This document shows positions 1 through 64,000 of a stretch of DNA of 64,000 nucleotides, piece by piece. A program made the position numbers and the translations under genes. The DNA is from Litchfieldella anticariensis FP35 = DSM 16096 (GTDB taxonomy: Bacteria > Pseudomonadota > Gammaproteobacteria > Pseudomonadales > Halomonadaceae). Every line of letters starts with the position of its first letter. The first letter of the stretch is position 1. The notes under the pieces were generated by a model. That model had not been told where the DNA came from and made no database searches. It was given only the letters and a program-made list of their open reading frames with translations. The stretch lies in assembly GCF_000409775.1 (NCBI RefSeq), contig NZ_KE332388.1:1132666-1196665 (forward strand), read 5' to 3'.

Positions 1-38
1 CCTTCTTCACATTGAAGGGCCTTCACGACATATGCAAG

Positions 39-1433
39 TCACAGGGTGCGCCAAGGGATATCCGGCGGCGTCTCCAGCAGTGCGACCAGTGTATCCAGGG
101 CCCTGGTCAAGGCTTCACGACTACGAGCGGCGCTTACGCACAAACGAATCGCCTGGGGAGCCGGTTCGCTACCGACACAGAATGGCTCGGCACTGGTGAC
201 CCTTACATGCTGCCGCTCGAGCTGCTCGAGCAGGGCAGCGGCACGCTGACCTGCCGGTAATTCCAACCATACATGGAAGCCATGGGGCTGACCGCTGATC
301 CGAAAGGATGCTAGCCGCTCTCTCGCCAGACGCTGCCGGGCGGCAATTTCGTCCAATTGCCAATCCAGCAGTCGCTCGGCAGCACCGCTGTCGATCCAAC
401 GACAGACGGCCTCGGCCATCAGCGGGGGCACCATCCAGCTTTGGGCGCGCTGCAGGGTGGCCAGCCGCTCGCGTAACATGGACGGCGCACGCAGGGTACC
501 GATGCGCAGCCCACCGGCGATCACTTTCGAAGTGCTGAACAGATACAGCGTACGCTCGGGTGCCAACCGATACAGCGGCGTGCCTTGCTCTTCGGGCGGA
601 AGGTATTGCACGCCATCTTCGACGATCCAGAAATCATGTTCGCGGGCCAGCTCAGCCAAGCGCACACGACGCGACTCGGACAGGCTCACGCCGGTGGGGT
701 TATTCTGATCCGGCGTAATATAGACCAATCGTGGAGGCTGCTGAGCACACAACCGAGCCAGTGCCTCGACGTCCATTCCCGCTTCATCCAAGGGAACCCG
801 AAGCGTCTTCAGGTGCAGTTGCTGAGCTACACAGATCAATCCCGGATAGGTAAGCATGCTGGCAGCAATACGTTCTCCCGGCTGTGCCAATGCCTGAAGT
901 GCCAGGAAAATTCCATGTTGCCCCCCTTGGGTGATGACCAGTTCCTCGGCATCGACGGCAATACCCAGGCGTGTCATCCATTCGGCCAGCACTTCGCGGT
1001 GTCGTACCATGCCTTGCTCGTGCTGGTAATCCACGGCATGCCGTAGTGCCAGTGGATCGCGGGCGATATCAGCGAGTGCCTCACCCAATCCTTGGGGGCG
1101 ATCCGGGTGCGGCGGTGGAAGGCTAAGACTGAGATCGACGAGCATTTCATCGCCATCGGGAGTGGTCTGACGGAAAGCGACCGATGTCCTCTCGCCTCCA
1201 TGCACATAGGTCCCACTACCAACTCGGCCCTCGACCAGCCCCTGGCGTTCGGCCTCAGCATAGGCCCGGCTTACCGTACCCACCGTAACCCTCAAGGCAT
1301 CGGCCAGGCGACGCTGAGGCGGCAGCCGTTCACCGGGCTTCAACTGCTCCCGATGGATAGCCTCGGTAATGGCAGTGACGATGGCACGGTAACGCGGCCC
1401 TTGTTCAGGTAGTTCGGGCACCCAAATTGTCAT
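39..1433 (-). CDS. MocR-type GntR regulator with aminotransferase domain
   Basis: A 464-residue transcription factor fused to a type I aminotransferase fold. Residues about 10-78 form a GntR winged helix (RRLADALRVTVGTVSRAY region), and residues about 110-455 are the PLP domain. The PLP-binding lysine is K303 in the motif TSKVIAGG, and the PDQNNPTG motif (241-248) binds the cofactor phosphate side. It is transcribed away from a LysE-family exporter, and the intergenic region carries three copies of an AATTGCAC motif that it probably binds. MocR proteins usually regulate the adjacent gene and themselves in response to PLP or an amino-acid adduct. The effector here is unknown. The family call is firm; PdxR identity is not claimed because no pdxST lies nearby. 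Confidence 0.9.
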   Translation of the reverse strand: MTIWVPELPEQGPRYRAIVTAITEAIHREQLKPGERLPPQRRLADALRVTVGTVSRAYAEAERQGLVEGRVGSGTYVHGGERTSVAFRQTTPDGDEMLVDLSLSLPPPHPDRPQGLGEALADIARDPLALRHAVDYQHEQGMVRHREVLAEWMTRLGIAVDAEELVITQGGQHGIFLALQALAQPGERIAASMLTYPGLICVAQQLHLKTLRVPLDEAGMDVEALARLCAQQPPRLVYITPDQNNPTGVSLSESRRVRLAELAREHDFWIVEDGVQYLPPEEQGTPLYRLAPERTLYLFSTSKVIAGGLRIGTLRAPSMLRERLATLQRAQSWMVPPLMAEAVCRWIDSGAAERLLDWQLDEIAARQRLARERLASFRISGQPHGFHVWLELPAGQRAAALLEQLERQHVRVTSAEPFCVGSEPAPQAIRLCVSAARSREALTRALDTLVALLETPPDIPWRTL

Positions 1434-1459
1434 GGTGACAATAAATCCATTGACGTCGA

Positions 1460-1528
1460 AATTGCACCCATTATGCTCAAAATTGCACGCAATTTAAACT
1501 AACCAAGCAAAATTGTATGGGTGCAATT
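1460..1528. promoter_or_regulatory. Repeated operator between MocR regulator and lysE-type gene
   Basis: The motif AATTGCACCCAT (1460-1471) recurs as AATTGCACGC (1481-1490) in the same orientation and as ATGGGTGCAATT (1517-1528) in inverse orientation. MocR-family factors are known to bind paired repeats in the shared promoter of the divergent target. The third copy lies directly against the ATG at 1529, so bound protein could block both transcription and the translation start. Confidence 0.6.
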
Positions 1529-2134
1529 ATGATCGAGGGATTGGCTTTCCTGGGACCGGCAGCACTGTACATGTTTTCCATGACCATCACGCCTGGGCCC
1601 AATAACGTCATGCTCACGGCCTCGGGCGCCAATTATGGTTTCTGGCGGACCATGCCACATATCCTCGGCATCCTGGGCGGCTGCTTCGCGCTGTTCTCCG
1701 GCATCGCCCTCGGCTTAGGCTTACTGTTCGAGCGTTATCCGTCGGTACAGATGCTATTGCGGATCGTCGGTAGCGCTTACCTGCTCTATCTGGCGTGGAA
1801 GATCGCGACCGCCCCCCCTCCAACCTTGCGCACGGAGAGTGAAGGTCGCCCTCTGACGTTTTGGCAGGCGGCAGCTTTTCAGTTCGCTAACCCCAAGGCG
1901 TGGGTCATGGGACTGGCATTGATGGCCGGTTTCCTGCCCCATGGCGGCGATACCATGATCAATGCGTTGCTGTTGGCTGCCTTCGCCGAACTGATTGCCC
2001 TGCCCTGTATCGCCTTGTGGGCCGGTTTCGGCCTGGCGATCGGCCGCTTGCTCAAGAGCGCACGTGCCTGGCAGGTGTTCAACGGCCTGATGGGCGCCAT
2101 GACTGCTGCCTGCGTCATCTTTATCCTTGGCTAG
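1529..2134 (+). CDS. LysE/RhtB family amino-acid exporter
   Basis: An inner-membrane exporter of about 201 residues with five to six hydrophobic segments. The N-terminal motif TITPGPNNVML is the LysE/RhtB signature, and the family exports amino acids or related amines. An ATG at 1517 is also in frame, but it falls inside the inverted operator copy; the ATG at 1529 is preferred, although neither has a clear ribosome-binding site. Divergence from the MocR regulator suggests ligand-induced expression. The substrate cannot be read from the sequence. It converges with the I78-family lipoprotein gene, leaving a 16-bp gap. Confidence 0.85.
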   Translation: MIEGLAFLGPAALYMFSMTITPGPNNVMLTASGANYGFWRTMPHILGILGGCFALFSGIALGLGLLFERYPSVQMLLRIVGSAYLLYLAWKIATAPPPTLRTESEGRPLTFWQAAAFQFANPKAWVMGLALMAGFLPHGGDTMINALLLAAFAELIALPCIALWAGFGLAIGRLLKSARAWQVFNGLMGAMTAACVIFILG

Positions 2135-2150
2135 TTCAGCAGGCAATGCA

Positions 2151-2492
2151 TCAGCCACACTCGATGCGGGCGATGACATCATTGTCATCCAGATGAATGT
2201 TCAGCCGGTCGGGGCGATGGTCCATGGTGGCCATGTCTCCTGGACGCAGTACCCTAACGCGCCCGGCGCCACTCTCTTCGGCGATGGCTTCCCGCAGGGC
2301 ATCACCGAACGCGCGACCAATGCGGTCCTGGACCGACTGGGCACCACAGGCATCGGCTCCCGGCCCGTTGTCGATTCGTGGAGGAGGAGGCGCTTCATCA
2401 CGGTTGGCCGCTGGCTGGGAACTGGCACTACACGCCGCTATTGCCAGCACGACACTTAGCAAGGGGAGTCGCATAAAGAGAGAGGATGGCAT
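2151..2492 (-). CDS. I78-family peptidase inhibitor-like lipoprotein
   Basis: A 113-residue secreted lipoprotein. The signal peptide ends in the lipobox LAIAAC, so C21 would be lipidated. The mature part matches the peptidase inhibitor I78 pattern: a conserved Cys in DACGAQ, a PGDMATMDHRPDRLNI core and a C-terminal IECG. The two cysteines probably form a disulphide. The start at 2492 is supported by AAGGA eight bases upstream; the internal ATG at 2474 has no such site. I78 proteins inhibit serine proteases, here most likely at the outer membrane. The target is unknown. Confidence 0.8.
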   Translation of the reverse strand: MPSSLFMRLPLLSVVLAIAACSASSQPAANRDEAPPPPRIDNGPGADACGAQSVQDRIGRAFGDALREAIAEESGAGRVRVLRPGDMATMDHRPDRLNIHLDDNDVIARIECG

Positions 2493-2529
2493 TGGCGAAT
2501 CCTTTGCTGGGGGATCACGTCAAACGATG

Positions 2530-2552
2530 AAGGCAGACCCAAGGTCTGCCTT
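2530..2552 (-). terminator. Hairpin between entericidin and I78 genes
   Basis: A perfect 10-bp stem (AAGGCAGACC with GGTCTGCCTT) and a 3-base loop lie just beyond the entericidin stop codon at 2579. The T-tract is weak in both directions, so termination efficiency is uncertain. Confidence 0.6.
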
Positions 2553-2578
2553 CAATGTTTTTGCATTCACGACCGGTA

Positions 2579-2710
2579 TTATTCGGCCTCGTTCTGTATG
2601 GCCTCACCACCACTCTCGATGTCTTCACCGGCGCCTTCCATGGTGTTGCAGCCACTCAATACACTGGCGCTCATCAACAAGACGAACATCAGACAAATGA
2701 ATCTTTGCAT
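2579..2710 (-). CDS. Entericidin-family small lipoprotein (first copy)
   Basis: A 43-residue lipoprotein read directly from the minus strand. It starts MQRFICLMFVLL, has the lipobox LSGC (C21), and continues with the entericidin core TMEGAGEDIESGGEAI. A strong AAGGAGGA lies just upstream of the ATG at 2710. It is a paralogue of the gene at 2878-3033, which has the same order of signal peptide, LSGCNT and GAGEDIE-GGEA. Entericidins are small membrane lipoproteins linked to stationary-phase toxin/antidote pairs in enterobacteria. A toxin or antidote role here is only an inference. Confidence 0.85.
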   Translation of the reverse strand: MQRFICLMFVLLMSASVLSGCNTMEGAGEDIESGGEAIQNEAE

Positions 2711-2877
2711 GGGTCCTCCTTAACAGACGGGATATCCAGTCGCACCCTTGCTTGTATGGGTGCCTCGCCCTAGGCCTCAGCCTAGCAGGCAAGGTTTGGA
2801 CTACACAACGACAGCCCATGTTCCTTACGGGTACACCGTCCCCCCATTCGGGGTCATCAATGGCAATGAGGGGCCAC

Positions 2878-3033
2878 TCAGTAACCGCCGTCGCCACCGT
2901 TACCGTCGGCAGCGTCTTGCACGGCTTCCCCACCGCGCTCGATATCTTCCCCCGCGCCACGAATCGTGTTGCAACCACTCAGCACCGATGCACAGAACAA
3001 TGCCAGCAATGCCATTGCGAAAAAGCGCTTCAT
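2878..3033 (-). CDS. Entericidin-family small lipoprotein (second copy)
   Basis: A 51-residue lipoprotein. A hydrophobic signal ends at LSGC (lipidated C22), followed by NTIRGAGEDIERGGEAVQDAAD and a Gly/Asp-rich tail. The start at 3033 has AAGGAGA in front of it; a longer reading from 3060 lacks a good site. It is the upstream member of a tandem entericidin pair in the same orientation. The tail differs from the first copy, the usual situation in ecnA/ecnB-like pairs. Confidence 0.85.
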   Translation of the reverse strand: MKRFFAMALLALFCASVLSGCNTIRGAGEDIERGGEAVQDAADGNGGDGGY

Positions 3034-3105
3034 GGGAGTCTCCTTTCTTCTCGGTATCACAGGCCAGACATGGCTCCTGATATCAATCTAGTCCGCTTTG
3101 TTTCG

Positions 3106-3852
3106 TCAGCCCAGCAGCAGCCTGAGAATGATGGCGACGATCACAGCGGCAGTCAGCCACTTGATCCAAACTGCACCTCGCGGGCCCATATTGACCTTGA
3201 CCGCCAACCAGGCTCCTACCATGCTGCCGGCAGCCAGCAACAGGCCATAACCCCAGCGTACTTGGTCGTGATACACGAACAGCGCCAGAGCTGGCAGCAT
3301 ATAAATCAGGATAATGAAGACCTTGAAGACATTGACCTGAGCCAAGTCGATCCGGAGCATGCGGTAGAGTACCGTCATGAATAGGATACCGACTCCCACT
3401 TGAATGAAGCCGCCATACACACCGATACCGAACATGGCGAGATACAGCGTCGGCGTCAAACGCTCCGGCGTAAGGGGGCGGGTATCGACATGTGGTCGAG
3501 GTAGCAGCATCGCCACCGAACAGCCGACCATGACGGCAATCAGTATCCCCTCGAAGAGGGCATCGCTGACTTGCATGGCCAGCCAGGCACCAAGCAAGGC
3601 CCCCACCACTGCCGGTATCGACAAGCGCAAGCTCAAGCCGATATGACTCGCCCCGGCACGCCGAAAGCTGCCGACCGCAGCGACACTTTGCAGCACGATG
3701 GAAACGCGATTGGTCCCGTTTGCCACTTGAGGCGGCAAGCCCAGGAACATCAGCAGTGGCAATGTCAGCATCGAGCCACCCGCCGAGAGCACATTGACGA
3801 AACCGGCCACGCCGCCGAACGCGACCAATACCAATCCTTCATAAAGCGTCAT
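3106..3852 (-). CDS. TSUP family transporter (TauE/SafE-like)
   Basis: A polytopic inner-membrane protein of 248 residues with about eight hydrophobic helices arranged as two related halves. The start of the first repeat (GGVAGFVNVLSAGGSMLTLPLLMFLGLPP) and the NGTNR motif are typical of the TauE/SafE (TSUP) family. The family exports or imports sulfite, sulfoacetate and other small organic acids. The ATG at 3852 is preferred over 3885 because the upstream residues are hydrophilic and not family-like. No neighbouring gene reveals the substrate. Confidence 0.85.
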   Translation of the reverse strand: MTLYEGLVLVAFGGVAGFVNVLSAGGSMLTLPLLMFLGLPPQVANGTNRVSIVLQSVAAVGSFRRAGASHIGLSLRLSIPAVVGALLGAWLAMQVSDALFEGILIAVMVGCSVAMLLPRPHVDTRPLTPERLTPTLYLAMFGIGVYGGFIQVGVGILFMTVLYRMLRIDLAQVNVFKVFIILIYMLPALALFVYHDQVRWGYGLLLAAGSMVGAWLAVKVNMGPRGAVWIKWLTAAVIVAIILRLLLG

Positions 3853-3940
3853 GTTCACATCCCTGTCTGGCCATTCGCCTGGCATCTCCTGGCGCTACGC
3901 GGTACAACCGACTTTCGTTTCCCGCTCACGAGACTATTCG

Positions 3941-4369
3941 ATGAATGATTTTTCCCTGGACTCCCGCCTGGAGAGCGACAGCTTCCCGGTCACTGATCTC
4001 CCCCTGTGCCAAGTCCGCCTGATGAACGATGCACGATTTATATGGCTGGTATTGATCCCTCGGCGCCCCGGTATCCGAGAGGCTTTCGAGCTGTCGACGG
4101 AAGATCAGGCCCAGCTCTGGCGTGAAGCCACAGCATTGGGCCAAGCAATGAAGGCAGCCGTGCAAGGCGACAAGCTCAACCTGGCCACCTTGGGCAATGT
4201 AGTGGCCCAGTTGCACTTGCATGTCGTCGTGCGCAAGACGGACGATGCGGCTTGGCCGGCACCGGTGTGGGGACATGGCAAAGCTCGCCCCTACGATATG
4301 GACAGCCTGGCCGCCATGCGGGATATGATACTCGCTCAGATCCAATCCCTAAGCCTGACGGCCAATTGA
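3941..4369 (+). CDS. HIT domain protein
   Basis: A small cytosolic protein of 142 residues with one histidine-triad domain. The motif at 90-96 is QLHLHVV: the first triad position is Gln, while the catalytic middle His (H92) and the last His (H94) are kept. This Q variant is common in short gammaproteobacterial HIT proteins, which hydrolyse nucleoside phosphoramidates or dinucleotides. The ATG at 3941 is chosen because residues read from 3851 do not resemble the family. It converges with the nickel/cobalt transporter gene. The precise substrate is unknown. Confidence 0.85.
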   Translation: MNDFSLDSRLESDSFPVTDLPLCQVRLMNDARFIWLVLIPRRPGIREAFELSTEDQAQLWREATALGQAMKAAVQGDKLNLATLGNVVAQLHLHVVVRKTDDAAWPAPVWGHGKARPYDMDSLAAMRDMILAQIQSLSLTAN

Positions 4370-4377
4370 TGACCGCC

Positions 4378-5451
4378 TTAGCCATCACCGCTAAAGGGGT
4401 TGTTACGCGGTGCTACCTCACTGGCATCGCGTGATAGCGGGTCACCCAGTAACGGCATTCCCGGCTGGGAGACACCAGCCATGGATAGCGAGATTCCAAG
4501 CAGCACGATGGCAACGCCACCACCCAGCGCCACCCAGCCGACGGCATGCCGGAGGCGACCGACACTGCCCCGATGAGCAGCCAGGCGACGTTCGGCCCAG
4601 CCTCGCGCCATGACACTGGCCAGCGCCAGCATGGATACCGCCAGCGCCGTACCGGCCGCCATCACTAATACCGCTGCTACACCAGCCCAGAAATGTCCAA
4701 GCAACGTTGCCGCACCAAGCAGTAGTACCCCCCCGCTGCAGGGACGAATACCGATTGCCACTACCGTGCCCAGCGCCGTACGCCAATCCCCCGCCTTGGC
4801 CGGGTCGACATGATGAATATGGCCACAACCACACTCATGCCCATGCCCTCCTCCATCTCCTGGAACTTGCTTCGGATGGCCAAGATGCTCGTGCTCGACC
4901 AGCGTGTCATTGTGCCGGGGCTGCACCTGCTCCATCGATGTAGGGCGGAGGAGCTGACGTAGCGCTCTCCAGCACAACCAGACTCCCAGCAAGGTCACCA
5001 TCAGGAAACTGGCTTGCTCGACCCATGCTACCGAGCCCATGGCCTGACGCGTCAACCAGCCCAGCCCATGGACCAGCACCGCCACCAATGCGATGGCAAC
5101 AAGGCCCTGCAGGAATGCAGCAGCGCAGGAAAGCGCCAAGGCACGACGCTTGGCTCCGCCCTGAGACATCAGATAGGTGGTCAACACCGCCTTGCCGTGC
5201 CCCGGGCCCGCCGCATGAAAGACACCATAGGCGAAGCTGACACCTAGTAGCATCACCCAAGTACTGGATGAAGGTGCCTGGGAAAGATCGGTAACGGCCA
5301 AGGTCAGGATACGATGCAGGTCACGCTGCCAGCTCACCACCTGCAGCCCTAACGCGGCAACCCCATCTTGCAAGACGATGTACAGGACAAGCCCTGACAA
5401 CGCCACTAACAGGACGATGCCACCTGCCTTCGCTATGCTCAGCCGTGGCAT
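4378..5451 (-). CDS. NicO/RcnA-type nickel-cobalt transporter
   Basis: A 357-residue polytopic membrane protein. Family signatures are HAAGPGHGKAVLTTY in an early helix and GIRPCSGG in the fourth, both of the NicO superfamily. A His-rich cytoplasmic or periplasmic loop (about residues 180-215, with HEHLGHP, GHGHECGCGHIHH) probably collects metal ions. The gene overlaps the upstream DUF1007 gene by 13 bp. This pairing is recurrent in proteobacteria and suggests joint handling of Ni, Co or Zn. The direction of transport cannot be settled from sequence alone. Confidence 0.88.
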   Translation of the reverse strand: MPRLSIAKAGGIVLLVALSGLVLYIVLQDGVAALGLQVVSWQRDLHRILTLAVTDLSQAPSSSTWVMLLGVSFAYGVFHAAGPGHGKAVLTTYLMSQGGAKRRALALSCAAAFLQGLVAIALVAVLVHGLGWLTRQAMGSVAWVEQASFLMVTLLGVWLCWRALRQLLRPTSMEQVQPRHNDTLVEHEHLGHPKQVPGDGGGHGHECGCGHIHHVDPAKAGDWRTALGTVVAIGIRPCSGGVLLLGAATLLGHFWAGVAAVLVMAAGTALAVSMLALASVMARGWAERRLAAHRGSVGRLRHAVGWVALGGGVAIVLLGISLSMAGVSQPGMPLLGDPLSRDASEVAPRNNPFSGDG

Positions 5452-6122
5452 GATACCTCCCCGGTTTCGGCAAAGAAGCGGCCCAAACCGGGCTCAGCCT
5501 GATCGTCATAGTCGAGCATGGCGGCTTCGGTGACCTTGGCGGGATCGGGATCGGCGGGTTCGATTCGGGTGGTGCAGGCAATATCCGCCCCCACCACGAC
5601 CAGTGCATCCTCGCGAGGCGTTTCGTCATCCTCGGCTTCATGCACGATTTCGATATAGTAGGAAGGATCGAAGACTTGATATTGCATCGCCTTCCCTTCC
5701 AGTGCCAAGGGAGTTTCCAGTGGCAGCACGAAGCTGAATTCGACGCGACTGCCTCGCTGCATCACGGTGTACTCCTTCACTTCGCCCAACGCCACCGTAT
5801 GGCCATCATGCGTGAGTTCCGTGAAGTAATGCTGGGCAGCCACATTGTCGCGAATTTCCATGCCCAATTGATCGAGGCGTGCTTCCATGCTGGCATCCCC
5901 CTCGGCCCTGCCGAGCTCTTCAAGCACCACCAGGCTATAGAAGGGATCCATGAGCCAGCGCTGATGCAGCGCCTCGACACGCCCCTGATCGTCAAGGATC
6001 ACCCGGACCCCAAGGTCGATCCAGCCATGTGGGTGAGCATTGGCCACACCGCACCATCCCAGTGACAACACCACGATAACGGCAATGACCAGCCGGCGTG
6101 GCAAGAAACGTATGCTACCCAT
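5439..6122 (-). CDS. DUF1007 family periplasmic protein
   Basis: A 227-residue secreted protein. An N-terminal signal (about residues 8-28) ends at VANA, and the mature protein begins HPHGWIDL, the hallmark HPH start of DUF1007. The N-terminal histidines suggest metal binding in the periplasm. The gene is translationally coupled to the NicO transporter, with 13 bp overlap, so it probably delivers metal to or receives metal from that transporter. Its cysteines (near 180 and at the C terminus) are also candidate ligands. Family membership is firm and the biochemical role is not established. Confidence 0.85.
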   Translation of the reverse strand: MGSIRFLPRRLVIAVIVVLSLGWCGVANAHPHGWIDLGVRVILDDQGRVEALHQRWLMDPFYSLVVLEELGRAEGDASMEARLDQLGMEIRDNVAAQHYFTELTHDGHTVALGEVKEYTVMQRGSRVEFSFVLPLETPLALEGKAMQYQVFDPSYYIEIVHEAEDDETPREDALVVVGADIACTTRIEPADPDPAKVTEAAMLDYDDQAEPGLGRFFAETGEVSCHG

Positions 6123-6184
6123 CGGTTTTCAATGATTCCTTGAAAAGCTTCATGAAGGCCAGGCACGAATAGTCTTTGAGGAGC

Positions 6185-6547
6185 CTAGGGTGCCAGTCCC
6201 AGCCGTGCTTGCAGATCGACCAGCAAGGGATCGAGGCTGTATGGTGCCAACGGCTGAGTTCCCCGACGACCACTGAACGAGACCCAACTATCTTCGCCCT
6301 CACTCTCGACCTGCAATAATATCTCATAACCTGGCCACGTGGCCGAAACTGCTTCGGCGCGCCCCAGGTCGGTATCGGCATGGCGAATTACATAACCGCG
6401 TTCAGCCAACATGGCGATACCCTCTCTGAGCACTTCCTGCGGGTTGGCAGCCATTATCATCGAACGAGGCGCGACAGGGGCAGACGTCGTGGCACAAGCC
6501 GTGAGTATCAGCAAAATACCACTCAGTAATAGGCCACGCAGGATCAT
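6185..6547 (-). CDS. Small lipoprotein, paralogue of upstream gene
   Basis: A 120-residue lipoprotein; the signal peptide ends in the lipobox LTAC (C18). The mature part contains a helix followed by ERGYVIRHADTDLGRAEAV, which parallels EANDFTIRDTNSELGLVSAE in the gene just upstream, so the two probably share a BamC-like or DUF4810-type alpha/beta fold. The genes overlap by four bases (ATGA), so they are translationally coupled. I recognise no named family. An outer-membrane periplasmic role is likely from the lipobox. Confidence 0.7.
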   Translation of the reverse strand: MILRGLLLSGILLILTACATTSAPVAPRSMIMAANPQEVLREGIAMLAERGYVIRHADTDLGRAEAVSATWPGYEILLQVESEGEDSWVSFSGRRGTQPLAPYSLDPLLVDLQARLGLAP

Positions 6548-7086
6548 GGTGTCGCCCTCGCCATCTCGGCATCGATAGCCGTACGCAATTCGCTACAGAA
6601 AGCGGCGTCGCTGGCAGTCTGACTCTCGCGCGTCACACCATCGATATCGACGATTCTCACATCACGGGACACTTGCACCCACTCCCCATCAGCAACCACC
6701 GACACCCGCTCCTGGCGCTGGGCATCGCCGCCTCCCAGGCCAGAACCGAAGCCGATCGCAATACCACTTCTCATGTGGTGGCCACTCCCGATGCCATAGA
6801 AACCATGCCAACCGCTGTATGGCCACCAGGGATCGTAGTACCGTCCATAGCCATATACCACACGGGTGCGCTCGGCACTGACCAACCCTAACTCGCTATT
6901 GGTATCGCGGATCGTGAAGTCATTCGCTTCGAGTACCGCGACTACATGTCGGTTGACCTCGCTTCCAGCAACCTGCTGTTCCCAGCGACACTCGGCGGCA
7001 GGCGCCGACATGTATTCGGGTAGTGTCGCCGGTCCACTGGCGCATCCGGCAAGCCACAACGTCATCGGCATGACCCAGAATCGCAT
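6544..7086 (-). CDS. Lipoprotein with Gly/Tyr-rich insert
   Basis: A 180-residue lipoprotein with a signal peptide ending in LAGC (C15). Residues about 45-75 form the alpha/beta unit shared with the downstream gene. A low-complexity stretch rich in Tyr, Trp, His and Gly (about 75-120) follows, and the C-terminal part has a strand and a final helix with one Cys. It is first in a two-gene operon. No named family is recognised. The aromatic/glycine-rich insert may be an exposed loop. Function unknown. Confidence 0.7.
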   Translation of the reverse strand: MRFWVMPMTLWLAGCASGPATLPEYMSAPAAECRWEQQVAGSEVNRHVVAVLEANDFTIRDTNSELGLVSAERTRVVYGYGRYYDPWWPYSGWHGFYGIGSGHHMRSGIAIGFGSGLGGGDAQRQERVSVVADGEWVQVSRDVRIVDIDGVTRESQTASDAAFCSELRTAIDAEMARATP

Positions 7087-7221
7087 GGGCGTTCTCCACG
7101 GGCATTCTCGTATTCAGTGTATGCGCCATCGACCGCGCTGGGGAGGGATAGGTTACTATGCTTCGACGCTCTTTCCGTTTCGATGTTCTCTTCCTGTTTC
7201 AGGTTCGTAGAGGAAACTCAC

Positions 7222-8355
7222 ATGAACATTCTGATCGCCCCGGACAGCTACAAGGACGCCTTGCCCGCCAGCGATGCCGCTGAGGCCATCGCCGAGGGCA
7301 TCAGACGGGCCATACCTGACGCCAGCACCATCCTGTGCCCAATGGGTGACGGTGGAGAAGGCACCCTCGATGCCTTACTCGTCGCCACTGGTGCCGAGGG
7401 TCGCGAAACACGCGTCCAGGATGCCTTGGGTCGCCCCCGCATCGCTGCCTGGGGTTGGCACCCCGAAACTCGAACCGCTTATGTCGAGTTGGCCGAAGCC
7501 AGTGGCCTGCAACAGCTCGCTCAAAAGGAGCGTACCGCCTTGCACAGCACCACTTTCGGGGTCGGCGAGCTGATTCGCGAAGCACTGAATGCCGGTGCCG
7601 AACGCTTGCTGCTGACGCTGGGCGGGAGTGCCACCAACGATGCCGGGGCTGGCATGCTCTCGGCACTGGGGGCCCGGCTACTGGATTCTCAAGGTCGAGA
7701 CCTGCCTCCAGGTGGGGCGGCTTTGAGTGAACTGGCCGAACTCGACCTATCAGGGCTCGACCCACGCCTGAGGACGCTCGAGATCGAGGCTGCCGTGGAC
7801 GTGGACAATCCGCTGCTCGGTCATCGCGGTGCCAGTGCGGTTTTCGGACCGCAAAAAGGAGCCACAGCGGATGATGTCGCCACACTGGATGCCGCCCTGG
7901 GGCATTTCGCCGATCTGGCGGCGACGGCACTCGGCGAAGATCACCGCGACCTCCCTGGGGCCGGTGCCGCCGGTGGGATGGGGTTTGCCGCTCGGGCATT
8001 TCTCGGCGCCACGTTACGGCCGGGAATCGAATTGGTCATGGAGCAGGTCGACTTCCGGCACCGACTCGCGGGCGTCGATCTGGTGATCACTGGCGAGGGA
8101 CAGCTCGATGGTCAGAGCCTGGCCGGCAAGACACCCATCGGTATTGCTCGGGCCGCCAAGGCACAGGGCGTGCCTTGCGTGGTCCTGGCCGGACGCCTGG
8201 GCCAAGAGTGGCAGGCAGCTTATGCCGAAGGCGTCACAGCGGCATTCACCTTGGCCGACGGTCCGATGTCTCTTGATGACGCACTGAGTCGCTGTGGCGA
8301 GTTACTGGTCGATCGCGCCGAGAACATCGTGCGGCTCTTTACCGCACACGCCTGA
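7222..8355 (+). CDS. glxK: Glycerate kinase
   Basis: A cytosolic enzyme of 377 residues that phosphorylates D-glycerate to 2-phosphoglycerate in the glyoxylate/glycerate route. The family pattern is clear: N-terminal LIAPDSYKDALPASDAAEAI, the nucleotide region MGDGGEGTLDALL, the LGGSATNDAGAGML motif, and ITGEGQLDGQSLAGKTPIG near the C terminus. The ATG at 7222 has AGAGGAAA upstream and matches the usual N terminus. It stands alone between a divergent lipoprotein pair and dps, so it cannot be assigned to glucarate or glyoxylate use from context. Paralogue naming (garK versus glxK) is arbitrary. Confidence 0.9.
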   Translation: MNILIAPDSYKDALPASDAAEAIAEGIRRAIPDASTILCPMGDGGEGTLDALLVATGAEGRETRVQDALGRPRIAAWGWHPETRTAYVELAEASGLQQLAQKERTALHSTTFGVGELIREALNAGAERLLLTLGGSATNDAGAGMLSALGARLLDSQGRDLPPGGAALSELAELDLSGLDPRLRTLEIEAAVDVDNPLLGHRGASAVFGPQKGATADDVATLDAALGHFADLAATALGEDHRDLPGAGAAGGMGFAARAFLGATLRPGIELVMEQVDFRHRLAGVDLVITGEGQLDGQSLAGKTPIGIARAAKAQGVPCVVLAGRLGQEWQAAYAEGVTAAFTLADGPMSLDDALSRCGELLVDRAENIVRLFTAHA

Positions 8356-8496
8356 GTGCAATGGTCTTGAAAGCCCTTGTCGATGCCTGCATGTCATTAA
8401 CCAGAGCTATAGTGACGATGGCGAGAATTCGTTTACCAGGCTCAGGTCATAAACCGTAGACTGTGACCAGTTCCATTTCATCGAGGAGATATCCCT

Positions 8497-8970
8497 ATGT
8501 CCGACACCAATGCCATTGGTCTGCACGAAGCCAGTGCCAGCCAGCTCGCCGAGCAGCTCAACGCCTTGCTGGCCAACTACCAGATCTTCTACATGAACGT
8601 GCGCGGCTATCATTGGAACGTCAAAGGGCCAAATTTCTTCGAATTGCATGCCAAGTTCGAAGAGTTCTACACCGACTTGCTGACCAAGATCGACGAAGTC
8701 GCCGAACGCATTCTTACCTTGGGACACAAGCCGGTACATGCCTACAGCGACTACGTGGAGCTTGCCTCGATCCGCGAGGACAAGAACGTTCATGATGGCG
8801 AAGCTTGCGTTCGCGGCGTGATCAAAGGCTATCAGGCTCTGATTGAGCTGCAGCGTGAAATCCTGTCTCTGGCCTCGGATGCCGACGACGAAGGTACCGC
8901 CGCCCAGGCCAGCGACTATATCCGCGAGCAGGAAAAAACCATCTGGATGCTCAACGCCTATCTGGGCTAA
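8497..8970 (+). CDS. dps: Dps family ferritin-like DNA-protection protein
   Basis: A 157-residue four-helix protein that forms dodecamers, oxidises Fe(II) with peroxide and shields DNA. The ferroxidase signature is visible: GYHWNVKGPNFFELHAKFEEFY, with the His, Asp/Glu and Trp positions of the intersubunit site kept. GAGGAG lies upstream of the ATG. The N-terminal tail is short and not lysine-rich, so direct DNA binding as in E. coli Dps is uncertain. It is a single-gene unit with its own terminator. Peroxide or stationary-phase control is likely for the family but no operator was recognised. Confidence 0.93.
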   Translation: MSDTNAIGLHEASASQLAEQLNALLANYQIFYMNVRGYHWNVKGPNFFELHAKFEEFYTDLLTKIDEVAERILTLGHKPVHAYSDYVELASIREDKNVHDGEACVRGVIKGYQALIELQREILSLASDADDEGTAAQASDYIREQEKTIWMLNAYLG

Positions 8971-8996
8971 TCCATCTTCCACCGACAGGTGAGTAC

Positions 8997-9025
8997 GCGC
9001 CGTTCCGGGTCAACCGGGACGGCGC
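8997..9025 (+). terminator. Terminator of dps
   Basis: A 12-bp GC-rich stem (GCGCCGTTCCGG with CCGGGACGGCGC, one T-G pair), a 5-base loop, then TTT. It lies 26 bp after the dps stop codon. Confidence 0.8.
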
Positions 9026-9168
9026 TTTCATGTCCAGACATTCAAATATGAAGAGAACGAGGAAAGCGTCTCTATATTAGGCAGCAGCGTTCGCTTGCTC
9101 GCAGTTGAGGGATATATTATCGAATAGGGAATTGGGGGTGATTCAGTCGCAGAACGGAGGGACACCCC

Positions 9169-9525
9169 ATGCGATACACACGACTGACAACGCTGCTAGT
9201 GGGAATCGGCCTGGCCCTGGCACTCTCGACGCCAGCGCTCGCCGACCGCGACCGACATGGAGGCTATCGCCACCATGGTCATCATCACTACCACGAGCAC
9301 CACTATAGGGGCGACAGGCACTACCGGGGGCCACGCCACGGGAGTCGCTACAGGTATCACCATCGCCCATCGCGGATCATCGAGAAGCACGTGATCGTGC
9401 ATGAGGCACCGCGTTACCGGCCGCCCCGTCGCGTCGACCATCACTACTACCACCACCGCTCTTCCAGCATACCGCTGGTCACGGTGGGTGGCTTCCCGGT
9501 CGTGACCATCAGAAGCGATCATTGA
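9169..9525 (+). CDS. His/Tyr/Arg-rich exported protein
   Basis: A 118-residue protein with a clear signal peptide cleaved after STPALA (about residue 25). The mature chain is dominated by His, Tyr and Arg: blocks such as HHGHHHYHEHHY at 35-46, a basic aromatic middle, and HHYYHHR at 95-101, followed by a hydrophobic beta-like end (SIPLVTVGGFPVVTI). The composition suggests periplasmic metal binding, but no family is recognised. GGAGG lies ahead of the ATG. The 3' end overlaps the convergent pepD gene by 17 bp. Confidence 0.75.
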   Translation: MRYTRLTTLLVGIGLALALSTPALADRDRHGGYRHHGHHHYHEHHYRGDRHYRGPRHGSRYRYHHRPSRIIEKHVIVHEAPRYRPPRRVDHHYYHHRSSSIPLVTVGGFPVVTIRSDH

Positions 9526-11035
9526 TCTCTCCCGCCCGCTGGTTTCCAGCGGGCGGTCGACACATTGATGCGGCCTGGCCGTTGGCCAGATCCTCGAGCA
9601 GGGAACGCAGCAGTTGCCAGAACTCGTCTACTGATGCGATATCGACTCGTTCATCGGGCGAATGGGCACCACGAATCTGCGGCCCAAAGGAGATCATTTC
9701 CAAATGAGGATATTTGCCCCCCAGAATGCCACACTCCAGGCCAGCATGAATCACCTTGACCTCGGGGTCGCTACCCAAGCATTGCTGGTGTAAGCGCCGG
9801 AAGCGTGCCAATAGCGAGCTTTCCGGATCCGGCGTCCATCCAGGATAAGCGTTCTCCACCCGGGTACGAGCACCAATCAGAGAAAACAACGCAGCAAAGC
9901 GGTCGGCGATATCGTCCGTGGCGCTGTCGCGTAGCGAGCGTACCAGCGCACAGAGGTGGAAACAGCCATTCTCCAGATTCACTACCCCAAGGTTATTGGA
10001 AGTCTCGACAACGCCGGGAACTTCGACACTCATGCGCTCGACACCACATGGAGCGGCATGCAAAGCATTCACCAACAGATGGCTGGCAGTCGCGGTCAAG
10101 GCTTGGTCAGAACGCATCGTGCAGGGCGTCAATGCCAGAGCCAGCCCCTCGTCGATGCCGGCCAGCTCGGCTCGTAGCGCCTGTTCCAGGGCTTCCAGAC
10201 GCCTCTGCACCGCAACGGTTTCTTCGTTCGGCAGCGCCACGCTGGCGAAGGCCTCGCGTGGTAGGGCGTTGCGCAAGGTACCACCATGATAATCGACCAA
10301 CCGCACTCCAGAGGGCTCTAGCACGCGCAGTACCCGCACCAACAGACGGTTGGCATTACCCCGTCCCTTGTGGATATCGATCCCCGAGTGCCCTCCCACT
10401 AAACCCGTCAGCGACAGGCGCCAAATTTGCTCGTCGTCTCTCAGAGCACTAGTCGGAAATTGAGCTTCCACCACCACATCGGCACCACCGGCACAACCAA
10501 TATAGACCTGGCCACGATCTTCGGAATCGAGATTGAGCAGTATCCGTCCATTGAGCCAGCCTTCGGCCAGATTCAGTGCGCCCCCCATGGAGGACTCCTC
10601 CTCCAGAGTGAACAGCGCTTCCAATGGCCCGTGCGTCAGGCTGTCATCACCCAGAACCGCTAGCGCTGCCGCCACGCCTAATCCGTTATCGGCGCCGAGC
10701 GTGGTATGACGCGCATGCAACCAGCCGTCGGCGACATAGGTGTCGATGGGATCACGGGTGAAGTCGTGTGGATGATCGGCATTGGCCTGAGCCACCATGT
10801 CCAGGTGCCCTTGCAGAACCACACCCGGCGCCTGTTCGTGACCGGGGCTGGCCGGCTTGCATATCCGCAGGTTGCCGAAGGCATCGCGATCATGGAACAG
10901 GCCATGCTCATCGGCCCAGTGTTCCAGCACCTTCACCAGCCTCGCCTCATGGCCGGAAGGCCGGGGGGTGTTGCAGAGGGTGCGAAAATGTCGCCATACC
11001 GGCTGCGGTGCAAGCTGTTCAAGATGTGCGTTCAT
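9509..11035 (-). CDS. pepD: Aminoacyl-histidine dipeptidase (peptidase D, M20)
   Basis: A cytosolic zinc dipeptidase of 508 residues that hydrolyses Xaa-His dipeptides such as carnosine and other dipeptides. M20 metal ligands are visible: QGHLDMVA (H77, D79), LGADNG (D116) and LEEESSMGG (E145-E147, containing the catalytic Glu). The chain is longer than the family's usual 485 or so. The expected C terminus (LLRSLLEDLA) is followed by about 23 residues that read through the convergent gene's terminator, as if an ancestral stop was lost. It lies between tmcA upstream and the convergent exported-protein gene. Confidence 0.92.
   Translation of the reverse strand: MNAHLEQLAPQPVWRHFRTLCNTPRPSGHEARLVKVLEHWADEHGLFHDRDAFGNLRICKPASPGHEQAPGVVLQGHLDMVAQANADHPHDFTRDPIDTYVADGWLHARHTTLGADNGLGVAAALAVLGDDSLTHGPLEALFTLEEESSMGGALNLAEGWLNGRILLNLDSEDRGQVYIGCAGGADVVVEAQFPTSALRDDEQIWRLSLTGLVGGHSGIDIHKGRGNANRLLVRVLRVLEPSGVRLVDYHGGTLRNALPREAFASVALPNEETVAVQRRLEALEQALRAELAGIDEGLALALTPCTMRSDQALTATASHLLVNALHAAPCGVERMSVEVPGVVETSNNLGVVNLENGCFHLCALVRSLRDSATDDIADRFAALFSLIGARTRVENAYPGWTPDPESSLLARFRRLHQQCLGSDPEVKVIHAGLECGILGGKYPHLEMISFGPQIRGAHSPDERVDIASVDEFWQLLRSLLEDLANGQAASMCRPPAGNQRAGEINDRF
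9532..9556 (+). terminator. Hairpin inside the 3' end of pepD
   Basis: A perfect 11-bp stem (CCGCCCGCTGG with CCAGCGGGCGG) and TTT loop follow the stop of the His-rich gene. On the opposite strand the same bases encode part of the C-terminal tail of PepD. No long T-tract follows. Confidence 0.65.
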
Positions 11036-11082
11036 GGCGTTTCTGCGTAGATGAAGACCGCATTACCTTACTCCCAGCCCCG

Positions 11083-13296
11083 TCATGGGAAAAGAGGTTG
11101 GCGCCAGCGCAGCAGAGCATCACGTAACCGCTCCTGTACCTGGCGACGGCCGGGCACGTCCAGTTGCGTTGCCAACCAGCCCATCTCCCGTCCTTGGAAC
11201 AGGGCTGCCACCAGCAACCAGGCGTCGTCCGAATCATGGGGTGCACCTGCGGCAAGCGCATGACGGACCAGGGCCTGCAAGGCCGGGCGCGCTAGTGCCG
11301 GATCGCGATGTCCCAGCACGACATCATCGATGTCGCGCAGCTCGGCAGCGCTCAGGTCATCGACCGTGCCTTCCGCCAACAGTGCGGCTGCCACTCTAGG
11401 GTCGAGCGACTTCAACTCGAATGCCAGCAAGGTCGGCAGCAAGGCCTGGAAGCACCCCTGCAGTTCACGCGCCAGTTCCTTGCCGGCATCGCTGATGCCA
11501 CGCACTACCATTAGGGCATGCTCGCCACTGGAGGCTTCACGTGTCAGTCCCAACCGTACGGCTACACAGCCGTTGTGACGCCAGAATGCCATCAGCCCGG
11601 GCTCAGCCCCGAAGCTTGCCCCCAACAGGTCAATGCCATCGGCCTGCGCCTGGGTGAGTTGCGCTCCGAACAACTGTCGTCCCAGCCCCTGACGGCGACA
11701 TGCCTCGTGCACAGCGATACGCATGATCCGCCGCAGCCGGGACGTGAGCGCATGGCGGCTACCGGTATGCGCTGCCAGCGATTGCGCCAGCAAATGACCA
11801 CGTGGGCGCCGTTCCCCACGAGCCACCGCCTCGGCCAGCTCAGAGGGAAAGCCCCCTTCATCGACACCGACCACTACCCCTAGCACGTGATGTGCCGCTT
11901 CGAGCGTAGCGATGCGGGTGCCTGGGCCATCCAGCAAGCGTCGCAAGTCACTGGGCCGGGTACGATAATGGGCCTGTACCAGCAGTCCGAACAGCTCTCG
12001 CAGTCGAGCCTCGTCAGCGGCCAGTTCTTCGCGTCGACAGTCGATATAATCGATCGTTTGCCATGGCACTTCGTCGAGAGGTGCCGGTTCAGCATCCAGC
12101 ATCAGCAAACGCGATGTCAGTCGCTCCAAGGGATCGTTGGTAGCGAAACGGATAGGAGCCTCGAGATGGATACGCTGCCAATCCGGTGTCTCGCGTTCGA
12201 GGTGTGCCCGGAACCGCAATGCGAAGCCACGCCCAGAGCCTTCGTAGCCATGCACCGTCGTGGCGAAGGCAATACGCGGGAAGTAACGCAGCCACTGCCC
12301 TAGCGCCGGGGCCGGGATCGCGGCCGCTTCGTCGACCAGCAATAGGGCACCAGCACTTTCCACCGCCCTCTCGTCAACCCTGGCCGACAGAGCATCCGGC
12401 GCCAGAAACTGTACGCGATGCATGTTGCCACCGTGCACCCATTCGAAAACGTTGGCTTGCCGGCTGCCTTCAGGACATAGCACCGCCAAGCGATCGAAGA
12501 GCGGCTCGACAGCGGCGGGACGTGGTGCCGTAACCCAGATGAGGCGCTCTCCCGCAGACAGCCAACGCGCACAGGCAATGCCCAGCGCCGCGCTCTTGCC
12601 ACGTCCACGATCAGCCGTCAGCACCAAGGGACGGCGGCGACGCAGGCGAGTCAAGCGATCCACCGCCTCGGCTTGATCGTGGGTGATGCAATCAGGATCC
12701 GACACTGCCGGTGGAGAAAGCGGATGATCTGGCAAAGAGGGCAATTCGATATTTCCAGCGACACGCCAGCGAACGGTTTCCGTCGACTCGCCCAGCAATC
12801 GTGCCAGGCGTCGTAGATAACGGGCGTGAAGTTGTGCCGGATGATAAGGGTACTCGGCCAGACGCTGATAATCGGCATCCGCCACACGGCCCCAATCCCT
12901 TGGCGTCAGCAGCACCAACAACCCACCAGCATGCAAAGTTCCCGACAGAGCGCCGAAAGCATCGGGGTCGAAACCACTGTCTACCGAGACGGCGTCGACA
13001 ACCACCAAGCCATGCTCACCGCCTAGTCGGGTGCGAGCCTTGGCGGGCGGCAACCAGTCACCCGTTTGGATATCGTCAGGGCAGGTTCCGCTCAGCCACA
13101 GTGGCGCTCTCCCGCGATTCATCTGCCATAGCGCCAAAGCACGCTGCCGGCAGGTATCGGCATCGCCCTCGACCCACACCAGGCCCCGCCAATGGCGAGC
13201 CACCAAGCCGGCACACCAGTCGAGTAGTGCACCAAGTGTGCGCTGTATATGGGAAATATCATCGCCCGGGGACACAGGGCCTGGAGATGAGGACAT
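11083..13296 (-). CDS. tmcA: tRNA(Met) cytidine acetyltransferase TmcA
   Basis: A 737-residue enzyme that makes N4-acetylcytidine at the wobble position of elongator tRNA-Met using acetyl-CoA and ATP or GTP. In order: an N-terminal DUF1726-like domain, an RNA-helicase-like ATPase with P-loop TADRGRGKSAALG (about 235-247) and the box LLVDEAAAIP, a GNAT domain with RRQGLGRQL, and a C-terminal tRNA-binding region. The start at 13296 (MSSSPGP) is preferred over 13320 on family N terminus; both are in frame. It is transcribed alone, with 47 bp to pepD downstream. Confidence 0.93.
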   Translation of the reverse strand: MSSSPGPVSPGDDISHIQRTLGALLDWCAGLVARHWRGLVWVEGDADTCRQRALALWQMNRGRAPLWLSGTCPDDIQTGDWLPPAKARTRLGGEHGLVVVDAVSVDSGFDPDAFGALSGTLHAGGLLVLLTPRDWGRVADADYQRLAEYPYHPAQLHARYLRRLARLLGESTETVRWRVAGNIELPSLPDHPLSPPAVSDPDCITHDQAEAVDRLTRLRRRRPLVLTADRGRGKSAALGIACARWLSAGERLIWVTAPRPAAVEPLFDRLAVLCPEGSRQANVFEWVHGGNMHRVQFLAPDALSARVDERAVESAGALLLVDEAAAIPAPALGQWLRYFPRIAFATTVHGYEGSGRGFALRFRAHLERETPDWQRIHLEAPIRFATNDPLERLTSRLLMLDAEPAPLDEVPWQTIDYIDCRREELAADEARLRELFGLLVQAHYRTRPSDLRRLLDGPGTRIATLEAAHHVLGVVVGVDEGGFPSELAEAVARGERRPRGHLLAQSLAAHTGSRHALTSRLRRIMRIAVHEACRRQGLGRQLFGAQLTQAQADGIDLLGASFGAEPGLMAFWRHNGCVAVRLGLTREASSGEHALMVVRGISDAGKELARELQGCFQALLPTLLAFELKSLDPRVAAALLAEGTVDDLSAAELRDIDDVVLGHRDPALARPALQALVRHALAAGAPHDSDDAWLLVAALFQGREMGWLATQLDVPGRRQVQERLRDALLRWRQPLFP

Positions 13297-13649
13297 GCGA
13301 AAGCTCCAGCAACAGGTCAATCTTTAGTCTAAAAATTAGCGTCATTCAACGCTTACCTCTTGGTTTCTGACCACATCGTCAACACACCAATAACTCATAA
13401 CAAGTTGATATTAAACAATATAAAATCACCTCAAGATTTGAGCGCCGGATATCGACAGCCACTGGAGCGACTATACAATCACGGTTTTTCTCCCAGCGCG
13501 TGCTAATTTAATCGAGCGTATGGTTCGTTCGCCCTGAACGAAAGCCAGGATAGTTTTTCTAGCTGTCACAAGGGAAACGCAGCGATTTGCCCATGCAGGC
13601 ATTTATTCCGTGTTTTCCAAGCATAAAAACCCGACTCAAGGGGGCATAC
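13297..13649. other. Promoter-bearing gap between tmcA and dctP
   Basis: An AT-rich divergent intergenic region of about 350 bp. It must hold promoters for tmcA (leftward) and the TRAP operon (rightward). I see no confident sigma-70 pair, operator or coding frame. A purine-rich site (AAGGGGG) precedes the dctP start. Confidence 0.5.
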
Positions 13650-14759
13650 ATGAAACCTATCACCAAATTCACGCTAAGCGGTCTTGCTGCCGGTATTGCC
13701 TTGGCGACTCTCTCCGCACCGGCCTTCAGCCAGGAAAAGGCCCAGTGGACCATGACCACGACTTGGCCGGACAACCTGGCACTGATCGAAATCGATCGCC
13801 ACTGGGTGGAAACCGTCAACCAGATCGCCGGCGACGAACTCGAGATCGATTTCCGTGCCGGTGGGACGCTGATGCCAGGCACCGAAGTTTTCGATGCCAC
13901 GGAAACCGGCAGTATCGAAGCCTCCGGCGACTGGCCAGGCTACTGGGCAGGCCGCTCTTCGGCCTTCTCACCGCTGGCGGCGACTCCTAGCCTGTTCAAT
14001 GGCGTCGACTATCTGAACTGGATCATGGAATGGGGTGGGTTTGAGCTGTATCAAGAGGTCTATGGCAAATACAACATGGTCTATCTGCCCTACGGGATCA
14101 CCAATAACGAATCCGGTTTCATGGGCCGCACCAAGATCGAAAGTCTGGCCGACCTGGAAGGCAAGCGCCTGCGACTGTCCGGTCGCGATCAAGGGCGCGT
14201 CCTCGAACGATTGGGCGGCTCTCAGGTAACGCTGTCCGGCGGGGAGATATATCAGGCCGTGGAGCGCGGCGTGGTGGACGGTGCCGAGTTCTCGACCCCC
14301 GGCGTCGACTACCAGGCCGGCTTCGCCGAGGTCGTCGACTACTGGGCTACCCCTGGCTGGCATCAGTCCGCCAGCGTATTCGGCGTGATGATCAACAAGG
14401 ATGCTTGGGATGCATTGTCGGCAGAGACTCAGGAAAAGCTGAAGGTCGCTGCTGAAGCCACTCTAGCTTGGTCGCTGGCCTGGTCAGAGCGCACCTCCAC
14501 GGAAGGTACGCAATCGTTCAAGGAAGCCGGCGTAGAAATCTCTACCTATGACGAAGAGGACATGGCTCGTATCCAGGAGGTAACCAACGAGGTGATCGTA
14601 GAGGGTGCCTGCGAGGACCCAATGCATGCCAAGGTCTATCACTCCATGATCAGTTACATGCAGCAATATGCCAACTGGCGTGACGTCTCGGTGCCGTACA
14701 ACATGAGCCGTTCCATCGACAATCTTCCCTCTCTCGAGGAGATCGAAGCCTGCATGTAA
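13650..14759 (+). CDS. dctP: TRAP transporter substrate-binding protein (DctP family)
   Basis: A periplasmic binding protein of 369 residues. The signal peptide is cleaved after SAPAFS (about residue 27). The mature chain shows the DctP pattern with an Arg-containing ligand segment (GKRLRLSGRDQGRVLERLGG) and GGEIYQAVERGVVDGAEFSTPG, the hallmark of the domain hinge and ligand pocket. It delivers an organic acid or similar solute to the QM permease encoded next. The ATG at 13650 has AAGGGGG ahead of it. The rich aromatic content resembles subfamilies for keto acids or hydroxylated acids, but the ligand cannot be fixed. Confidence 0.92.
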   Translation: MKPITKFTLSGLAAGIALATLSAPAFSQEKAQWTMTTTWPDNLALIEIDRHWVETVNQIAGDELEIDFRAGGTLMPGTEVFDATETGSIEASGDWPGYWAGRSSAFSPLAATPSLFNGVDYLNWIMEWGGFELYQEVYGKYNMVYLPYGITNNESGFMGRTKIESLADLEGKRLRLSGRDQGRVLERLGGSQVTLSGGEIYQAVERGVVDGAEFSTPGVDYQAGFAEVVDYWATPGWHQSASVFGVMINKDAWDALSAETQEKLKVAAEATLAWSLAWSERTSTEGTQSFKEAGVEISTYDEEDMARIQEVTNEVIVEGACEDPMHAKVYHSMISYMQQYANWRDVSVPYNMSRSIDNLPSLEEIEACM

Positions 14760-14771
14760 GTCGGCATCAAT

Positions 14772-14802
14772 GCGGCCGTCCCGCGTGTCTCCGGGCGGCC
14801 GT
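14772..14802 (+). promoter_or_regulatory. Intercistronic hairpin between dctP and dctQ
   Basis: GCGGCCGTCC (14772-14781) can pair with GGGCGGCCGT (14793-14802) across an 11-base loop. It sits right after the dctP stop without a T-run, so it is more likely an mRNA-stability or partial attenuation element keeping binding protein above permease levels. Confidence 0.5.
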
Positions 14803-14866
14803 ACTCGCTGCCGGCAAACGACATGCCGGTAACCGTACCATCATCCCTACCCGGGAGACCGTGACC

Positions 14867-15370
14867 ATGAATGCCATCGCCCATGCGATCGACCGGCTGA
14901 ACGACTGGCTCGGGCGCATTCTCGCACCGCTGATTGCCGTGATGACACTCGTGGTGCTCTATGATATCGCGCTGCGTTTCTTCATCGGCCGCCCCAGCGA
15001 TTGGGCTTTCGATATCACCAAGATGTTGTTCGGCGCCCACTTTATGCTGATGGCGGCTTACGGGCTACAAAAGCGCGTGCATGTCGAAGTCGATGTTCTC
15101 AAGCGCCTGCTATCGAGAAAGACACAAGCCGTGATAGAGATCATTGGCTACCTGATCTTCTTCGTGCCCTTCATCTGGATGCTCCTCACCTTCGGCTGGG
15201 GCTTTTTCAGTCGCTCCTTCAGCCGTGGCGAGACCACCTACGGCATCATCGCCATCCCCGTCTATCCGGTGAAAGCCGTTATCGTGATCGCCGCAGTGGC
15301 CATCCTGCTACAAGCCATCGCTCTCGTCATCCACGCCATCCAGCAGCTGCGGGAGGAGCAGACCTCATGA
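14867..15370 (+). CDS. dctQ: TRAP transporter small permease (DctQ)
   Basis: A 167-residue inner-membrane protein with four hydrophobic helices, as in DctQ. It pairs with the large subunit to form the sodium-driven permease. The ATG at 14867 lies nine bases after GGGAG, whereas the in-frame GTG at 14861 is only three bases away; the ATG is preferred. The stop overlaps the dctM start (ATGA), giving translational coupling. The motif RPSDWAFDITKMLFGAHFM is typical of the second-helix region. Confidence 0.9.
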   Translation: MNAIAHAIDRLNDWLGRILAPLIAVMTLVVLYDIALRFFIGRPSDWAFDITKMLFGAHFMLMAAYGLQKRVHVEVDVLKRLLSRKTQAVIEIIGYLIFFVPFIWMLLTFGWGFFSRSFSRGETTYGIIAIPVYPVKAVIVIAAVAILLQAIALVIHAIQQLREEQTS

Positions 15371-16695
15371 GCCCGGAAATGCTCACCCTATTCATGTTCG
15401 GCGGCCTGCTGATCGGCCTGTTCATGGGTCACCCGCTGGCGTTCGTGCTCGGCGGTACTGCCGTTATGGCTGCCTGGCTGGGGCCCGGCCCGCGTATTCT
15501 TGGTTCCATCATCAACAATATCTATGGCAATGCCATGGACAATTATGTGCTGGTGGCCATTCCGCTGTTCATCCTGATGGCGCGCTTTCTCAACGACTCC
15601 GGGGTTACCGAGAGAATGTTCGAGGCCATGCGCCTGCTGCTGGCCCGGCTGCACGGTGGCCTGGCACTTACGGTAGTCATCGTCTCGGTGCTATTGGCAG
15701 CCACCACCGGCATCGTAGGGGCATCGATCGCGGTGATGGGCATGATCGCCCTGGTACCGATGCTCAAATATGGTTACGACAAGGAACTCAGCTCCGGGGT
15801 GATCATGGCCAGCGGTTGCTTAGGCATCCTGATTCCCCCCAGCATCATGCTGATCCTGATGGCCAGCTATTCGCCAGTCTCGGTAGGAGCGTTGTTCGCA
15901 GGCGCCCTGATACCGGGGCTGATATTGGGCGCGATGTATGCACTCTACGTACTGGTGATCTGCTACATCAAACCGTCCTACGGTCCTCCAGTCCCTGTGG
16001 AGGAACGTGCCGATACCTCCACCGGTGAACTGCTGCTGATGCTCGCCAAATTCGTGGTACCGCCCATGGGCCTGATTCTGGGGGTACTGGGGGCACTGTT
16101 TACCGGTATCGCCACCGCCACCGAAGCCTCGGCGATTGGGGTAACCCTGGCCTTCATCCTGTTCCTGATCTTTGGCGACCGTTCGCCCAGAACCTGCTAT
16201 CGCACCCTGATCGAGGCCGGCAAGACCACCACTATGGTGATGCTGGTACTGGTAGGAGCCACTGCCTTCACTGGGGTTTTCTCACGGGGGGGCGGCATGG
16301 AGGTCATTCACGAGTTGGTCATGGCCATGCCCGGCGGTACCACCGGAGCACTGGTCTTGATGCTCTTCCTGGTCTTCATCCTGGGCATGTTCCTCGACTG
16401 GACAGGCATCGTGCTACTGAGCTTTCCGATCATGCTGCCTATCGTCGAGAACATGGGGGTAGACATGTTGTGGTTCGTGGTCATGGTGGCCGTGGTACTG
16501 CAAACCTCCTTCCTGACCCCGCCCTTCGGCTATGCCCTCTTCTATCTGAAGGGTGTCGCACCGCGTGGCGTCGAGATCGTCGACCTCTACAAGGCCGTGA
16601 TCCCCTTCTGCGCATTGATTGCCCTAGCCTGCTTGCTGTTGGCTGCCTTCCCGATACTGATCACCGGCCTGCCCAGCGCCATACTCGGCTACTGA
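15367..16695 (+). CDS. dctM: TRAP transporter large permease (DctM)
   Basis: A 442-residue protein with about 12 hydrophobic helices, the sodium-coupled transport subunit of the TRAP system. The conserved ASGCLGILIPPSIMLILM motif and TEASAIGV are DctM hallmarks. Translation starts inside the dctQ stop codon. A strong terminator follows. Together with the binding protein and the small permease this is a complete DctPQM operon. Confidence 0.93.
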   Translation: MSPEMLTLFMFGGLLIGLFMGHPLAFVLGGTAVMAAWLGPGPRILGSIINNIYGNAMDNYVLVAIPLFILMARFLNDSGVTERMFEAMRLLLARLHGGLALTVVIVSVLLAATTGIVGASIAVMGMIALVPMLKYGYDKELSSGVIMASGCLGILIPPSIMLILMASYSPVSVGALFAGALIPGLILGAMYALYVLVICYIKPSYGPPVPVEERADTSTGELLLMLAKFVVPPMGLILGVLGALFTGIATATEASAIGVTLAFILFLIFGDRSPRTCYRTLIEAGKTTTMVMLVLVGATAFTGVFSRGGGMEVIHELVMAMPGGTTGALVLMLFLVFILGMFLDWTGIVLLSFPIMLPIVENMGVDMLWFVVMVAVVLQTSFLTPPFGYALFYLKGVAPRGVEIVDLYKAVIPFCALIALACLLLAAFPILITGLPSAILGY

Positions 16696-16704
16696 GCGTC
16701 TTCC

Positions 16705-16737
16705 GTGCCACTCACCATTCACGTTGGTGAGTGGCAC
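16705..16737 (+). terminator. Terminator of the TRAP operon
   Basis: A perfect 13-bp stem (GTGCCACTCACCA with TGGTGAGTGGCAC) and 7-base loop begin 10 bp after the dctM stop. A T-run is lacking. Confidence 0.7.
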
Positions 16738-16848
16738 ACCCACTAGCTATCAAGGCTGCAAGCCAGGCCTCCAGCTGATAATATTTGCCGGCTGCCATCA
16801 CCTCGTATTCAGCCGGTTTCAGGCCATGCCACTGGAAGGAGTTCCCGC

Positions 16849-18558
16849 TTGCCCCGTTCTGCCAGCACCTGGCTGACGTCGGTCCACCGCCGGCTGTCAT
16901 CACGTTTCAATACCTGGACGGTTCTGACTGTCGGTGTCGCCCTTATCGTGGCCTTGCCAGTGCTGGTCGTACTCGCGCACATCGTCATGCCTACCCAAGG
17001 CATCTGGCAGCATCTTGCCAGCACGGTGTTGGGCCGTTACCTGACCAATACCCTCTTCCTGGTGATCACGGTGGGCCTCGGCACTGCCGCAATCGGTACC
17101 GGAACCGCCTGGTTGGTAGCCATGTGCCGTTTTCCAGGGCACCGGATTTTCGAATGGGCCCTGCTATTACCGCTGGCGGTCCCTACTTACGTGATTGCCT
17201 ACGCCTATACGGACTTCCTGCAATATGCAGGGCCGCTCCAGACTTGGCTGCGAGAGCTGTTCGGCTGGGGGCAGGAAGACTATTACTTTCCCAGCATCCG
17301 TTCCTTGGGGGGCGCTGCCATACTGATCACGATGGTCCTTTATCCTTATGTCTACCTGCTGGCACGGGCAGCCTTTCTCGAGCAGTCCGTATGTGTGCTG
17401 GACGTTGGTCGCACCCTGGGGCGCGGTCCTTGGCGATTATTCACCAGCGTGGCGGTACCACTGGCACGACCCGCTATCATTGGCGGGGTATCGCTGGTAT
17501 TGATGGAAACGCTCAACGAATTCGGGGCGGTGCAGTTCTTTGGGGTCGATACCTTCACCACCGGCATCTACCGTACCTGGTTCGGTATGGGAGAGCAGGT
17601 GGCCGCAGCACAACTCGCCGCTTGCCTGCTGCTCTTCGTCATCATCGTGGTGTTGCTCGAGCGTTGGTCACGAGGCAGGCGCAAGTACTTCCATACCACC
17701 GGCCGCTATCAGCAATTGCCTGAATATCGACTCATAGGCTGGCGTGCGCTGGGGGCCTTTACCGCCTGCACCATTCCAGTGTTGATCGGATTTGTCGTGC
17801 CGGGTGCGCTGTTGACCCACCTCGCCATCCAAGAAGGGGATGCGCTGCTCGGTACCCGGTTTCTCGATTTTGCCTCGAACAGCCTGATCCTAGCGGCACT
17901 CGCCTCACTGGTCGCCGTGGGACTGGCGGTCATCCTGAGCTATGGCGTGCGGCTCCACCCCGGCCCAGTTTCGCGAACCGCCACCCGCATTGCCGCTATG
18001 GGATATGCCATTCCCGGCTCGGTCGTTGCCGTGGGTATCTTGATTCCCTTCGCTTGGCTGGATAGTGAAATCAACGGTATCCTGCGCGAGCATTACGGCA
18101 TCGCCGCCGGTCTGATCTTCAGCGGCTCCGCCTTCATCCTCATCTACGCCTATGTCGTGAGATTCCTTGCCGTTTCCTTCAATACCGTGGAGGCAAGCCT
18201 CGGCAAGGTGACGCCCACCATGGACGCCGCTGCCCGAACCTTGGGACAGACCGCCAGTGGCACCTTGCGCCGCGTTCACGCCCCGATCATGCGTGGCAGT
18301 CTGTTCGCCGCCGCTATCTTGGTGTTCGTGGATGTCATGAAGGAGTTGCCCGCGACCATCATCCTGCGCCCCTTCAATTTCGATACCTTGGCCGTGCGAG
18401 CCCACAACCTGGCTTCGGATGAACGCCTGGCGGAGGCCTCTACCTCATCGCTGGCTATTGTCGTGGTGGGGATCATCCCGGTGATCCTGCTCAGTATGGC
18501 GATTCGCCGCTCACGCCCCGGCACCCGCCAAGTCAGCAGGAAAGACGAAGACCTGTGA
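16849..18558 (+). CDS. fbpB: Iron(III) ABC transporter permease (FbpB type)
   Basis: An inner-membrane protein of 569 residues with two fused permease halves, each with about six helices. EAA loops are visible in both halves (RTLGRGPWRLFTSVAVPLARPAI and RTLGQTASGTLRRVHAPIM). This fused arrangement is typical of FbpB/SfuB iron transporters. The start is TTG at 16849, eight bases after GGAAGGA; no in-frame ATG fits. Its 3' end overlaps the convergent ATPase gene by 48 bp, an unusual arrangement for partners of one transporter. Confidence 0.9.
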   Translation: MPRSASTWLTSVHRRLSSRFNTWTVLTVGVALIVALPVLVVLAHIVMPTQGIWQHLASTVLGRYLTNTLFLVITVGLGTAAIGTGTAWLVAMCRFPGHRIFEWALLLPLAVPTYVIAYAYTDFLQYAGPLQTWLRELFGWGQEDYYFPSIRSLGGAAILITMVLYPYVYLLARAAFLEQSVCVLDVGRTLGRGPWRLFTSVAVPLARPAIIGGVSLVLMETLNEFGAVQFFGVDTFTTGIYRTWFGMGEQVAAAQLAACLLLFVIIVVLLERWSRGRRKYFHTTGRYQQLPEYRLIGWRALGAFTACTIPVLIGFVVPGALLTHLAIQEGDALLGTRFLDFASNSLILAALASLVAVGLAVILSYGVRLHPGPVSRTATRIAAMGYAIPGSVVAVGILIPFAWLDSEINGILREHYGIAAGLIFSGSAFILIYAYVVRFLAVSFNTVEASLGKVTPTMDAAARTLGQTASGTLRRVHAPIMRGSLFAAAILVFVDVMKELPATIILRPFNFDTLAVRAHNLASDERLAEASTSSLAIVVVGIIPVILLSMAIRRSRPGTRQVSRKDEDL

Positions 18559-19641
18559 CGGATCCAAGCGGATCTCCACCGGCTGCCCCGCCGCCGGGAG
18601 AAAGACACCAGGCACCCGGGCATGCAAGTGAGCCTCGCGGCCATCTTTCCCATGAGCGCAGATATGCAGCAGGCTGCTACGCCCCAGCAGCTTGGCCATG
18701 ATGACGTGGCTGTATTGATGGGAACTCGAGGGCTCGTCGATCTCGGTGATCAACAAGGCTTCGGGGCGTATCAATACCTGGGCTTGAGTGCCATCCGCCA
18801 GCCCCGCTGCCGAGACAGGCCCCACTGGCGTTTGCACCACTCCCCCCCGTGCCTCACCATGCAATTCATTCACCGAGCCGAAGAAGATAACGACGAATGG
18901 GTCGCTGGGGTTGCAGTAGAGCTCTTGTGGCGTGCCCATTTGCACGATACGCCCGTCGCGCATCAAGGCGATACGGTCAGCCATGAACATGGCCTCTTCC
19001 GGGTCGTGGGTTACCAGCAAGGTCCCCGCGCCAACCTTCTTCAGCACATGTAGGGTATCGTCACGAATCTGGTCGCGTAGCCGTGCATCGAGACTGGAGA
19101 AGGGCTCGTCCAGCAGCATCAGTGGTGGAGAGGGAGCCAACGCACGGGCCAGGGCGACACGTTGCTGTTGCCCCCCCGATAACATATGCGGGTAAACCTT
19201 GGCATAGCCCACCATACCCAACTGTTCCAGCCACTCCAGAGCACGCTGGCGACGCTGATGGAGAGGTTGCGCCTCGAGGCCGAACATTACGTTCTCGAGC
19301 ACGGTAAGATGCGGAAACAGCGCTGAATCCTGAAACGCCAACCCTACGTTGCGCTTCTCGGGGGGGACATGGCGGCCACCCGGCACACCGATCCGCCTAC
19401 CATTGATGACTACCTCGCCTTGCTGCAACACCTCAAGACCCGCTGCAATGCGCAGCAGAGTCGTTTTGCCGCAGCCGGAGGGCCCTAGTAGGCAAACGAC
19501 CTCGCCTGGAGCCATCTCAAGGTTGATATTCTTGAGCGCGACATGCTTGCCATAAGCATGGCGAACTTCTCGCATGGCCAGCAAGTGGGCGTGATCCGCC
19601 TTGGCATGACGGGTTTCCGGCAGGTTCAGTTGACTGGTCAT
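18511..19641 (-). CDS. fbpC: Iron(III) ABC transporter ATP-binding protein (FbpC type)
   Basis: A 376-residue ATPase. Walker A GPSGCGKTT, signature LSGGQQQRVALARAL, Walker B LMLLDEPFSSLD and the switch His in LLVTHDPEEAM are all intact. A C-terminal TOBE-like domain (from about 245) has the regulatory fold of the FbpC/PotA group. It is encoded on the opposite strand to its permease and diverges from the binding-protein gene, so the three components have at least two promoters. A Fur-like site lies in the divergent region. Confidence 0.9.
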   Translation of the reverse strand: MTSQLNLPETRHAKADHAHLLAMREVRHAYGKHVALKNINLEMAPGEVVCLLGPSGCGKTTLLRIAAGLEVLQQGEVVINGRRIGVPGGRHVPPEKRNVGLAFQDSALFPHLTVLENVMFGLEAQPLHQRRQRALEWLEQLGMVGYAKVYPHMLSGGQQQRVALARALAPSPPLMLLDEPFSSLDARLRDQIRDDTLHVLKKVGAGTLLVTHDPEEAMFMADRIALMRDGRIVQMGTPQELYCNPSDPFVVIFFGSVNELHGEARGGVVQTPVGPVSAAGLADGTQAQVLIRPEALLITEIDEPSSSHQYSHVIMAKLLGRSSLLHICAHGKDGREAHLHARVPGVFLPAAGQPVEIRLDPSQVFVFPADLAGAGA

Positions 19642-19786
19642 GGCATCCAGGTCAGCCCAGTGAATGTACGTCTCTTGATGGTAAAGCGAAATACTAGCAA
19701 AACGCTTCCGTTTTTCATCCTTTTTACGCTTCCACTATCCGTCCCAAGTTGACGGAGACAATGCAAAGCTGTTCAATAGCCGAGTT

Positions 19787-19805
19787 ACTAATGCAAAACA
19801 TTATC
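19787..19805. promoter_or_regulatory. Candidate Fur box
   Basis: Read on the minus strand, the 19 bases start GATAATG and carry CATTA in the second half. I count 13 of 19 matches to the classical Fur consensus. It sits between the divergent fbpC and fbpA genes, where iron repression would be expected. Confidence 0.5.
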
Positions 19806-19839
19806 ATTCAAAAAACACCTTGATCCTCAGGGGTAACCG

Positions 19840-20868
19840 ATGATCCAACGTCACCGTCTTGCGGCTCCGCTCACCGCGCTGCTGGCAAGCGCAGCCTTCG
19901 CTAATGGCGCACTGGCAGATGAGCTCAATGTCTACTCGGCACGTCATTACGATTCCGATGAGCGCCTTTACGATGCCTTCACCGAGCAGACCGGTATCAA
20001 GGTCAACATCCTCGAGGGTGACTCCGATCAGCTCATCGAGCGTATCCGCCGCGAAGGTGAAGCAAGCCCTGCCGATGTGATGATCACCGTGGATGCTGGT
20101 CGCCTATGGCGTGCCGAGCAGGAGAACATCTTCGAGAGTGTCGAGTCGGAGGTGCTCAATGAGCGCGTGCCGGAGTCCATGCGCCATCCCGAGGGCAAGT
20201 GGTTCGGCTTCAGTCAGCGCGTGCGGGCGATCTTCTACAATCCCGACAACATCGATCCTAGCGAGATCGGCAGCTATGAAGACCTGGCCGATCCAAACCT
20301 CGAGGGCGATATCTGTATTCGTTCTTCCAACAATATCTACAACCAATCCCTACTTGCCTCTCTCATCGAGCATCATGGCGCAGAAGGCGCCGAAGAATGG
20401 GCTCAGGGGGTCGTCAACAATTTCGCCCGCCAGCCCGAAGGCGGTGATACCGACCAGATCCTCGGCGTGGCCAGCGGTGAATGCGACGTGGCAGTGGCCA
20501 ACCACTACTATTACGTGCGCCTGCTCAAGTCCGATGACGGGTCCGAGCGTGAGGCGGCCGACAAGGTCGAGATCCTGTTCCCTAACCAGGATGGCCGTGG
20601 CGCTCACGTAAATGTCGGCGGGGCTGGCGTGGTCAAGGGCGCTCCCAACCACGATAACGCCATCCGCTTCCTGGAGTTCCTCGCTTCCGACGAAGCGCAG
20701 GAAATCTTCGCATACGGCAACTATGAGTATCCCGTAGTGGAAGGCGTCAAGAAGGATGAAGTACTGGAGTCATGGGGTGACTTCAAGAAGGATGGTATCA
20801 ACGTCAGCATCCTAGGTGAAAACAACCCCAAGGCGATCAGGATCTTCGATCGCGTCGGCTGGCGCTAA
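19840..20868 (+). CDS. fbpA: Iron(III) ABC transporter substrate-binding protein (FbpA/FutA type)
   Basis: A periplasmic ferric-binding protein of 342 residues with signal peptide cleavage after ANGALA (about residue 26). The mature start ELNVYSARHYDSDERLYDAF is typical of FbpA/FutA. Tyrosines in NHYYYVRLL near residue 225, with an upstream Tyr/His, are the usual iron ligands. It belongs with the fbpB permease and fbpC ATPase nearby. A candidate Fur box lies 35 bp upstream. A terminator hairpin follows. Confidence 0.9.
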   Translation: MIQRHRLAAPLTALLASAAFANGALADELNVYSARHYDSDERLYDAFTEQTGIKVNILEGDSDQLIERIRREGEASPADVMITVDAGRLWRAEQENIFESVESEVLNERVPESMRHPEGKWFGFSQRVRAIFYNPDNIDPSEIGSYEDLADPNLEGDICIRSSNNIYNQSLLASLIEHHGAEGAEEWAQGVVNNFARQPEGGDTDQILGVASGECDVAVANHYYYVRLLKSDDGSEREAADKVEILFPNQDGRGAHVNVGGAGVVKGAPNHDNAIRFLEFLASDEAQEIFAYGNYEYPVVEGVKKDEVLESWGDFKKDGINVSILGENNPKAIRIFDRVGWR

Positions 20869-20929
20869 AGAAGGTTCGCTTTACTACTGCGCTCGAGATG
20901 TAAAGCGATTCCTTCTTGCATAATCTCTA

Positions 20930-20965
20930 GCAGAAGGCCCGCGGTATCCGCCGCGGGCCTCCTGC
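20930..20965. terminator. Bidirectional hairpin between fbpA and polA
   Basis: AGGCCCGCGG (20935-20944) pairs perfectly with CCGCGGGCCT (20951-20960), extended by GCAG/CTGC outside. It lies between two convergent genes and can serve both. T-tracts are poor on both sides. Confidence 0.7.
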
Positions 20966-20981
20966 CGTTCAGGAGTTGGGA

Positions 20982-23768
20982 TCAATGCGCCTCATCCCAG
21001 TTGGCGCCGCTCTCGGCCTCGACGATCAGTGGCACACTGAGCTCGGCGGCATCACGCATCCGAGACTTGACCGCATCGATGAAGCCATCGACCTGATCTT
21101 CCTTGACCTCGAAGACCAGTTCGTCGTGAACCTGCATCACCATCCAGGCGTCGAACTCGGCCGGCTTGCCCAAATGGCCCTGTAGCCAGGCATCGACGTC
21201 GATCATCGCGCGTTTGATGATATCGGCGGCGGTACCCTGCATAGGGGCGTTGATGGCGGTACGCTCGGCGGCCTGACGACGGGCTTGGTTCTGCGCCCTG
21301 ATTTCGGGCAGGTAAAGGCGGCGCCCGAAGACCGTTTCCACGTAACCATCCTCGGCTGCCTGCGAACGGATACGTTCCATGTAACGGGCGACACCGGGGT
21401 AACGATCGAAGTAGCGGTCGATATAAGTCTGCGCCTGGCCGCGCTCGATGTGCAGTTGCTTCGACAGCCCCCAGGCGCTCATGCCGTAAATCAACCCGAA
21501 ATTGATGGCCTTGGCACTGCGGCGTTGGTCCGGTGTGACCTTGTCGAGCGAGGTTCCGAACACCTCAGCGGCGGTGGCGGCATGGATGTCGCGGTTTTCG
21601 GCGAAGGCCTCGAGCAGCCCCTTGTCCTCAGAGAGGTGGGCCATGATGCGCAACTCGATCTGCGAATAGTCGGCGGCGACGATACGGTAGCCAGGCCGGG
21701 CAATGAAGGCCTGGCGGATCTTACGCCCCTCCTCGGTACGAATCGGGATGTTCTGCAGGTTGGGATCGCTGGAAGAGAGCCGACCGGTGGCGGCGACCGC
21801 CTGATGATAGCTGGTATGCAACCGTCCGGTGGTCTTATCAACCAATATCGGTAGTTTGTCGGTGTAAGTCGACTTGAGTTTGGACAGGCCGCGATGCTCC
21901 ATGATCACCTTGGGCAACGGATAGTCCAGCGCCAGTTCCTCAAGCACTGCCTCGGCCGTGGACGGGGCGCCTTTAGGTGTTTTCTTGCGCACCGGGATCT
22001 TCAGTTCCTCGAACAGGATCTGACCAAGCTGCTTGGGTGATCCCAGGTTGAACTCGCGGCCGGCAAGCTCGAAGGCAAGCGCTTCCAACTCGCGGATGCG
22101 CGTTGCCAACTCACGGCTCTGGCGCAACAGGCGTTCGCCGTCGAGCGCCACTCCATTGCGCTCCATACGCGACAGTACCGGAATCAAGGGTTGTTCCAGC
22201 TCATCGAGCACCTTGGCCAGGCGTCCTTCCGCTTCGACACGCGGACGCAGCTCGCGATGCAGCCGCAGGGTGATATCGACGTCCTCACAGGCATAGGGCA
22301 CGGCCTGCTCGAGGGCAATCTGATTGAAGGTCAACTGTTTGGCGCCCTTGCCGGCGATATCCTCGAAGCTAATGGTCTTCTCGCCCAGGTACTTGAGCGC
22401 CAGCGAGTCCATGTCGTGACGGGTAGCAGTGGAGTTGAGCACGTAGGACTCGAGCATGGTATCGGTGAGAGCCCCTGCCACGCGGATGTCGTAGTTTGCC
22501 AGTACTGAGATGTCGTACTTGAGATTCTGGCCAATCTTGCCCTTGGCCGGGTCCTCCCACAACGGCCTGAGTGCCTCGAGAACGGCTCGCCTGTCGAGTT
22601 GTTTAGGAGCGTCGAGATAGTCATGAGCGAGCGGAATGTACGCCGCTTCGCCGGGTTCGAGCGAAAGCCCCACGCCAACGACCTCGGCCTGCATGTACTC
22701 GAGACTGGTGGTTTCCAGATCGAAGCAGAATACCTCAGCCTGTATCAATCGCTCGAGCCAGGTATCGAATTCGTCTTGGTCGAGAATCATATGATCCTGG
22801 CGCTCGGCGCTCATTGAGGTGGCGGCAGAATCCCCCTCGGCCCCTTCCCTCACCGGCTGGCCTGCGGCGATATCGTCGACGCCCTCGTCCTTGCCTTCCA
22901 ACAATTCAGCCAGCCATCCTTTGAACTCAAGCTCTCGATAAAGCTCGAGCAGGGCCTCGCGATCAGGATGAGCGATACCCAGATCATCCAGCCCCACTGG
23001 CAACTCACAGTCCGTCTTGATGGTGGCAAGTTGGTGGGATAGGAAAGCCTGATCTCGATGCTCTTCGAGTTTCTTGGACAATGTCTTGGCACCGCGGAAA
23101 TCCAGCGTCTTGACCTTGTCGAGGTCGGCGTAGATGGCGTCCAGACCACCGCCCATACCCTGTAACAACCCAAGCGCAGTCTTCTCACCCACCCCCGGTA
23201 CGCCGGGGATGTTGTCGACCTTGTCCCCCATCAGTGCCAGAAAATCGATGATCAGCTCCGGCGGTAGTCCGAACTTGTCCTTGACGCCAGCGACATCCAG
23301 GGTTTCGTCCTTCATGGTATTGACCAGGGTGATATGCGTGTTGACCAGTTGGGCCATGTCCTTGTCACCGGTGGATATCACCGCATCACGGCCTGCCTCG
23401 GTGGCCCGGCGCGCCAGGGTGCCGATGACGTCGTCAGCCTCGACGCCCTCGATGCACAACAGCGGTAGACCCAATGCCCGCACGCAGGCATGCAGGGGTT
23501 CGACCTGGGACCGCAACTCGTCTGGCATTGGCGGTCGTTGAGCCTTGTACTCTTCGAACAGTTCATCACGGAAAGTCTTGCCCTTGGCGTCAAAGACTAC
23601 CGCCATGGGGCTGTCCGGGTAGTCCTTGATCAGGCGCTTCAACATATTGAGCACGCCCTTGACTGCCCCGGTGGGTTGTCCCTTGGAGGTAGTCAGCGGC
23701 GGTAAGGCGTGGAAAGCCCGATACAGATAAGACGATCCGTCGACGAGAACGATAGGGGTGGTGGCCAT
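20982..23768 (-). CDS. polA: DNA polymerase I
   Basis: A 928-residue repair and Okazaki-fragment polymerase, the same length as the E. coli enzyme. In order: a 5' nuclease domain (1-300, starting [15 protein letters not shown] with [13 protein letters not shown]), a 3'-5' exonuclease domain with the active FDLETTSL motif (about 345), and the polymerase domain with [14 protein letters not shown], the O-helix [14 protein letters not shown] and [10 protein letters not shown]. All catalytic carboxylates appear intact, so proofreading should be active. The ATG at 23768 ([11 protein letters not shown]) is chosen; upstream in-frame ATGs give a non-family extension. Confidence 0.97.
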
Positions 23769-23902
23769 GATGAACATTTCCATTGAACGGTGGCATTGAG
23801 CCACATGATACGCAGCTCACCGCGCCTCGTCAGGCACGCAGTCACTTAGCCTGCTAACATGGGATTTTGATTTTCTCTCGCCTGAACCGACAGGGAGTCT
23901 TC

Positions 23903-25090
23903 ATGGGTTATCGCACCCTGCTGCGCGATCACAAAGGACTGTTGGGCATCGCTTTCCTGGCATTGTTTTCGTCAAGCCTGGGCCAGAGCTTTTTCATTGG
24001 CCTGTTTCAGGCCCCGATCTCACAGCAACTAGGCTTGAGCGCCGGCCAGTTCGGTACGGCCTACGCCACTGTTACTTTGTGCGCCGGTTTCGCCATGCTG
24101 CGCATCGGCCCCAGCATCGATTGGATCGCCCCACGACGCTTCGCCACCGGCATCCTGCTCAGTCTTGGCATCGGCGTACTGCTGATGACCCTCTCACCAT
24201 GGTGGCTGACCGGCCTGATGGGACTAGCCCTGATTCGGTTCTGCGGCCAGGGCATGATGACACATTTGGGCAATACCCTGGCCGGTCGTGAATTCGCTGC
24301 CTCCCGTGGGCGAGCGTTGGGACTCGTGAGCCTGGGAATTCCCTTGGGCGAAGCACTGTTACCGCCACTGGTGGCAGCACTGTTGATATGGTTAGGCTGG
24401 CAGGGAGTGTGGTGGGTGTTCGGCCTGATCCTGCTAGGACTGTGGGCGCCGCTATTGCTGCGTGGTCCCTGGCCACCGGCACCGGGGCCCAGACCAGACA
24501 GGGGCACACGCCGCCAAGGACCACGCCCCTTTCGAGAAAAGCGCTTCTGGCAGTTGCTGCCGCTGCTGATGGCACTGCCGGTAACAATGACGGGGCTATT
24601 CATCTACCAGGCCCAGATGACCACCGACTTGGATGCCTCGCTTTCCACCTACGCCCTGGCACTGGCCGGCATGGGAATTGCCAAGCTCCCTGGTGCCTTG
24701 CTGGGCGGACGCTGGGTGGACCGCCTTGGGCCCGCACGTCTTGCCCGCCTCTATCTACTGCCTTACGCCTTGGCGATGGTGGTTGCCATCGTGCTGAGCG
24801 GCGATATCGGCATCTGGGCACTCATGGTCGGCGGTGGGCTGGCGATGGGTATGCAGGAACCCATAGCCACCAGTGTGCTAGTCAAGCTGTGGGGCAGCGA
24901 ACGCCTGGGACGGATGCGCTCAACATTGAGTGCGGCCATGGTGTTCTCGACCGGCATCGCACCCGCATTATTGGGGTTGATCATCGATCTCGGCGTTCAT
25001 TTCACCGTTATCCTGATCGGTATGCTGGCCTTTGTGGTAATGGGCTGGTTCATGGCCCTACGCCCCATCGCCGCGATCGATGGAAAGTGA
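23903..25090 (+). CDS. MFS transporter
   Basis: A 395-residue inner-membrane carrier with 12 predicted helices. The loop after helix 2 has a variant MFS motif (GPSIDWIAPRRFATG), and helix 8-9 has GGRWVDRLGPARLARL, the second-half equivalent. The ATG at 23903 has AGGGAG ahead of it. It is divergent from polA and upstream of the DUF2782-thrB-speA row. The substrate cannot be inferred; the fold resembles the monocarboxylate/oxalate-type MFS group. Confidence 0.85.
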   Translation: MGYRTLLRDHKGLLGIAFLALFSSSLGQSFFIGLFQAPISQQLGLSAGQFGTAYATVTLCAGFAMLRIGPSIDWIAPRRFATGILLSLGIGVLLMTLSPWWLTGLMGLALIRFCGQGMMTHLGNTLAGREFAASRGRALGLVSLGIPLGEALLPPLVAALLIWLGWQGVWWVFGLILLGLWAPLLLRGPWPPAPGPRPDRGTRRQGPRPFREKRFWQLLPLLMALPVTMTGLFIYQAQMTTDLDASLSTYALALAGMGIAKLPGALLGGRWVDRLGPARLARLYLLPYALAMVVAIVLSGDIGIWALMVGGGLAMGMQEPIATSVLVKLWGSERLGRMRSTLSAAMVFSTGIAPALLGLIIDLGVHFTVILIGMLAFVVMGWFMALRPIAAIDGK

Positions 25091-25159
25091 ATTCCTTGTC
25101 ACCCGAAAGGGTCATACACTGAAGGCAACACGATGATTGTTGACCGCAGGGAGGTCGTC

Positions 25160-25450
25160 ATGAAGACAGCCAAGTTTATTGCCGCCATAGTGCTGGGAGC
25201 CTGCCTGATGGGTGGAGCATCGGCAGTGATCGGCCAGCAGCAGGAATCTGTCGAACCTGATGTCACCATTCGTCAGGAAGAAGATCGCACCATCCGTGAA
25301 TATCGGGTCAACGGTCAGCTCTATGCCATCGAGATTCAGCCTAAGGCCGGGCCGTCGTACTATCTGGTGGACCATGATGGCGACGGTAACTTCGAGCGCC
25401 AGGAGGGCGATCGTATCGCCGTGCCGGAATGGGTACTGATCTCTTGGTAA
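25160..25450 (+). CDS. DUF2782 family protein
   Basis: A 96-residue secreted or membrane-anchored protein. The N-terminal hydrophobic segment (about residues 5-25) is a signal peptide or anchor. The remainder matches DUF2782: DVTIRQEEDRTIREYRVNGQLYAIEIQPKAG and a final DHDGDGNFERQEGD. GGAGG lies ahead of the ATG at 25160. In pseudomonads this family sits between polA and thrB, which matches the order here with an MFS gene interposed. Its function is unknown. Confidence 0.85.
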   Translation: MKTAKFIAAIVLGACLMGGASAVIGQQQESVEPDVTIRQEEDRTIREYRVNGQLYAIEIQPKAGPSYYLVDHDGDGNFERQEGDRIAVPEWVLISW

Positions 25451-25526
25451 TCCGCCGGGGGAAGACTCGTGCATCGTCTTGCCAAGACGCTACAATAGGC
25501 GGCTTGGCAACCCGGGCGAGAGACAC

Positions 25527-26489
25527 ATGGCCGTATTCACCCCGTTGAGCGACACGCAAGTCGCTGATTTTCTGCAACGCTTCGATGCCGGCTCGCTGCT
25601 ACGCCTCGAGGGCGTTGCCAGCGGTACGGAAAACACTACCTATTTCGTCACCACCGACCGCAGAGAGTTGGTGCTGACACTGTTCGAGCAGGGTGAACAC
25701 GAGGAGTTACCGTTCTTCGTCGATCTGCTCGACTACCTTGATGAACATCGCTTGCCAGTTCCCGGCCCACTACATGACCAGCAGGGCATCGCCTTGCAGA
25801 GTCTGGCCGACAAGCCCGCTCTGCTGTTTCCCCGGCTTCCCGGCACGTCTCCCAAGGCTCCTAGCCTCAAACAGTGTCACGCCCTCGGTGATACCTTGGG
25901 CCACATGCATGCAGTGTCTCGACACTTCGACGGCCACCGTCCCAATCCTCGCGATCTGCACTGGCTGGTGGCCATGCACCACCGCGTACTGGTCTATCTG
26001 TCCCCCGAAGACCAGGCCTTGATGGCTGACGAAGTCGATAACTACCAAGGCTTTTTCGGCGATGCCCCCGATCTTCCCCAAGGGGCACTGCACGGCGATC
26101 TATTCCGTGACAACACCCTGTTCGACGGCGAACGTCTGGGCGGTATCATCGATTTCTACAATGGTTGTACCGGCGACTTGCTGTTCGACTTGGCCATTGT
26201 CATCAATGACTGGGCCACCCAAGCCGATGGCCGACTCGACCCCGAGCGTTACGATGTCATCCTCACGGCGTATCAAGCACGTCGTGAACTCAGCGAGGCC
26301 GAACGCCACGCTTGGCCGATGATGCTGCGCATGACGGCATTACGCTACTGGTTGTCACGGCTATTGGTGGTATACGTCGATCCACCGGCCCACGATCTTA
26401 CGCCTCACGACCCAGAGCAGTTTCGTACCATTCTGCTGGCACGCCTGGAACATGGCGCCCTACCCCTGCCCGACCGGAGCCATGCATGA
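25527..26489 (+). CDS. thrB: Homoserine kinase (ThrB2, APH fold)
   Basis: A 320-residue cytosolic kinase that phosphorylates L-homoserine for threonine synthesis. It has the aminoglycoside-phosphotransferase-like fold: N-terminal GVASGTENTTYFVTT, catalytic loop LHGDLFRDNTLFDG and metal site IIDFYNGCTGDLLFDLAI. This class replaces the GHMP-type kinase in pseudomonads and relatives. Its stop overlaps the start of speA by four bases (ATGA). Confidence 0.93.
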   Translation: MAVFTPLSDTQVADFLQRFDAGSLLRLEGVASGTENTTYFVTTDRRELVLTLFEQGEHEELPFFVDLLDYLDEHRLPVPGPLHDQQGIALQSLADKPALLFPRLPGTSPKAPSLKQCHALGDTLGHMHAVSRHFDGHRPNPRDLHWLVAMHHRVLVYLSPEDQALMADEVDNYQGFFGDAPDLPQGALHGDLFRDNTLFDGERLGGIIDFYNGCTGDLLFDLAIVINDWATQADGRLDPERYDVILTAYQARRELSEAERHAWPMMLRMTALRYWLSRLLVVYVDPPAHDLTPHDPEQFRTILLARLEHGALPLPDRSHA

Positions 26490-28387
26490 CCGCTACCGCC
26501 GCCAACGCTCGACGGACCTATAACATCGACCAGTGGGGCAATGGTTATTTCGATGTCGATGATCACGGCCAGGCCATGGTGCGTCCGCTGGGTAGCGAGG
26601 TCGCTGGCCCAGCTTTGCCTCTGAGCGCACTGACGACTCAGTTACGCCAGGCCGGGCTGCGTTTACCGGTACTGGTACGTTTCACTGATATCTTGCATGA
26701 CCGTGTCGAGCAACTATGTGGCGCCTTCGATACCGCCATGACTGAAGAGAACTACCGGGGTGGCTACACCGCAGTCTACCCGATCAAGGTCAACCAGCAA
26801 CGTCGTGTAGTCGAGGAGATCCTCGCCACCCAGGAACGCGGTCACGACAGAGTGGGATTGGAAGCCGGTAGCAAACCGGAGCTGCTGGCAGTGTTGGCCC
26901 TGTCCGGTGACGGCCCCTCGTTGATCGTCTGCAATGGCTACAAGGACCGTGAATACGTGCGCCTGGCGCTGATGGGCGAAAAGCTCGGCCACCGCGTCTA
27001 TCTGGTGGTGGAAAAGTACTCGGAACTGGCCCTGATCCTCGAGGAGGCCAAGCATCTGGACGTAAAGCCTCGCATTGGCTTACGCGCCCGCTTGGCTTCA
27101 GTCGGCAAGGGTAAATGGCAGAACACGGGGGGCGAGAAATCCAAGTTCGGCTTGACCGCCAGCCAGATCCTCGGGGTAGTCGAGCGGCTGCGTACGGTAA
27201 ACGCCTTGGATAGCCTGCAACTAGTGCATTTTCATCTTGGCTCACAGATAGCCAATATCCGCGATATCCAGCGTGGCCTGCGCGAGTGCGCCCGCTTCTA
27301 TCAAAGCCTGCGCGAGCTAGGTGCTCCGGTGGACACCGTGGATGTTGGAGGCGGCCTGGGCATCGATTACGAAGGCACGCGCTCACGCAGCGAGTGCTCG
27401 ATCAACTACTCAATGCGCGAATACGCCAGCAACGTGGTCTGGGCCTTTCGCCAGGCTTGCGATACCGAAGGTCTGCCCCACCCGCATCTCATTTCCGAAT
27501 CCGGGCGCGCACTCACGGCACACCATGCCGTGCTGATCACCAACGTTATCGGCGAGGAGCGTGTCAGTGAACACTCACCCAAGCGGCATATCCAAGGCGA
27601 TCCCCAAGTCGATGAATTGTGGCGGGTCCATGACCGGCTGGCCGTCATGGATGACCCCCGAGGCTTGGTCGAGGCCTACCATGACCTGGTGCAGGCGATT
27701 ACCGAGTTACAGGATCGCTTCGTGATGGGACTGGCCAACATCGCGGCCCGTGCCGAGGGAGAAGGCGTCTATTTTGCCGCTTGTGCCAAGCTGCGCCAGC
27801 AACTCGATCCACGCAACCGTGCTCACCGCGAGATTTTCGACGAGTTGGCCGAGAAACTCGCCGACAAGCTGTTCGTCAACTTCTCCCTGTTCCAGTCAGT
27901 GCCCGATGTGTGGGGGATCCAGCAGATCTTTCCCGTATTGCCACTGACCGGGCTCGACCGAGAGCCCATCCGCCGCGGTGTTATCCAGGACATTACCTGC
28001 GACTCGGATGGACGTATCGATCATTACGTCGATGGCCAGGGCGTAGAGGCGACCTTGCCACTACCGGAATGGCAAGACGGCGAGGATAAACTACTGGGCT
28101 TCTTTCTGGTGGGTGCCTATCAGGAGATTCTCGGCGATTTGCATAACCTGTTCGGCGATACCGATTCAGTGGATGCCGCGCTCGACACCGAAGGCAACTG
28201 GGTACTATCGCACGCCATCCACGGCGACAGTGTGGCCGACGTACTGGATTACGTTAACTTCGATGCGGCGGTATTGCGTCGCCACCTCGCCGCCCAGCTC
28301 GATGCCAGCGGCCTGTCGGACGAGGAGCGCGACCTGTTTCTCGACGACTTATCCGCCGGGCTTCAGGGCTACACCTATCTTGAATAG
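26486..28387 (+). CDS. speA: Biosynthetic arginine decarboxylase
   Basis: A 633-residue PLP enzyme that converts arginine to agmatine for putrescine and spermidine synthesis. The PLP lysine lies in AVYPIKVNQQRRVVEEI; GLEAGSKPELLAVL and the VDVGGGLGIDYEGT phosphate-binding turn are intact. ISESGRALTAHHAVL belongs to the active-site barrel. Length and motifs match the SpeA family. The start is the ATG overlapping the thrB stop, giving coupling. The wider reading upstream in this frame is thrB antiframe and is discarded. Confidence 0.95.
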   Translation: MTATAANARRTYNIDQWGNGYFDVDDHGQAMVRPLGSEVAGPALPLSALTTQLRQAGLRLPVLVRFTDILHDRVEQLCGAFDTAMTEENYRGGYTAVYPIKVNQQRRVVEEILATQERGHDRVGLEAGSKPELLAVLALSGDGPSLIVCNGYKDREYVRLALMGEKLGHRVYLVVEKYSELALILEEAKHLDVKPRIGLRARLASVGKGKWQNTGGEKSKFGLTASQILGVVERLRTVNALDSLQLVHFHLGSQIANIRDIQRGLRECARFYQSLRELGAPVDTVDVGGGLGIDYEGTRSRSECSINYSMREYASNVVWAFRQACDTEGLPHPHLISESGRALTAHHAVLITNVIGEERVSEHSPKRHIQGDPQVDELWRVHDRLAVMDDPRGLVEAYHDLVQAITELQDRFVMGLANIAARAEGEGVYFAACAKLRQQLDPRNRAHREIFDELAEKLADKLFVNFSLFQSVPDVWGIQQIFPVLPLTGLDREPIRRGVIQDITCDSDGRIDHYVDGQGVEATLPLPEWQDGEDKLLGFFLVGAYQEILGDLHNLFGDTDSVDAALDTEGNWVLSHAIHGDSVADVLDYVNFDAAVLRRHLAAQLDASGLSDEERDLFLDDLSAGLQGYTYLE

Positions 28388-28425
28388 CTATCTCGAGTAG
28401 CGCGGCCATTCACGCTACGTCAACG

Positions 28426-29091
28426 TCATTCCACCACGTGTGTGGTCACTTCCACTCCACCCGTCAGTGTGAAGTGGAGTTCAGCCCCTTTGGGCAATTC
28501 ACCAACCCCAGCCGGAGTACCAGTCAACACGACATCACCAGGTAGCAATGTAAAGTGTCGGCTCATTTCCGAGAGCAGTGTGGCTACCGAGAAGATCATG
28601 TCGGCGCCTTCCCCACTCTGACGGCGTTCACCGTCGATATCCAGGCTGAACGTCAGAGCGTTCCAATTGGGCACCTGCTTCAACGCCAGGAAAGACGATA
28701 GCGGACAGGAACCATCGAAGGCCTTGGCAATTTCCCAAGGATGTCCCTTTTCCTTCAGGCGGGACTGGACGTCGCGCAAGGTCAGATCCAGCGCCAACCC
28801 GATGCCCACCACCGCCTGCTCGGCTTCGGCAGCGGTGGCACACGTCAGTGGTTCTCCGATCAACAGAGCCAACTCGGTTTCGAAGTGCACCTCGCCCCGA
28901 CTGAAAGGAGCATGAATCGGCTCTTCCAGAGACACCGCGGCTGTGGACGGCTTGATAAACAGCAACGGTTCGTTGGGTACCGGATTGTTCAGCTCCTTGG
29001 CGTGATCGGCATAGTTGCGGCCAACGCAAACGATCTTGCCGAGCGCGTGAGGAAATTCCTGGCCATCGGTAAAACGGGGAACAAAGCGCAT
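28426..29091 (-). CDS. Fumarylacetoacetate hydrolase family protein
   Basis: A 221-residue FAH-fold enzyme. Key elements: IVCVGRNYADHAKELNNP near the N terminus, VHFETELALLIGEPL containing the metal-binding Glu residues, and GDVVLTGTPAGVGEL at the C terminus. Such short FAH proteins (YcgM/FAHD1-like) act as acylpyruvate hydrolases or oxaloacetate decarboxylases. It is distinct from the tyrosine-pathway FAH encoded at 58221-59240. The ATG at 29091 is preceded by AAGGAGA. It is a single gene between speA and ectD. Confidence 0.9.
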   Translation of the reverse strand: MRFVPRFTDGQEFPHALGKIVCVGRNYADHAKELNNPVPNEPLLFIKPSTAAVSLEEPIHAPFSRGEVHFETELALLIGEPLTCATAAEAEQAVVGIGLALDLTLRDVQSRLKEKGHPWEIAKAFDGSCPLSSFLALKQVPNWNALTFSLDIDGERRQSGEGADMIFSVATLLSEMSRHFTLLPGDVVLTGTPAGVGELPKGAELHFTLTGGVEVTTHVVE

Positions 29092-29222
29092 GGCGGATAT
29101 TCTCCTTGACGTGGTGCGCACAGTTTGCGATGACGGGTAGTCCAGTCTACCGCAACCTCGTCAAACACGTCAGTCCGAATCCAGCCAGGCCCGCCCCCTA
29201 TGCACGTATCCGGCCAGGCGAT

Positions 29223-30158
29223 TCAGGGAGCCCAGGATTCGCCAGGTGCATGTGCCAGAAAGGCCGGACGGCGACGCTTGGCGGCATAAGGTTCGCCACA
29301 AGCATTGTCCACACGGTTATAGACGAAGAAGACATTGCTCCGCGGGTCCGGCGACATATTGGCGTTGGAGCCATGAAGCGTATTGCAGTCGAACAGCAGT
29401 AGTCCGCCTGCAGCACCGGTTGGCGCTTCAATGCCACTGCGGCCAATCAATTCGCGCAGCGCCTTGCGGCTGGGAACCCCAAATTCCTGAGTCTTCAACG
29501 ACTGCTTATGATGATCATCCGGCGTCTCACCCAAGCACGGCACGAACACCCGATGTGACCCGGGAATCAGCATCAAGGGGCCATTGTAGTGGTGGTTATC
29601 GGTTAACACGATGGAAGCGCTCACTGCATGCATAGCAGACATGCCATCCTCGGCGTGCCAGGTTTCAAAATCCGAGTGCCAGCTGAAACCCTTGCCTTCA
29701 AAACCAGGCTTGTAATTGATCCGCGACTGATGGATATAAACATCACCGCCCACGATCTGGCGGGCCCGCCCTACCAACCGCTCATCCTTGGCCAGGCGTG
29801 CAAAGCGCTCGGACAGAAAATGCACGGCAAACAGTGAACGGATTTCCTGACTGTCAGGCTCGGTTATGCTGAAGTCCTTGCCAGCGTACTCGTCGCAGTC
29901 GAGCAGGACCTTTAACTCTTCACGCAGCTCAGCCACCTCATCGGGCGAAAGAAAGTCTGGCTCGAACAGGAAACCATTACGCTCGAAATCATCGAGTTGG
30001 CGTTGATCCAACGGGCCTTCACTGACATTGCCTTTGACCACCGCTTCCTGACGGTTGATCCACGGCATATCCAGCGGGCGCACAAGACGAGTAGGGTACG
30101 GATCGCGACTTTGGGTCGCGCGAATGGATGGGTTGTGGGATGCGGTCTGTACTGACAT
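29223..30158 (-). CDS. ectD: Ectoine 5-hydroxylase
   Basis: A 311-residue Fe(II)/2-oxoglutarate dioxygenase that converts ectoine to 5-hydroxyectoine. The EctD signature FSWHSDFETWHAEDGM is present, with iron ligands H161 and D163, and the third ligand H in CNTLHGSNANMSP. The RSNVFFVYNRVDN element is typical of EctD. The gene stands alone, away from any ectABC operon in this window, as is usual in Halomonas. GGAGGTGATT ahead of the ATG at 30158 is a strong site. It indicates a moderately halophilic host. Confidence 0.96.
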   Translation of the reverse strand: MSVQTASHNPSIRATQSRDPYPTRLVRPLDMPWINRQEAVVKGNVSEGPLDQRQLDDFERNGFLFEPDFLSPDEVAELREELKVLLDCDEYAGKDFSITEPDSQEIRSLFAVHFLSERFARLAKDERLVGRARQIVGGDVYIHQSRINYKPGFEGKGFSWHSDFETWHAEDGMSAMHAVSASIVLTDNHHYNGPLMLIPGSHRVFVPCLGETPDDHHKQSLKTQEFGVPSRKALRELIGRSGIEAPTGAAGGLLLFDCNTLHGSNANMSPDPRSNVFFVYNRVDNACGEPYAAKRRRPAFLAHAPGESWAP

Positions 30159-30245
30159 CCAAATCACCTCCGAAACGTTTGTGATCGGGTTCAGATCCAG
30201 TCCGGCTGTTGCCGATAATTCAGTGATCTAAAAGAACAAGGCCCC

Positions 30246-30315
30246 GCTGTCACAAGGACTACGAAGCCAAGATGGATATGTGCGCCTTAGAGGGGAATTT
30301 CAAGGGCCAGCTTCG
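30246..30315 (+). repeat. Dispersed repeat, copy 1
   Basis: About 70 bp (CGCTGTCACAAGGACTACG at the start, GGGCCAGCTTCG at the end) recur in direct orientation at 42571-42642 with few differences, one of them an indel. The indel breaks any shared reading frame, so it is probably non-coding. Origin unknown. Confidence 0.75.
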
Positions 30316-30337
30316 ATGGCTGGTTGCCTTCCGCCCG

Positions 30338-30904
30338 TTACCACATACCGAGGTGCTCAGTGAGGATTCCACTGCCGATGCCGATCAAAATCAATCCTCC
30401 CACGAGTTCGGCACGGCGCCCGATCAGTTCACCCAGTCGACGCCCCAGCAGTATGCCAAGGGTGGCCATGAGAGTGGTTGCCAGCCCAATGGCTAATGCC
30501 GTCACCAAAATGTTGATGTCGAGAAAGGCCAGCCCGATGCCAATTGCCAGTGCGTCGATGCTGGTGGCAACGGCGGTGGCGGCCAGCAACCACCAGGCAT
30601 GGCGACGAGGCCGTTCACTCTCTTCCTGAGTCGTGGAAAAGCTGGCCACGACCATATGCCCGCCAATCAACAACAATAGCGTAAAGACGATCCAGTGATC
30701 CCAAGCCTCTACGTGGCGAGCAGCGGCAACCCCCAGAGCCCAACCCAGCAATGGAGTCAGTGTCTCGATGACACCGAAGATCAGCCCGGTGCGCAGCGCT
30801 TCACGAAAACGGGGGTGTTCGATCATGGCACCCTTGCCGATCGAAGCGGCGAAGGCATCCGCAGACATGGAGAAGGCTAAAAGAAGGGTGGTAAATGGAG
30901 TCAT
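30338..30904 (-). CDS. mntP: Manganese efflux pump MntP
   Basis: A 188-residue inner-membrane protein of six helices that exports Mn(II). The family start [20 protein letters not shown] with its membrane Asp, and the second-half repeat [15 protein letters not shown], are both present, as is [19 protein letters not shown]. The length matches E. coli MntP. The ATG at 30904 has no good ribosome-binding site, which fits control through the yybP-ykoY riboswitch found upstream. It is a single-gene unit. Confidence 0.94.
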
Positions 30905-30974
30905 CCGTTTTGCATCCGGGCCGGGCGATACGCCACGACGGCACGACACGCCCGGCCACAGGCGTCGCACCGTC

Positions 30975-31083
30975 GATGGTCTCGCCTACCCGAAGGCGCG
31001 GATGCCACGGCATATGGCCGAATGTGTTGACATCCGCTCTCGCGCTTACGGCACGAGCCGGCTACTCCCCAACGAGGGTCTAC
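30975..31083 (-). ncRNA. yybP-ykoY manganese riboswitch
   Basis: On the minus strand the leader of mntP contains TTGGGGAGTAG (the GGGGAGTA part is 31063-31070), then TCAACACATTCG in the middle, then GGCGAGACC (core 30978-30985). These are the conserved strands of the yybP-ykoY aptamer, which binds Mn(II) and is known upstream of mntP in other gammaproteobacteria. A GC-rich hairpin (GGCCGGGCG 30919-30927 with CGCCCGGCC 30949-30957) lies between aptamer and ATG and is the likely expression platform. Confidence 0.85.
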
Positions 31084-31436
31084 TTATCTGAGCTCAGCGT
31101 ATAGGATGAAACGCTCGAGCCGCGCGGAAGCATAGCATCATCAATCGTCTTTGTTGAGTGATGAGTGATGTGGATGAGGGTGCTGTTATCACCCAGCACA
31201 TGAAGTAGCCACCCTGCAGGCCAATCGGGAGTTTATGATGCCTTTTTTCGTATCATTTCTCTAACCACAGCCACACTTTGCATTCCTGCCCCAGCTGACT
31301 AGTCTTATAGACTGATTTCGTTCATCCATAGGGAAGCATCATGAGATGTTCGAAGTCATGAAAACTCATTATGCTTGCAGCGACTGTTCAGCATTGGACT
31401 CATGGTATTGCTGCCATCACTCAGGAAATCGAAGAT
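31084..31436. other. Divergent promoter region between mntP riboswitch and hup
   Basis: About 350 bp without a supported gene. It must carry the leftward promoter for the mntP leader and the rightward promoter of the HU gene. I could not fix a convincing -35/-10 pair on either strand. Confidence 0.4.
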
Positions 31437-31709
31437 ATGAAGAAGAGTGACCTGATCGACAACGTGGCAATGAAAGCGGGACTGAGCAAAGCCCAGGCTG
31501 GCCGCGCACTTGATGCCGTCACCTCATCCGTGACAAAGGCATTGCAACAGGGTGATACGGTATCCTTGATCGGTTTCGGGACATTCCAAGTCAATCAACG
31601 CTCCCCACGTACAGGTCGCAATCCCCAGACAGGGGCGGCTATCAAGATCCCGGCATCGAACTATCCAACGTTCAAAGCAGGGAAAGGGTTGAAAGACGCG
31701 GTGAAGTGA
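31437..31709 (+). CDS. hup: HU-family DNA-binding protein
   Basis: A 90-residue nucleoid protein. The HU signature [21 protein letters not shown] (residues about 46-66) carries the DNA-minor-groove arm with the intercalating Pro. The N-terminal [21 protein letters not shown] is the helical dimerisation part. The length is that of HU rather than IHF. AGGAAA precedes the ATG at 31437. It lies just outside the left end of the genomic island. Whether it is the alpha or beta type cannot be decided. Confidence 0.93.
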
Positions 31710-31735
31710 ACTAATCCATGTCATTCCTTCACGGT

Positions 31736-31759
31736 CCGGGCGAACAGAAGTTCGCCCGG
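31736..31759 (+). terminator. Terminator of hup
   Basis: A perfect 10-bp stem (CCGGGCGAAC with GTTCGCCCGG) with AGAA loop, 26 bp after the stop, followed by a loose T-containing tail (CGCCTTATT). Confidence 0.75.
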
Positions 31760-31804
31760 CGCCTTATTCGGCTCGGCCTCGGTGGAAGGTAGTTCACCGC
31801 AAAC

Positions 31805-31828
31805 AAAAAAGCCGCCACAATGGGCGAC
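31805..31828 (-). terminator. Duplicated tRNA terminator
   Basis: A copy of the terminator that follows the intact tRNA-Thr: GTCGCC, six-base loop, GGCGGC and a T6 run on the minus strand. Confidence 0.7.
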
Positions 31829-31867
31829 TCTCTTCATTACAAGTGCTTGATTTTTCGGACTTGCCTA

Positions 31868-31920
31868 TGGTGCCGGCACCAGGAGTCGAACCCGGGACCT
31901 ACTGATTACAAGTCAGTTGC
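31868..31920 (-). pseudogene. Truncated tRNA-Thr (3' part only)
   Basis: The 53 bases correspond to the anticodon arm, variable loop, T arm, acceptor 3' strand and CCA of tRNA-Thr(TGT). The 5' strand of the acceptor and the D arm are missing, so no functional tRNA can form. A 3' tRNA fragment of this kind is the usual trace left when an element integrates into a tRNA gene. Confidence 0.9.
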
Positions 31921-32156
31921 GGGGTTTTTTCCAGTGCCGAATAGCATGCAGACATCCATCCGCTATAAAAATCTTCTCTTCGACCAAGCATGCAGGGTGT
32001 AGTGTAGAAAAAACCACATAAGCTAGGCGATCTCAATGCCAAAGTGCAACACCTGACTATTTCGGTAATGTGTTTCACTCATCTTCTTCGTCCTAGAAAT
32101 TTCCATATATTCTTGACGCTTAGATATCAAGCATTAAGCAAGGATACCCTGCTTCT
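31921..32156. other. Non-coding left end of the island
   Basis: AT-rich sequence between the truncated tRNA and the acetyltransferase stop. No coding frame or convincing terminator is seen; CTTGA...TCAAG (about 32114-32133) could form a weak hairpin after the last gene of the cluster. Confidence 0.5.
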
Positions 32157-32597
32157 TTAACGCTGATATTTTATAAATGGAGTCAAATTCGCGATCCGGT
32201 CATATAGCTTGCGTGCAGTTTCATTGAAATCTTGAGTCATCCAGTAAACCGATGGAGTCCCATTAGCATCAGCAGCCTCGTACACCGCCTCAATCAGGGC
32301 ACGCCCCACTCCGCCACCACGGAGTTTCTGATCGACATAGAGATCTTGCAGATAACAAACATCCTCAACACGCCAATTATGGGCGTGATAGATGAAATGC
32401 ACTAGACCAACAAGTTGGCCGTCTTTCTCCGCAACTAGCGCATTTCGATGGTGTTGCTCTGAATCAATAATCTTGTTGAAAGTCGACTCATAAACACTCT
32501 CGGAGACAGAACTTTCGTAGAAGCTTAGATAGTTAGTCCAAAGGCGTCTCCACTCAGCTTTATCATTCTCTTTCAAAGGTCGAATATTAAGAGACAT
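32157..32597 (-). CDS. GNAT family N-acetyltransferase of the island cluster
   Basis: A 146-residue single-domain GNAT enzyme. It starts MSLNIRPLKENDKAEW and has the acetyl-CoA motif LRGGGVGRALIEAV (about 102-115), with the preceding strand CYLQDLYVDQK. AGGAAA lies ahead of the ATG at 32597; the longer reading from 32612 is less likely. It is the last gene of the cluster, 134 bp after the second cupin. It may acetylate a product or intermediate amine or hydrazine, or give self-resistance. That is inferred only from location. Confidence 0.8.
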   Translation of the reverse strand: MSLNIRPLKENDKAEWRRLWTNYLSFYESSVSESVYESTFNKIIDSEQHHRNALVAEKDGQLVGLVHFIYHAHNWRVEDVCYLQDLYVDQKLRGGGVGRALIEAVYEAADANGTPSVYWMTQDFNETARKLYDRIANLTPFIKYQR

Positions 32598-32731
32598 TTT
32601 TCGTTTCCTCATACGTCAGCTGGGAGAGTTCGATGAAGGATAGACCGTCTGGACATTATAGCTTTCCTAGCGACGATCCTTGGTCTTCATATAAAGTTGG
32701 CGACACTATTGAGACCTTACACGGGCGACAG

Positions 32732-33067
32732 TCACTTACAGCCACCTTCGGGGCCGAAGAATATAACCCAGGTGCGAAAGTCATCACTAAAATCAAAGAA
32801 GCGATGCACCATGCCAGCAGGTACAAATAAAGCATCTCCTGCGCGGACTGACACGACCTGATCACCGCGCAAGAATTGTGACTGGCCACTGCTGATTACA
32901 TAGACCTCATCTTGTGTATGAGGTGTCTGGGTATCCGTTCCACGAGGTGCGAACAGTTCCATGGAAAAGTCGTCACGCTTGAACAGCACATGAAAGAGGT
33001 TGTCTGAGGCTTGTAGGCGTGCAGCTTCATCGGCTTCGTCAAGTTTCAAGAAATCATCAGCAATCAT
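32732..33067 (-). CDS. Small single-domain cupin (second cupin of cluster)
   Basis: A 111-residue cupin. Metal ligands are visible as H50 and E54 in PHTQDEVYVISSG and H88 in PAGMVHRF. The barrel elements (FLRGDQVVSVRAGDALFVPAG) are complete. It begins 17 bp after the stop of the FAD oxidase and is clearly co-transcribed. It differs from the first cupin of the cluster, which has an HxH pair. Possible roles are isomerase, hydrolase or dioxygenase on a pathway intermediate. No specific function can be read. Confidence 0.8.
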   Translation of the reverse strand: MIADDFLKLDEADEAARLQASDNLFHVLFKRDDFSMELFAPRGTDTQTPHTQDEVYVISSGQSQFLRGDQVVSVRAGDALFVPAGMVHRFFDFSDDFRTWVIFFGPEGGCK

Positions 33068-33084
33068 GCTTTTTTATCCTTCAA

Positions 33085-34098
33085 TCAAGAGGTAGAAATA
33101 GCCTGCATCAGGCCTTGTGTAAGCACTTGTCGAGAAAGGCTCTGAGCGCACTTGACGGCTCCACCGTTGCACCCGTAGAAACGCAAGTGACTCTGGTCTA
33201 CCTGTACCTTCGGGCGTCCGTCATAGGTTTTAGTGAATGCACAGGGAGCCAGGCGTAGGTCCTGGATCTCAAACCCCATCCTGCGGATCTCGTCCAGAGC
33301 CCAGGGCAGCTTAGGGTGATGGCGGTAACCATCCTGGAACCAGGCCTGCAGAGTCTCACTACTGTTTAAGAGGTGCGGCTGTGCGTCAGCCAGCACGAAC
33401 TTACTGGTTTGAGTCGATGAGTCTTCGTCCAAATGCGAGCATGCGAAGAACTCTCCAACCTGCGGATCCAACAATACAGTCCGGATGAAACAGTGCGGCT
33501 CGTGAAATGGGGGGTGCCGAATCAACAAGGTGGTGCGTGCAACGGTCGTACCTTGGCCGATGGGTTTGGCATAGAGTCCCCGGAAATCGGCGATGGCTTT
33601 GCACCTTGCGACATTGCCATCGACGGTATGAACCTGATGGCTGCAGGTTAGTGTATGAATCGATGTCACCACTGTACTGCGTATTATGGCTCCCTGTTCT
33701 CTGGCTGCTTTGTTCAGTGCACGAATGTAGGCAAGAGGATCAATGATCCCTCCACAGGGATCCTGGTGGTTTAATCCATTGCGCGTAAGGTAGGGTTGGT
33801 CAGATAGAGGCACATTTCCTATACCATCGTAGTACACTGGCGTGGAACGGAAAAAGCGGATGCCAGTACGCTGTTCGAGTTCGAGCATCATCGGCAGGTT
33901 GGCCTCGGCCAACGCTGTCCAATAGGGATCCGGATGCCGTGTCCGGTAGATGCGCGAATGATCGTTATGGCTAGAAACGCGCTCGTCATGCCGGGCGCCA
34001 ATTAGGCAAACGCTAGCGCCTTCTCGTGCTAGTTGCCAGGCGGCCGCCGCGCCAAGAGGGCCATTACCCAGTACGCAGAAATCAAAGAGTGATGGCAC
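33085..34098 (-). CDS. DAO-family FAD-dependent amine oxidase
   Basis: A flavoenzyme of 337 residues from a GTG start at 34098, preceded by GGAGG with five-base spacing; in-frame ATGs at 34110-34131 would also be possible. The N-terminal FAD motif GNGPLGAAAAW (10-20) and the C-terminal DGRPKVQVD...CNGGAVKCA (about 295-325) place it in the glycine/sarcosine oxidase (DAO) family. It overlaps the binding-protein gene by 17 bp. In known hydrazine pathways a DAO-type oxidase cleaves the N-N-linked conjugate, releasing a hydrazino acid and a semialdehyde. I infer the same role here. Confidence 0.85.
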   Translation of the reverse strand: MPSLFDFCVLGNGPLGAAAAWQLAREGASVCLIGARHDERVSSHNDHSRIYRTRHPDPYWTALAEANLPMMLELEQRTGIRFFRSTPVYYDGIGNVPLSDQPYLTRNGLNHQDPCGGIIDPLAYIRALNKAAREQGAIIRSTVVTSIHTLTCSHQVHTVDGNVARCKAIADFRGLYAKPIGQGTTVARTTLLIRHPPFHEPHCFIRTVLLDPQVGEFFACSHLDEDSSTQTSKFVLADAQPHLLNSSETLQAWFQDGYRHHPKLPWALDEIRRMGFEIQDLRLAPCAFTKTYDGRPKVQVDQSHLRFYGCNGGAVKCAQSLSRQVLTQGLMQAISTS

Positions 34099-35149
34099 AG
34101 ACGCCTCCATCAGTCTGTGCATTGCACACATGCGGTGGCACAGTCTTGAGGATCCACTTATGGCCAAGCTGATTGCCTGCTTCATCGAAACTGAGCACAC
34201 CATAGGGCGAGGGTATACGCTGGCCCAGAATGGCATTGCGCAGCAGAGAGGGGAGGGCATTGGGCACTTCCCTCAGCGCTATGCACAGTGCTTGGCAGGC
34301 TAGGTACGACGTCAGGAAATAAGGCCCAGGCGGACGTCCTGCCAAGTCCATGGCCCGTTTCTCCAGTTGAGCGAAATGGGTGTATGTAGGAGACTCCAAG
34401 TCACATTCCAGCGCTGCCACCAACTTACGCGCTGGAAGCTGCAGCTTCACCGCTACACCCATCCGACAATCATCGGAAAAGAGCAGTGTCTGCCCACCAC
34501 TGAGGGGGAGGTCTTCAGCGATCTGTTTGGCAAATTCGCAGGAGCCAGCGACTACGATCAGGTCGCTGTTGACCACCTTTGTTCGGCGTTGGCCACCATC
34601 GGCATTTAGAAATTCGATGGTAGCTGCAGAGGCGTGTGCACTCAAGCGCTGATGCAGGACTTTACCAAGACGTTGCCCGTAATTTCCTCGTTGCGCAAAG
34701 ATGCTGACACGAGCACCGGCTGGAACAGCGGCGAGAAGGCAGTCAGCTTGTTCATCGTCACTGCCAAAGAAACGCACAGCATGCGCACCAGGTCCTGTAC
34801 CCGAGCAGAGTTCCGGATCGGAGCAACCCGGTGCGAGGAATAACATCGGATGGTGATCATAAATGCGCCCTGCGCTCATGGCGGTGGGGGCTGCGAAGTG
34901 GCCGATCACGACCTGGGTCCCATCAATTGCCAAACCCTGGGCAAGGGCAGTGGCCATCTTCGGGTCACGGTGGTCGTCATAGCATGTCAGATCTAGAGAG
35001 ATATCGTGGTCGAGAGTCGCCAAGTAGACCGCCAGCATTAGGTCGATGGCGTTCTCCCCTCGACTTTCGCAAGCGGCCACCTTCAAGCCTCGCCTGTTTC
35101 TCAGCCAATGGGCGTCGTGCAACCATTTCGGGCAACTCAGTTCCTTCAT
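34082..35149 (-). CDS. Signal-less LivJ/AmiC-like periplasmic-binding-protein fold
   Basis: A 355-residue protein with a type 1 periplasmic-binding fold: LMLAVYLATLDH..., VVIGHFAAPTAMSAGRIYDHHPMLFLAPG (the LivJ-type ligand segment), and PGPYFLTSYLACQALCIAL in the second lobe. No signal peptide or lipobox is present at the ATG at 35149 (AGGTGA upstream), so it should be cytosolic. Cytosolic members such as AmiC act as ligand sensors, and a cluster-specific sensor or carrier is possible. No transporter partners are encoded nearby. Translation is coupled with the downstream oxidase. Confidence 0.75.
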   Translation of the reverse strand: MKELSCPKWLHDAHWLRNRRGLKVAACESRGENAIDLMLAVYLATLDHDISLDLTCYDDHRDPKMATALAQGLAIDGTQVVIGHFAAPTAMSAGRIYDHHPMLFLAPGCSDPELCSGTGPGAHAVRFFGSDDEQADCLLAAVPAGARVSIFAQRGNYGQRLGKVLHQRLSAHASAATIEFLNADGGQRRTKVVNSDLIVVAGSCEFAKQIAEDLPLSGGQTLLFSDDCRMGVAVKLQLPARKLVAALECDLESPTYTHFAQLEKRAMDLAGRPPGPYFLTSYLACQALCIALREVPNALPSLLRNAILGQRIPSPYGVLSFDEAGNQLGHKWILKTVPPHVCNAQTDGGVCAITL

Positions 35150-35181
35150 CGCGTCACCTGTCAGCAGTATCGACACCACTG

Positions 35182-35715
35182 TCAAAGCCGGTTCATCTGC
35201 ACGGGCTGGCCCTGTGCATCGAAAGGTTGTCGGAATGTGAAGGCGCGGGGCGTGGAGCCATGGTCATGGAGGCATTCCAGACGCTCACAGGCTTCTCGCC
35301 AGTTGGTCTGGTGGTTGTCCTCTATCCACCAAATCACGTAGATTGGCCAACGCTGATTGAGAAACCAGTCTTTGCGCATTTGCAATGCCTGGCGATGCAA
35401 TGGCCCATGGTAGGCAAAGTTCCACACTGACTTAAGGTCTTGCCAGACTGAGATGGTCTGGGCTTGGGTCGAGTGGCCACTGGCCACTCCGTCGTTATAG
35501 AAACGGGGCACTGCGAAGGGTCCCCAAGATCCCCACTCGCGCTGATGGTTTGTCAGCCACTCCTTATCGTCCTGCTGCTTCGCCCGAGTGATAAAGCCAG
35601 GAGAGTTCTCGGCTTCGGCGAACACGTCTGGGGTACGGTCGTCGAATTCTTGCACCAGGGAATCGCCATAAGGGGCGCGCAATACGGAATAAGTCATCAG
35701 GCATACTTTAGGCAT
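35182..35715 (-). CDS. DUF3291 family protein
   Basis: A 177-residue protein matching DUF3291, a ferredoxin-like dimeric alpha/beta-barrel family: YSVLRAPYGDSLVQEF, AENSPGFITRAKQQD, TISVWQDLKSVWNFAYHGPLHRQALQMRKDWF and the Trp-rich YVIWWIEDNHQTNW. Members are related to ABM-type monooxygenases, but no reaction is assigned. It overlaps the end of the MetRS-like gene by 8 bp, with GAGGTGA as ribosome site, so it is an integral part of the operon. Function in the pathway unknown. Confidence 0.8.
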   Translation of the reverse strand: MPKVCLMTYSVLRAPYGDSLVQEFDDRTPDVFAEAENSPGFITRAKQQDDKEWLTNHQREWGSWGPFAVPRFYNDGVASGHSTQAQTISVWQDLKSVWNFAYHGPLHRQALQMRKDWFLNQRWPIYVIWWIEDNHQTNWREACERLECLHDHGSTPRAFTFRQPFDAQGQPVQMNRL

Positions 35716-37273
35716 GACTCACCTCGCAATTGACCACTTTTAGCCGGAACAGCTCATTGTCGAGCAACTGCGGACGTCCCTCTCCTACTTGTTTCTCATG
35801 ACCGACTTCAGCACCGCGCAGTGCCTTATGCAGCAGGTTGCAGCTTTTTGGCATTAGCGGATAGCAGCATCGAGCGAAGGTGGTGAGCAGATGCACCACA
35901 TCGGCTAGCTCAGTTTGAGCCTGATCAAGAGCGTGGTTGATCCACTCAAGGAGATGTAGGCAGTCCTCGGCAGCCTGACGCACATGGAAGCGTTCCTCCG
36001 ACATGCTGCGTAAAATAGTACGTTCAGCACTGGCCGCGAGCTGCCGGGTGCTGTCGTCGCAGATGTCAAAGCGTTGGGCCTGATTTACACCATCCAGGGC
36101 TGCGTTGAATTTTTCAGCGACTCGATGCCACAACTGATGGAGTGATTTGTCAAGAACGGCGACCATGGCCTGTTCGTTGTAGTTCGACTTCTCGAAACCG
36201 GGGCAATTGAGCGCTGCATAGAAGCGAAGTTCATCTGAACTGTAGCGTTCTACACTGTCGTCCGCCCAGATCACATGACCTCCACTGGTGGAGAACTTGG
36301 CGTGATCCAGGTTATAGAACTCGTTGATCATCGTAAATTTGGGCAGCCACTTGCCGTTGTCAATCTGACTAAGCAAAGCGACGTGGAGGATGGCATAGAA
36401 ATACGAGTTGTCGAAGCCGAAAAAGTTGATGTAAGAAGTGGGGACATTGCTTGGTTGCAAACGTTCTGCCCGTTGGTATGAGTGGATCAATTGAGCCATG
36501 ATTTCAGGCCAAGGGTTGAACATTTGTCCCTCAAACTGAGGGAGGCCAACCGGAATTCCCCATGACGACGGAACGCTGACAGGAAAATCCGGTAGCGGTC
36601 CCTTCAGCGCATCGTCAACAAGCCACAGATACCTCTGCCGGAAGTGTTTAGCCTGATCGTAGAACCGGACGATGTGACTTCTGAAACGCTCGAGTTCCAC
36701 CACCATCACTTCCACCCATTCAACCTCCAGGTCCTGGGAGCCACTGTTGGTATTACGAGGATCGAGCAGGTTCAGAGCACTGGTCAGGTTGCCACAGGCC
36801 TCGCAAATACCGCATTTACAGGCTGCCAAACAGTATGGACAGTAGCCAGAAACACTTGCCTCATCGAGAAGTTTTCCAGTGCTGCGGTCACGAAAGAAAG
36901 GGTATGGCTTCTCAACTAGCACTTTCTCCTCGTAAAGGCGTAGGAACAATTTGCGAACGAAGCCATTAGCTTCTTCATCCGGCGCGTAGTAGTCGTTCAC
37001 CGAGATGTCCAGGCGCTCCAGCGTTCGGCCAATCCTGTCAGTCCACTGCGCGGCCAAAACATGCGGTCCAACGCCCTGTCGCTCGGCTGTCACCCGTACA
37101 TAGGATTGGTTGACGTCGCTGTAGCAAGTAACAAAACTTTCCTCACCCTGCAGCCAAGCCGCCTTGGCAAGAATGTCCCCGGCCAGAAATGGCCCGCTTA
37201 GATGGCCTAGATGCAGGCCACCATTAGGCGTAGGGGGAGGCAGGGTAATGACGTATCGAGTTATTGCAGGCAT
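35708..37273 (-). CDS. Methionyl-tRNA-synthetase-like protein (hydrazine synthetase MetRS module)
   Basis: A 521-residue class I synthetase homologue. HLGH (21-24) is the HIGH motif. A zinc knuckle follows (Cys at 145, 148, 152, 154, 157 and 160). FFGFDNSYFYAILHVALL (284-301) is the MetRS helix, but the KMSKS loop is altered to KFSTSGG (326-332). It lacks a convincing anticodon-recognition extension. It directly follows a cupin gene and an N-hydroxylase. In known hydrazine synthetases (Spb40, PyrN, Tri28 type) a cupin and a MetRS-like domain are fused, and the MetRS part activates an amino acid without tRNA. It is thus unlikely to be the housekeeping MetRS. Confidence 0.88.
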   Translation of the reverse strand: MPAITRYVITLPPPTPNGGLHLGHLSGPFLAGDILAKAAWLQGEESFVTCYSDVNQSYVRVTAERQGVGPHVLAAQWTDRIGRTLERLDISVNDYYAPDEEANGFVRKLFLRLYEEKVLVEKPYPFFRDRSTGKLLDEASVSGYCPYCLAACKCGICEACGNLTSALNLLDPRNTNSGSQDLEVEWVEVMVVELERFRSHIVRFYDQAKHFRQRYLWLVDDALKGPLPDFPVSVPSSWGIPVGLPQFEGQMFNPWPEIMAQLIHSYQRAERLQPSNVPTSYINFFGFDNSYFYAILHVALLSQIDNGKWLPKFTMINEFYNLDHAKFSTSGGHVIWADDSVERYSSDELRFYAALNCPGFEKSNYNEQAMVAVLDKSLHQLWHRVAEKFNAALDGVNQAQRFDICDDSTRQLAASAERTILRSMSEERFHVRQAAEDCLHLLEWINHALDQAQTELADVVHLLTTFARCCYPLMPKSCNLLHKALRGAEVGHEKQVGEGRPQLLDNELFRLKVVNCEVSHA

Positions 37274-37313
37274 GTCCGTATACCTTCAGTCCTTAGTTTG
37301 TTTGATGCGTGCG

Positions 37314-37733
37314 TCATAGTACGCTGTCCGACTGTCCACCCCAGTCCCAGTAAATGTCGATCATCACGAAAGGCTCACTGGCTCGGTTACGCAGCTGGTG
37401 TTGAAAGTGACGAGGAAGGTAAACCACATCACCGAAACCGATAGTGGTAGTCTGAGACTCGATGGATAACTCGGCCTGCCCAGCAATGACGATGAAAGTT
37501 TCTTCTTCGTCATGGGCATGCCGATCTACATCAGTACCGGGATCTACCTGCACCCAGATACAGCCAAACTCTGTCAGAGAACGCTTGGTATTGACCTTGT
37601 CTGCCCAAGGAAACAATCGGTGTAGCTTGCAGTTGTATTCATCGGTAAAGGATATATCCGCATGACGTCGGATATAAGACTCAATGGGGAGTTCCTTGGC
37701 TACAGGGGTAGTGTCCATTTGGGTAGTATCCAT
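37314..37733 (-). CDS. Cupin (hydrazine synthetase cupin module)
   Basis: A 139-residue metal-binding cupin. Motif 1 DRHAHDEEETFIVIAG supplies H72, H74 and E78; motif 2 GDVVYLPRHFQHQL supplies H109 or H112. The ATG at 37733 overlaps the N-hydroxylase stop (TAATG), and a second ATG lies at 37715. The MetRS-like gene begins 40 bp further on. In fused hydrazine synthetases the cupin domain binds zinc and forms the N-N bond by rearranging an O-acyl hydroxylamine. Here it is a free-standing protein. Confidence 0.88.
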   Translation of the reverse strand: MDTTQMDTTPVAKELPIESYIRRHADISFTDEYNCKLHRLFPWADKVNTKRSLTEFGCIWVQVDPGTDVDRHAHDEEETFIVIAGQAELSIESQTTTIGFGDVVYLPRHFQHQLRNRASEPFVMIDIYWDWGGQSDSVL

Positions 37734-39058
37734 TAGAGTACGGTTGCTTCTTGGTAGGAGTGAGGACGGTCGCACAGGGCTTCCTGTGTCGTTAACGCTT
37801 CGATTTTTTCAGCTATCATCCAAGAGCGTAATGACAGCAGGCTAAAGGAGCCGGCGTCACCAAAGCCATGGGTCGACTCGCACAGACCATTTAGGAATAT
37901 CGAAGGGAAATCCGGGTCATCTGAGGCAATCAGATAGTCGCGCTCGACCTTCACTGAGCCATCGCTGCGCCGGCTTACATCGCCAGCCAAGTTTTCCAGT
38001 AGGGCCGGGAGGAACTCATCGTTGGATGCGACGCCAAGGTTGCGAAAGCCCGTCGCCAGGACTACAGCATCAACCATCATCGTAGTATCGCGACCTTTGA
38101 GGCTGTTATGCAGGTCAAGCCTAACTTGGTTGCCTTCCAATTCGGCGCACGTTATGTCGCTCATATTATGCAGGTGAATCCGCTCTCGGCCGTCGAGCTT
38201 TTGTACGTAGAGCTTGTGATACAGTGACTTGATCACGTCCATATCAGCGGAGCTGTAGTTGCTGCGCAATATCTCGTGCGTCAGTTTCTTCTGCAGCTCG
38301 ATCGGAGCGTTGTAGAAGTCATCGACGAACTCTGGGAAGTAAACGTTCTCGGTGAACGGGCTCGTGTCCTTAAGCTGGTAGGAGAAGCTACGGAAGATGT
38401 TGTGGATTTGGGCATCGGGATAACGAGCACTCAGGTCCAAGGTGAGTTCTACTGCGCTTTGGCTACTACCAATCACTGCAATCGAACTCAACGAGCCTTC
38501 ATTGCACCAGCGAGCATTAGCGGTAAGGTATCCGGTAAAGTGACTGACTCGCCCGGAGAAATCTTTGCGGAATACTTCAGGCACGAAGGGTGTACGACCA
38601 GGACCAAATGACAAGGTACGGGTCAGGAGGATGCGACCGAGACTAGTTTCGACACGCACCAGCTCTCCCGAGTCGCCGGCTCGCGAAATGGCTGTGACCC
38701 GTTCACCATAGCTGACCCAACGGTCGAACTGTCTGGCAACCCAGCGTATATAGCGCGCGTATTCCAGGCGGTACGGAAACTCTAAACCTAGGTTGAGGTA
38801 GTCGAACAGACGATCCTTAGATTTGAGATAGCTGAGGAAACCATAGGGGCTGACGGGGTTTCTCGGAGTGACGAAGTCACGCAATGGGTTGTGCTGGGTG
38901 TCGGAGCCATCGATCAGCATTTCTGCTTGCCAGTCAGGTGCAGTGCTGCCTTCGAGGAACAGGTATTGGCCTCCTAAGGCCTTTTCTTCTATCGCTACAG
39001 CTAGTGCTATGTTTGCTGGCCCAAAGCCAACGCCGATGACATCATAGATTTTGGTCAT
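37733..39058 (-). CDS. L-lysine/L-ornithine N-monooxygenase family protein
   Basis: A 441-residue FAD- and NADPH-dependent N-hydroxylase of the K_oxygenase family. FAD site GVGFGPANIALA (9-20), substrate and FAD segment NPLRDFVTPRNP (about 57-68), NADPH site IGSSQSAVE (196-204) and LATGFR near 345 are all present. It hydroxylates the side-chain amine of lysine or ornithine. AGGGAGCAGCAAC precedes the ATG at 39058. No siderophore NRPS or NIS synthetase is nearby, whereas the next genes are hydrazine-synthetase modules, so the product probably feeds N-N bond formation. Lys versus Orn is undecided. Confidence 0.92.
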   Translation of the reverse strand: MTKIYDVIGVGFGPANIALAVAIEEKALGGQYLFLEGSTAPDWQAEMLIDGSDTQHNPLRDFVTPRNPVSPYGFLSYLKSKDRLFDYLNLGLEFPYRLEYARYIRWVARQFDRWVSYGERVTAISRAGDSGELVRVETSLGRILLTRTLSFGPGRTPFVPEVFRKDFSGRVSHFTGYLTANARWCNEGSLSSIAVIGSSQSAVELTLDLSARYPDAQIHNIFRSFSYQLKDTSPFTENVYFPEFVDDFYNAPIELQKKLTHEILRSNYSSADMDVIKSLYHKLYVQKLDGRERIHLHNMSDITCAELEGNQVRLDLHNSLKGRDTTMMVDAVVLATGFRNLGVASNDEFLPALLENLAGDVSRRSDGSVKVERDYLIASDDPDFPSIFLNGLCESTHGFGDAGSFSLLSLRSWMIAEKIEALTTQEALCDRPHSYQEATVL

Positions 39059-39437
39059 GTTGCTGCTCCCTTTAGTGCGACAAAGCATGGTCTGCTTTGG
39101 TTGCGGTCCTTGCTCTCATATATGCCCTTCGAGACGATGGTCAGTGCAAACTAGCAATCCCCTCTGGCTCGAAGAACCGTAAGTCGTGATAAACAGTTGT
39201 TTGGCTAAGGTGTAATCGTCAAAGGATAATGCCCAGCATCAGGCTACAGCCGCACAATTAATCAATTCACAACTAGATCATGTTCAAATTGTTCTGCCTG
39301 AGGTTGAGAGTTCCGACACCTGGGAAGACATCGATGTCGGAATGACAGAAGCCACTGGCTAATTGCAAAATGTAGGTAATGTGCGAAAAATCCACTGATA
39401 GCCGATTCAAGTTGTTCGATTACTCTCAAGTAGCGTA
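39059..39437. promoter_or_regulatory. Internal intergenic region with palindromes
   Basis: The only large gap inside the cluster, and probably the promoter of the N-hydroxylase operon. It contains TTCCGACA (39311-39318) matched by TGTCGGAA (39335-39342), and nested in it the perfect 12-bp palindrome GACATCGATGTC (39327-39338). These could be an operator or the terminator-like end of the upstream EamA transcript. No coding frame is supported. Confidence 0.45.
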
Positions 39438-40340
39438 TTACTGTCTTCGAAGTGCTTTTTGTTCTACTTTCAAACCAATGAGGGCGAAGAAAAGCACAAC
39501 CAAGATGGCAATGATTGAATATCCAGAGAGACTCAGACGGTTATCGAACAACTGGAAGACAAATACGAGAATCGGGGTTAATAGCAAAACATATGAAACT
39601 TCTGCCGGATCAGCCAAGCTAATACCTTTCTGCAGACAATAAAGCGGTACTACATTGCCCAACAATGCGATAGCAAGGAAGGCCCAACCATTTTGCCCCA
39701 AGGATTCACCCAGACCTTGTCCGTAGAAGGCAAATACAATGATGAGCAGGAAGAAGCGCATAGACATCAGTTGGTGCAACTGGTAGCCCTGGTCATAGAT
39801 CCTCTTGGAAATCACATTCACCGAGGCCATGGCACAGCCAGTCAACACCGCAAATAGCAAGCCATACAGGCTGGCTTTACTGTCCTGCTGGCCCATACCT
39901 GAGTTACCTTGGAGCACTGTATGTGCCACCAGCCACATACTGACGATAGTGGCGACACCCACAAGTACGCGCCCTACCGTAAGCCCACGCAAGCTACCGG
40001 CCAGGATCAAGGTAAGAACCAGTGTCGCGAGCGGGTTCACGCCATACAATACCGCTGCAGTCATGGCCGGCTCCACGAATCGCAATGATTCGTAGAGAAA
40101 CAGCCAAGTAGCCAGTGTGCCCACATTCAGGCCGATGAACAGCATTAGGCGACGAGCTTCCCAAGCTGGCCAAGGGTCGCGATGATATGCTGTGACAAGC
40201 ATGAAGAACAGCGCCACAACCGAAAAGATCACCAGCAGCGAATGTTGCACGGACACCCCCTGTAGTAGGCTACCAAGCCACACTGACTGGGCAGCCGAGA
40301 GCATGTCGAAGGCTATGACAAAGATCAATCCGTTGTTCAT
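39438..40340 (-). CDS. EamA/DMT family transporter of the island cluster
   Basis: A 300-residue inner-membrane protein with about ten helices in two EamA halves: LATWLFLYESLRFVEPAMTAAVLYGVNPLATLVLTL and, in the second half, LLGNVVPLYCLQKGISLADPAEVSYVLLLTPILVFVFQL. The start at 40340 overlaps the ATP-grasp stop (ATGA) with GGAG upstream, so the two are coupled. EamA carriers usually export amino acids and metabolites. Export of the cluster product is the simplest reading. Confidence 0.85.
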   Translation of the reverse strand: MNNGLIFVIAFDMLSAAQSVWLGSLLQGVSVQHSLLVIFSVVALFFMLVTAYHRDPWPAWEARRLMLFIGLNVGTLATWLFLYESLRFVEPAMTAAVLYGVNPLATLVLTLILAGSLRGLTVGRVLVGVATIVSMWLVAHTVLQGNSGMGQQDSKASLYGLLFAVLTGCAMASVNVISKRIYDQGYQLHQLMSMRFFLLIIVFAFYGQGLGESLGQNGWAFLAIALLGNVVPLYCLQKGISLADPAEVSYVLLLTPILVFVFQLFDNRLSLSGYSIIAILVVLFFALIGLKVEQKALRRQ

Positions 40341-41581
40341 GCGACGCTCCACAGCTTACCTTCGGATTCCATCTTACGGATAAGCCGGGTATCCGATTCC
40401 AGTGCTGCGAGGCTCTCATGGGCTAAGAATACCCCCCCAGGGCTGTCGAACAGATTTCGTGTCGGTTCGATGTGGTCACCCACTGCGATATTCCAGAACG
40501 CAGTTGTGTAGCTCGCCAGACTATTGACCCAATCCTTACCCGGCAAAGCAATGATCTCACCACGCTGGCTATTAATTAACGACACTGCTCGGGAATGCTT
40601 ATGGTAGATCGGCGGTTGAGAAGTACGTAGTGCAAATCGACCTGGGTCGATAGCGGCATCCACCAACAAGTCAATCTGTGAGATATTGGAAAAGTACTGA
40701 GCGTTGCGCGGTGCTTTAGCCCCATGCAGCCGCGCTCCTAGCTCTATTAACACTGGCCCATGTTCGTCGAGCATGATTTCTATGTGCGCGGCACCGAAGT
40801 CGACGCCTAGGCTAGTAAGTGCTTTGAGCGCATAATCGACCAGCGGCTGAACTTCTGGATCATCGGGGTGGATGAAATTTTCCTGCACATAGACAATTGA
40901 GCCATGGAGTGGCGCTTTGTCGTAGCGGGAGGTATTGGTCACATAGTGCTGCCCATTAAGCGAGACAGTGTCGATCACGTACTCGCTGCCGCTCATATAT
41001 TTCTGTACTAATACGCTTTTATTAGCGTTTCCGATGCAGTCACGGCTGTCAAGTATATGCTCGACGGCATTCTTCACTTGATCAGCGTTCTCGCAAAAAT
41101 TTACGCCATCTGTGCCACAAGAACTGAGCGGTTTAACCACAGTGCGAGCGGCGTCTAGTTCAGGCAAACGTGCCAGCACTTCGCTCACCGAAGAGGCTTG
41201 GAACTGGGGGATAGAGCGTAAGCCATCTAGGGAGATCTGTTCCTGCATCAGGAACTTGTCCCTGAGTGTATCGAGCTTATCAGCTGCACATGAGGGTAAA
41301 CCGAGTGTATGCGCTAACCGGTTGGCTAGGATCACACCACTTTCGGCACCTGCAACTACCGCAGCACAGCCTTGTGCTCGAAGCATGTAGAGCAGGGTCT
41401 CGAAGTTGTCCCCAGTATAGAAGAAGGAATGTTCAAAATTATCAGGATAAAATGAACTAGAAAAAACTTCAGGAATGGGGGAGCAGCTATGTATAGCCCA
41501 GCAGCTGTAACCTCTACTTGCAAATTCCGCTGCCAAAAATTGACCACTAGAATAAGGGTCGACGATAGCAACATGGTCCAT
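40337..41581 (-). CDS. ATP-grasp ligase of the island cluster
   Basis: A 414-residue ATP-grasp enzyme. The N-terminal Rossmann-like part (MDHVAIVDPYSSGQFLAAEF) is followed by the ATP-binding lobes, with TVVKPLSSCGTDGVNFC near 165-180 and the catalytic region PVLIELGARLHGAKAPRN near 300. It resembles BacD-type L-amino-acid ligases and carboxylate-amine ligases, which join an amino acid to a second amine. GGGAGG lies ahead of the ATG at 41581. It is the first gene of the cluster and probably ligates the hydrazine-containing acid into a dipeptide. Confidence 0.85.
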   Translation of the reverse strand: MDHVAIVDPYSSGQFLAAEFASRGYSCWAIHSCSPIPEVFSSSFYPDNFEHSFFYTGDNFETLLYMLRAQGCAAVVAGAESGVILANRLAHTLGLPSCAADKLDTLRDKFLMQEQISLDGLRSIPQFQASSVSEVLARLPELDAARTVVKPLSSCGTDGVNFCENADQVKNAVEHILDSRDCIGNANKSVLVQKYMSGSEYVIDTVSLNGQHYVTNTSRYDKAPLHGSIVYVQENFIHPDDPEVQPLVDYALKALTSLGVDFGAAHIEIMLDEHGPVLIELGARLHGAKAPRNAQYFSNISQIDLLVDAAIDPGRFALRTSQPPIYHKHSRAVSLINSQRGEIIALPGKDWVNSLASYTTAFWNIAVGDHIEPTRNLFDSPGGVFLAHESLAALESDTRLIRKMESEGKLWSVA

Positions 41582-41854
41582 AAAATGCCTCCCTGGCAAA
41601 ACCACGATATATCTTCATTTTCCATGAAGAAACTTTGATTATCTTTATTATTTCAAACCAGCTTTGATTGACAGAGGTTTATATTATGTCATGCGATTCT
41701 TCTCATGCAAGCATGTCAAAGATATTTTTCCTGAATCAGGCTTGCTTCCCAATCGTTCGATATAATGAAGCTTAAAAAACTAGGTTTCTATATATTTTTG
41801 GCAAAGCCTCTTGCTAGTTTTGCAGGCAATAGAGCAATGGCCGTCCTGCTGGGT
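41582..41854. other. AT-rich region upstream of the cluster
   Basis: Strongly AT-rich, no coding frame. On the minus strand it holds AATAATAAAGATAAT-type sequences about 60-80 bp before the ATP-grasp ATG, a plausible promoter zone. No operator could be defined. Confidence 0.4.
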
Positions 41855-42449
41855 TCATTGAGTGGCAAGCTCGCCTAAGTGGATACGCTGTCCGATGGCG
41901 TCCTGCACGCTGGCCAGTGATAAGTCGATCCAGACACCGGACAGGCGCCCAGACGTGCGATCGAGCATGCGAATTGCTTCGTGTTCAAGGAGCAGTTGCA
42001 CGACCGTGGGTCGCCAGTGATCCAGGAGCGGATACGCGGCAAGATCACGTAGTCGCGACCAGAGCATCATGCTCTTGTCCTGACGTGAGTCGCGCACGTT
42101 GAAGGTGGCGTAGCACTGATCGGTTGGCTCGATCAGGTCCCTGACAGCGCTGATCGAACAGCCAGAGGTGCAGCAGGCTAGCAAACCGCGTTTGCCGATA
42201 GGTACGAGTCGTGCGCTTTGCCAGTCGGTCACGGTCCAGATGCAGCTGAATCGGCTGATCGCCCTGGAGCGCGAGACTACGCCAGCTACCCTCGGCCAGC
42301 GGCAGCGTCAAGTTGGGCATCAGTTCGTGAATCACAGTATCCCAACCCCACTGGGAGAGAAATACCGCGCTGCCGCCGTCGGCGACGTAGCTGTCCAGAA
42401 ATAGCTCTGGCGCCTCGTCGAGACGCCAGAGTCAGGCTTGAGTCGTCAT
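41855..42449 (-). pseudogene. Degenerate coding remnant at right end of island
   Basis: A minus-strand frame opens with a good site (AGGGAGG) and ATG at 42449, but stops after five codons (MTTQA). It then continues open (WRLDEAPELFLDSY...AEGSWRSLALQGDQPIQLHLDRDRL) to about 42235, after which the family-like sequence moves to another frame (DWQSARLVPIGKRG...) down to 41855. One nonsense codon and one frameshift are therefore inferred. I do not recognise the protein. It lies between the cluster and the att repeat, where a mobility or phage gene would be expected. Confidence 0.5.
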
Positions 42450-42570
42450 ACCTGCCTCCCTAACAAGGGGCAAGTTGCCAAACAGCGCGCGAAGCTCGCG
42501 CCCGATGAATAGCACCAGGCGGTGTCAAAGAAAATGCGAGGCTGTGCCAATGCTGGCGCGCGGTTACACT

Positions 42571-42641
42571 CGCTGTCACAAGGACTACGGAGCCAAGATG
42601 GATATGTGCGCGTTAGAGAGGGAATTTCAAGGGCCAGCTTC

Positions 42642-42642
<1 letters not shown>
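42571..42642 (+). repeat. Dispersed repeat, copy 2
   Basis: Direct copy of 30246-30315, adjoining the right attachment repeat. Differences include CGAAGCC/CGGAGCC and one extra base in TTAGAGAGGGAATTT. Confidence 0.75.
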
Positions 42643-42805
<163 letters not shown>

Positions 42806-42843
42806 GCAGGCAACACTTGCTTGTGAAATACTTGAGGTTGACG

Positions 42844-42918
42844 TGGCTGGGGTAGCAGGATTCGAACCTGCGAATGCCGGTACCAAAAACCGGTGCCTTA
42901 CCACTTGGCTATACCCCA
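42844..42918 (-). tRNA. tRNA-Gln (TTG)
   Basis: A 75-nt cloverleaf with encoded CCA. Acceptor TGGGGTA pairs with TACCCCA; anticodon stem CCGGT/ACCGG with loop TTTTGGT gives anticodon TTG. The U-A first pair is typical of bacterial tRNA-Gln. Confidence 0.97.
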
Positions 42919-42924
42919 GCAATG

Positions 42925-43000
42925 TGGTGGCCAGAGACGGAATCGAACCGCCGACACGGGGATTTTCAATCCCCTGCTCTACCGACTGAGCTATCTGGCC
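42925..43000 (-). tRNA. tRNA-Phe (GAA)
   Basis: A 76-nt cloverleaf with encoded CCA. Acceptor GGCCAGA; anticodon stem GGGGA/TCCCC with loop TTGAAAA gives anticodon GAA. Only six bases separate it from tRNA-Gln, so the three tRNAs share a transcript. Confidence 0.97.
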
Positions 43001-43081
43001 CTGCCAACGCCGACGTATTTAACTAGAAAGCCTTCCCGACGTCAAGGCCATCCAATTCAAAAAGTTGTCTGTCATGGTGCC

Positions 43082-43354
43082 TCACTCGTTGGGTGGCACA
43101 TACCCCTCGGCTTGATCAGTTTCGCGGTTATCGAAGAAGCGCTCCATCTGGTCCATGAGATACTCGCGTGAGGAGGGATCCATCATGTTGAGGTGCTTCT
43201 CATTGATCAGACGAGTCTGCAGAGATTGCCACTCTTCCCAGGCTTTTTTCGAGACACTGGCCTGGATTTCCTGCCCTTTCTTGCCGGGTAATGGCGGGAA
43301 AGGCAGCGCTTCGAGCTCGCGTTGATATTTGCGACAGAAGACAGTGTGGCTCAT
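43082..43354 (-). CDS. yggX: YggX, Fe(2+)-trafficking / oxidative-damage protection protein
   Basis: A 90-residue cytosolic protein of the YggX family, whose N-terminal [27 protein letters not shown] contains the single conserved Cys7. The family protects Fe-S enzymes and is linked to iron handling. Its ATG overlaps the mutY stop by four bases. The mutY-yggX pair is conserved in gammaproteobacteria and fits MutY being an Fe-S enzyme. Confidence 0.95.
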
Positions 43355-44466
43355 GGCGCTTTCTCCTTGATGAGATTGTCGTGAGAGCCGGGCTCGCGAA
43401 GTTGTGTCAGGCGACTCAACAGTTCCTTGACCGGTGCAGCCAGACCTACACTGGCTGGCCGGTCGGGATCATACCAGAGCGTGCCGGTTTCGTTGATGGT
43501 CGTGATATCCCCACAATGCCCTGGCTGGGGAGCGATCACTAGCCGGAAATGGCTGAAGGTATGAGTAAAGTCGGACCAAGCCGGCTCGAGCTGTGTGCCA
43601 GGCGCATGGGAGTCGAGCCAGGCCTGCAGCGTTTCGAGTGCCTCGAACTGGGGGAAACACCATAATCCGCCCCACACCCCTGTAGGAGGGCGTTGTTCCA
43701 ACAATACACGCCCTTGAGGGTCCTGCAGCAACAGCATGCGTGTATGGCGCTCGGGCAAAGCCTTCTTGGGCTTGGATTCGGGGAAACGACGCTCCTCACC
43801 CTTGGCATGAGCAATACAGACATCGGCAAAGGGGCAAAGCGAACAACTCGGCTGCCCCCGGCTGCACAGCGTCGCCCCCAAGTCCATCATCGCCTGGGAG
43901 TAATCCGGCAATCGAGTATCCGGGGTGTAGCGGTCGGCCAACTCCCACAATACCCGTTCCACCTTGGGCCTACCTGGCCACCCTTCCACACCATGCAGGC
44001 GTGTTAGTACACGTTTGACGTTGCCATCGAGGATCACGGCTCGACGCCCACTACTGATGCTGATGATGGCACCAGCGGTGGAGCGCCCGATGCCCGGCAG
44101 AGCCGCCATGGCATCGAGACTGTGCACTGGAAACTCTCCGCCATGTTCTTCTACCACCATCTGCGCCGCCTTGTGCAAGTTGCGACCACGAGCGTAGTAA
44201 CCCAATCCGGTCCACAAGTGCAGCACCTCGTCCTGAGACGCTGCCGCCAGCGTATGGACATCGGGAAAGCGTGCCATGAAGCGCCCGTAGTAAGGAATCA
44301 CGGTGGCGACCTGGGTCTGTTGCAACATGATTTCCGATACCCAGATCCGATAGGGTGTCTTGTCATACTGCCAAGGCAGGTTCTTGCGGCCGTAGCGATC
44401 GAACCAGGCCAACAGCCGGCTTTGAAACTCGTTGGGCGTCAGGTCAATGGCATGGGGTTCGTGCAT
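43351..44466 (-). CDS. mutY: A/G-specific adenine glycosylase MutY
   Basis: A 371-residue base-excision glycosylase that removes adenine opposite 8-oxoguanine. Catalytic E45 lies in [12 protein letters not shown]; the helix-hairpin-helix [12 protein letters not shown] leads to D147 in [12 protein letters not shown] 4Fe-4S cluster loop ([17 protein letters not shown]) and a C-terminal NUDIX-like domain follow. The ATG at 44466 (AGGA upstream) is chosen; the frame is open to 44628 but upstream residues are not family-like. It forms an operon with yggX. Confidence 0.95.
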
Positions 44467-44507
44467 GGTGTCACTGTCCTGCATGGAAGGCGTCAAGAAA
44501 GACTTCG

Positions 44508-44538
44508 CGAAAAAAAGCGCCGACTGGGAAGTCGGCGC
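44508..44538 (-). terminator. Terminator of the panZ-like/asmA unit
   Basis: On the minus strand a perfect 9-bp stem (GCGCCGACT with AGTCGGCGC) and 4-base loop are followed by a run of seven T. It is the clearest intrinsic terminator in the window and lies 22 bp after the asmA stop. Confidence 0.92.
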
Positions 44539-44560
44539 AGGGACTGGCTTACAATGATGC

Positions 44561-46924
44561 TCATTCAAACAGACCACGCAAGGCATCGCGAAGTTCCTCG
44601 GACGCGCCTTCCCCGACTCGTTCGTCAAGTCCTTCCAATGCGTCGTCCACTTGTTCTTCTATTTCCTCGCTAGCACGCCGGCGGGCTTCATCGCGAGCCA
44701 ATTCGCCTACCGCACGTTGAAAGGCCTGACGATCGAAGTGGCACCACTCACCGGGTGCCTCTCCCAACGTACCCTCGCAACGCACTGGGAAGGGCAAGCG
44801 TTCGAGTCGCGGGTTAACGCTACAGGCTGCATCGGCGGTATCCACGAAGCGTGCCGCCGCGCCGTAATCCAGGCGCCCGGTGACCAGGTTCAGTTCACCC
44901 TCGCCCCCCAAGGCGATTCCAGGCAAGGTGATCTCTAGGTCGTCGTTGTGCACGACGCCATCCCGAAACACCAACGTCGCCCGAGCACGATCGAAGCGGG
45001 TATCGGGACTCCACTCGCGAGTGATTTCTTCTCCTTCCAAGGTGGCCACTGCCGTGCACAACTCCTGGGACACATTGACATCGAGCACCGCGCCTTCATC
45101 GATTCGCAACACAGTGCGGCCGTTGAGGTTGCGCTTGAGCAACTCGGACGTATTACCACGCGTCGTCAGTTCTCCGTCCAGGTTGAGGCGCCCACGCAAA
45201 GGAGACTCCTCCCCTTGTAAAGCTTCGAACAGAGGAACGATCTGCACCTGTTCCATTGTCGGTACAAATGACCACTGGATAGGCTCCTGATTCAAATCCA
45301 GTGCAGCGTTGGCGCTCAGCTTGCCCTCGTAGAAACTGGCATCGAAGTTCTCGATATGCTGCTGGCCATTGCTTCCACGCGCCTTCAGACCGACTTCGTT
45401 GAATGTCAGGCCGAAGGCTTCGAGCTGACTCAAAGTCAGTTGGCCATCCAATGTCAATGCACTCAACCAATCCACGGGCAACAGCTCTTCTGAGGACTCT
45501 TGAGCATAAGCCGAAGAAATGCCTGGCAATTCAAGTCGTGCGGCGTTGGCGGCCGAGCCATTTTCTGCCTGAGAAGGCGGGAGGTAGTCATCCAAATTCA
45601 GCTGATCACCTTGCAGCTCGAAGGTGAGAGACTGGCCATCCAGACCAGCACTCAGGCGACCAGTAAAGGTGGTGTCATCGAGCACTAGCGTCAGGTTGGT
45701 CAACTCAAGGCGTTGTGCGTTCCCCTGCAGGGGGCTGGTCAGAGCCACGTCACCCAAGGCCGAGTCGCTGGATGTCGCTGGCAGCATGTCTAGCCGCGTC
45801 AGCCAGGGGCGCAGCGACATCGGCACCATCTTGATCTGACCGGTGTATTGGGGAGTGCCAAGCAACTTGTTCACTGAGAGCGTTCCACTGAGCTTGAGGC
45901 TGTCCTCACTGGTCAACTGAAGCTCGCGCAGTTGCAGAGTTTCGGCGGCGAGATCGGCATCCGCCACAAAGGCCAACGACAGTGGCACTGCCTTGTCGCC
46001 CAACTTCGGATGCGACACGCTGGCATCGAGTTCTCCGGCCTCGACTCGATAGCGCTTGGCTTGGAGGTCGGCAACCAATTGCTGGGCGTGCAGATTGATC
46101 TGCTGATTGTGCCCTTCCAGCGCTGTCATTTGCGTCTGGGTATCGAGTGCCAAGCCTTCCAGGACATAACGGCCATCGGCCAACCCCAACTGAACCTGGC
46201 TCTCGAAGCTCACATCCGTCACAAGCTCGGGCTTGGCCTCATCGTTATTCCGCCATCCCGCCTCCTCGAAAGAGGCTAGACGGAAAGACGACTTGAGAGG
46301 AAAGGCTCGATGAGGATTGACATTGGTACCGCTAACCGACAGCCCGTCGATTCGTAGCCCGAGACCTTGTTGGCGGTCGCTGAAGAGAATTTCTCCGTTG
46401 CGCACTTGTACACTGGCAATGTTCAGTGCCACGGCCATGCCATCCCCGGAATCGGAACCCGGACCCGACGCCGCGGGGGCCAGCGCTGATTCGGCCTCCT
46501 CACCTTGCTGCTGAAGGCGGTCGAGCAGCACCTGCCAATTGCCACGACCTTGCTCATCACGCTCGAGATTGAGATGCATATTATCCAGCATCAGGCCATC
46601 GATGGCGATTTCACCGGACAATAGCGGCGCAAAAGCCAAACTGACCTCGGCCCGATCGAAAGCGACAAAAGGTCCCTCTTCTTGAGACTGTTCAGGCAAC
46701 CATGCCTCGGCCTGCTCGACACTGACCCCCAACCGAGGGTAGAACGACCAGGACAACGGCCCCTCCAAGGACAGCTCGAGTCCACTTTGCTGGCGAACCA
46801 CCTCGATCAAACGTGGCTTGAGATCATTGGGATCGAAAAAGGTCGTGATGTACACCACCGCCGCGACAACGACTAATCCCAATACACCTATTACGGCCAG
46901 TAACGTCCGCAACAGTGCTTTCAT
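44561..46924 (-). CDS. asmA: AsmA family protein
   Basis: A large inner-membrane-anchored periplasmic protein of 787 residues. A single N-terminal helix ([19 protein letters not shown]) is followed by the AsmA N-terminal domain ([30 protein letters not shown]) and, from about 470, the AsmA C-terminal domain ending [19 protein letters not shown]...[11 protein letters not shown]. The family is thought to bridge phospholipids to the outer membrane. Its 5' end overlaps the upstream acetyltransferase stop by four bases. The C-terminal acidic helical tail is normal for the family. Confidence 0.92.
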
Positions 46925-47376
46925 TGCTTTCCTCCCTGTGACGCCAGCGGATTCAATTCGAAATAGTTACCTCCTTCCACCAGCCGGTATCCCAGCCGTG
47001 AGAGCAGGAGTTGATCACCCATCATCAGCGACGAAACTGCCACACGCAGAACAAGCCCTTCCGCGTGGGCCGACTCAGCAACCAGCGCCAGCAACCGCGA
47101 CCCGACCCCACGTCGCCGCGTAGTCTTGCGTACGCAAAAGTGGGATAGCCACCAGGCTTCGTTGTCACGTATCACCGCCACGGCACCCAACAGCCGATCA
47201 TTGAAACGGGCGCAACAGAAAAAGTCACCACGCGACAGGTGTTGGAGGATGAACTCATCAGCGGGTAGCGGCAAGCGTTCCGTCGGCGCATCGGCATAAA
47301 TGCGTGACAAATCTTGGGCCACCTGTGTATCTCCTGCCCAAGTGGCGTGATCAACCTTGTGAAGCGTTACCGGCAT
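46921..47376 (-). CDS. PanZ/PanM-like GNAT protein
   Basis: A 151-residue GNAT protein. The acetyl-CoA motif VRKTTRRRGVGSRLL and the preceding ARFNDRLLGAVAV strand closely follow PanZ, the acetyl-CoA sensor that triggers PanD maturation and limits pantothenate synthesis. The final GYRLVEGGNYFELNPL corresponds to the last helix and strand. The ATG at 47376 has GGGAGAG upstream. It is coupled to asmA and diverges from hisB. Without panD in the window the regulatory role is an inference from similarity. Confidence 0.75.
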   Translation of the reverse strand: MPVTLHKVDHATWAGDTQVAQDLSRIYADAPTERLPLPADEFILQHLSRGDFFCCARFNDRLLGAVAVIRDNEAWWLSHFCVRKTTRRRGVGSRLLALVAESAHAEGLVLRVAVSSLMMGDQLLLSRLGYRLVEGGNYFELNPLASQGGKQ

Positions 47377-47456
47377 CGTGACTCTCCCAAGCCGCGGCGG
47401 CAAGACATGGCCGCTCGGCAATCTCGGCATTGTAGCGGATGGGGCATACGATTCTC

Positions 47457-47462
47457 TATAAT
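47457..47462 (+). promoter_or_regulatory. Candidate -10 box of the his genes
   Basis: A perfect TATAAT 57 bp ahead of the hisB ATG. No good -35 element lies at the usual distance. Confidence 0.4.
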
Positions 47463-47519
47463 GGCAGTTCTTAGAGTTTTCATCGTTGTTACAGCGCCCA
47501 GCGCAGGAGTCGAGCCAGC

Positions 47520-48113
47520 ATGTCCGAGCGTACCGCCACGGTTTCCCGAAACACCAAGGAAACCCAGATTACGGTGAGCGTAAACCTCGATGGCCAAGGC
47601 CGTTTCACCTGCGAAACCGGGGTTCCTTTCCTCGACCATATGCTCGACCAAGTGGCACGGCACGGGTTGATCGACCTGGAGATCAAGGCAGTCGGCGATC
47701 TGCATATCGACGATCACCACACCGTGGAGGACTTGGGCATCACACTCGGCCAAGCTTTTGCCGAAGCGATCGGCGACAAGCGCGGTATTCGTCGCTATGG
47801 CCACGCCTATGTGCCACTTGACGAGGCATTGTCACGGGTCGTCATCGACTTCTCCGGTCGCCCAGGACTGTTCATGGATGTCGAGTTCACCCGCGCCAGC
47901 ATCGGGCGCCTGGATACCCAACTGTTTTGGGAGTTCTTCCAAGGCTTCGTCAACCATGCCCAGATCAGTCTGCATATTGACAACCTGAAGGGCTTCAATG
48001 CCCATCACCAGGCCGAAACCATCTTCAAAGCCTTTGGCCGTGCTCTGCGCATGGCCGTGGAGGAAGACCCGCGCATGGCTGGGCAAATGCCCTCCACCAA
48101 GGGCTGCCTGTAG
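47520..48113 (+). CDS. hisB: Imidazoleglycerol-phosphate dehydratase
   Basis: A 197-residue manganese enzyme for the seventh step of histidine synthesis. The two-fold repeat with metal histidines is visible: [17 protein letters not shown] with [14 protein letters not shown], and [34 protein letters not shown]. It is monofunctional (no HisN-type phosphatase), as usual outside enterobacteria. It opens a hisB-hisH-hisA-hisF row. GTG/ATG ambiguity is absent; the N terminus matches the family. Confidence 0.96.
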
Positions 48114-48171
48114 GTTTTATCGTATATGAAAGGCCGGCTTTTTTCGCCGACTCACCTGAAAGGAGCGCATC

Positions 48172-48813
48172 ATGACCATTGCCGTCATCGACTACGGGAT
48201 GGGTAACCTGCATTCCGTCGCCAAGGCGCTGGAGCATGTCACCCATGAGAACGTGGTGGTGACGCGAGACCCACGCCGCATTCACGGAGCAACCCGTTTG
48301 GTACTGCCAGGCCAAGGGGCGATTCGTGACTGCATGGGCGAACTCGAAAGGACCGAGCTGAAGGGATTGGTCCAAGAGTTGCTCACCGCCCAGAGCAAAC
48401 CGCTGTTGGGAGTCTGTGTCGGCCAGCAGATGCTGCTCGACCATAGTGAAGAGAACGGCGGGATCACTTGCCTTGGCTTCCTTGCCGGCCAAGTGCGGCG
48501 CTTTGACTACGACCTACGTGACGCCAAAGGTGAACGCCTCAAGGTACCGCACATGGGCTGGAATCGTGTGATGCACCACCACGATCACCCGTTGTGGGCC
48601 GGTATCGAGGATGGCGCCCGCTTCTACTTCGTGCATAGCTACTACGTGGAGGCCAAGGATGACGACACGGTCTATGGAACCACTGATTACGGCGGCACCT
48701 GTGCTCATGTGGCAGTGGGGCGTGGCACAGTCTTCGCTGTGCAGTTCCATCCTGAGAAGAGCGCCAACGATGGCCTGCGTCTGCTGGAAAATTTTGTTAA
48801 CTGGGCGCCCTGA
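48172..48813 (+). CDS. hisH: Imidazole glycerol phosphate synthase, glutaminase subunit
   Basis: A 213-residue class I glutamine amidotransferase supplying ammonia to HisF. Nucleophile Cys in LLGVCVGQQMLLD (about residue 83), the oxyanion strand PGQGAIRDC, and the final dyad FAVQFHPEKS are intact. GAAAGGAG lies ahead of the ATG. It sits 58 bp after hisB and 101 bp ahead of hisA, suggesting a loosely packed operon. Confidence 0.96.
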   Translation: MTIAVIDYGMGNLHSVAKALEHVTHENVVVTRDPRRIHGATRLVLPGQGAIRDCMGELERTELKGLVQELLTAQSKPLLGVCVGQQMLLDHSEENGGITCLGFLAGQVRRFDYDLRDAKGERLKVPHMGWNRVMHHHDHPLWAGIEDGARFYFVHSYYVEAKDDDTVYGTTDYGGTCAHVAVGRGTVFAVQFHPEKSANDGLRLLENFVNWAP

Positions 48814-48914
48814 CTTGCGTCAGTCAACCAGGCACATTGGTCCACCTGACCAATGAGATATAGAAACGCCCCGAAAATCATCGCGCCTATGCCAGGCGCC
48901 CATGAGGACACGAC

Positions 48915-49667
48915 ATGCTGGTAATCCCCGCCATCGATCTCAAGGACGGCAAATGCGTTCGCCTCAAACAAGGACGCATGAGCGACTCCACCACCTATGG
49001 CGACGACCCTGTGGCCATGGCCGCGCGCTGGGTCGAGGCGGGTGCCCGTCGCTTGCACCTGGTCGACCTCAACGGCGCTTTCGAGGGTGAACCGGTCAAT
49101 GGCGAGGCGGTCACCGCGATTGCCCGTACCTACCCGGATCTACCGATCCAGATCGGTGGCGGCATCCGCTCCCCGGAAACCATTGAGCACTATCTTGCCG
49201 CCGGTGTGTCCTATGTGATCATCGGTACCAAAGCGGTCAAGGAGCCGGCTTTCGTCGGCGAGATGTGCCGACGCTTTCCTGGTCATGTGATCGTGGGCCT
49301 CGATGCCCGCGATGGCTTCGTAGCCACCGACGGCTGGGCCGAGGTATCGACACTCAAGGCTACCGAGTTGGCGAGGCGCTTCGCTGATGACGGTGTTTCA
49401 TCGATCGTCTACACCGATATTTCCCGAGACGGCATGATGGGCGGCGTCAATGTCGAGGCTACGGCCGAACTGGCGCGCGAAAGCGGACTACCGGTGATCG
49501 CGTCGGGTGGCGTCACCGACCTGAGCGACTTGCGCGCCTTGGCCGCGTTCGAACAGGACGGCATTCTGGGGGCCATCACCGGCCGCGCCATCTACGAAGG
49601 CACATTGGATGTCGCCGAGGCGCAACGCCTATGCGACGAATTGCAAGCCAATCAAACGGGGAGTTGA
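48915..49667 (+). CDS. hisA: ProFAR isomerase
   Basis: A 250-residue (beta-alpha)8 barrel that isomerises phosphoribosylformimino-AICAR-phosphate. N-terminal [16 protein letters not shown] holds the catalytic Asp; [17 protein letters not shown] and [18 protein letters not shown] contain the two phosphate-binding loops and second Asp. Its stop is four bases before the hisF start, indicating co-translation. Confidence 0.96.
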
Positions 49668-49671
49668 AGTC

Positions 49672-50445
49672 ATGGGCCTCGCCAAGCGCATCATCCCCTG
49701 TCTGGACGTCGACGCCGGCCGCGTGGTCAAGGGCGTCAACTTCGTCGGCATTCGCGATGCCGGCGACCCGGTGGAAATCGCCAAACGCTATAACCAACAG
49801 GGCGCCGACGAAATCACCTTCCTCGATATCACCGCGAGCCACGAGAACCGTGGCACCACGGTCGACATGGTCGAGCGTATCGCCGGCGAGGTGTTCATTC
49901 CCCTGACCGTGGGCGGAGGCATCCGCACCTGTGAAGATATCCGCACCATGCTCAACGCTGGCGCCGACAAGGTATCGATCAATACCGCCGCCGTGAACAA
50001 CCCCAAATTCGTGCGTGAAGCCGCCGAACGCTTCGGCAGCCAATGCATTGTGGTCGCCATCGATGCCAAGCAGGTATCGCAAAAGGGTGAGCCGGCACGC
50101 TGGGAGATCTTTACTCACGGTGGACGCAAACCTACCGGTCTCGATGCAGTGGAATGGGCACGCAAGATGGTCGACCTGGGGGCCGGCGAGCTATTGCTGA
50201 CCAGTATGGATCGCGATGGCACCAAAGCTGGCTTCGACCTGGGGCTGACCCGTGCCATCGCCGATGCAGTGAGCGTACCGATAATCGCATCGGGTGGTGT
50301 CGGCAATCTCGATCACTTGGTGGCTGGAGTTACCGAAGGTGGCGCCGATGCAGTACTGGCGGCCAGCATCTTCCACTTCGGCGAGTACAGCATCCCCGAT
50401 GCCAAGCACTATATGGCGGAGCACGGAATCGAGATGCGCCTCTAG
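49672..50445 (+). CDS. hisF: Imidazole glycerol phosphate synthase, cyclase subunit
   Basis: A 257-residue (beta-alpha)8 barrel that closes the imidazole ring using ammonia from HisH. The start [24 protein letters not shown] carries the catalytic Asp11, and [19 protein letters not shown] holds the second. [15 protein letters not shown] and [10 protein letters not shown] are the phosphate loops. The in-frame extension upstream is hisA antiframe. The his row ends here; hisC lies 12 kb further on. Confidence 0.96.
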
Positions 50446-50490
50446 CCGGCGGTGCTCACCGGCAAATAGCGAGCTTGATCCCCACGGGGT

Positions 50491-51081
50491 CTAGTCCAGG
50501 GTGAGCCCCAGATTGCTCACCCCTTCGTTACGCCCCAGGCGGCGCAAACGTTTCAGCGCATCTCGATCAAGTTCACCTTCCACCGCCTCGAGCACGGTAT
50601 CCTGGAAGTCGTGCTCGTCGGCCATCAGGGGGTGCTCTCGCACCAGGACGGCCAGCCGGGCATCGTCGTCCTCACCTTCGGTCAACTCGATGAAAGCTCG
50701 GACACCACTGCGCGAGGCTAGACTGACCTCCAGCGCGGCATCCGGTGATTCGCCGCGTAGCGTATCGAGCACTGCCGACAATGCCACCACCGTTTCCAGT
50801 GCCCGTCGGGCCCCGAAACTGTCGTCCCCCACCGGTGGTTCAAGTTCGGCGAGCTTGTCCGCCTGGCGCTCGAAGTCGATTTTCGCTCCCTTGACCAGCA
50901 GATGCTCCCAGACCAGGTCCAAGATATTGCGCAGCGCATGAGTATCACCCTCCCCTGTCTGCTCGGCATAGAGGGCATAGTTAGGCATCAAGCGTTCGCA
51001 GAGCGCCGCCATGAATGCCAGGCAGCGGCGTTGATCAAGCTGGCGTAGGCGCTGGTGGAAGCCTTGTGAAGTTGAACTCAT
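50491..51081 (-). CDS. DUF416 (YjaG) family protein
   Basis: A 196-residue cytosolic helical protein of the YjaG/DUF416 family. Typical parts are FHQRLRQLDQRRCLAFMAALCERLMPNYALYAEQ and a central LRNILDLVWEHLLVKGAKIDFERQADKLAELEP. CGAGGAGAG precedes the ATG at 51081. It converges with hisF and follows the alkyltransferase-like gene. The function of the family is not established. Confidence 0.88.
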   Translation of the reverse strand: MSSTSQGFHQRLRQLDQRRCLAFMAALCERLMPNYALYAEQTGEGDTHALRNILDLVWEHLLVKGAKIDFERQADKLAELEPPVGDDSFGARRALETVVALSAVLDTLRGESPDAALEVSLASRSGVRAFIELTEGEDDDARLAVLVREHPLMADEHDFQDTVLEAVEGELDRDALKRLRRLGRNEGVSNLGLTLD

Positions 51082-51112
51082 GAACTCTCCTCGGTGAACG
51101 CGGTAGCCGCCA

Positions 51113-51406
51113 TCATGGCCAAAGCCGTGTGGCATCGACGCGACCATTAGCATCGAAGAGCACGCCCTCAGCACGTAGTTTGTCACGTTGACGCGCTGCA
51201 CCGCCATGGTCGGCGACCTTACGATCGGCCGCGATCACTCGATGCCAGGGCAGGCCGTGGCCATCGGGCAGATGACGCATGGCACTGCCCACCATGCGCG
51301 CGGTGGCACCTTCGGTCATCTTGGCCACCCGACCGTATGTGGTAACGCGCCCCGGCGGAATCTGTGCAACGATGGTATAGATCTGTTCGAGCAATTCAGT
51401 ACGCAC
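51113..51406 (-). CDS. Alkyltransferase-like (ATL) protein
   Basis: A 97-residue protein with the DNA-binding domain of O6-alkylguanine-DNA alkyltransferases. The active-site motif is PWHRVI (W54) instead of PCHRVI, the defining change of ATL proteins, which flip O6-alkylguanine and flag it for nucleotide excision repair without removing the alkyl group. The Arg finger (ARMVGSAMRH) and Tyr (TTYGRVA) are kept. It is followed at 32 bp by the DUF416 gene. Confidence 0.93.
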   Translation of the reverse strand: MRTELLEQIYTIVAQIPPGRVTTYGRVAKMTEGATARMVGSAMRHLPDGHGLPWHRVIAADRKVADHGGAARQRDKLRAEGVLFDANGRVDATRLWP

Positions 51407-51498
51407 CAGCCATCTCTCCCTCTCCCGTCAGCGATGTCCAAGGTATCTTCCACATCATACTGGACGCGACGGACGGCCTTATTCATCATGGGCTTATC

Positions 51499-52212
51499 AT
51501 GCATATCTACTTTCTTCAGCACGACGCCAATATCGGCCCCGCCCGGTTCGCCGACTGGCTGATCGGAATGGGCCACAGTCATAATAGCTGCCATCTCTAT
51601 GCCGGTGAGGCCCCTCCGCGCCTGGACGATTGCGATGGCCTGATCGTACTCGATGGCCCCATGAGCCTGGCGGGTAACGACAGCCCTTCCTGGTTTCGAC
51701 GTGAGAAGAAACTGCTTACTCGCGCCTTGAAGAGCGGCAAGCCGGTGCTGGGTATCGGCCTCGGTGCCCAGCTCATTGCCGATGGCCTGGGCGCCATCGT
51801 CTCACGCGGCACTTACACAGAGATCGGCTGGCACCCGGTCACCCTGGCCCCGGACAGCCCTTTCGATCTCCCCGAGCACTTCGAAGCCTTGATGTGGCAT
51901 CGAGATATCTTCGGCCTTCCCGACGGCGCCCTGCCACTGGGCTCGAGTTCCGCCAGCCCGTTGCAAGGTTTTGCCTGGGACGCTGGGCGCGTCATCGGTC
52001 TGCAATGCCATCTGGAAGCCACCAGCGACAGTGCCCGAGCACTACTCGATCAAACCCCAGCACATTTCGACACCCAGGCGAACGGACAACAGCGTTATGT
52101 GCAGGATCGTAGCGCTATCTTTGCCGACCCGCGACGTTTCGATCGGCAAGCTTCACTGCTCGACCGCGTACTGTTGCAATGGTTACGTAGCGTACCCTCG
52201 CAAGCCCTCTAG
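51499..52212 (+). CDS. Class I glutamine amidotransferase-like protein lacking the nucleophile Cys
   Basis: A 237-residue protein with the GATase1 fold seen in stand-alone GMP-synthase-like proteins. Elements DCDGLIVLDGPMSLAGND and a late GLQCHLEAT with the His are present. The nucleophile elbow reads GIGLGAQ, with Gly87 where Cys is expected (GGC codon instead of TGC). Glutaminase activity is therefore unlikely. The start at 51499 (MHIYFLQHD) matches the family. It overlaps the convergent mnmH gene by four bases. Confidence 0.8.
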   Translation: MHIYFLQHDANIGPARFADWLIGMGHSHNSCHLYAGEAPPRLDDCDGLIVLDGPMSLAGNDSPSWFRREKKLLTRALKSGKPVLGIGLGAQLIADGLGAIVSRGTYTEIGWHPVTLAPDSPFDLPEHFEALMWHRDIFGLPDGALPLGSSSASPLQGFAWDAGRVIGLQCHLEATSDSARALLDQTPAHFDTQANGQQRYVQDRSAIFADPRRFDRQASLLDRVLLQWLRSVPSQAL

Positions 52213-53303
52213 GCCTCTTGCTGGGCTCGCGACCAGTCGCGCGCTGCCTCCAGGCAACTGCCCCAGTCACCCACGTGCAGGAAGGTCCGATCATGCTTCT
52301 CGAGTTGGTGGCGGTACAGGGGATCGTAATACTCGGTAAGAAGCGGCGCTAGCCAGGCTTCATGCGCCTGCCGATTGCCTCTCTCGTGCTCGCGAAAAGC
52401 CAACGCCTGTAAACGCTGCAGCCGCGCCAGTCGAGCAGCTCCCAAGCGTTTCTTTAACCGCATCAACGCCGTGGCGAGTTGCTTGCGCATCAGTGTCCAG
52501 CCCAGCCAGTCACCGAACTGGCGCGAGTAAATCGCCCACAGGTCATCGATATAGTCCTTGCGAATCTGCTCCAACCGCCAATCCAAGGGCATTTCCACCC
52601 TCAGGCGTGGCGCTCGTTCCATGGCCCGCCAGAAGGTAAGTGGCACATTGACCACCCCGATATGCCGCGACTCATCCTCGACCACGCAGGAGCCATCGAC
52701 TTCAAGCAAGCGTAGCCCCATGGCATGTTCGAAGTCGATCTGCGCTGGCGCCGGTAAGGGGTGGCGCCCAAAAGCAGAGCCCTTGTGGCGAGCGCAATCC
52801 TCCAGATCCAGACCATTATCGAGATGTTGGATCAGCGCCGTCTTGGCACAACCAGTCAGCCCGCCCACCACCAGCAACGGGCGCTCGGCAGCGGCGTCAA
52901 TGCGCGAACACAGTGCCGCCCGCATTGCTTTCCAACCACCTCTCAGGCGCGGACGCTCGATACCCGCCTCGGCTAGCCATTGCTGTGCAAGCTGTGAGCG
53001 CAACCCACCACGAAAGCAGTAGATGATGGCATCGGGGTGTTTAGCCAACACCCGCTGCCAAGCGGCGACTCGACCTGCCTTGATGCCGCCTGCCACTAGC
53101 CGCTGGCCCAGCTCGATGGCCGCGTCCTGGCCAGCCTGCTTGTAAGTCAAACCAACGAGATGACGTTCCTCGTCGTCCATCAGTGGCAAATTGACCGCTC
53201 CTGGCAAGGCCCCTTGGGCAAACTCTACCGGTGCCCGGACATCGATCAATACACGCCGCGCGCGCAACAGCTCAAGATCCGGCTCGATCAACGGCAGATT
53301 CAT
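52209..53303 (-). CDS. mnmH: tRNA 2-selenouridine synthase
   Basis: A 364-residue enzyme (SelU/MnmH) that exchanges sulfur for selenium in mnm5s2U34 of tRNAs using selenophosphate, with geranylated intermediates. The N-terminal rhodanese domain has its catalytic Cys in IIYCFRGGLRSQ. The second domain has a P-loop, VGGLTGCAKTAL. Its start overlaps the selD stop by four bases (ATGA), so enzyme and selenium donor are made together. No selA, selB or selC is seen in the window. Confidence 0.95.
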   Translation of the reverse strand: MNLPLIEPDLELLRARRVLIDVRAPVEFAQGALPGAVNLPLMDDEERHLVGLTYKQAGQDAAIELGQRLVAGGIKAGRVAAWQRVLAKHPDAIIYCFRGGLRSQLAQQWLAEAGIERPRLRGGWKAMRAALCSRIDAAAERPLLVVGGLTGCAKTALIQHLDNGLDLEDCARHKGSAFGRHPLPAPAQIDFEHAMGLRLLEVDGSCVVEDESRHIGVVNVPLTFWRAMERAPRLRVEMPLDWRLEQIRKDYIDDLWAIYSRQFGDWLGWTLMRKQLATALMRLKKRLGAARLARLQRLQALAFREHERGNRQAHEAWLAPLLTEYYDPLYRHQLEKHDRTFLHVGDWGSCLEAARDWSRAQQEA

Positions 53304-54337
53304 CCACGTACCTCTAACAGCGCTGCCCCTTGCGACCTGACGATCTCACCAAAGGGCTCGAGCTCAAGCTCGTGAGCTCGACCGATACGCTCGACGTCGT
53401 CTTCCCAAGATGGGTGCACTGCCAGTAACAGGCCACCGGAGGTCTGAGGGTCACACAACCATTGCCAGTGCGCTTCGTCCATCGGCGGTAGTTTGTCGCC
53501 CAGCGCCTGACGGTTGCGTTCGGTACCACCGGGTATCGCCCCTTGACGCCGATAGGCCTCGGCCTGTGCCAGACGCGGCAAACGCTTGAAATCGATGCGT
53601 GCTGCCACACCACTAGCTTCACAGACCTCCGCCAAATGGCCGGCCAAGCCAAATCCTGTGACATCGGTCATGGCATGCACGCCTTCGATTCTTGCCAGCT
53701 CGGCACCGATATCGTTGGGTTTGAGCATGGCCTCCCTCGCCAGGCCCTGATGCCCAGCTTCGAGCAAGCCCTTCTTCTCGGCAGTAGTTAGCATGCCAAC
53801 CCCTAGCGGTTTGGTCAGATACAGCAGATCGCCGACTTGGGCACCTTTGTTGAGCTTGAGATGCTTGAGATCGATCAGGCCATTGACCGCCAGGCCGAAG
53901 ATCGGCTCCGGAGCATCGATGGAGTGGCCCCCGGCCAACCCTAGGCCGAGTTCACGGCACACTGCCTGGGCCCCGGCAACCACATCGCCGGCGATGTCCG
54001 CCCCTAGCTTGTCCAGCGGCCAGCCGAGGATCCCCAGTGCCATGACCGGCGTACCGCCCATGGCATAGATGTCGCTGATGGCATTGGTGGCGGCAATGCG
54101 CCCGAAGTCGAAAGGATCATCGACAATCGGCATGAAGAAGTCGGTGGTGGCAATCATGCCGCGACCATCGCCCAAGTCGTAAACGGCCGCATCCTCGCGG
54201 CCTTGATTGCCGACGATCAGACGGGAATGAGTGGCCCCAGGCCCCGCCTTGGCGAGGATGCCATCCAAGACATCTGGAGCGATCTTGCAGCCACAACCAG
54301 CACCGTGGCTGTATTGGGTCAGGCGAATGGCACTCAT
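53300..54337 (-). CDS. selD: Selenide, water dikinase
   Basis: A 345-residue enzyme making selenophosphate from selenide and ATP. The active-site GAGCGCKI carries Cys17 (not Sec) and Lys18. Later motifs are TTDFFMPIVDDPFDFGRIAATNAISDIYAMGG and LAGGHSIDAPEP. AAGGAGGGAACG precedes the ATG at 54337; the ORF from 54361 adds a few non-family residues. It is in an operon with mnmH, which points to tRNA selenation as its main use here. Confidence 0.95.
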   Translation of the reverse strand: MSAIRLTQYSHGAGCGCKIAPDVLDGILAKAGPGATHSRLIVGNQGREDAAVYDLGDGRGMIATTDFFMPIVDDPFDFGRIAATNAISDIYAMGGTPVMALGILGWPLDKLGADIAGDVVAGAQAVCRELGLGLAGGHSIDAPEPIFGLAVNGLIDLKHLKLNKGAQVGDLLYLTKPLGVGMLTTAEKKGLLEAGHQGLAREAMLKPNDIGAELARIEGVHAMTDVTGFGLAGHLAEVCEASGVAARIDFKRLPRLAQAEAYRRQGAIPGGTERNRQALGDKLPPMDEAHWQWLCDPQTSGGLLLAVHPSWEDDVERIGRAHELELEPFGEIVRSQGAALLEVRG

Positions 54338-54409
54338 CGTTCCCTCCTTAGCATGGCTCATACCTTGATTCTACATCACCCCGATGGCAGCGACTCGACT
54401 TGCCCGACC

Positions 54410-55783
54410 TCACAATGCTTCCAATGCCTCGGCCAATTTCTCGACTGCGATCACTTCCATACCCTCGGGCGCCACCTTGGGAGCATTACCGCGTGGCACG
54501 ATAGCACGGCTGAAACCATGCTTGGCAGCTTCGACGATGCGCTCCTGGCCACTAGGCACTGGGCGGATTTCACCGGATAGGCCTACTTCACCGAACACCA
54601 CCAGCTCACGCGGCAACGGCCGATTCTGCAGACTCGACACCACCGCTAGCAGCACCGCCAAGTCGGCGCTGGTTTCCAGCACCTTGACACCGCCTACTAC
54701 GTTGAGAAAGACATCCTGGTCACCAGTGAATAATCCACCGTGACGGTGCAACACCGCCAGCAGCATGGCCAAACGGTTCGGATCAAGGCCCACCGCAACC
54801 CGCCGTGGATTACCCAGAGCCGACTCGTCGACCAGTGCCTGAACCTCCACGAGAATCGGGCGGGTTCCTTCCCAGACCACCATCACCAAGCTACCAGCAC
54901 TCTGCTCCTCGTTGCGCGAGAGAAAAATGGCACTGGGGTTCTTCACCTCCTTGAGACCATGCTCGAGCATGGCAAATACCCCCAACTCGTTGACTGCGCC
55001 AAAGCGGTTCTTCTGGCCACGCAGGGTACGGAAGCGCGAATCAGCGCCTCCTTCGAGCAACAAAGAGGCATCGATCATATGCTCGAGAACCTTGGGGCCA
55101 GCCAAAGTACCATCCTTGGTGACATGCCCCACCAGCAACAGCACGGTATCCGTTCGCTTGGCGAAACGAGTCAGTGCCGCTGCCGACTCACGCACTTGGG
55201 CGACGCCACCTGGTGCCGAACCGATATCCTCAAGGTGCATGGTCTGGATGGAGTCGATGATCAGTACTTCCGGACGTTCGCGCTCCGCCACCCCGAGCAC
55301 CGTCTCGACACTCGTCTCGGCCAGCATCTTCAATCCTTGTACCGGTAGCTGCAGGCGATGGGCACGCATCGCCACCTGTGACAGCGATTCTTCACCGGTG
55401 ACGTACAGCACCCGCTTCTGCTGCGCCAGCTTACAAGCAGTTTGCAGCAATAGCGTGGACTTGCCGGCCCCGGGATGGCCACCCAGCAATACTGCCGAGC
55501 CCGGCACCAGACCACCACCCAATACCCGGTCGAACTCACCGAAGGTCGAAGAGAAGCGTGGCACCTCGGACAAATCGACGGCAGCGAGATCGACTACCTC
55601 ACGCGACACAATGCCAGCATAACCACTGCGTCCCGTCAGCGCCGGCGACTCTCCAGGGCGCGAATTCGACAGGCGCACCTCGCTCAACGTATTCCATTCT
55701 CGACAGCTTGAGCACTGCCCTTGCCACTTGCTGTATTCAGCACCGCATTCGGTGCACACGAAAGCGCTTTTCGCCTTTGCCAT
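54410..55783 (-). CDS. radA: DNA repair protein RadA
   Basis: A 457-residue RecA-like branch-migration helicase. N-terminal zinc finger CTECGAEYSKWQGQCSSC, Walker A GGHPGAGKST (about 97-106), the RadA-specific KNRFG motif (GQKNRFGAVNELGVF), and a C-terminal Lon-protease-like domain with VGLSGEIRPV are present. It acts in homologous-recombination repair and promotes strand transfer with RecA. It lies upstream of no gene in the same direction within 70 bp except selD, which begins 72 bp beyond its stop. Confidence 0.96.
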   Translation of the reverse strand: MAKAKSAFVCTECGAEYSKWQGQCSSCREWNTLSEVRLSNSRPGESPALTGRSGYAGIVSREVVDLAAVDLSEVPRFSSTFGEFDRVLGGGLVPGSAVLLGGHPGAGKSTLLLQTACKLAQQKRVLYVTGEESLSQVAMRAHRLQLPVQGLKMLAETSVETVLGVAERERPEVLIIDSIQTMHLEDIGSAPGGVAQVRESAAALTRFAKRTDTVLLLVGHVTKDGTLAGPKVLEHMIDASLLLEGGADSRFRTLRGQKNRFGAVNELGVFAMLEHGLKEVKNPSAIFLSRNEEQSAGSLVMVVWEGTRPILVEVQALVDESALGNPRRVAVGLDPNRLAMLLAVLHRHGGLFTGDQDVFLNVVGGVKVLETSADLAVLLAVVSSLQNRPLPRELVVFGEVGLSGEIRPVPSGQERIVEAAKHGFSRAIVPRGNAPKVAPEGMEVIAVEKLAEALEAL

Positions 55784-55833
55784 TACGGCTCATTCCCCTG
55801 GCTATCCGCTCGTCATTCTATCAGGCACAAACA

Positions 55834-55860
55834 CGAGAGGCGGCCGAAGGCCGCCTCTCG
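55834..55860 (-). terminator. Terminator of the NlpE-like gene
   Basis: A perfect 12-bp stem (CGAGAGGCGGCC with GGCCGCCTCTCG) and 3-base loop, 20 bp past the stop on the minus strand, with a loose T-rich tail. Confidence 0.8.
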
Positions 55861-55879
55861 CATCACCATGCAACGTGCA

Positions 55880-56329
55880 TCACTGGCGCTTTAACTGCAA
55901 CATCTCGCTGTTCTGGAAGCGGCGACGCTGGGGGTCGATCAGTTCCAGAGTACGCTCATCGACACGCAGGAAATAATAGATTTGACCATCGCCTTCCGGC
56001 GTCAGCTCATAGACGGTAGCGTTGGGATCAGCAGCTGTGCCACTCAGTACCTCCCACTGCCCGGTGTAGCTCTCGTCGGGCGGATTCTGGGGGTGTTCTC
56101 GATAGCTGGCATCAAGAGTAAAAGTGCGCTCTTCGGGTGGGGCCTGCTCATCGCCCATCAACTCCACGTCGATATCGATTCCGGCACAGTTTCGACACGG
56201 CAACGTACCTGCGTAGACAGCCTCGCCATCTACCGTATCCTCCGCCGTCGTCGGCGCGCCTGTGGGGCCAGCGGCACACCCCGCCAACATGGCCAGCATG
56301 GCGGAACCAACCAGCAACGTCCTGACTTG
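55880..56329 (-). CDS. NlpE N-terminal-domain lipoprotein
   Basis: A 149-residue lipoprotein with lipobox LAGC (C19). The mature part fits the NlpE N-terminal barrel: AVYAGTLPCRNCAGIDIDVEL has the conserved CxxC and is followed by FTLDASYREHP and a QWEVLSG segment. NlpE senses outer-membrane adhesion and lipoprotein defects and signals to Cpx in enterobacteria. Here only the N-terminal domain is present, so a copper or stress link is possible but not shown. GGAGGACTCGC precedes the ATG at 56329. Confidence 0.82.
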   Translation of the reverse strand, partial: QVRTLLVGSAMLAMLAGCAAGPTGAPTTAEDTVDGEAVYAGTLPCRNCAGIDIDVELMGDEQAPPEERTFTLDASYREHPQNPPDESYTGQWEVLSGTAADPNATVYELTPEGDGQIYYFLRVDERTLELIDPQRRRFQNSEMLQLKRQ

Positions 56330-56718
56330 CATGCGAGTCCTCCTAACCAATGAGTCAAGCGCCGTCTCCACGGCGACTTGCCTAACAGCATAACGACAAG
56401 TAGCGCTGACGGACAGTTCTTGAAGCCAGGTAATGTGGTCAATGTTTCCATTGCCCTACTTCGTCACCCGGCCTACCTAGCGCAACGGCACCAATTCGCT
56501 ACAAGCCGATAATTGTCATCCAACAGCATGATACCCCGGTATCCGGGGTTCGGCATCCATCATCGCTTCGGGAGGGAAATATTCCCCCCTCCTCTCAAAT
56601 GAAACAGTTTTGATCGATGCCAAGGCCGACCATACACTACCGCGCCTCAAGGGAGGAATGTCGCGGCTACTGCCCAATGCTGAAGCGCTTGTGCGCTGGG
56701 CAAAGATAGTATGATCGA
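56330..56718. other. Intergenic region between NlpE-like and L,D-transpeptidase genes
   Basis: About 390 bp with no supported gene. It holds the promoter of the NlpE-like gene, read leftward, and the 3' flank of the transpeptidase. Short frames are inconsistent with the local codon pattern. No repeat or operator was recognised. Confidence 0.4.
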
Positions 56719-57384
56719 TCAGCGAATCACCACCAACGTGCCGACATCCAGCCAGCGTTCCAACATCTGGATCTCGGTGTTGGTGACGGCAATGCATCCT
56801 TCGGTCCAGTCACGGATCTGGTGGAAATTGACGGGGCGATTGCCGAGGCCGTGGATGCCGATGTGACCTCCCAGTGGTGTATAAGCGGGGGAGCGGCCAT
56901 ACTGGCGGCGATACTGTTGGTAATCGTGATAGTCCTGATCACTGAGAACACCATTCTGCCAGGCCTCGTGAGCGATCTCCGGAGTTGGGTAGTCGATCCC
57001 GAAGAACAGCTCGAAACGACTTTGGCGATTGATTCTATCGATTCGGAAGTCACCGATAGGCGTCTGGCTGCTGCCTTGCAGACGGATGCGGTTGGCCCCT
57101 GCCGTACCAAAGGCCAGGTAAGGAAACGTCAGAACACGTCGCTCGCCCTGGAACAGGGCCAGTTCGCGCCGATTCAGGTCGATGCGAACCCAGACCTCTT
57201 CGGGCGCTACCGCGGGTAGTTCGATGACAGCTAGCTCGGACCATAGTAAAACCGGTCTCTCGGCCGTTGGAGCAGTTGGAGCAATAGTAGCAACCGAGGA
57301 CGCAAAGCCATGCAGGCTAGCCTGCACACTCGTCGTTATCAGCAAAAGGGTGGCAGTCAGAACCACTAATAGGGACTTGGGCAT
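56719..57384 (-). CDS. L,D-transpeptidase (YkuD family)
   Basis: A 221-residue periplasmic enzyme. A signal peptide (cleavage about residue 22, SVQA) precedes the YkuD domain, which begins VWVRIDLNRRELALFQGERRVLTFPYLAFG. The catalytic segment is HIGIHGLGNRPVNFHQIRDWTEGCIAVTN: His and Cys (about 206) with the GC motif. Such enzymes form 3-3 peptidoglycan cross-links or attach lipoproteins. The lack of a LysM or other anchor domain leaves substrate targeting open. Confidence 0.9.
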   Translation of the reverse strand: MPKSLLVVLTATLLLITTSVQASLHGFASSVATIAPTAPTAERPVLLWSELAVIELPAVAPEEVWVRIDLNRRELALFQGERRVLTFPYLAFGTAGANRIRLQGSSQTPIGDFRIDRINRQSRFELFFGIDYPTPEIAHEAWQNGVLSDQDYHDYQQYRRQYGRSPAYTPLGGHIGIHGLGNRPVNFHQIRDWTEGCIAVTNTEIQMLERWLDVGTLVVIR

Positions 57385-57544
57385 GGGCGACCCTCGAGGA
57401 TTGCCATTGGCTCACCCCGATTGTCACGGATTCCTAAGTGTCTCCATCTCGAATATTGAGCAATTTTTAACCGCTATTTTTTCGTTTTGGTGGTATAGCA
57501 GCGGCCCCTCCTCACACCCGCTTTATTAGCCTGCTTGCTATAAC

Positions 57545-58189
57545 TCAGTTCGCATCCGGCTGCTCCCCCGGTGCCGCCCGCTGAAAGGCTTCAATAGCGC
57601 GGCAATTGGCGGTGATGCGCCGAATCCGCGGGCAGGCCGAGAGGTCGAACTCGAAGCGCTCGGCGTTGAACACCTGAGGCACCAGGCAGACGTCGGCTAG
57701 CGTCGGGGCGTCGCCGTGGCAGAAGTCGCCGCTGCCCGCCTCCCGTGAGAGCATCGTCTCCAAGGCAGTGAATCCCTCGGCAACCCAGTGTCGATACCAG
57801 GTCAGTTTGGTGTCCTCGTCCACCTGCAACTCGTTAACCAGATATTTGAGCACGCGCAGGTTGTTGAGCGGATGGATCTCGCAGGCCACCAGTTGGGCCA
57901 GCGCTCGCACCCGGGCGCGATCCGAGGGATCGGCCGGCAGCAGAGGTGGTTCGGGATAGCGCTCCTCCAGGTACTCGCAGATCGCCAGCGACTGGAGCAA
58001 CTGGGTGCCGTCATCGATGGTGAGCATCGGCACCAGCCCTTGAGGGTTGCGAGCCAAGTACACCTCAGCCCGCTGCTCGCCCTTGACCAGGTTGACCGGA
58101 GCCTGGTCGTACGCCAAACCCTTGATGTTCAACGCGATGCGCACCCGATAGGCGGCAGACGAGCGGAAATAACCGTAGAGCGTCGTCAT
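57545..58189 (-). CDS. maiA: Maleylacetoacetate isomerase
   Basis: A 214-residue zeta-class glutathione transferase of the tyrosine/homogentisate pathway. It converts maleylacetoacetate to fumarylacetoacetate. The signature YFRSSAAYRVRIALNIKGL includes the SSxxYR-type glutathione site; QLLQSLAICEYLEERYPEPPLLP follows. It is the third gene of an hmgA-fah-maiA operon, 31 bp after fah. Confidence 0.95.
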   Translation of the reverse strand: MTTLYGYFRSSAAYRVRIALNIKGLAYDQAPVNLVKGEQRAEVYLARNPQGLVPMLTIDDGTQLLQSLAICEYLEERYPEPPLLPADPSDRARVRALAQLVACEIHPLNNLRVLKYLVNELQVDEDTKLTWYRHWVAEGFTALETMLSREAGSGDFCHGDAPTLADVCLVPQVFNAERFEFDLSACPRIRRITANCRAIEAFQRAAPGEQPDAN

Positions 58190-58220
58190 TTGCCTGCCTC
58201 CTTGGATTAGGAACCTGAAC

Positions 58221-59240
58221 TCATTTTGGCTGATATTTCACGACCTGCTGATCGATGGCACCGAAAATGCTCTGGCCCTGGCGGTCGAACATCTCGATAC
58301 GCACCCTGTCGCCGAAGCGCATGAATGGGGTGTGGCTATCGCCGTGCAAGATCTTCTCGACCATGCGCACCTCGGCCAGGCAACTGTAGCCTACCCCGCC
58401 ATCAGCGACCGGCTTACCTGGGCCGCCATCAGGGTCAGGGTTGGAGACAGTGCCTGAGCCGACGATAGCCCCGGCCCCCAAGTAGCGAGTCTTGGCGGCA
58501 TGCGCGACGAGTTGCGGGAAGCTGAAGATCATGTCGGGGCCGGCCTCGGGCTCACCAAACTTCTCGCCATTCAAATGCACGGTGAGCGGCAGGTGGACCT
58601 TGCCATCACGCCAGGCATCGCCCAACTCGTCCGGGGTCACGGCAATCGGCGAGAAGCTCGAAGCCGGCTTGGCCTGGAAGAAGCCGAACCCCTTGGCCAG
58701 TTCACCAGGAATGAGGCCGCGCAGACTAACGTCGTTAACCAGCATCACCAGCTTGATGTGGCCAGTGGCCTGCTCCGGGGTCACCGCCATCGGTACATCG
58801 TCGGTGATCACGGCGATCTCGCCCTCGAAATCGATGCCGTGGTCCTCACTTATCGCTTCGATGTCCTCCTTGGGAGCCAGGAAGTGATCGCTGCCCCCCT
58901 GGTACATCAGCGGATCGCTCCAGAAAGTCTCGGGCATCTCGGCACCACGCGCTTGGCGCACCAGTTGCACGTGATTGAGATAGGCAGAGCCGTCGGCCCA
59001 GTGAAAGCTACGCGGTAGCGGCGAGTGCAGCCTGGACATATCCAGGTCGAAGGCATCGTCTTCCTGACCGCCATTGAGGGAGGCATAGACCTTTTCCAGA
59101 CGCGGGGCAAGTGTGTCCCAGTCCTCGATGGCCTGCTGCAGGGTGGCGACGATGCCGGGCACGCGCACGGCACGGGTCAGATCGCGGGAGACCACTATCA
59201 GTTCACCGTCGCGGCCTTTGTTGAGAGTAGCGAGTTTCAT
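58221..59240 (-). CDS. fahA: Fumarylacetoacetase (bacterial FAH)
   Basis: A 339-residue hydrolase that cleaves fumarylacetoacetate to fumarate and acetoacetate, ending tyrosine degradation. FAH core motifs: IDFEGEIAVITDDVPM with metal-binding Glu residues, VNDVSLRGLIPGELAKGFGFFQAKP with the active-site Asp, and VGSGTVSNPDP. It is of the shorter bacterial type rather than the 420-residue eukaryotic type. It lies between hmgA (53 bp) and maiA (31 bp) in the same orientation. Confidence 0.92.
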   Translation of the reverse strand: MKLATLNKGRDGELIVVSRDLTRAVRVPGIVATLQQAIEDWDTLAPRLEKVYASLNGGQEDDAFDLDMSRLHSPLPRSFHWADGSAYLNHVQLVRQARGAEMPETFWSDPLMYQGGSDHFLAPKEDIEAISEDHGIDFEGEIAVITDDVPMAVTPEQATGHIKLVMLVNDVSLRGLIPGELAKGFGFFQAKPASSFSPIAVTPDELGDAWRDGKVHLPLTVHLNGEKFGEPEAGPDMIFSFPQLVAHAAKTRYLGAGAIVGSGTVSNPDPDGGPGKPVADGGVGYSCLAEVRMVEKILHGDSHTPFMRFGDRVRIEMFDRQGQSIFGAIDQQVVKYQPK

Positions 59241-59293
59241 CGGTCATTCCTTATCGTCAAAAGTTCGTCATCGTTATAGGTCAGGTGTCTGGA

Positions 59294-60604
59294 TCAGGGC
59301 GTTGACGGGTCGAAATGCGAACGCAGCCCAGCCCACACATCGACGTAGTCGCGCTGACGGAATTCGGCTTCCAGCGCTGCGGGTGTCGGCTGAAAGACGT
59401 AGCGGCTCTCGAACATGAAGGCCAGCGTATTGCTCTGGTATTGGGGTGCCAGCTCAGCCTGGGAGGCCTTCTCAAAGGTCTCGGCATCCGGCCCATGAGG
59501 CGACATGGAGTTGTGCAGGCTGGCGCCGCCAGGTAAGAAGCCTTCAGCCTTGGCATCGTACTCGCCGTGGATCAGCCCCATGAATTCACTCATCAGGTTG
59601 CGATGGAAATAGGGCGGGCGGAAGGTGTTCTCAGCCACCATCCAGCGCGGCGGGAAGATCACGAAGTCGACGTTGGCCATTCCCGGTGTGTCGGAAACCG
59701 AGGTCAGTACGGTGAAGATCGACGGGTCTGGATGGTCGAAACTCACGGTGTTGATGGTGTTGAAGCACGCCAGGTCGTACTTGTAGGGCGCGTAATTGCC
59801 GTGCCAGGCGACCACGTCGAGCGGCGAATGATCGAGATGCGTGGCCCAGAAGCGACCGGAGAACTTGGCGACCAGTTCGAAATCGCCGGACAGATCTTCA
59901 TAGGTCGCGACCGGGCTCAGGAAGTCGCGTGGATTGGCCAAGCCATTAGCACCAATAGGCCCCAAGCCTGGCAGTTCCAACGGGCTGCCGTAATTCTCAC
60001 AGATATAGCCGCGCGCAGCGTCGCTATCCTTGCCCAGGCGCGCCTGGAACTTGACCCCGCGCGGAATCACGGCGATCTCTCCGCCACATACCTCGAGCTC
60101 GCCGAGTTCGGTGCGCAGTCGCAGGATCCCCTGCTGCGGCACGATCAGCAGTTCACCGTCGGCGTTATAGAAGAAGCGCCGATGCATGTCCTGGTTGAAA
60201 GCATAGACATGCACCCCACAGCCGGTCTGGGCGCCGGCATCCCCGTTGACCGCCACGGTCAGCAGGCCGTCGACGAAATCAGTGGGCTCGCTAGGGATTG
60301 GTAGCGGGTCCCAGCGCATCTGGTTGGGATCGGCGGCAGGCTCCACCGGTGGTGCGGTCGCCACCGGTCCTGTTGGCAGCGGCTGATAGGCACTTTGGGC
60401 CACCGAGGGACGAATTCGATACAGCCAACTGCGCAAATTGTGGGAACGTGGCGCGGTGAAGGCCGAGCCAGTGAGTTGCTCGGCATATAGGCCATACGGG
60501 CAGCGCTGCGGTGAGTTCTGGCCTTGTGGCAGGGCACCGGGCAGCGCTTCGCTGGCAAAATGGTTGCGGAAGCCGCTCTGATATTCAAGATCTCGGGTAT
60601 TCAT
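59294..60604 (-). CDS. hmgA: Homogentisate 1,2-dioxygenase
   Basis: A 436-residue Fe(II) ring-cleaving dioxygenase that turns homogentisate into maleylacetoacetate. The N terminus [21 protein letters not shown] and the iron region ([32 protein letters not shown] with Glu and His ligands) match the family. The ATG at 60604 has GAGGA upstream. It is the first gene of the operon; its promoter carries a palindromic operator. The p-hydroxyphenylpyruvate dioxygenase gene is not in the window. Confidence 0.96.
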
Positions 60605-60800
60605 GCAGACATCCTCACGCAATCAAGACCGTAGTTTGGCGAGACCTGCAATACGCAGTGCCTCTTCCCATACCGAAAGTGCCGCACTACTTGATCACGC
60701 TCGGCGTATGGAATTCCGGCGACCTTGGTGAAGTCGGCCAGCTACTCTTCGGTATCAGGGTAGGGTGTGAACGTCCAGCACCTCGGGTTGCTGGCATCCG

Positions 60801-60829
60801 ATTATTGTTTCAATTGAAACTATAATCAA
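60801..60829 (-). promoter_or_regulatory. hmgA promoter with operator in the spacer
   Basis: On the minus strand: -35 TTGATT (60824-60829), a 17-bp spacer, -10 AATAAT (60801-60806). The spacer contains the perfect 14-bp palindrome GTTTCAATTGAAAC (60807-60820). A degenerate copy, GTTTCAATAGATAC, lies at 60928-60941 nearer the MarR gene. A repressor on this site would exclude RNA polymerase. Confidence 0.7.
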
Positions 60830-61165
60830 AGTATAGCCTCTCCGGGAACGCAACATCAACTCCTCATTGAGCATGGACAGTAGACTGAAAAAACACTCTC
60901 ACCTTGCCGAAAGAGCAACGTCTGGTAGTTTCAATAGATACCATAATGTTGGATACTCATCGCATCCACATCAACAGTGGCAGTCTCTGACCAGCTATGA
61001 ATGTCTGTTCTGAGCTGTATCGCCAGATGCCACCACCGGTACAATCTTCCGTGAAGCCATCTCTTTCTGAATGAGTCGGCATCGAGTATGCGGTTACAGG
61101 TCTTCTCCCGCATCGAACTGTTCCGACCTCAACTACTTCATTGATGACTCTGATGGAGATCTATC
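60830..61165. other. Divergent region between hmgA operon and MarR gene
   Basis: No gene is supported. The region carries the second, imperfect operator half (60928-60941) and must contain the rightward promoter of the MarR gene. Short frames within it lack family features. Confidence 0.5.
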
Positions 61166-61693
61166 ATGGACTCGGATGTGCAACGGCACGAGGCTCCCAG
61201 CAAGAGTAGGGACGACGACCATAGCCGGCCGACGAAACCTGAACTGGACTTGAACCAGTTCCTGCCCTATCGGCTGAATAGCCTGGCGGACCGCATCAGC
61301 CAGGCACTATCGCAGATCTATGATGAAAGTTTCGGCATCAACGTGGCCGAGTGGCGGGTGCTGGCCTGGCTCAGTCACCGGGATGTACTGACGGCCAAGC
61401 AGATCTGCGAATTCACCCGTATGGACAAGGCACGGGTATCCCGCGCCGTGCAAGCGCTCGAGGAGCGGGAGTTGATTCGACGTACCCAATCCACCAGCGA
61501 CCAGCGCGTCCACTACCTGCACCTGACACCTGCTGGAGAGAAATTGTTGGGCGAGTTGATTCCCCAAGCCCATGCCTGGGAAACCGAATTGGTATCCACG
61601 TTGACCGCTGGCGAATATCGCGACCTGTTCAATACCATGAGCAAACTTGAGCGGCAGTTGGAGCGTCTCGAAGAAAACACTAAAACACCCTAG
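61166..61693 (+). CDS. MarR family regulator of the homogentisate operon
   Basis: A 175-residue winged-helix regulator. A charged N-terminal extension (about 28 residues) precedes the MarR domain: NSLADRISQALSQIYDESFGINVAEWRVLAWLS, recognition helix TRMDKARVSRAVQALEERELI and wing RRTQSTSDQRVHYLHLT. It diverges from hmgA-fah-maiA and faces their palindromic operator, so control by a pathway aromatic acid is likely. It converges with the AEC carrier gene. The effector is not readable from sequence. Confidence 0.88.
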   Translation: MDSDVQRHEAPSKSRDDDHSRPTKPELDLNQFLPYRLNSLADRISQALSQIYDESFGINVAEWRVLAWLSHRDVLTAKQICEFTRMDKARVSRAVQALEERELIRRTQSTSDQRVHYLHLTPAGEKLLGELIPQAHAWETELVSTLTAGEYRDLFNTMSKLERQLERLEENTKTP

Positions 61694-61700
61694 CGCCGGT

Positions 61701-62588
61701 TCAGCCGATGACGTGCACGAATATCATGGCCAAGACCAGCGGCATGACTACCAGGCTCCCCAGATTGCCGATCAGTACCAGTGAAGCTACCTTGTGGGGT
61801 TCCTGGCGATACTGCTCCGCCACCAGATAATTAAGCACCGCCGGCGGCAAAGCGGCGAACACCCATAGTGCCGCAGCCCTCGGCCCCTGGATATCCAGCC
61901 ACCAGATCAGCGGCGCTGCCAGGATCAAGCCGCTGAGCGGGCACAGTACCGCTCCCAGCACCCCGGTCTTCCAGTCACTGAAGTCGATATCCAGCATGCG
62001 CACGCCGAGCGCGAACAGCATCAAGGGAATGCACACTCCTCCCAGCATGTTCAGCGCTTCCAGCAACCATACCGGCAACGCTATTCCGCCGAGATTGACA
62101 ACCAGGCCGGCGATGCTGGCCAGCACGATCGGCATCCTGAGCAGCCGCCACATGGGAGTATGCGGGCTAAGCATATAAAGCCCTACCGAGAAGTGCAGCA
62201 ACATCTCGACGATGAATACCACCACCGCCGCCGGCAGCGCTGCTTCACCGAAGGCCAGTACGATCAGGGGAATTCCCATATTCCCGGAGTTGTTGAACAT
62301 CATGGGCGGCAGGAAGGTCTTGGGGTCGAGCCGTAGCCAGCGGGTCACTGGCCACAGTAGCACGCCAGAACCTAGCACGATTAACGCCGCACCCAGTGCC
62401 AGGGTGGCGTATTCTTCGAGTGGTGCCTGGCGGTCGGATAGCACCGCGAACACCAGCATGGGCACGAAAAGCTCCATATTGAGAGTATTGAGCCCACGGA
62501 TATCCGGCGTGCGAAAGCGTCCATAGAGCGTGCCACAGCCAGCGATGAGAAACACCGGCAGCAAGGTGGCGAGTATCTGTCCAATCAT
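61701..62588 (-). CDS. AEC family transporter
   Basis: A 295-residue inner-membrane protein with about ten helices of the auxin efflux carrier family. Typical features are GRFRTPDIRGLNTLNMELFVPMLVF near the N terminus, MMFNNSGNMGIPLIVLAFGE in the middle and PPAVLNYLVAEQYRQEP in the C-terminal crossing region. Bacterial members move malate, malonate or other acids. It is convergent with the MarR gene with 7 bp between, and no substrate is implied by context. Confidence 0.9.
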   Translation of the reverse strand: MIGQILATLLPVFLIAGCGTLYGRFRTPDIRGLNTLNMELFVPMLVFAVLSDRQAPLEEYATLALGAALIVLGSGVLLWPVTRWLRLDPKTFLPPMMFNNSGNMGIPLIVLAFGEAALPAAVVVFIVEMLLHFSVGLYMLSPHTPMWRLLRMPIVLASIAGLVVNLGGIALPVWLLEALNMLGGVCIPLMLFALGVRMLDIDFSDWKTGVLGAVLCPLSGLILAAPLIWWLDIQGPRAAALWVFAALPPAVLNYLVAEQYRQEPHKVASLVLIGNLGSLVVMPLVLAMIFVHVIG

Positions 62589-62609
62589 CCATAGATCCCT
62601 GAATTAGGG

Positions 62610-62748
62610 AAGTGCTGAATAAATCGACGAGCGGCTTCAAGCACAAGGCGCCCGGAGCGCAGCAACCGGAACATATGGGGTATATGTGAGGCTTGCGAGC
62701 ACCGCGTAACGCAGTGATTGAGCTTGCATAGGCATTTATTCAGCTTTC
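62610..62748. repeat. MITE-like element with terminal inverted repeats
   Basis: Ends are GCTGAATAAAT (62614-62624) and its exact complement ATTTATTCAGC (62734-62744), about 120 bp apart. The interior (GCGCCCGGAGCGCAGCAACCGGAACATATGGGGTATATGTG region) is GC-rich and hairpin-forming, with no coding frame. The form suggests a small non-autonomous transposable or palindromic repeat. Confidence 0.65.
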
Positions 62749-62840
62749 CCTTAGGTATTCAGCGTAACATGACTCTGGCTTGCGCAGCGCGCGTGGTGAC
62801 GTCACCATGATAAAAGTTCCAACTCTTCAAGCGAGTCCCC

Positions 62841-63896
62841 ATGAGCAAGTTCTGGAGTCCAGCTGTTCACGAATTGACGCCCTATATCCCCGGCGAACAA
62901 CCTCGCGAGCGCCTGGTAAAACTGAATACCAATGAGAACCCTTATCCTCCGGCGCCCGGTGTCGAGAAGGTACTGAGCGGCTATTCCATCGACCATCTGC
63001 GCCTCTATCCCGATCCGGAGTCGCTCGCCTTGCGGCACGCCTTGGCCAAAGAACATGGAGTCGAGGTCGGCCAGGTTTTTGTCGGTAACGGTTCCGACGA
63101 AGTTCTAGCACTGGCATTCCAGGCCTTCTTCCGCCAGGCAGCACCCTTATCGATGCCGGCGATCACCTATAGCTTCTATCCGGTCTATTGCCGGCTGTAC
63201 GACATCGCCTATCGAACCCTGGCACTGGACGACGAGTGGCAGGTGCCTTTGGAAGCCTTCGATGTGCACAGCGGTGGAATCGTCTTCGCTAACCCCAATG
63301 CCCCCACGGGCCATGGTCACGGCCGAGATGCCATAACCAGGCTCCTTGAGCGCGTCACCGAGTGCGTAGTGCTGATAGATGAAGCCTATGTGGATTTCGG
63401 GGGCGAAAGCGCCATACCGCTTGTCGCACAATATCCCAACCTACTGGTGACCGGGACTTTCTCCAAATCGCGCAGCCTCGCTGGCGTGCGGCTCGGCTAT
63501 GCCATCGGCTCGCGAGAGCTGATCGAAGGCCTTGAGCGCGTCAAGAACTCCTTCAATTCCTATCCGATCGACAGCTTGGCCAGTGCCGTGGGGATCGCCG
63601 CACTTGAGGACAGGGAACACTTCGATGCCTGCCGTGAGAAAGTCATCACCACGCGTGAGCGTACGCGGCGCCGACTGACGAATCTAGGCTTCGAGGTGCT
63701 ACCGTCCCAGGCAAACTTCATCCTCGTGCGTCATCCCGAGCATGATGCCGCCCAACTGTTCGTTGGCTTACGCGAGCGCGGCATCCTCGTGCGTCACTTC
63801 AATACCGAGGCCTTGCGCGATTTTCTGCGTATTTCTATCGGCACTGACGACGAGATGGACAGCTTGATTGAAGCACTAGAGACACTGGTTGGCTGA
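62841..63896 (+). CDS. hisC: Histidinol-phosphate aminotransferase
   Basis: A 351-residue PLP enzyme of histidine synthesis. LVKLNTNENPYPPAP is the HisC N-terminal signature; FVGNGSDEVLALAFQAFF, FANPNAPTGH and the Schiff-base Lys in TGTFSKSRSLAGVRLGYAIG complete the active site. AGCGAGT precedes the ATG. It is unlinked to hisBHAF in this window by about 12 kb. Similar enzymes also accept aromatic amino acids; the his role is the default. Confidence 0.95.
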   Translation: MSKFWSPAVHELTPYIPGEQPRERLVKLNTNENPYPPAPGVEKVLSGYSIDHLRLYPDPESLALRHALAKEHGVEVGQVFVGNGSDEVLALAFQAFFRQAAPLSMPAITYSFYPVYCRLYDIAYRTLALDDEWQVPLEAFDVHSGGIVFANPNAPTGHGHGRDAITRLLERVTECVVLIDEAYVDFGGESAIPLVAQYPNLLVTGTFSKSRSLAGVRLGYAIGSRELIEGLERVKNSFNSYPIDSLASAVGIAALEDREHFDACREKVITTRERTRRRLTNLGFEVLPSQANFILVRHPEHDAAQLFVGLRERGILVRHFNTEALRDFLRISIGTDDEMDSLIEALETLVG

Positions 63897-63909
63897 ATAG
63901 CCCTTCCAC

Positions 63910-63939
63910 ACAGCTCCGGCCTAGCGAGGCTGGGGCTGT
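63910..63939 (+). terminator. Hairpin after hisC
   Basis: A 13-bp stem (ACAGCTCCGGCCT with AGGCTGGGGCTGT, two G-T pairs) and a 4-base loop start 13 bp after the hisC stop. No clear T-run follows. Confidence 0.5.
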
Positions 63940-64000
63940 ATATGATGAATAGGGTCACGCTCAGCTTCCAAGCAAGCAGGATTTCAGTCCCAACGCAAAA

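Follow-up and report, generated by a model that had tools for sequence, protein, structure and literature searches.

The ten-gene operon at 32157-41581 of the window (the whole stretch of DNA analysed, 64,000 nucleotides) raises the question of which hydrazine its products might build, and from which precursor. The ten same-strand, tightly packed genes described in the earlier note are confirmed, with all open frames on the minus strand, as are the domains that it named (GNAT, two Cupin_2, DAO, DUF3291, tRNA-synt_1g, Lys_Orn_oxgnase, EamA, ATP-grasp and a binding protein). Adjacent genes overlap or are separated by no more than 40 nt, except at the EamA-NMO (349 nt) and cup2-GNAT (119 nt) junctions, and the DAO gene probably starts at 34110 or 34098 rather than at 34260, overlapping the binding-protein gene by some 17-29 nt. 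The genes are as follows:

32157..32612, minus strand, GNAT acetyltransferase (PF00583, E 2.2e-16)
32732..33067, minus strand, second cupin, cup2 (Cupin_2 match; H50/E54/H88)
33085..34110, minus strand, DAO-type FAD oxidase (PF01266, E 7e-14)
34082..35185, minus strand, type-I amino-acid-binding protein (Peripla_BP_6 sub-threshold; PDB leucine-binding protein matches)
35182..35715, minus strand, DUF3291 protein (PF11695, E 6.5e-34; ABM-like alpha/beta fold)
35708..37273, minus strand, MetRS-like protein (PF09334)
37314..37733, minus strand, cupin, cup1 (Cupin_2; H86 H88 E92 H126, ORF numbering from 37775)
37733..39088, minus strand, flavin N-hydroxylase, NMO (PF13434, E 2.5e-83)
39438..40352, minus strand, EamA exporter (EamA domain; 10 hydrophobic segments)
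40337..41581, minus strand, ATP-grasp amino-acid ligase (PRK07206, 350.6 versus a cut-off of 302)

A promoter scan did not rise above shuffled sequence (6 versus 8.5), a terminator scan gave 14 versus 9.0 in shuffles, and PADLOC found 0 families in 4 of the 10 operon proteins.

The operon is carried by an insert of ~10.9 kb that adjoins a tRNA-Thr gene and is bounded by the following features:

31776..31920, no strand, distal direct repeat, att-like, including a 53-bp copy of the tRNA-Thr 3' part
42637..42782, no strand, proximal direct repeat, att-like, covering the 3' part of tRNA-Thr
42730..42805, minus strand, intact tRNA-Thr(tgt), the insertion site

The direct repeats are ~145 bp long, align in two registers (93% and 97% identical) and are spaced 10861-10862 bp apart. 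The GC content of 31921-42636 is 0.521 (0.522 for the ten genes alone), compared with 0.585-0.603 in 128 other 10.7-kb segments of the same sequence, and in G197, a genome of the same genus, the tRNA-Phe/Gln/Thr array and the ectoine hydroxylase gene are both present but enclose different content. Pfam scans covering the ten genes plus two frames at 41855-42335 turned up no recombinase or integrase family. The repeats at the tRNA 3' end, the foreign GC content and the different content in the relative identify a tRNA-borne genomic island, in line with the genomic island claimed in the earlier note.

The case for a hydrazine synthetase is carried by two adjacent proteins. In cup1, H86/H88/E92/H126 are invariant in all 11 alignment rows, and their spacing (+2/+6/+40) is that of the published active-site positions of PyrN (H50/H52/E56/H90) and RHS1 (D63/H65/E69/H103) (PMC8664883); cup1 is predicted to be the zinc-dependent, N-N-forming half of a split synthetase. 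The MetRS-like protein, the predicted amino-acid-activating half, retains HLGH (21) and KFSTS (K326), with an amino-acid pocket altered relative to the host's own MetG. It scores far below the cut-offs of the metG models (184.7 of 553 bits and 144.5 of 336 bits) and, in a tree drawn without L059 (in two pieces), L028 (interrupted), L072 and L075-L080, falls in a clade separate from the canonical metG clade, each supported at 100/100, so that neither tree nor scores group it with tRNA-charging MetRS. A cupin with four active-site residues, including the catalytic Glu, thus stands beside a non-canonical MetRS-like protein and an adjacent flavin N-hydroxylase, although the synthetase halves occupy separate genes (35708-37273 and 37314-37733) rather than the fused cupin-MetRS of the hydrazinoacetate type. 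The earlier reading of a cupin/MetRS hydrazine-synthetase operon is supported by the catalytic positions of cup1 and the clade of the MetRS-like protein. Both the pocket and the tree clade of the latter differ from those of the actinobacterial loci for L-2,4-diaminobutyrate (DABA), and alanine can therefore not be assumed as the second amino acid.

The substrate of the NMO is indicated by its relatives. The enzyme pairs with that of Photorhabdus luminescens (L003) at 99/96, within a 25-row clade supported at 100/100, in a tree limited to loci with a complete NMO, from which the L060 gene (in-frame stops) was dropped; long N-terminal extensions were trimmed, and Apy11, Spb38 and Tri26 were not among the rows. 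Because 23 of these 25 rows come from loci with an EctB-type DABA aminotransferase, the NMO is predicted to act on DABA; the other two rows are the studied operon and L059, which has a clade NMO and no DABA gene in its 8-kb flanks. An EctB-type gene is present in 21 of 22 loci with an NMO (in the exception, L004, the NMOs fall outside the clade) and in none of the 6 loci whose hydrazine-type NMO genes are of other kinds (L060-L065; the L063 sequence is cut short). The TIGR02407 cut-off was passed by all 4 of the 21 EctB-type genes that were scored; 14 control genomes match the model, 0 of the 14 over the cut-off. Identity to the L003 aminotransferase is 47% for the host EctB, 44-52% for the intact locus genes and 22-35% for other host aminotransferases. 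Neither lysine or ornithine as the probable substrate nor a unit of the hydrazinoacetate type, both raised in the earlier note, is supported, the NMO clade pointing instead to DABA, as in actinopyridazinone. In the tree the NMO stands apart from the siderophore-type enzymes tested; elsewhere in the genome PF13434 has a single, marginal match (20.8 bits, or 22.6 with neighbours, against a cut-off of 21.3).

DABA is the precursor of ectoine, a salt protectant. Profile scans found no DABA aminotransferase among the ten operon genes, a point against DABA as the substrate; the host genes for EctA, EctB and ectoine synthase are contiguous on C1 and an ectoine hydroxylase gene lies ~2 kb outside the insert. 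With the operon devoid of a DABA gene and the genome equipped with ectABC and ectoine hydroxylase, the host is therefore likely to supply DABA, probably drawn from its ectoine pathway. A search for the Pseudomonas neighbourhoods of the operon's relatives, in overlapping Pseudomonadaceae samples of 25, 398 and 398 genomes (E <= 1e-40, 1e-40 and 1e-60, respectively), gave no copy above 36% identity.

Among the remaining proteins, DUF3291 is present in 17 of 27 loci and in 16 of the 21 with a DABA gene (absent from L006, L021 and L023, with a contig end in L018 and a masked stretch in L028). Its mean identity to 11 actinobacterial loci is 51%, and among the four core proteins common to the operon and the actinobacterial DABA loci it shows the highest conservation; its AF2 model (pLDDT 86.9) matches RslO4/SnoaB in Foldseek. 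It is likely a core enzyme of DABA-type hydrazine pathways, and in the literature searched its only mention is a cysteine database paper. For the DAO-type oxidase, a word-based search of 5.8e9 proteins gave 6 matches, namely itself, four at 57-67%, including Pseudomonas orientalis (67%, closest) and P. tremae, and one weak. The oxidase is predicted to break one of the C-N bonds of the hydrazine, and since it is kin to other oxidases at the profile level only (95% probability against an actinobacterial locus DAO), this may be the bond on either side. The second cupin, with H50/E54/H88 invariant in 4 alignment rows and relatives in 3 of 27 loci (L003, L008 and L009), is likely a tailoring enzyme.

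The binding protein (AF2 pLDDT 80.2) has as best PDB folds the Atu2422-GABA receptor with alanine and LIV-binding proteins, in a structure job that left out the frameshifted L003 and three plasmid rows. It contains no hydrophobic 17-mer and no signal-like segment, is predicted to be cytosolic, possibly sequesters the product, and has relatives in L003, L004, L005, L007, L008, L009, L060, L062 and L065. The GNAT protein, likely concerned with self-protection or tailoring, is 55% identical in Leisingera, 30% in Photorhabdus, and 41% and 39% in two Pantoea plasmids; EamA is 50% identical in L003. The ATP-grasp protein, which matches the L-amino acid ligase 30vh in the PDB, has Pseudomonas homologues at 74% and 71% identity and is predicted to form a dipeptide or amide; ATP-grasp neighbourhoods on two other plasmids held no hydrazine genes.

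The operon is not unique, its gene set recurring across phyla. Within the order, the MetRS-like protein was found in 1 of 390 genomes drawn (E <= 1e-60), and within the family DUF3291 in 1 of 121 (E <= 1e-20), the host alone in both cases. In Photorhabdus luminescens L003, 9 of the 10 genes are recognisable by sequence, and the locus also encodes a DAO-type oxidase at the same operon end as well as a DABA gene. Pseudomonas homologues are 58-78% identical, with the MetRS-like, DAO and ATP-grasp proteins of P. tremae all traced to one contig of 5,876,612 bp; MetRS-like and ATP-grasp proteins co-occur in Photobacterium WH77 and Hahella CR1 (in each, the two proteins trace to contigs of the same length) and in L003. 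A parallel set (NMO, cupin, MetRS, FAD, ATP-grasp and binding protein) is found on plasmids of Pantoea and Deinococcus, and the Pantoea ones also encode a similar GNAT. In view of these three sets of relatives, the earlier statement that the added partners match no cluster is not supported. Pantoea Natural Product 3 (8 genes, 8487 bp, PMC11350110), which antiSMASH put in a phosphonate/NRPS region (PMC7744662), was weighed as a candidate for the known counterpart of the Pantoea plasmid genes and not established as such; PNP-5 was rejected as holomycin-like.

We lean towards a pathway, outlined here from the sequences, in which the split cupin/MetRS synthetase of the island turns host-derived DABA into a hydrazino amino acid that is capped by ATP-grasp and exported. 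The NMO would form N4-hydroxy-DABA; the MetRS-like protein would adenylate a second amino acid (the nearest precedents being Ala and Gly) and load it onto the hydroxylamine oxygen, and the zinc cupin would rearrange the ester to the N-N bond. The DAO-type oxidase would then cut one C-N bond; the simplest product would be L-2-amino-4-hydrazinylbutanoate, which is an aza analogue of both canaline and ornithine. DUF3291 and cup2 may act on the cleaved product or on the uncleaved hydrazine, after which ATP-grasp would couple the hydrazino amino acid to another amino acid and EamA would export the product, with GNAT and the cytosolic amino-acid-binding protein perhaps protecting the producer. The product is predicted to be a small, peptide-like antimetabolite; as a class, amino acids with a hydrazine group are reactive antimetabolites. 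A bolder version, which we regard as doubtful, is that DUF3291 and the cytosolic amino-acid receptor define a DABA-hydrazine pathway of salt-tolerant and plant- or insect-associated proteobacteria leading to an aza-canaline or aza-ornithine dipeptide; the island would parasitise the host's ectoine precursor, DUF3291 would supply the core enzyme so far missing from N-N pathways of the DABA type, and the toxic amino acid would be sequestered by the binding protein until export.

Other readings of the operon have to be weighed against this pathway. A tRNA-charging or drug-resistant MetRS among mere neighbours would account for the PF09334 match and the preserved HIGH/KMSKS core, but a separate MetG is encoded on C1 of the host, the gene neighbourhood turns up in different phyla, and this scarcely credible reading was rejected on the tree and scores that set the protein apart. 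A hydroxamate siderophore cluster, with the NMO, a GNAT acylase and a ligase, is very improbable; although the NMO family and GNAT are also siderophore parts, the siderophore-type NMOs (L068-L071) lie outside the clade, the ten genes include no NIS/NRPS synthetase or iron transporter, and neither the MetRS-like protein nor a Zn-type cupin would have a role, so that this reading too was rejected, on the NMO tree and model scores.

It is unlikely that the NMO takes ornithine (or lysine) with glycine as the second amino acid, as in por or s56-p1/triacsin, and that a hydrazinoacetate-like unit is released. In Pseudomonas orientalis, Por11 is reported to couple N4-hydroxy-DABA or N5-hydroxy-ornithine with glycine, and Por9 is tied to an ornithine compound (PMC11705231); these specificities favour such a route, as does the origin of the closest DAO (67%) and ATP-grasp (74%) in this species, whereas the NMO sits in the clade of DABA-aminotransferase loci. 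The por order (NMO, FAD enzyme, synthetase), moreover, resembles L064 and not the operon, although it is guessed from consecutive accessions, the second of which is the one that PMC11705231 prints for Apy10. A cyclic end product, a 4-amino-(dihydro/tetrahydro)pyridazinone like that of the actinopyridazinone pathway, formed from a DABA hydrazine with DUF3291 closing the ring and ATP-grasp acylating it, is somewhat unlikely, with several points in its favour: DUF3291 is common to the apy-looking actinobacterial loci, the ABM-like fold takes in cyclases and cofactor-free oxygenases, and L-2-amino-4-hydrazinylbutanoate can, on chemical reasoning, lactamise. This compound arises from Apy10-type cleavage (PMC11705231). 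Against a pyridazinone, most such loci encode an FAD monooxygenase and stand-alone A domains that are missing from the operon, and the apy-likeness of these loci is itself judged from gene set.

If the host ectoine route feeds the island, as the preferred DABA pathway proposes, the locus would clearly exemplify mobile secondary metabolism tied to a resident compatible-solute pathway. With a rule that pairs the NMO clade with a DABA aminotransferase, the substrates of many clusters not yet characterised would become predictable. DUF3291 gains a concrete pathway for testing, and binding-protein sequestration, if true, would be a self-protection device not so far known from hydrazine chemistry.

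The characterised hydrazine pathways reviewed in PMC11705231 are mostly actinobacterial, and Apy11/Apy9/Apy10 are the precedent there for a DABA-based one. Actinopyridazinone (Apy9-Apy10-Apy11, Streptomyces sp. MSD090630SC-05) shares with the machinery predicted for the operon a DABA N-hydroxylase, a cupin/MetRS synthetase and DAO-type cleavage, from which the operon departs in its split synthetase of another MetRS-like clade, its different kind of ATP-grasp and its amino-acid-binding protein. Fifteen actinobacterial NMO loci (L010-L016, L018-L021, L023, L027-L029), probably apy-like by gene set, have an EctB-type gene and, in 11 of 15, DUF3291, as in the operon's relatives; compared with most actinobacterial DABA loci, the operon has no A domains or FAD monooxygenase, and its DABA gene lies outside the cluster. 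The por system (P. orientalis DSM 17489), possibly the counterpart of the operon in that species, resembles it as a Gram-negative NMO and synthetase accepting N4-hydroxy-DABA, in the species with the closest DAO and ATP-grasp, but is reported to use glycine with N5-hydroxy-ornithine or N4-hydroxy-DABA and seems to differ in gene order. The Pantoea/Deinococcus plasmid clusters (L060, L062, L065), alike in the NMO-to-binding-protein set, lack a DABA gene and DUF3291, have a MetRS-like protein of another clade and NMOs of another clade (L062, L065) or with in-frame stops (L060), and, in Pantoea, carry MFS in place of EamA. The s56-p1, triacsin and azaserine (hydrazinoacetate type), pyrazomycin and formycin pathways share the chemistry of the N-N step and the cupin residues (PyrN), but are lysine-derived, with fused synthetases and different partners (PMC11705231, PMC8664883). 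Among DdaF/PRK07206 ligases, the operon ATP-grasp passes PRK07206 (350.6 versus 302) and stays below the DdaF equivalog cut-off (207 of 840). Overall, the operon represents a new variation on the cupin/MetRS hydrazine synthetase pathways already known.

The ten genes of the predicted hydrazine operon lie at 32157-41581, where the earlier note had placed them, all on the minus strand; with corrected starts, neighbouring genes overlap or are separated by no more than 40 nt, save for the EamA-N-hydroxylase (NMO) and cup2-GNAT intervals (349 and 119 nt, respectively). A Pfam scan recovered the domains named in that note, with the binding protein falling below threshold there but matching leucine-binding proteins in the PDB. 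The GC content of the segment 31921-42636 is 0.521 (0.522 for the gene cluster itself), compared with 0.585-0.603 in a further 128 windows of 10.7 kb from the sequence, and direct repeats, spaced by about 10861 bp, flank it at a tRNA gene:

29223-30167, minus strand: ectoine hydroxylase, roughly 2 kb beyond the island (score 370, cut-off 336.5)
31776-31920: distal direct repeat, about 145 bp, containing a partial tRNA-Thr copy
42637-42782: proximal direct repeat, about 145 bp, overlapping the 3' part of tRNA-Thr
42730-42805: intact tRNA-Thr

The same-genus genome G197 retains both the ectoine hydroxylase and the tRNA-Phe/Gln/Thr array, with different genes in between. At the tRNA-Thr site of the same-genus genome (L058:10990-15541), a cation efflux-like gene, a glutathione S-transferase-like gene and an Xre/RES-type pair were recognized by eye, which suggests that integration at this site is recurrent (a hot spot). 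Overlapping open frames without a Pfam family, between the operon and tRNA-Thr (41855-42335, minus strand), are possibly a gene remnant, and Pfam scans of the ten genes and the two frames there detected no recombinase families. The only match to the MetRS-like protein in 390 genomes drawn from the order (E <= 1e-60), and to the DUF3291 protein in 121 genomes of the family (E <= 1e-20), is the window's own.

In the first cupin (cup1), all 11 alignment rows share H86, H88, E92 and H126, and the spacing of these residues (+2, +6, +40) is identical to that of the active-site residues of PyrN (H50/H52/E56/H90) and RHS1 (D63/H65/E69/H103), as given in PMC8664883. The sequence match of cup1 to RHS1 (5uqp) is weak (E 4.7e-5), the top match being plu4264 (E 1.2e-12). 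The MetRS-like protein retains HLGH and KFSTS motifs, scores far below the metG model cut-offs and is 23% identical to the host's own metG product. In a 44-row tree it belongs to a 15-row proteobacterial clade (support 100/100) separate from canonical metG (100/100), as its assignment in the earlier note to N-N bond formation rather than tRNA charging had anticipated, with the deep branching order unsure given a long-branch-join warning from the tool. The amino-acid pocket, compared at positions that we take to be those of E. coli MetRS, differs from that of canonical MetRS and from that of the actinobacterial DABA (L-2,4-diaminobutyrate) loci. The same clade holds a Colwellia protein (P0068), which may be Col1-Col2 in Table 2 of PMC11705231. 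On a Robbsia andropogonis plasmid (L084:501-2350), a gene annotated "methionine--tRNA ligase" between NMO and cupin genes is likely a mislabelled hydrazine synthetase.

The NMO tree (37 rows) pairs the window protein with that of Photorhabdus luminescens (L003; support 99/96), within a 25-row clade (100/100) comprising 23 rows from loci with an EctB-type (DABA aminotransferase) gene, the window and L059, a near-copy on a Leisingera plasmid. This clade includes both second NMOs of Leisingera; the Pantoea, Klebsiella and Deinococcus rows lie outside it, as do the siderophore-type rows L068-L071 (a role judged by neighbour genes, with FhuB in L069), and the window NMO is thus set apart from the siderophore enzymes that the earlier note had raised as the alternative. 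Among 27 related loci in genome records, fetched with flanks of up to 10 kb per side, an EctB-type gene is found in 21, and in 21 of the 22 that bear an NMO gene (exception, L004). All four scored proteins of the 21 pass the TIGR02407 cut-off of 552 (571-582), a model with matches in 14 of 14 control genomes and none over the cut-off; the remaining intact proteins are 44-52% identical to that of L003, as compared with 47% for host EctB and 22-35% for other host aminotransferases, and the L028 match is in two pieces (34% and 50%). In L060-L065 (L063 being cut by the record end), six loci bearing other NMO genes of hydrazine type, no EctB-type gene was found, nor is there one among the operon's own ten genes. 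The host encodes EctA (226.7 over 120.6), EctB (644.7 over 552.2) and ectoine synthase together on another contig.

Since the NMO clade tracks EctB-type loci and the host encodes ectoine genes, we infer that DABA, provided by the host, is the substrate of the window NMO. A precedent is Apy11 of the actinopyridazinone (apy) pathway, a DABA hydroxylase that does not act on lysine or ornithine (PMC11705231); the actinobacterial loci resemble apy as judged by gene set, not sequence. Counted against the overall reading are the absence of DUF3291 from three DABA-gene loci (L006, L021, L023) and the clade membership of L059, which has no EctB-type gene in its flanks. Ornithine as the substrate, as in the Pseudomonas orientalis por genes, would gain if por were the orthologous cluster, and Por11 accepts either N4-hydroxy-DABA or N5-hydroxy-ornithine, with glycine (PMC11705231).

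If DABA is the substrate, cleavage of a DABA hydrazine would, by analogy with Apy10 (PMC11705231), yield L-2-amino-4-hydrazinylbutanoate, which is isosteric with canaline and ornithine. The ATP-grasp protein passes the PRK07206 model (the DdaF equivalog is not passed), and the predicted product is therefore likely of the dipeptide type. The AlphaFold2 model of the binding protein (pLDDT 80.2, six sequences) resembles amino-acid-binding proteins, the alanine-bound Atu2422-GABA receptor being the top match; its sequence has no signal-like segment, and its relatives adjoin ATP-grasp/hydrazine genes in Pantoea and Deinococcus. From this fold, the gene position and the absence of a transporter partner, our guess is that it sequesters a toxic amino acid.

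Of the 27 loci, 17 have DUF3291; among the 21 with a DABA gene the count is 16 (L018, at a contig end, and L028, with a masked stretch, not being judgeable). A search of the plasmid loci L059-L065, seven in all, did not reveal it. Compared with 11 actinobacterial loci, the window's proteins show mean identities of 51% (DUF3291), 46% (NMO), 40% (cupin) and 31% (MetRS-like); as the actinobacterial MetRS-like proteins form a clade separate from the window's, the synthetase half may have a history different from that of NMO and DUF3291. The DUF3291 protein is the host's sole PF11695 match, and its model (pLDDT 86.9) matches ABM-type folds with modest TM-scores (best RslO4, E 8e-4; also SnoaB), the sequence search returning only YqjZ (E 0.054). 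We read it as a predicted core enzyme acting beside N-N formation.

Related gene sets vary in composition. Loci of Azospirillum soli (L005) and a proteobacterium (L007) are mixed, combining an A domain and a FAD monooxygenase, as in actinobacteria, with a binding protein and DUF3291, as in the window; an Agrobacterium locus (L006:6851-13033) has a DABA gene, NMO, cupin, MetRS-like protein and, by eye, an HpaB-like hydroxylase; and a Pantoea ananatis conjugative plasmid (L062:8362-16413) carries a set of eight genes, NMO-cupin-MetRS-FAD-MFS-ATP-grasp-binding protein-GNAT. In-frame stops interrupt the NMO frame of P. agglomerans (L060).

The N-N chemistry is already known; no description of the window's gene set was found in open-access literature on hydrazine synthetase, DUF3291, Photorhabdus, Pantoea, P. 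orientalis, actinopyridazinone or ATP-grasp. The cluster has a close Pseudomonas relative, since homologues there are 58-78% identical: 76% (P. tremae) and 78% (Pseudomonas) for the MetRS-like protein, 67% (P. orientalis) and 58% (P. tremae) for the DAO-type oxidase, and 74% and 71% for ATP-grasp. The DAO search, word-based and so missing distant kin, returned six proteins out of 5.8 billion, including one weak match. Photorhabdus L003 shares ATP-grasp (56% identity), EamA (50%), GNAT (30%), NMO (60%), cupin (60%), MetRS-like (55%), DUF3291 (67%), binding (31%, frameshifted in L003) and cup2 (55%) proteins, has a DAO-type oxidase that gives no tblastn alignment with that of the window and, unlike the window operon, additionally carries its own DABA gene.
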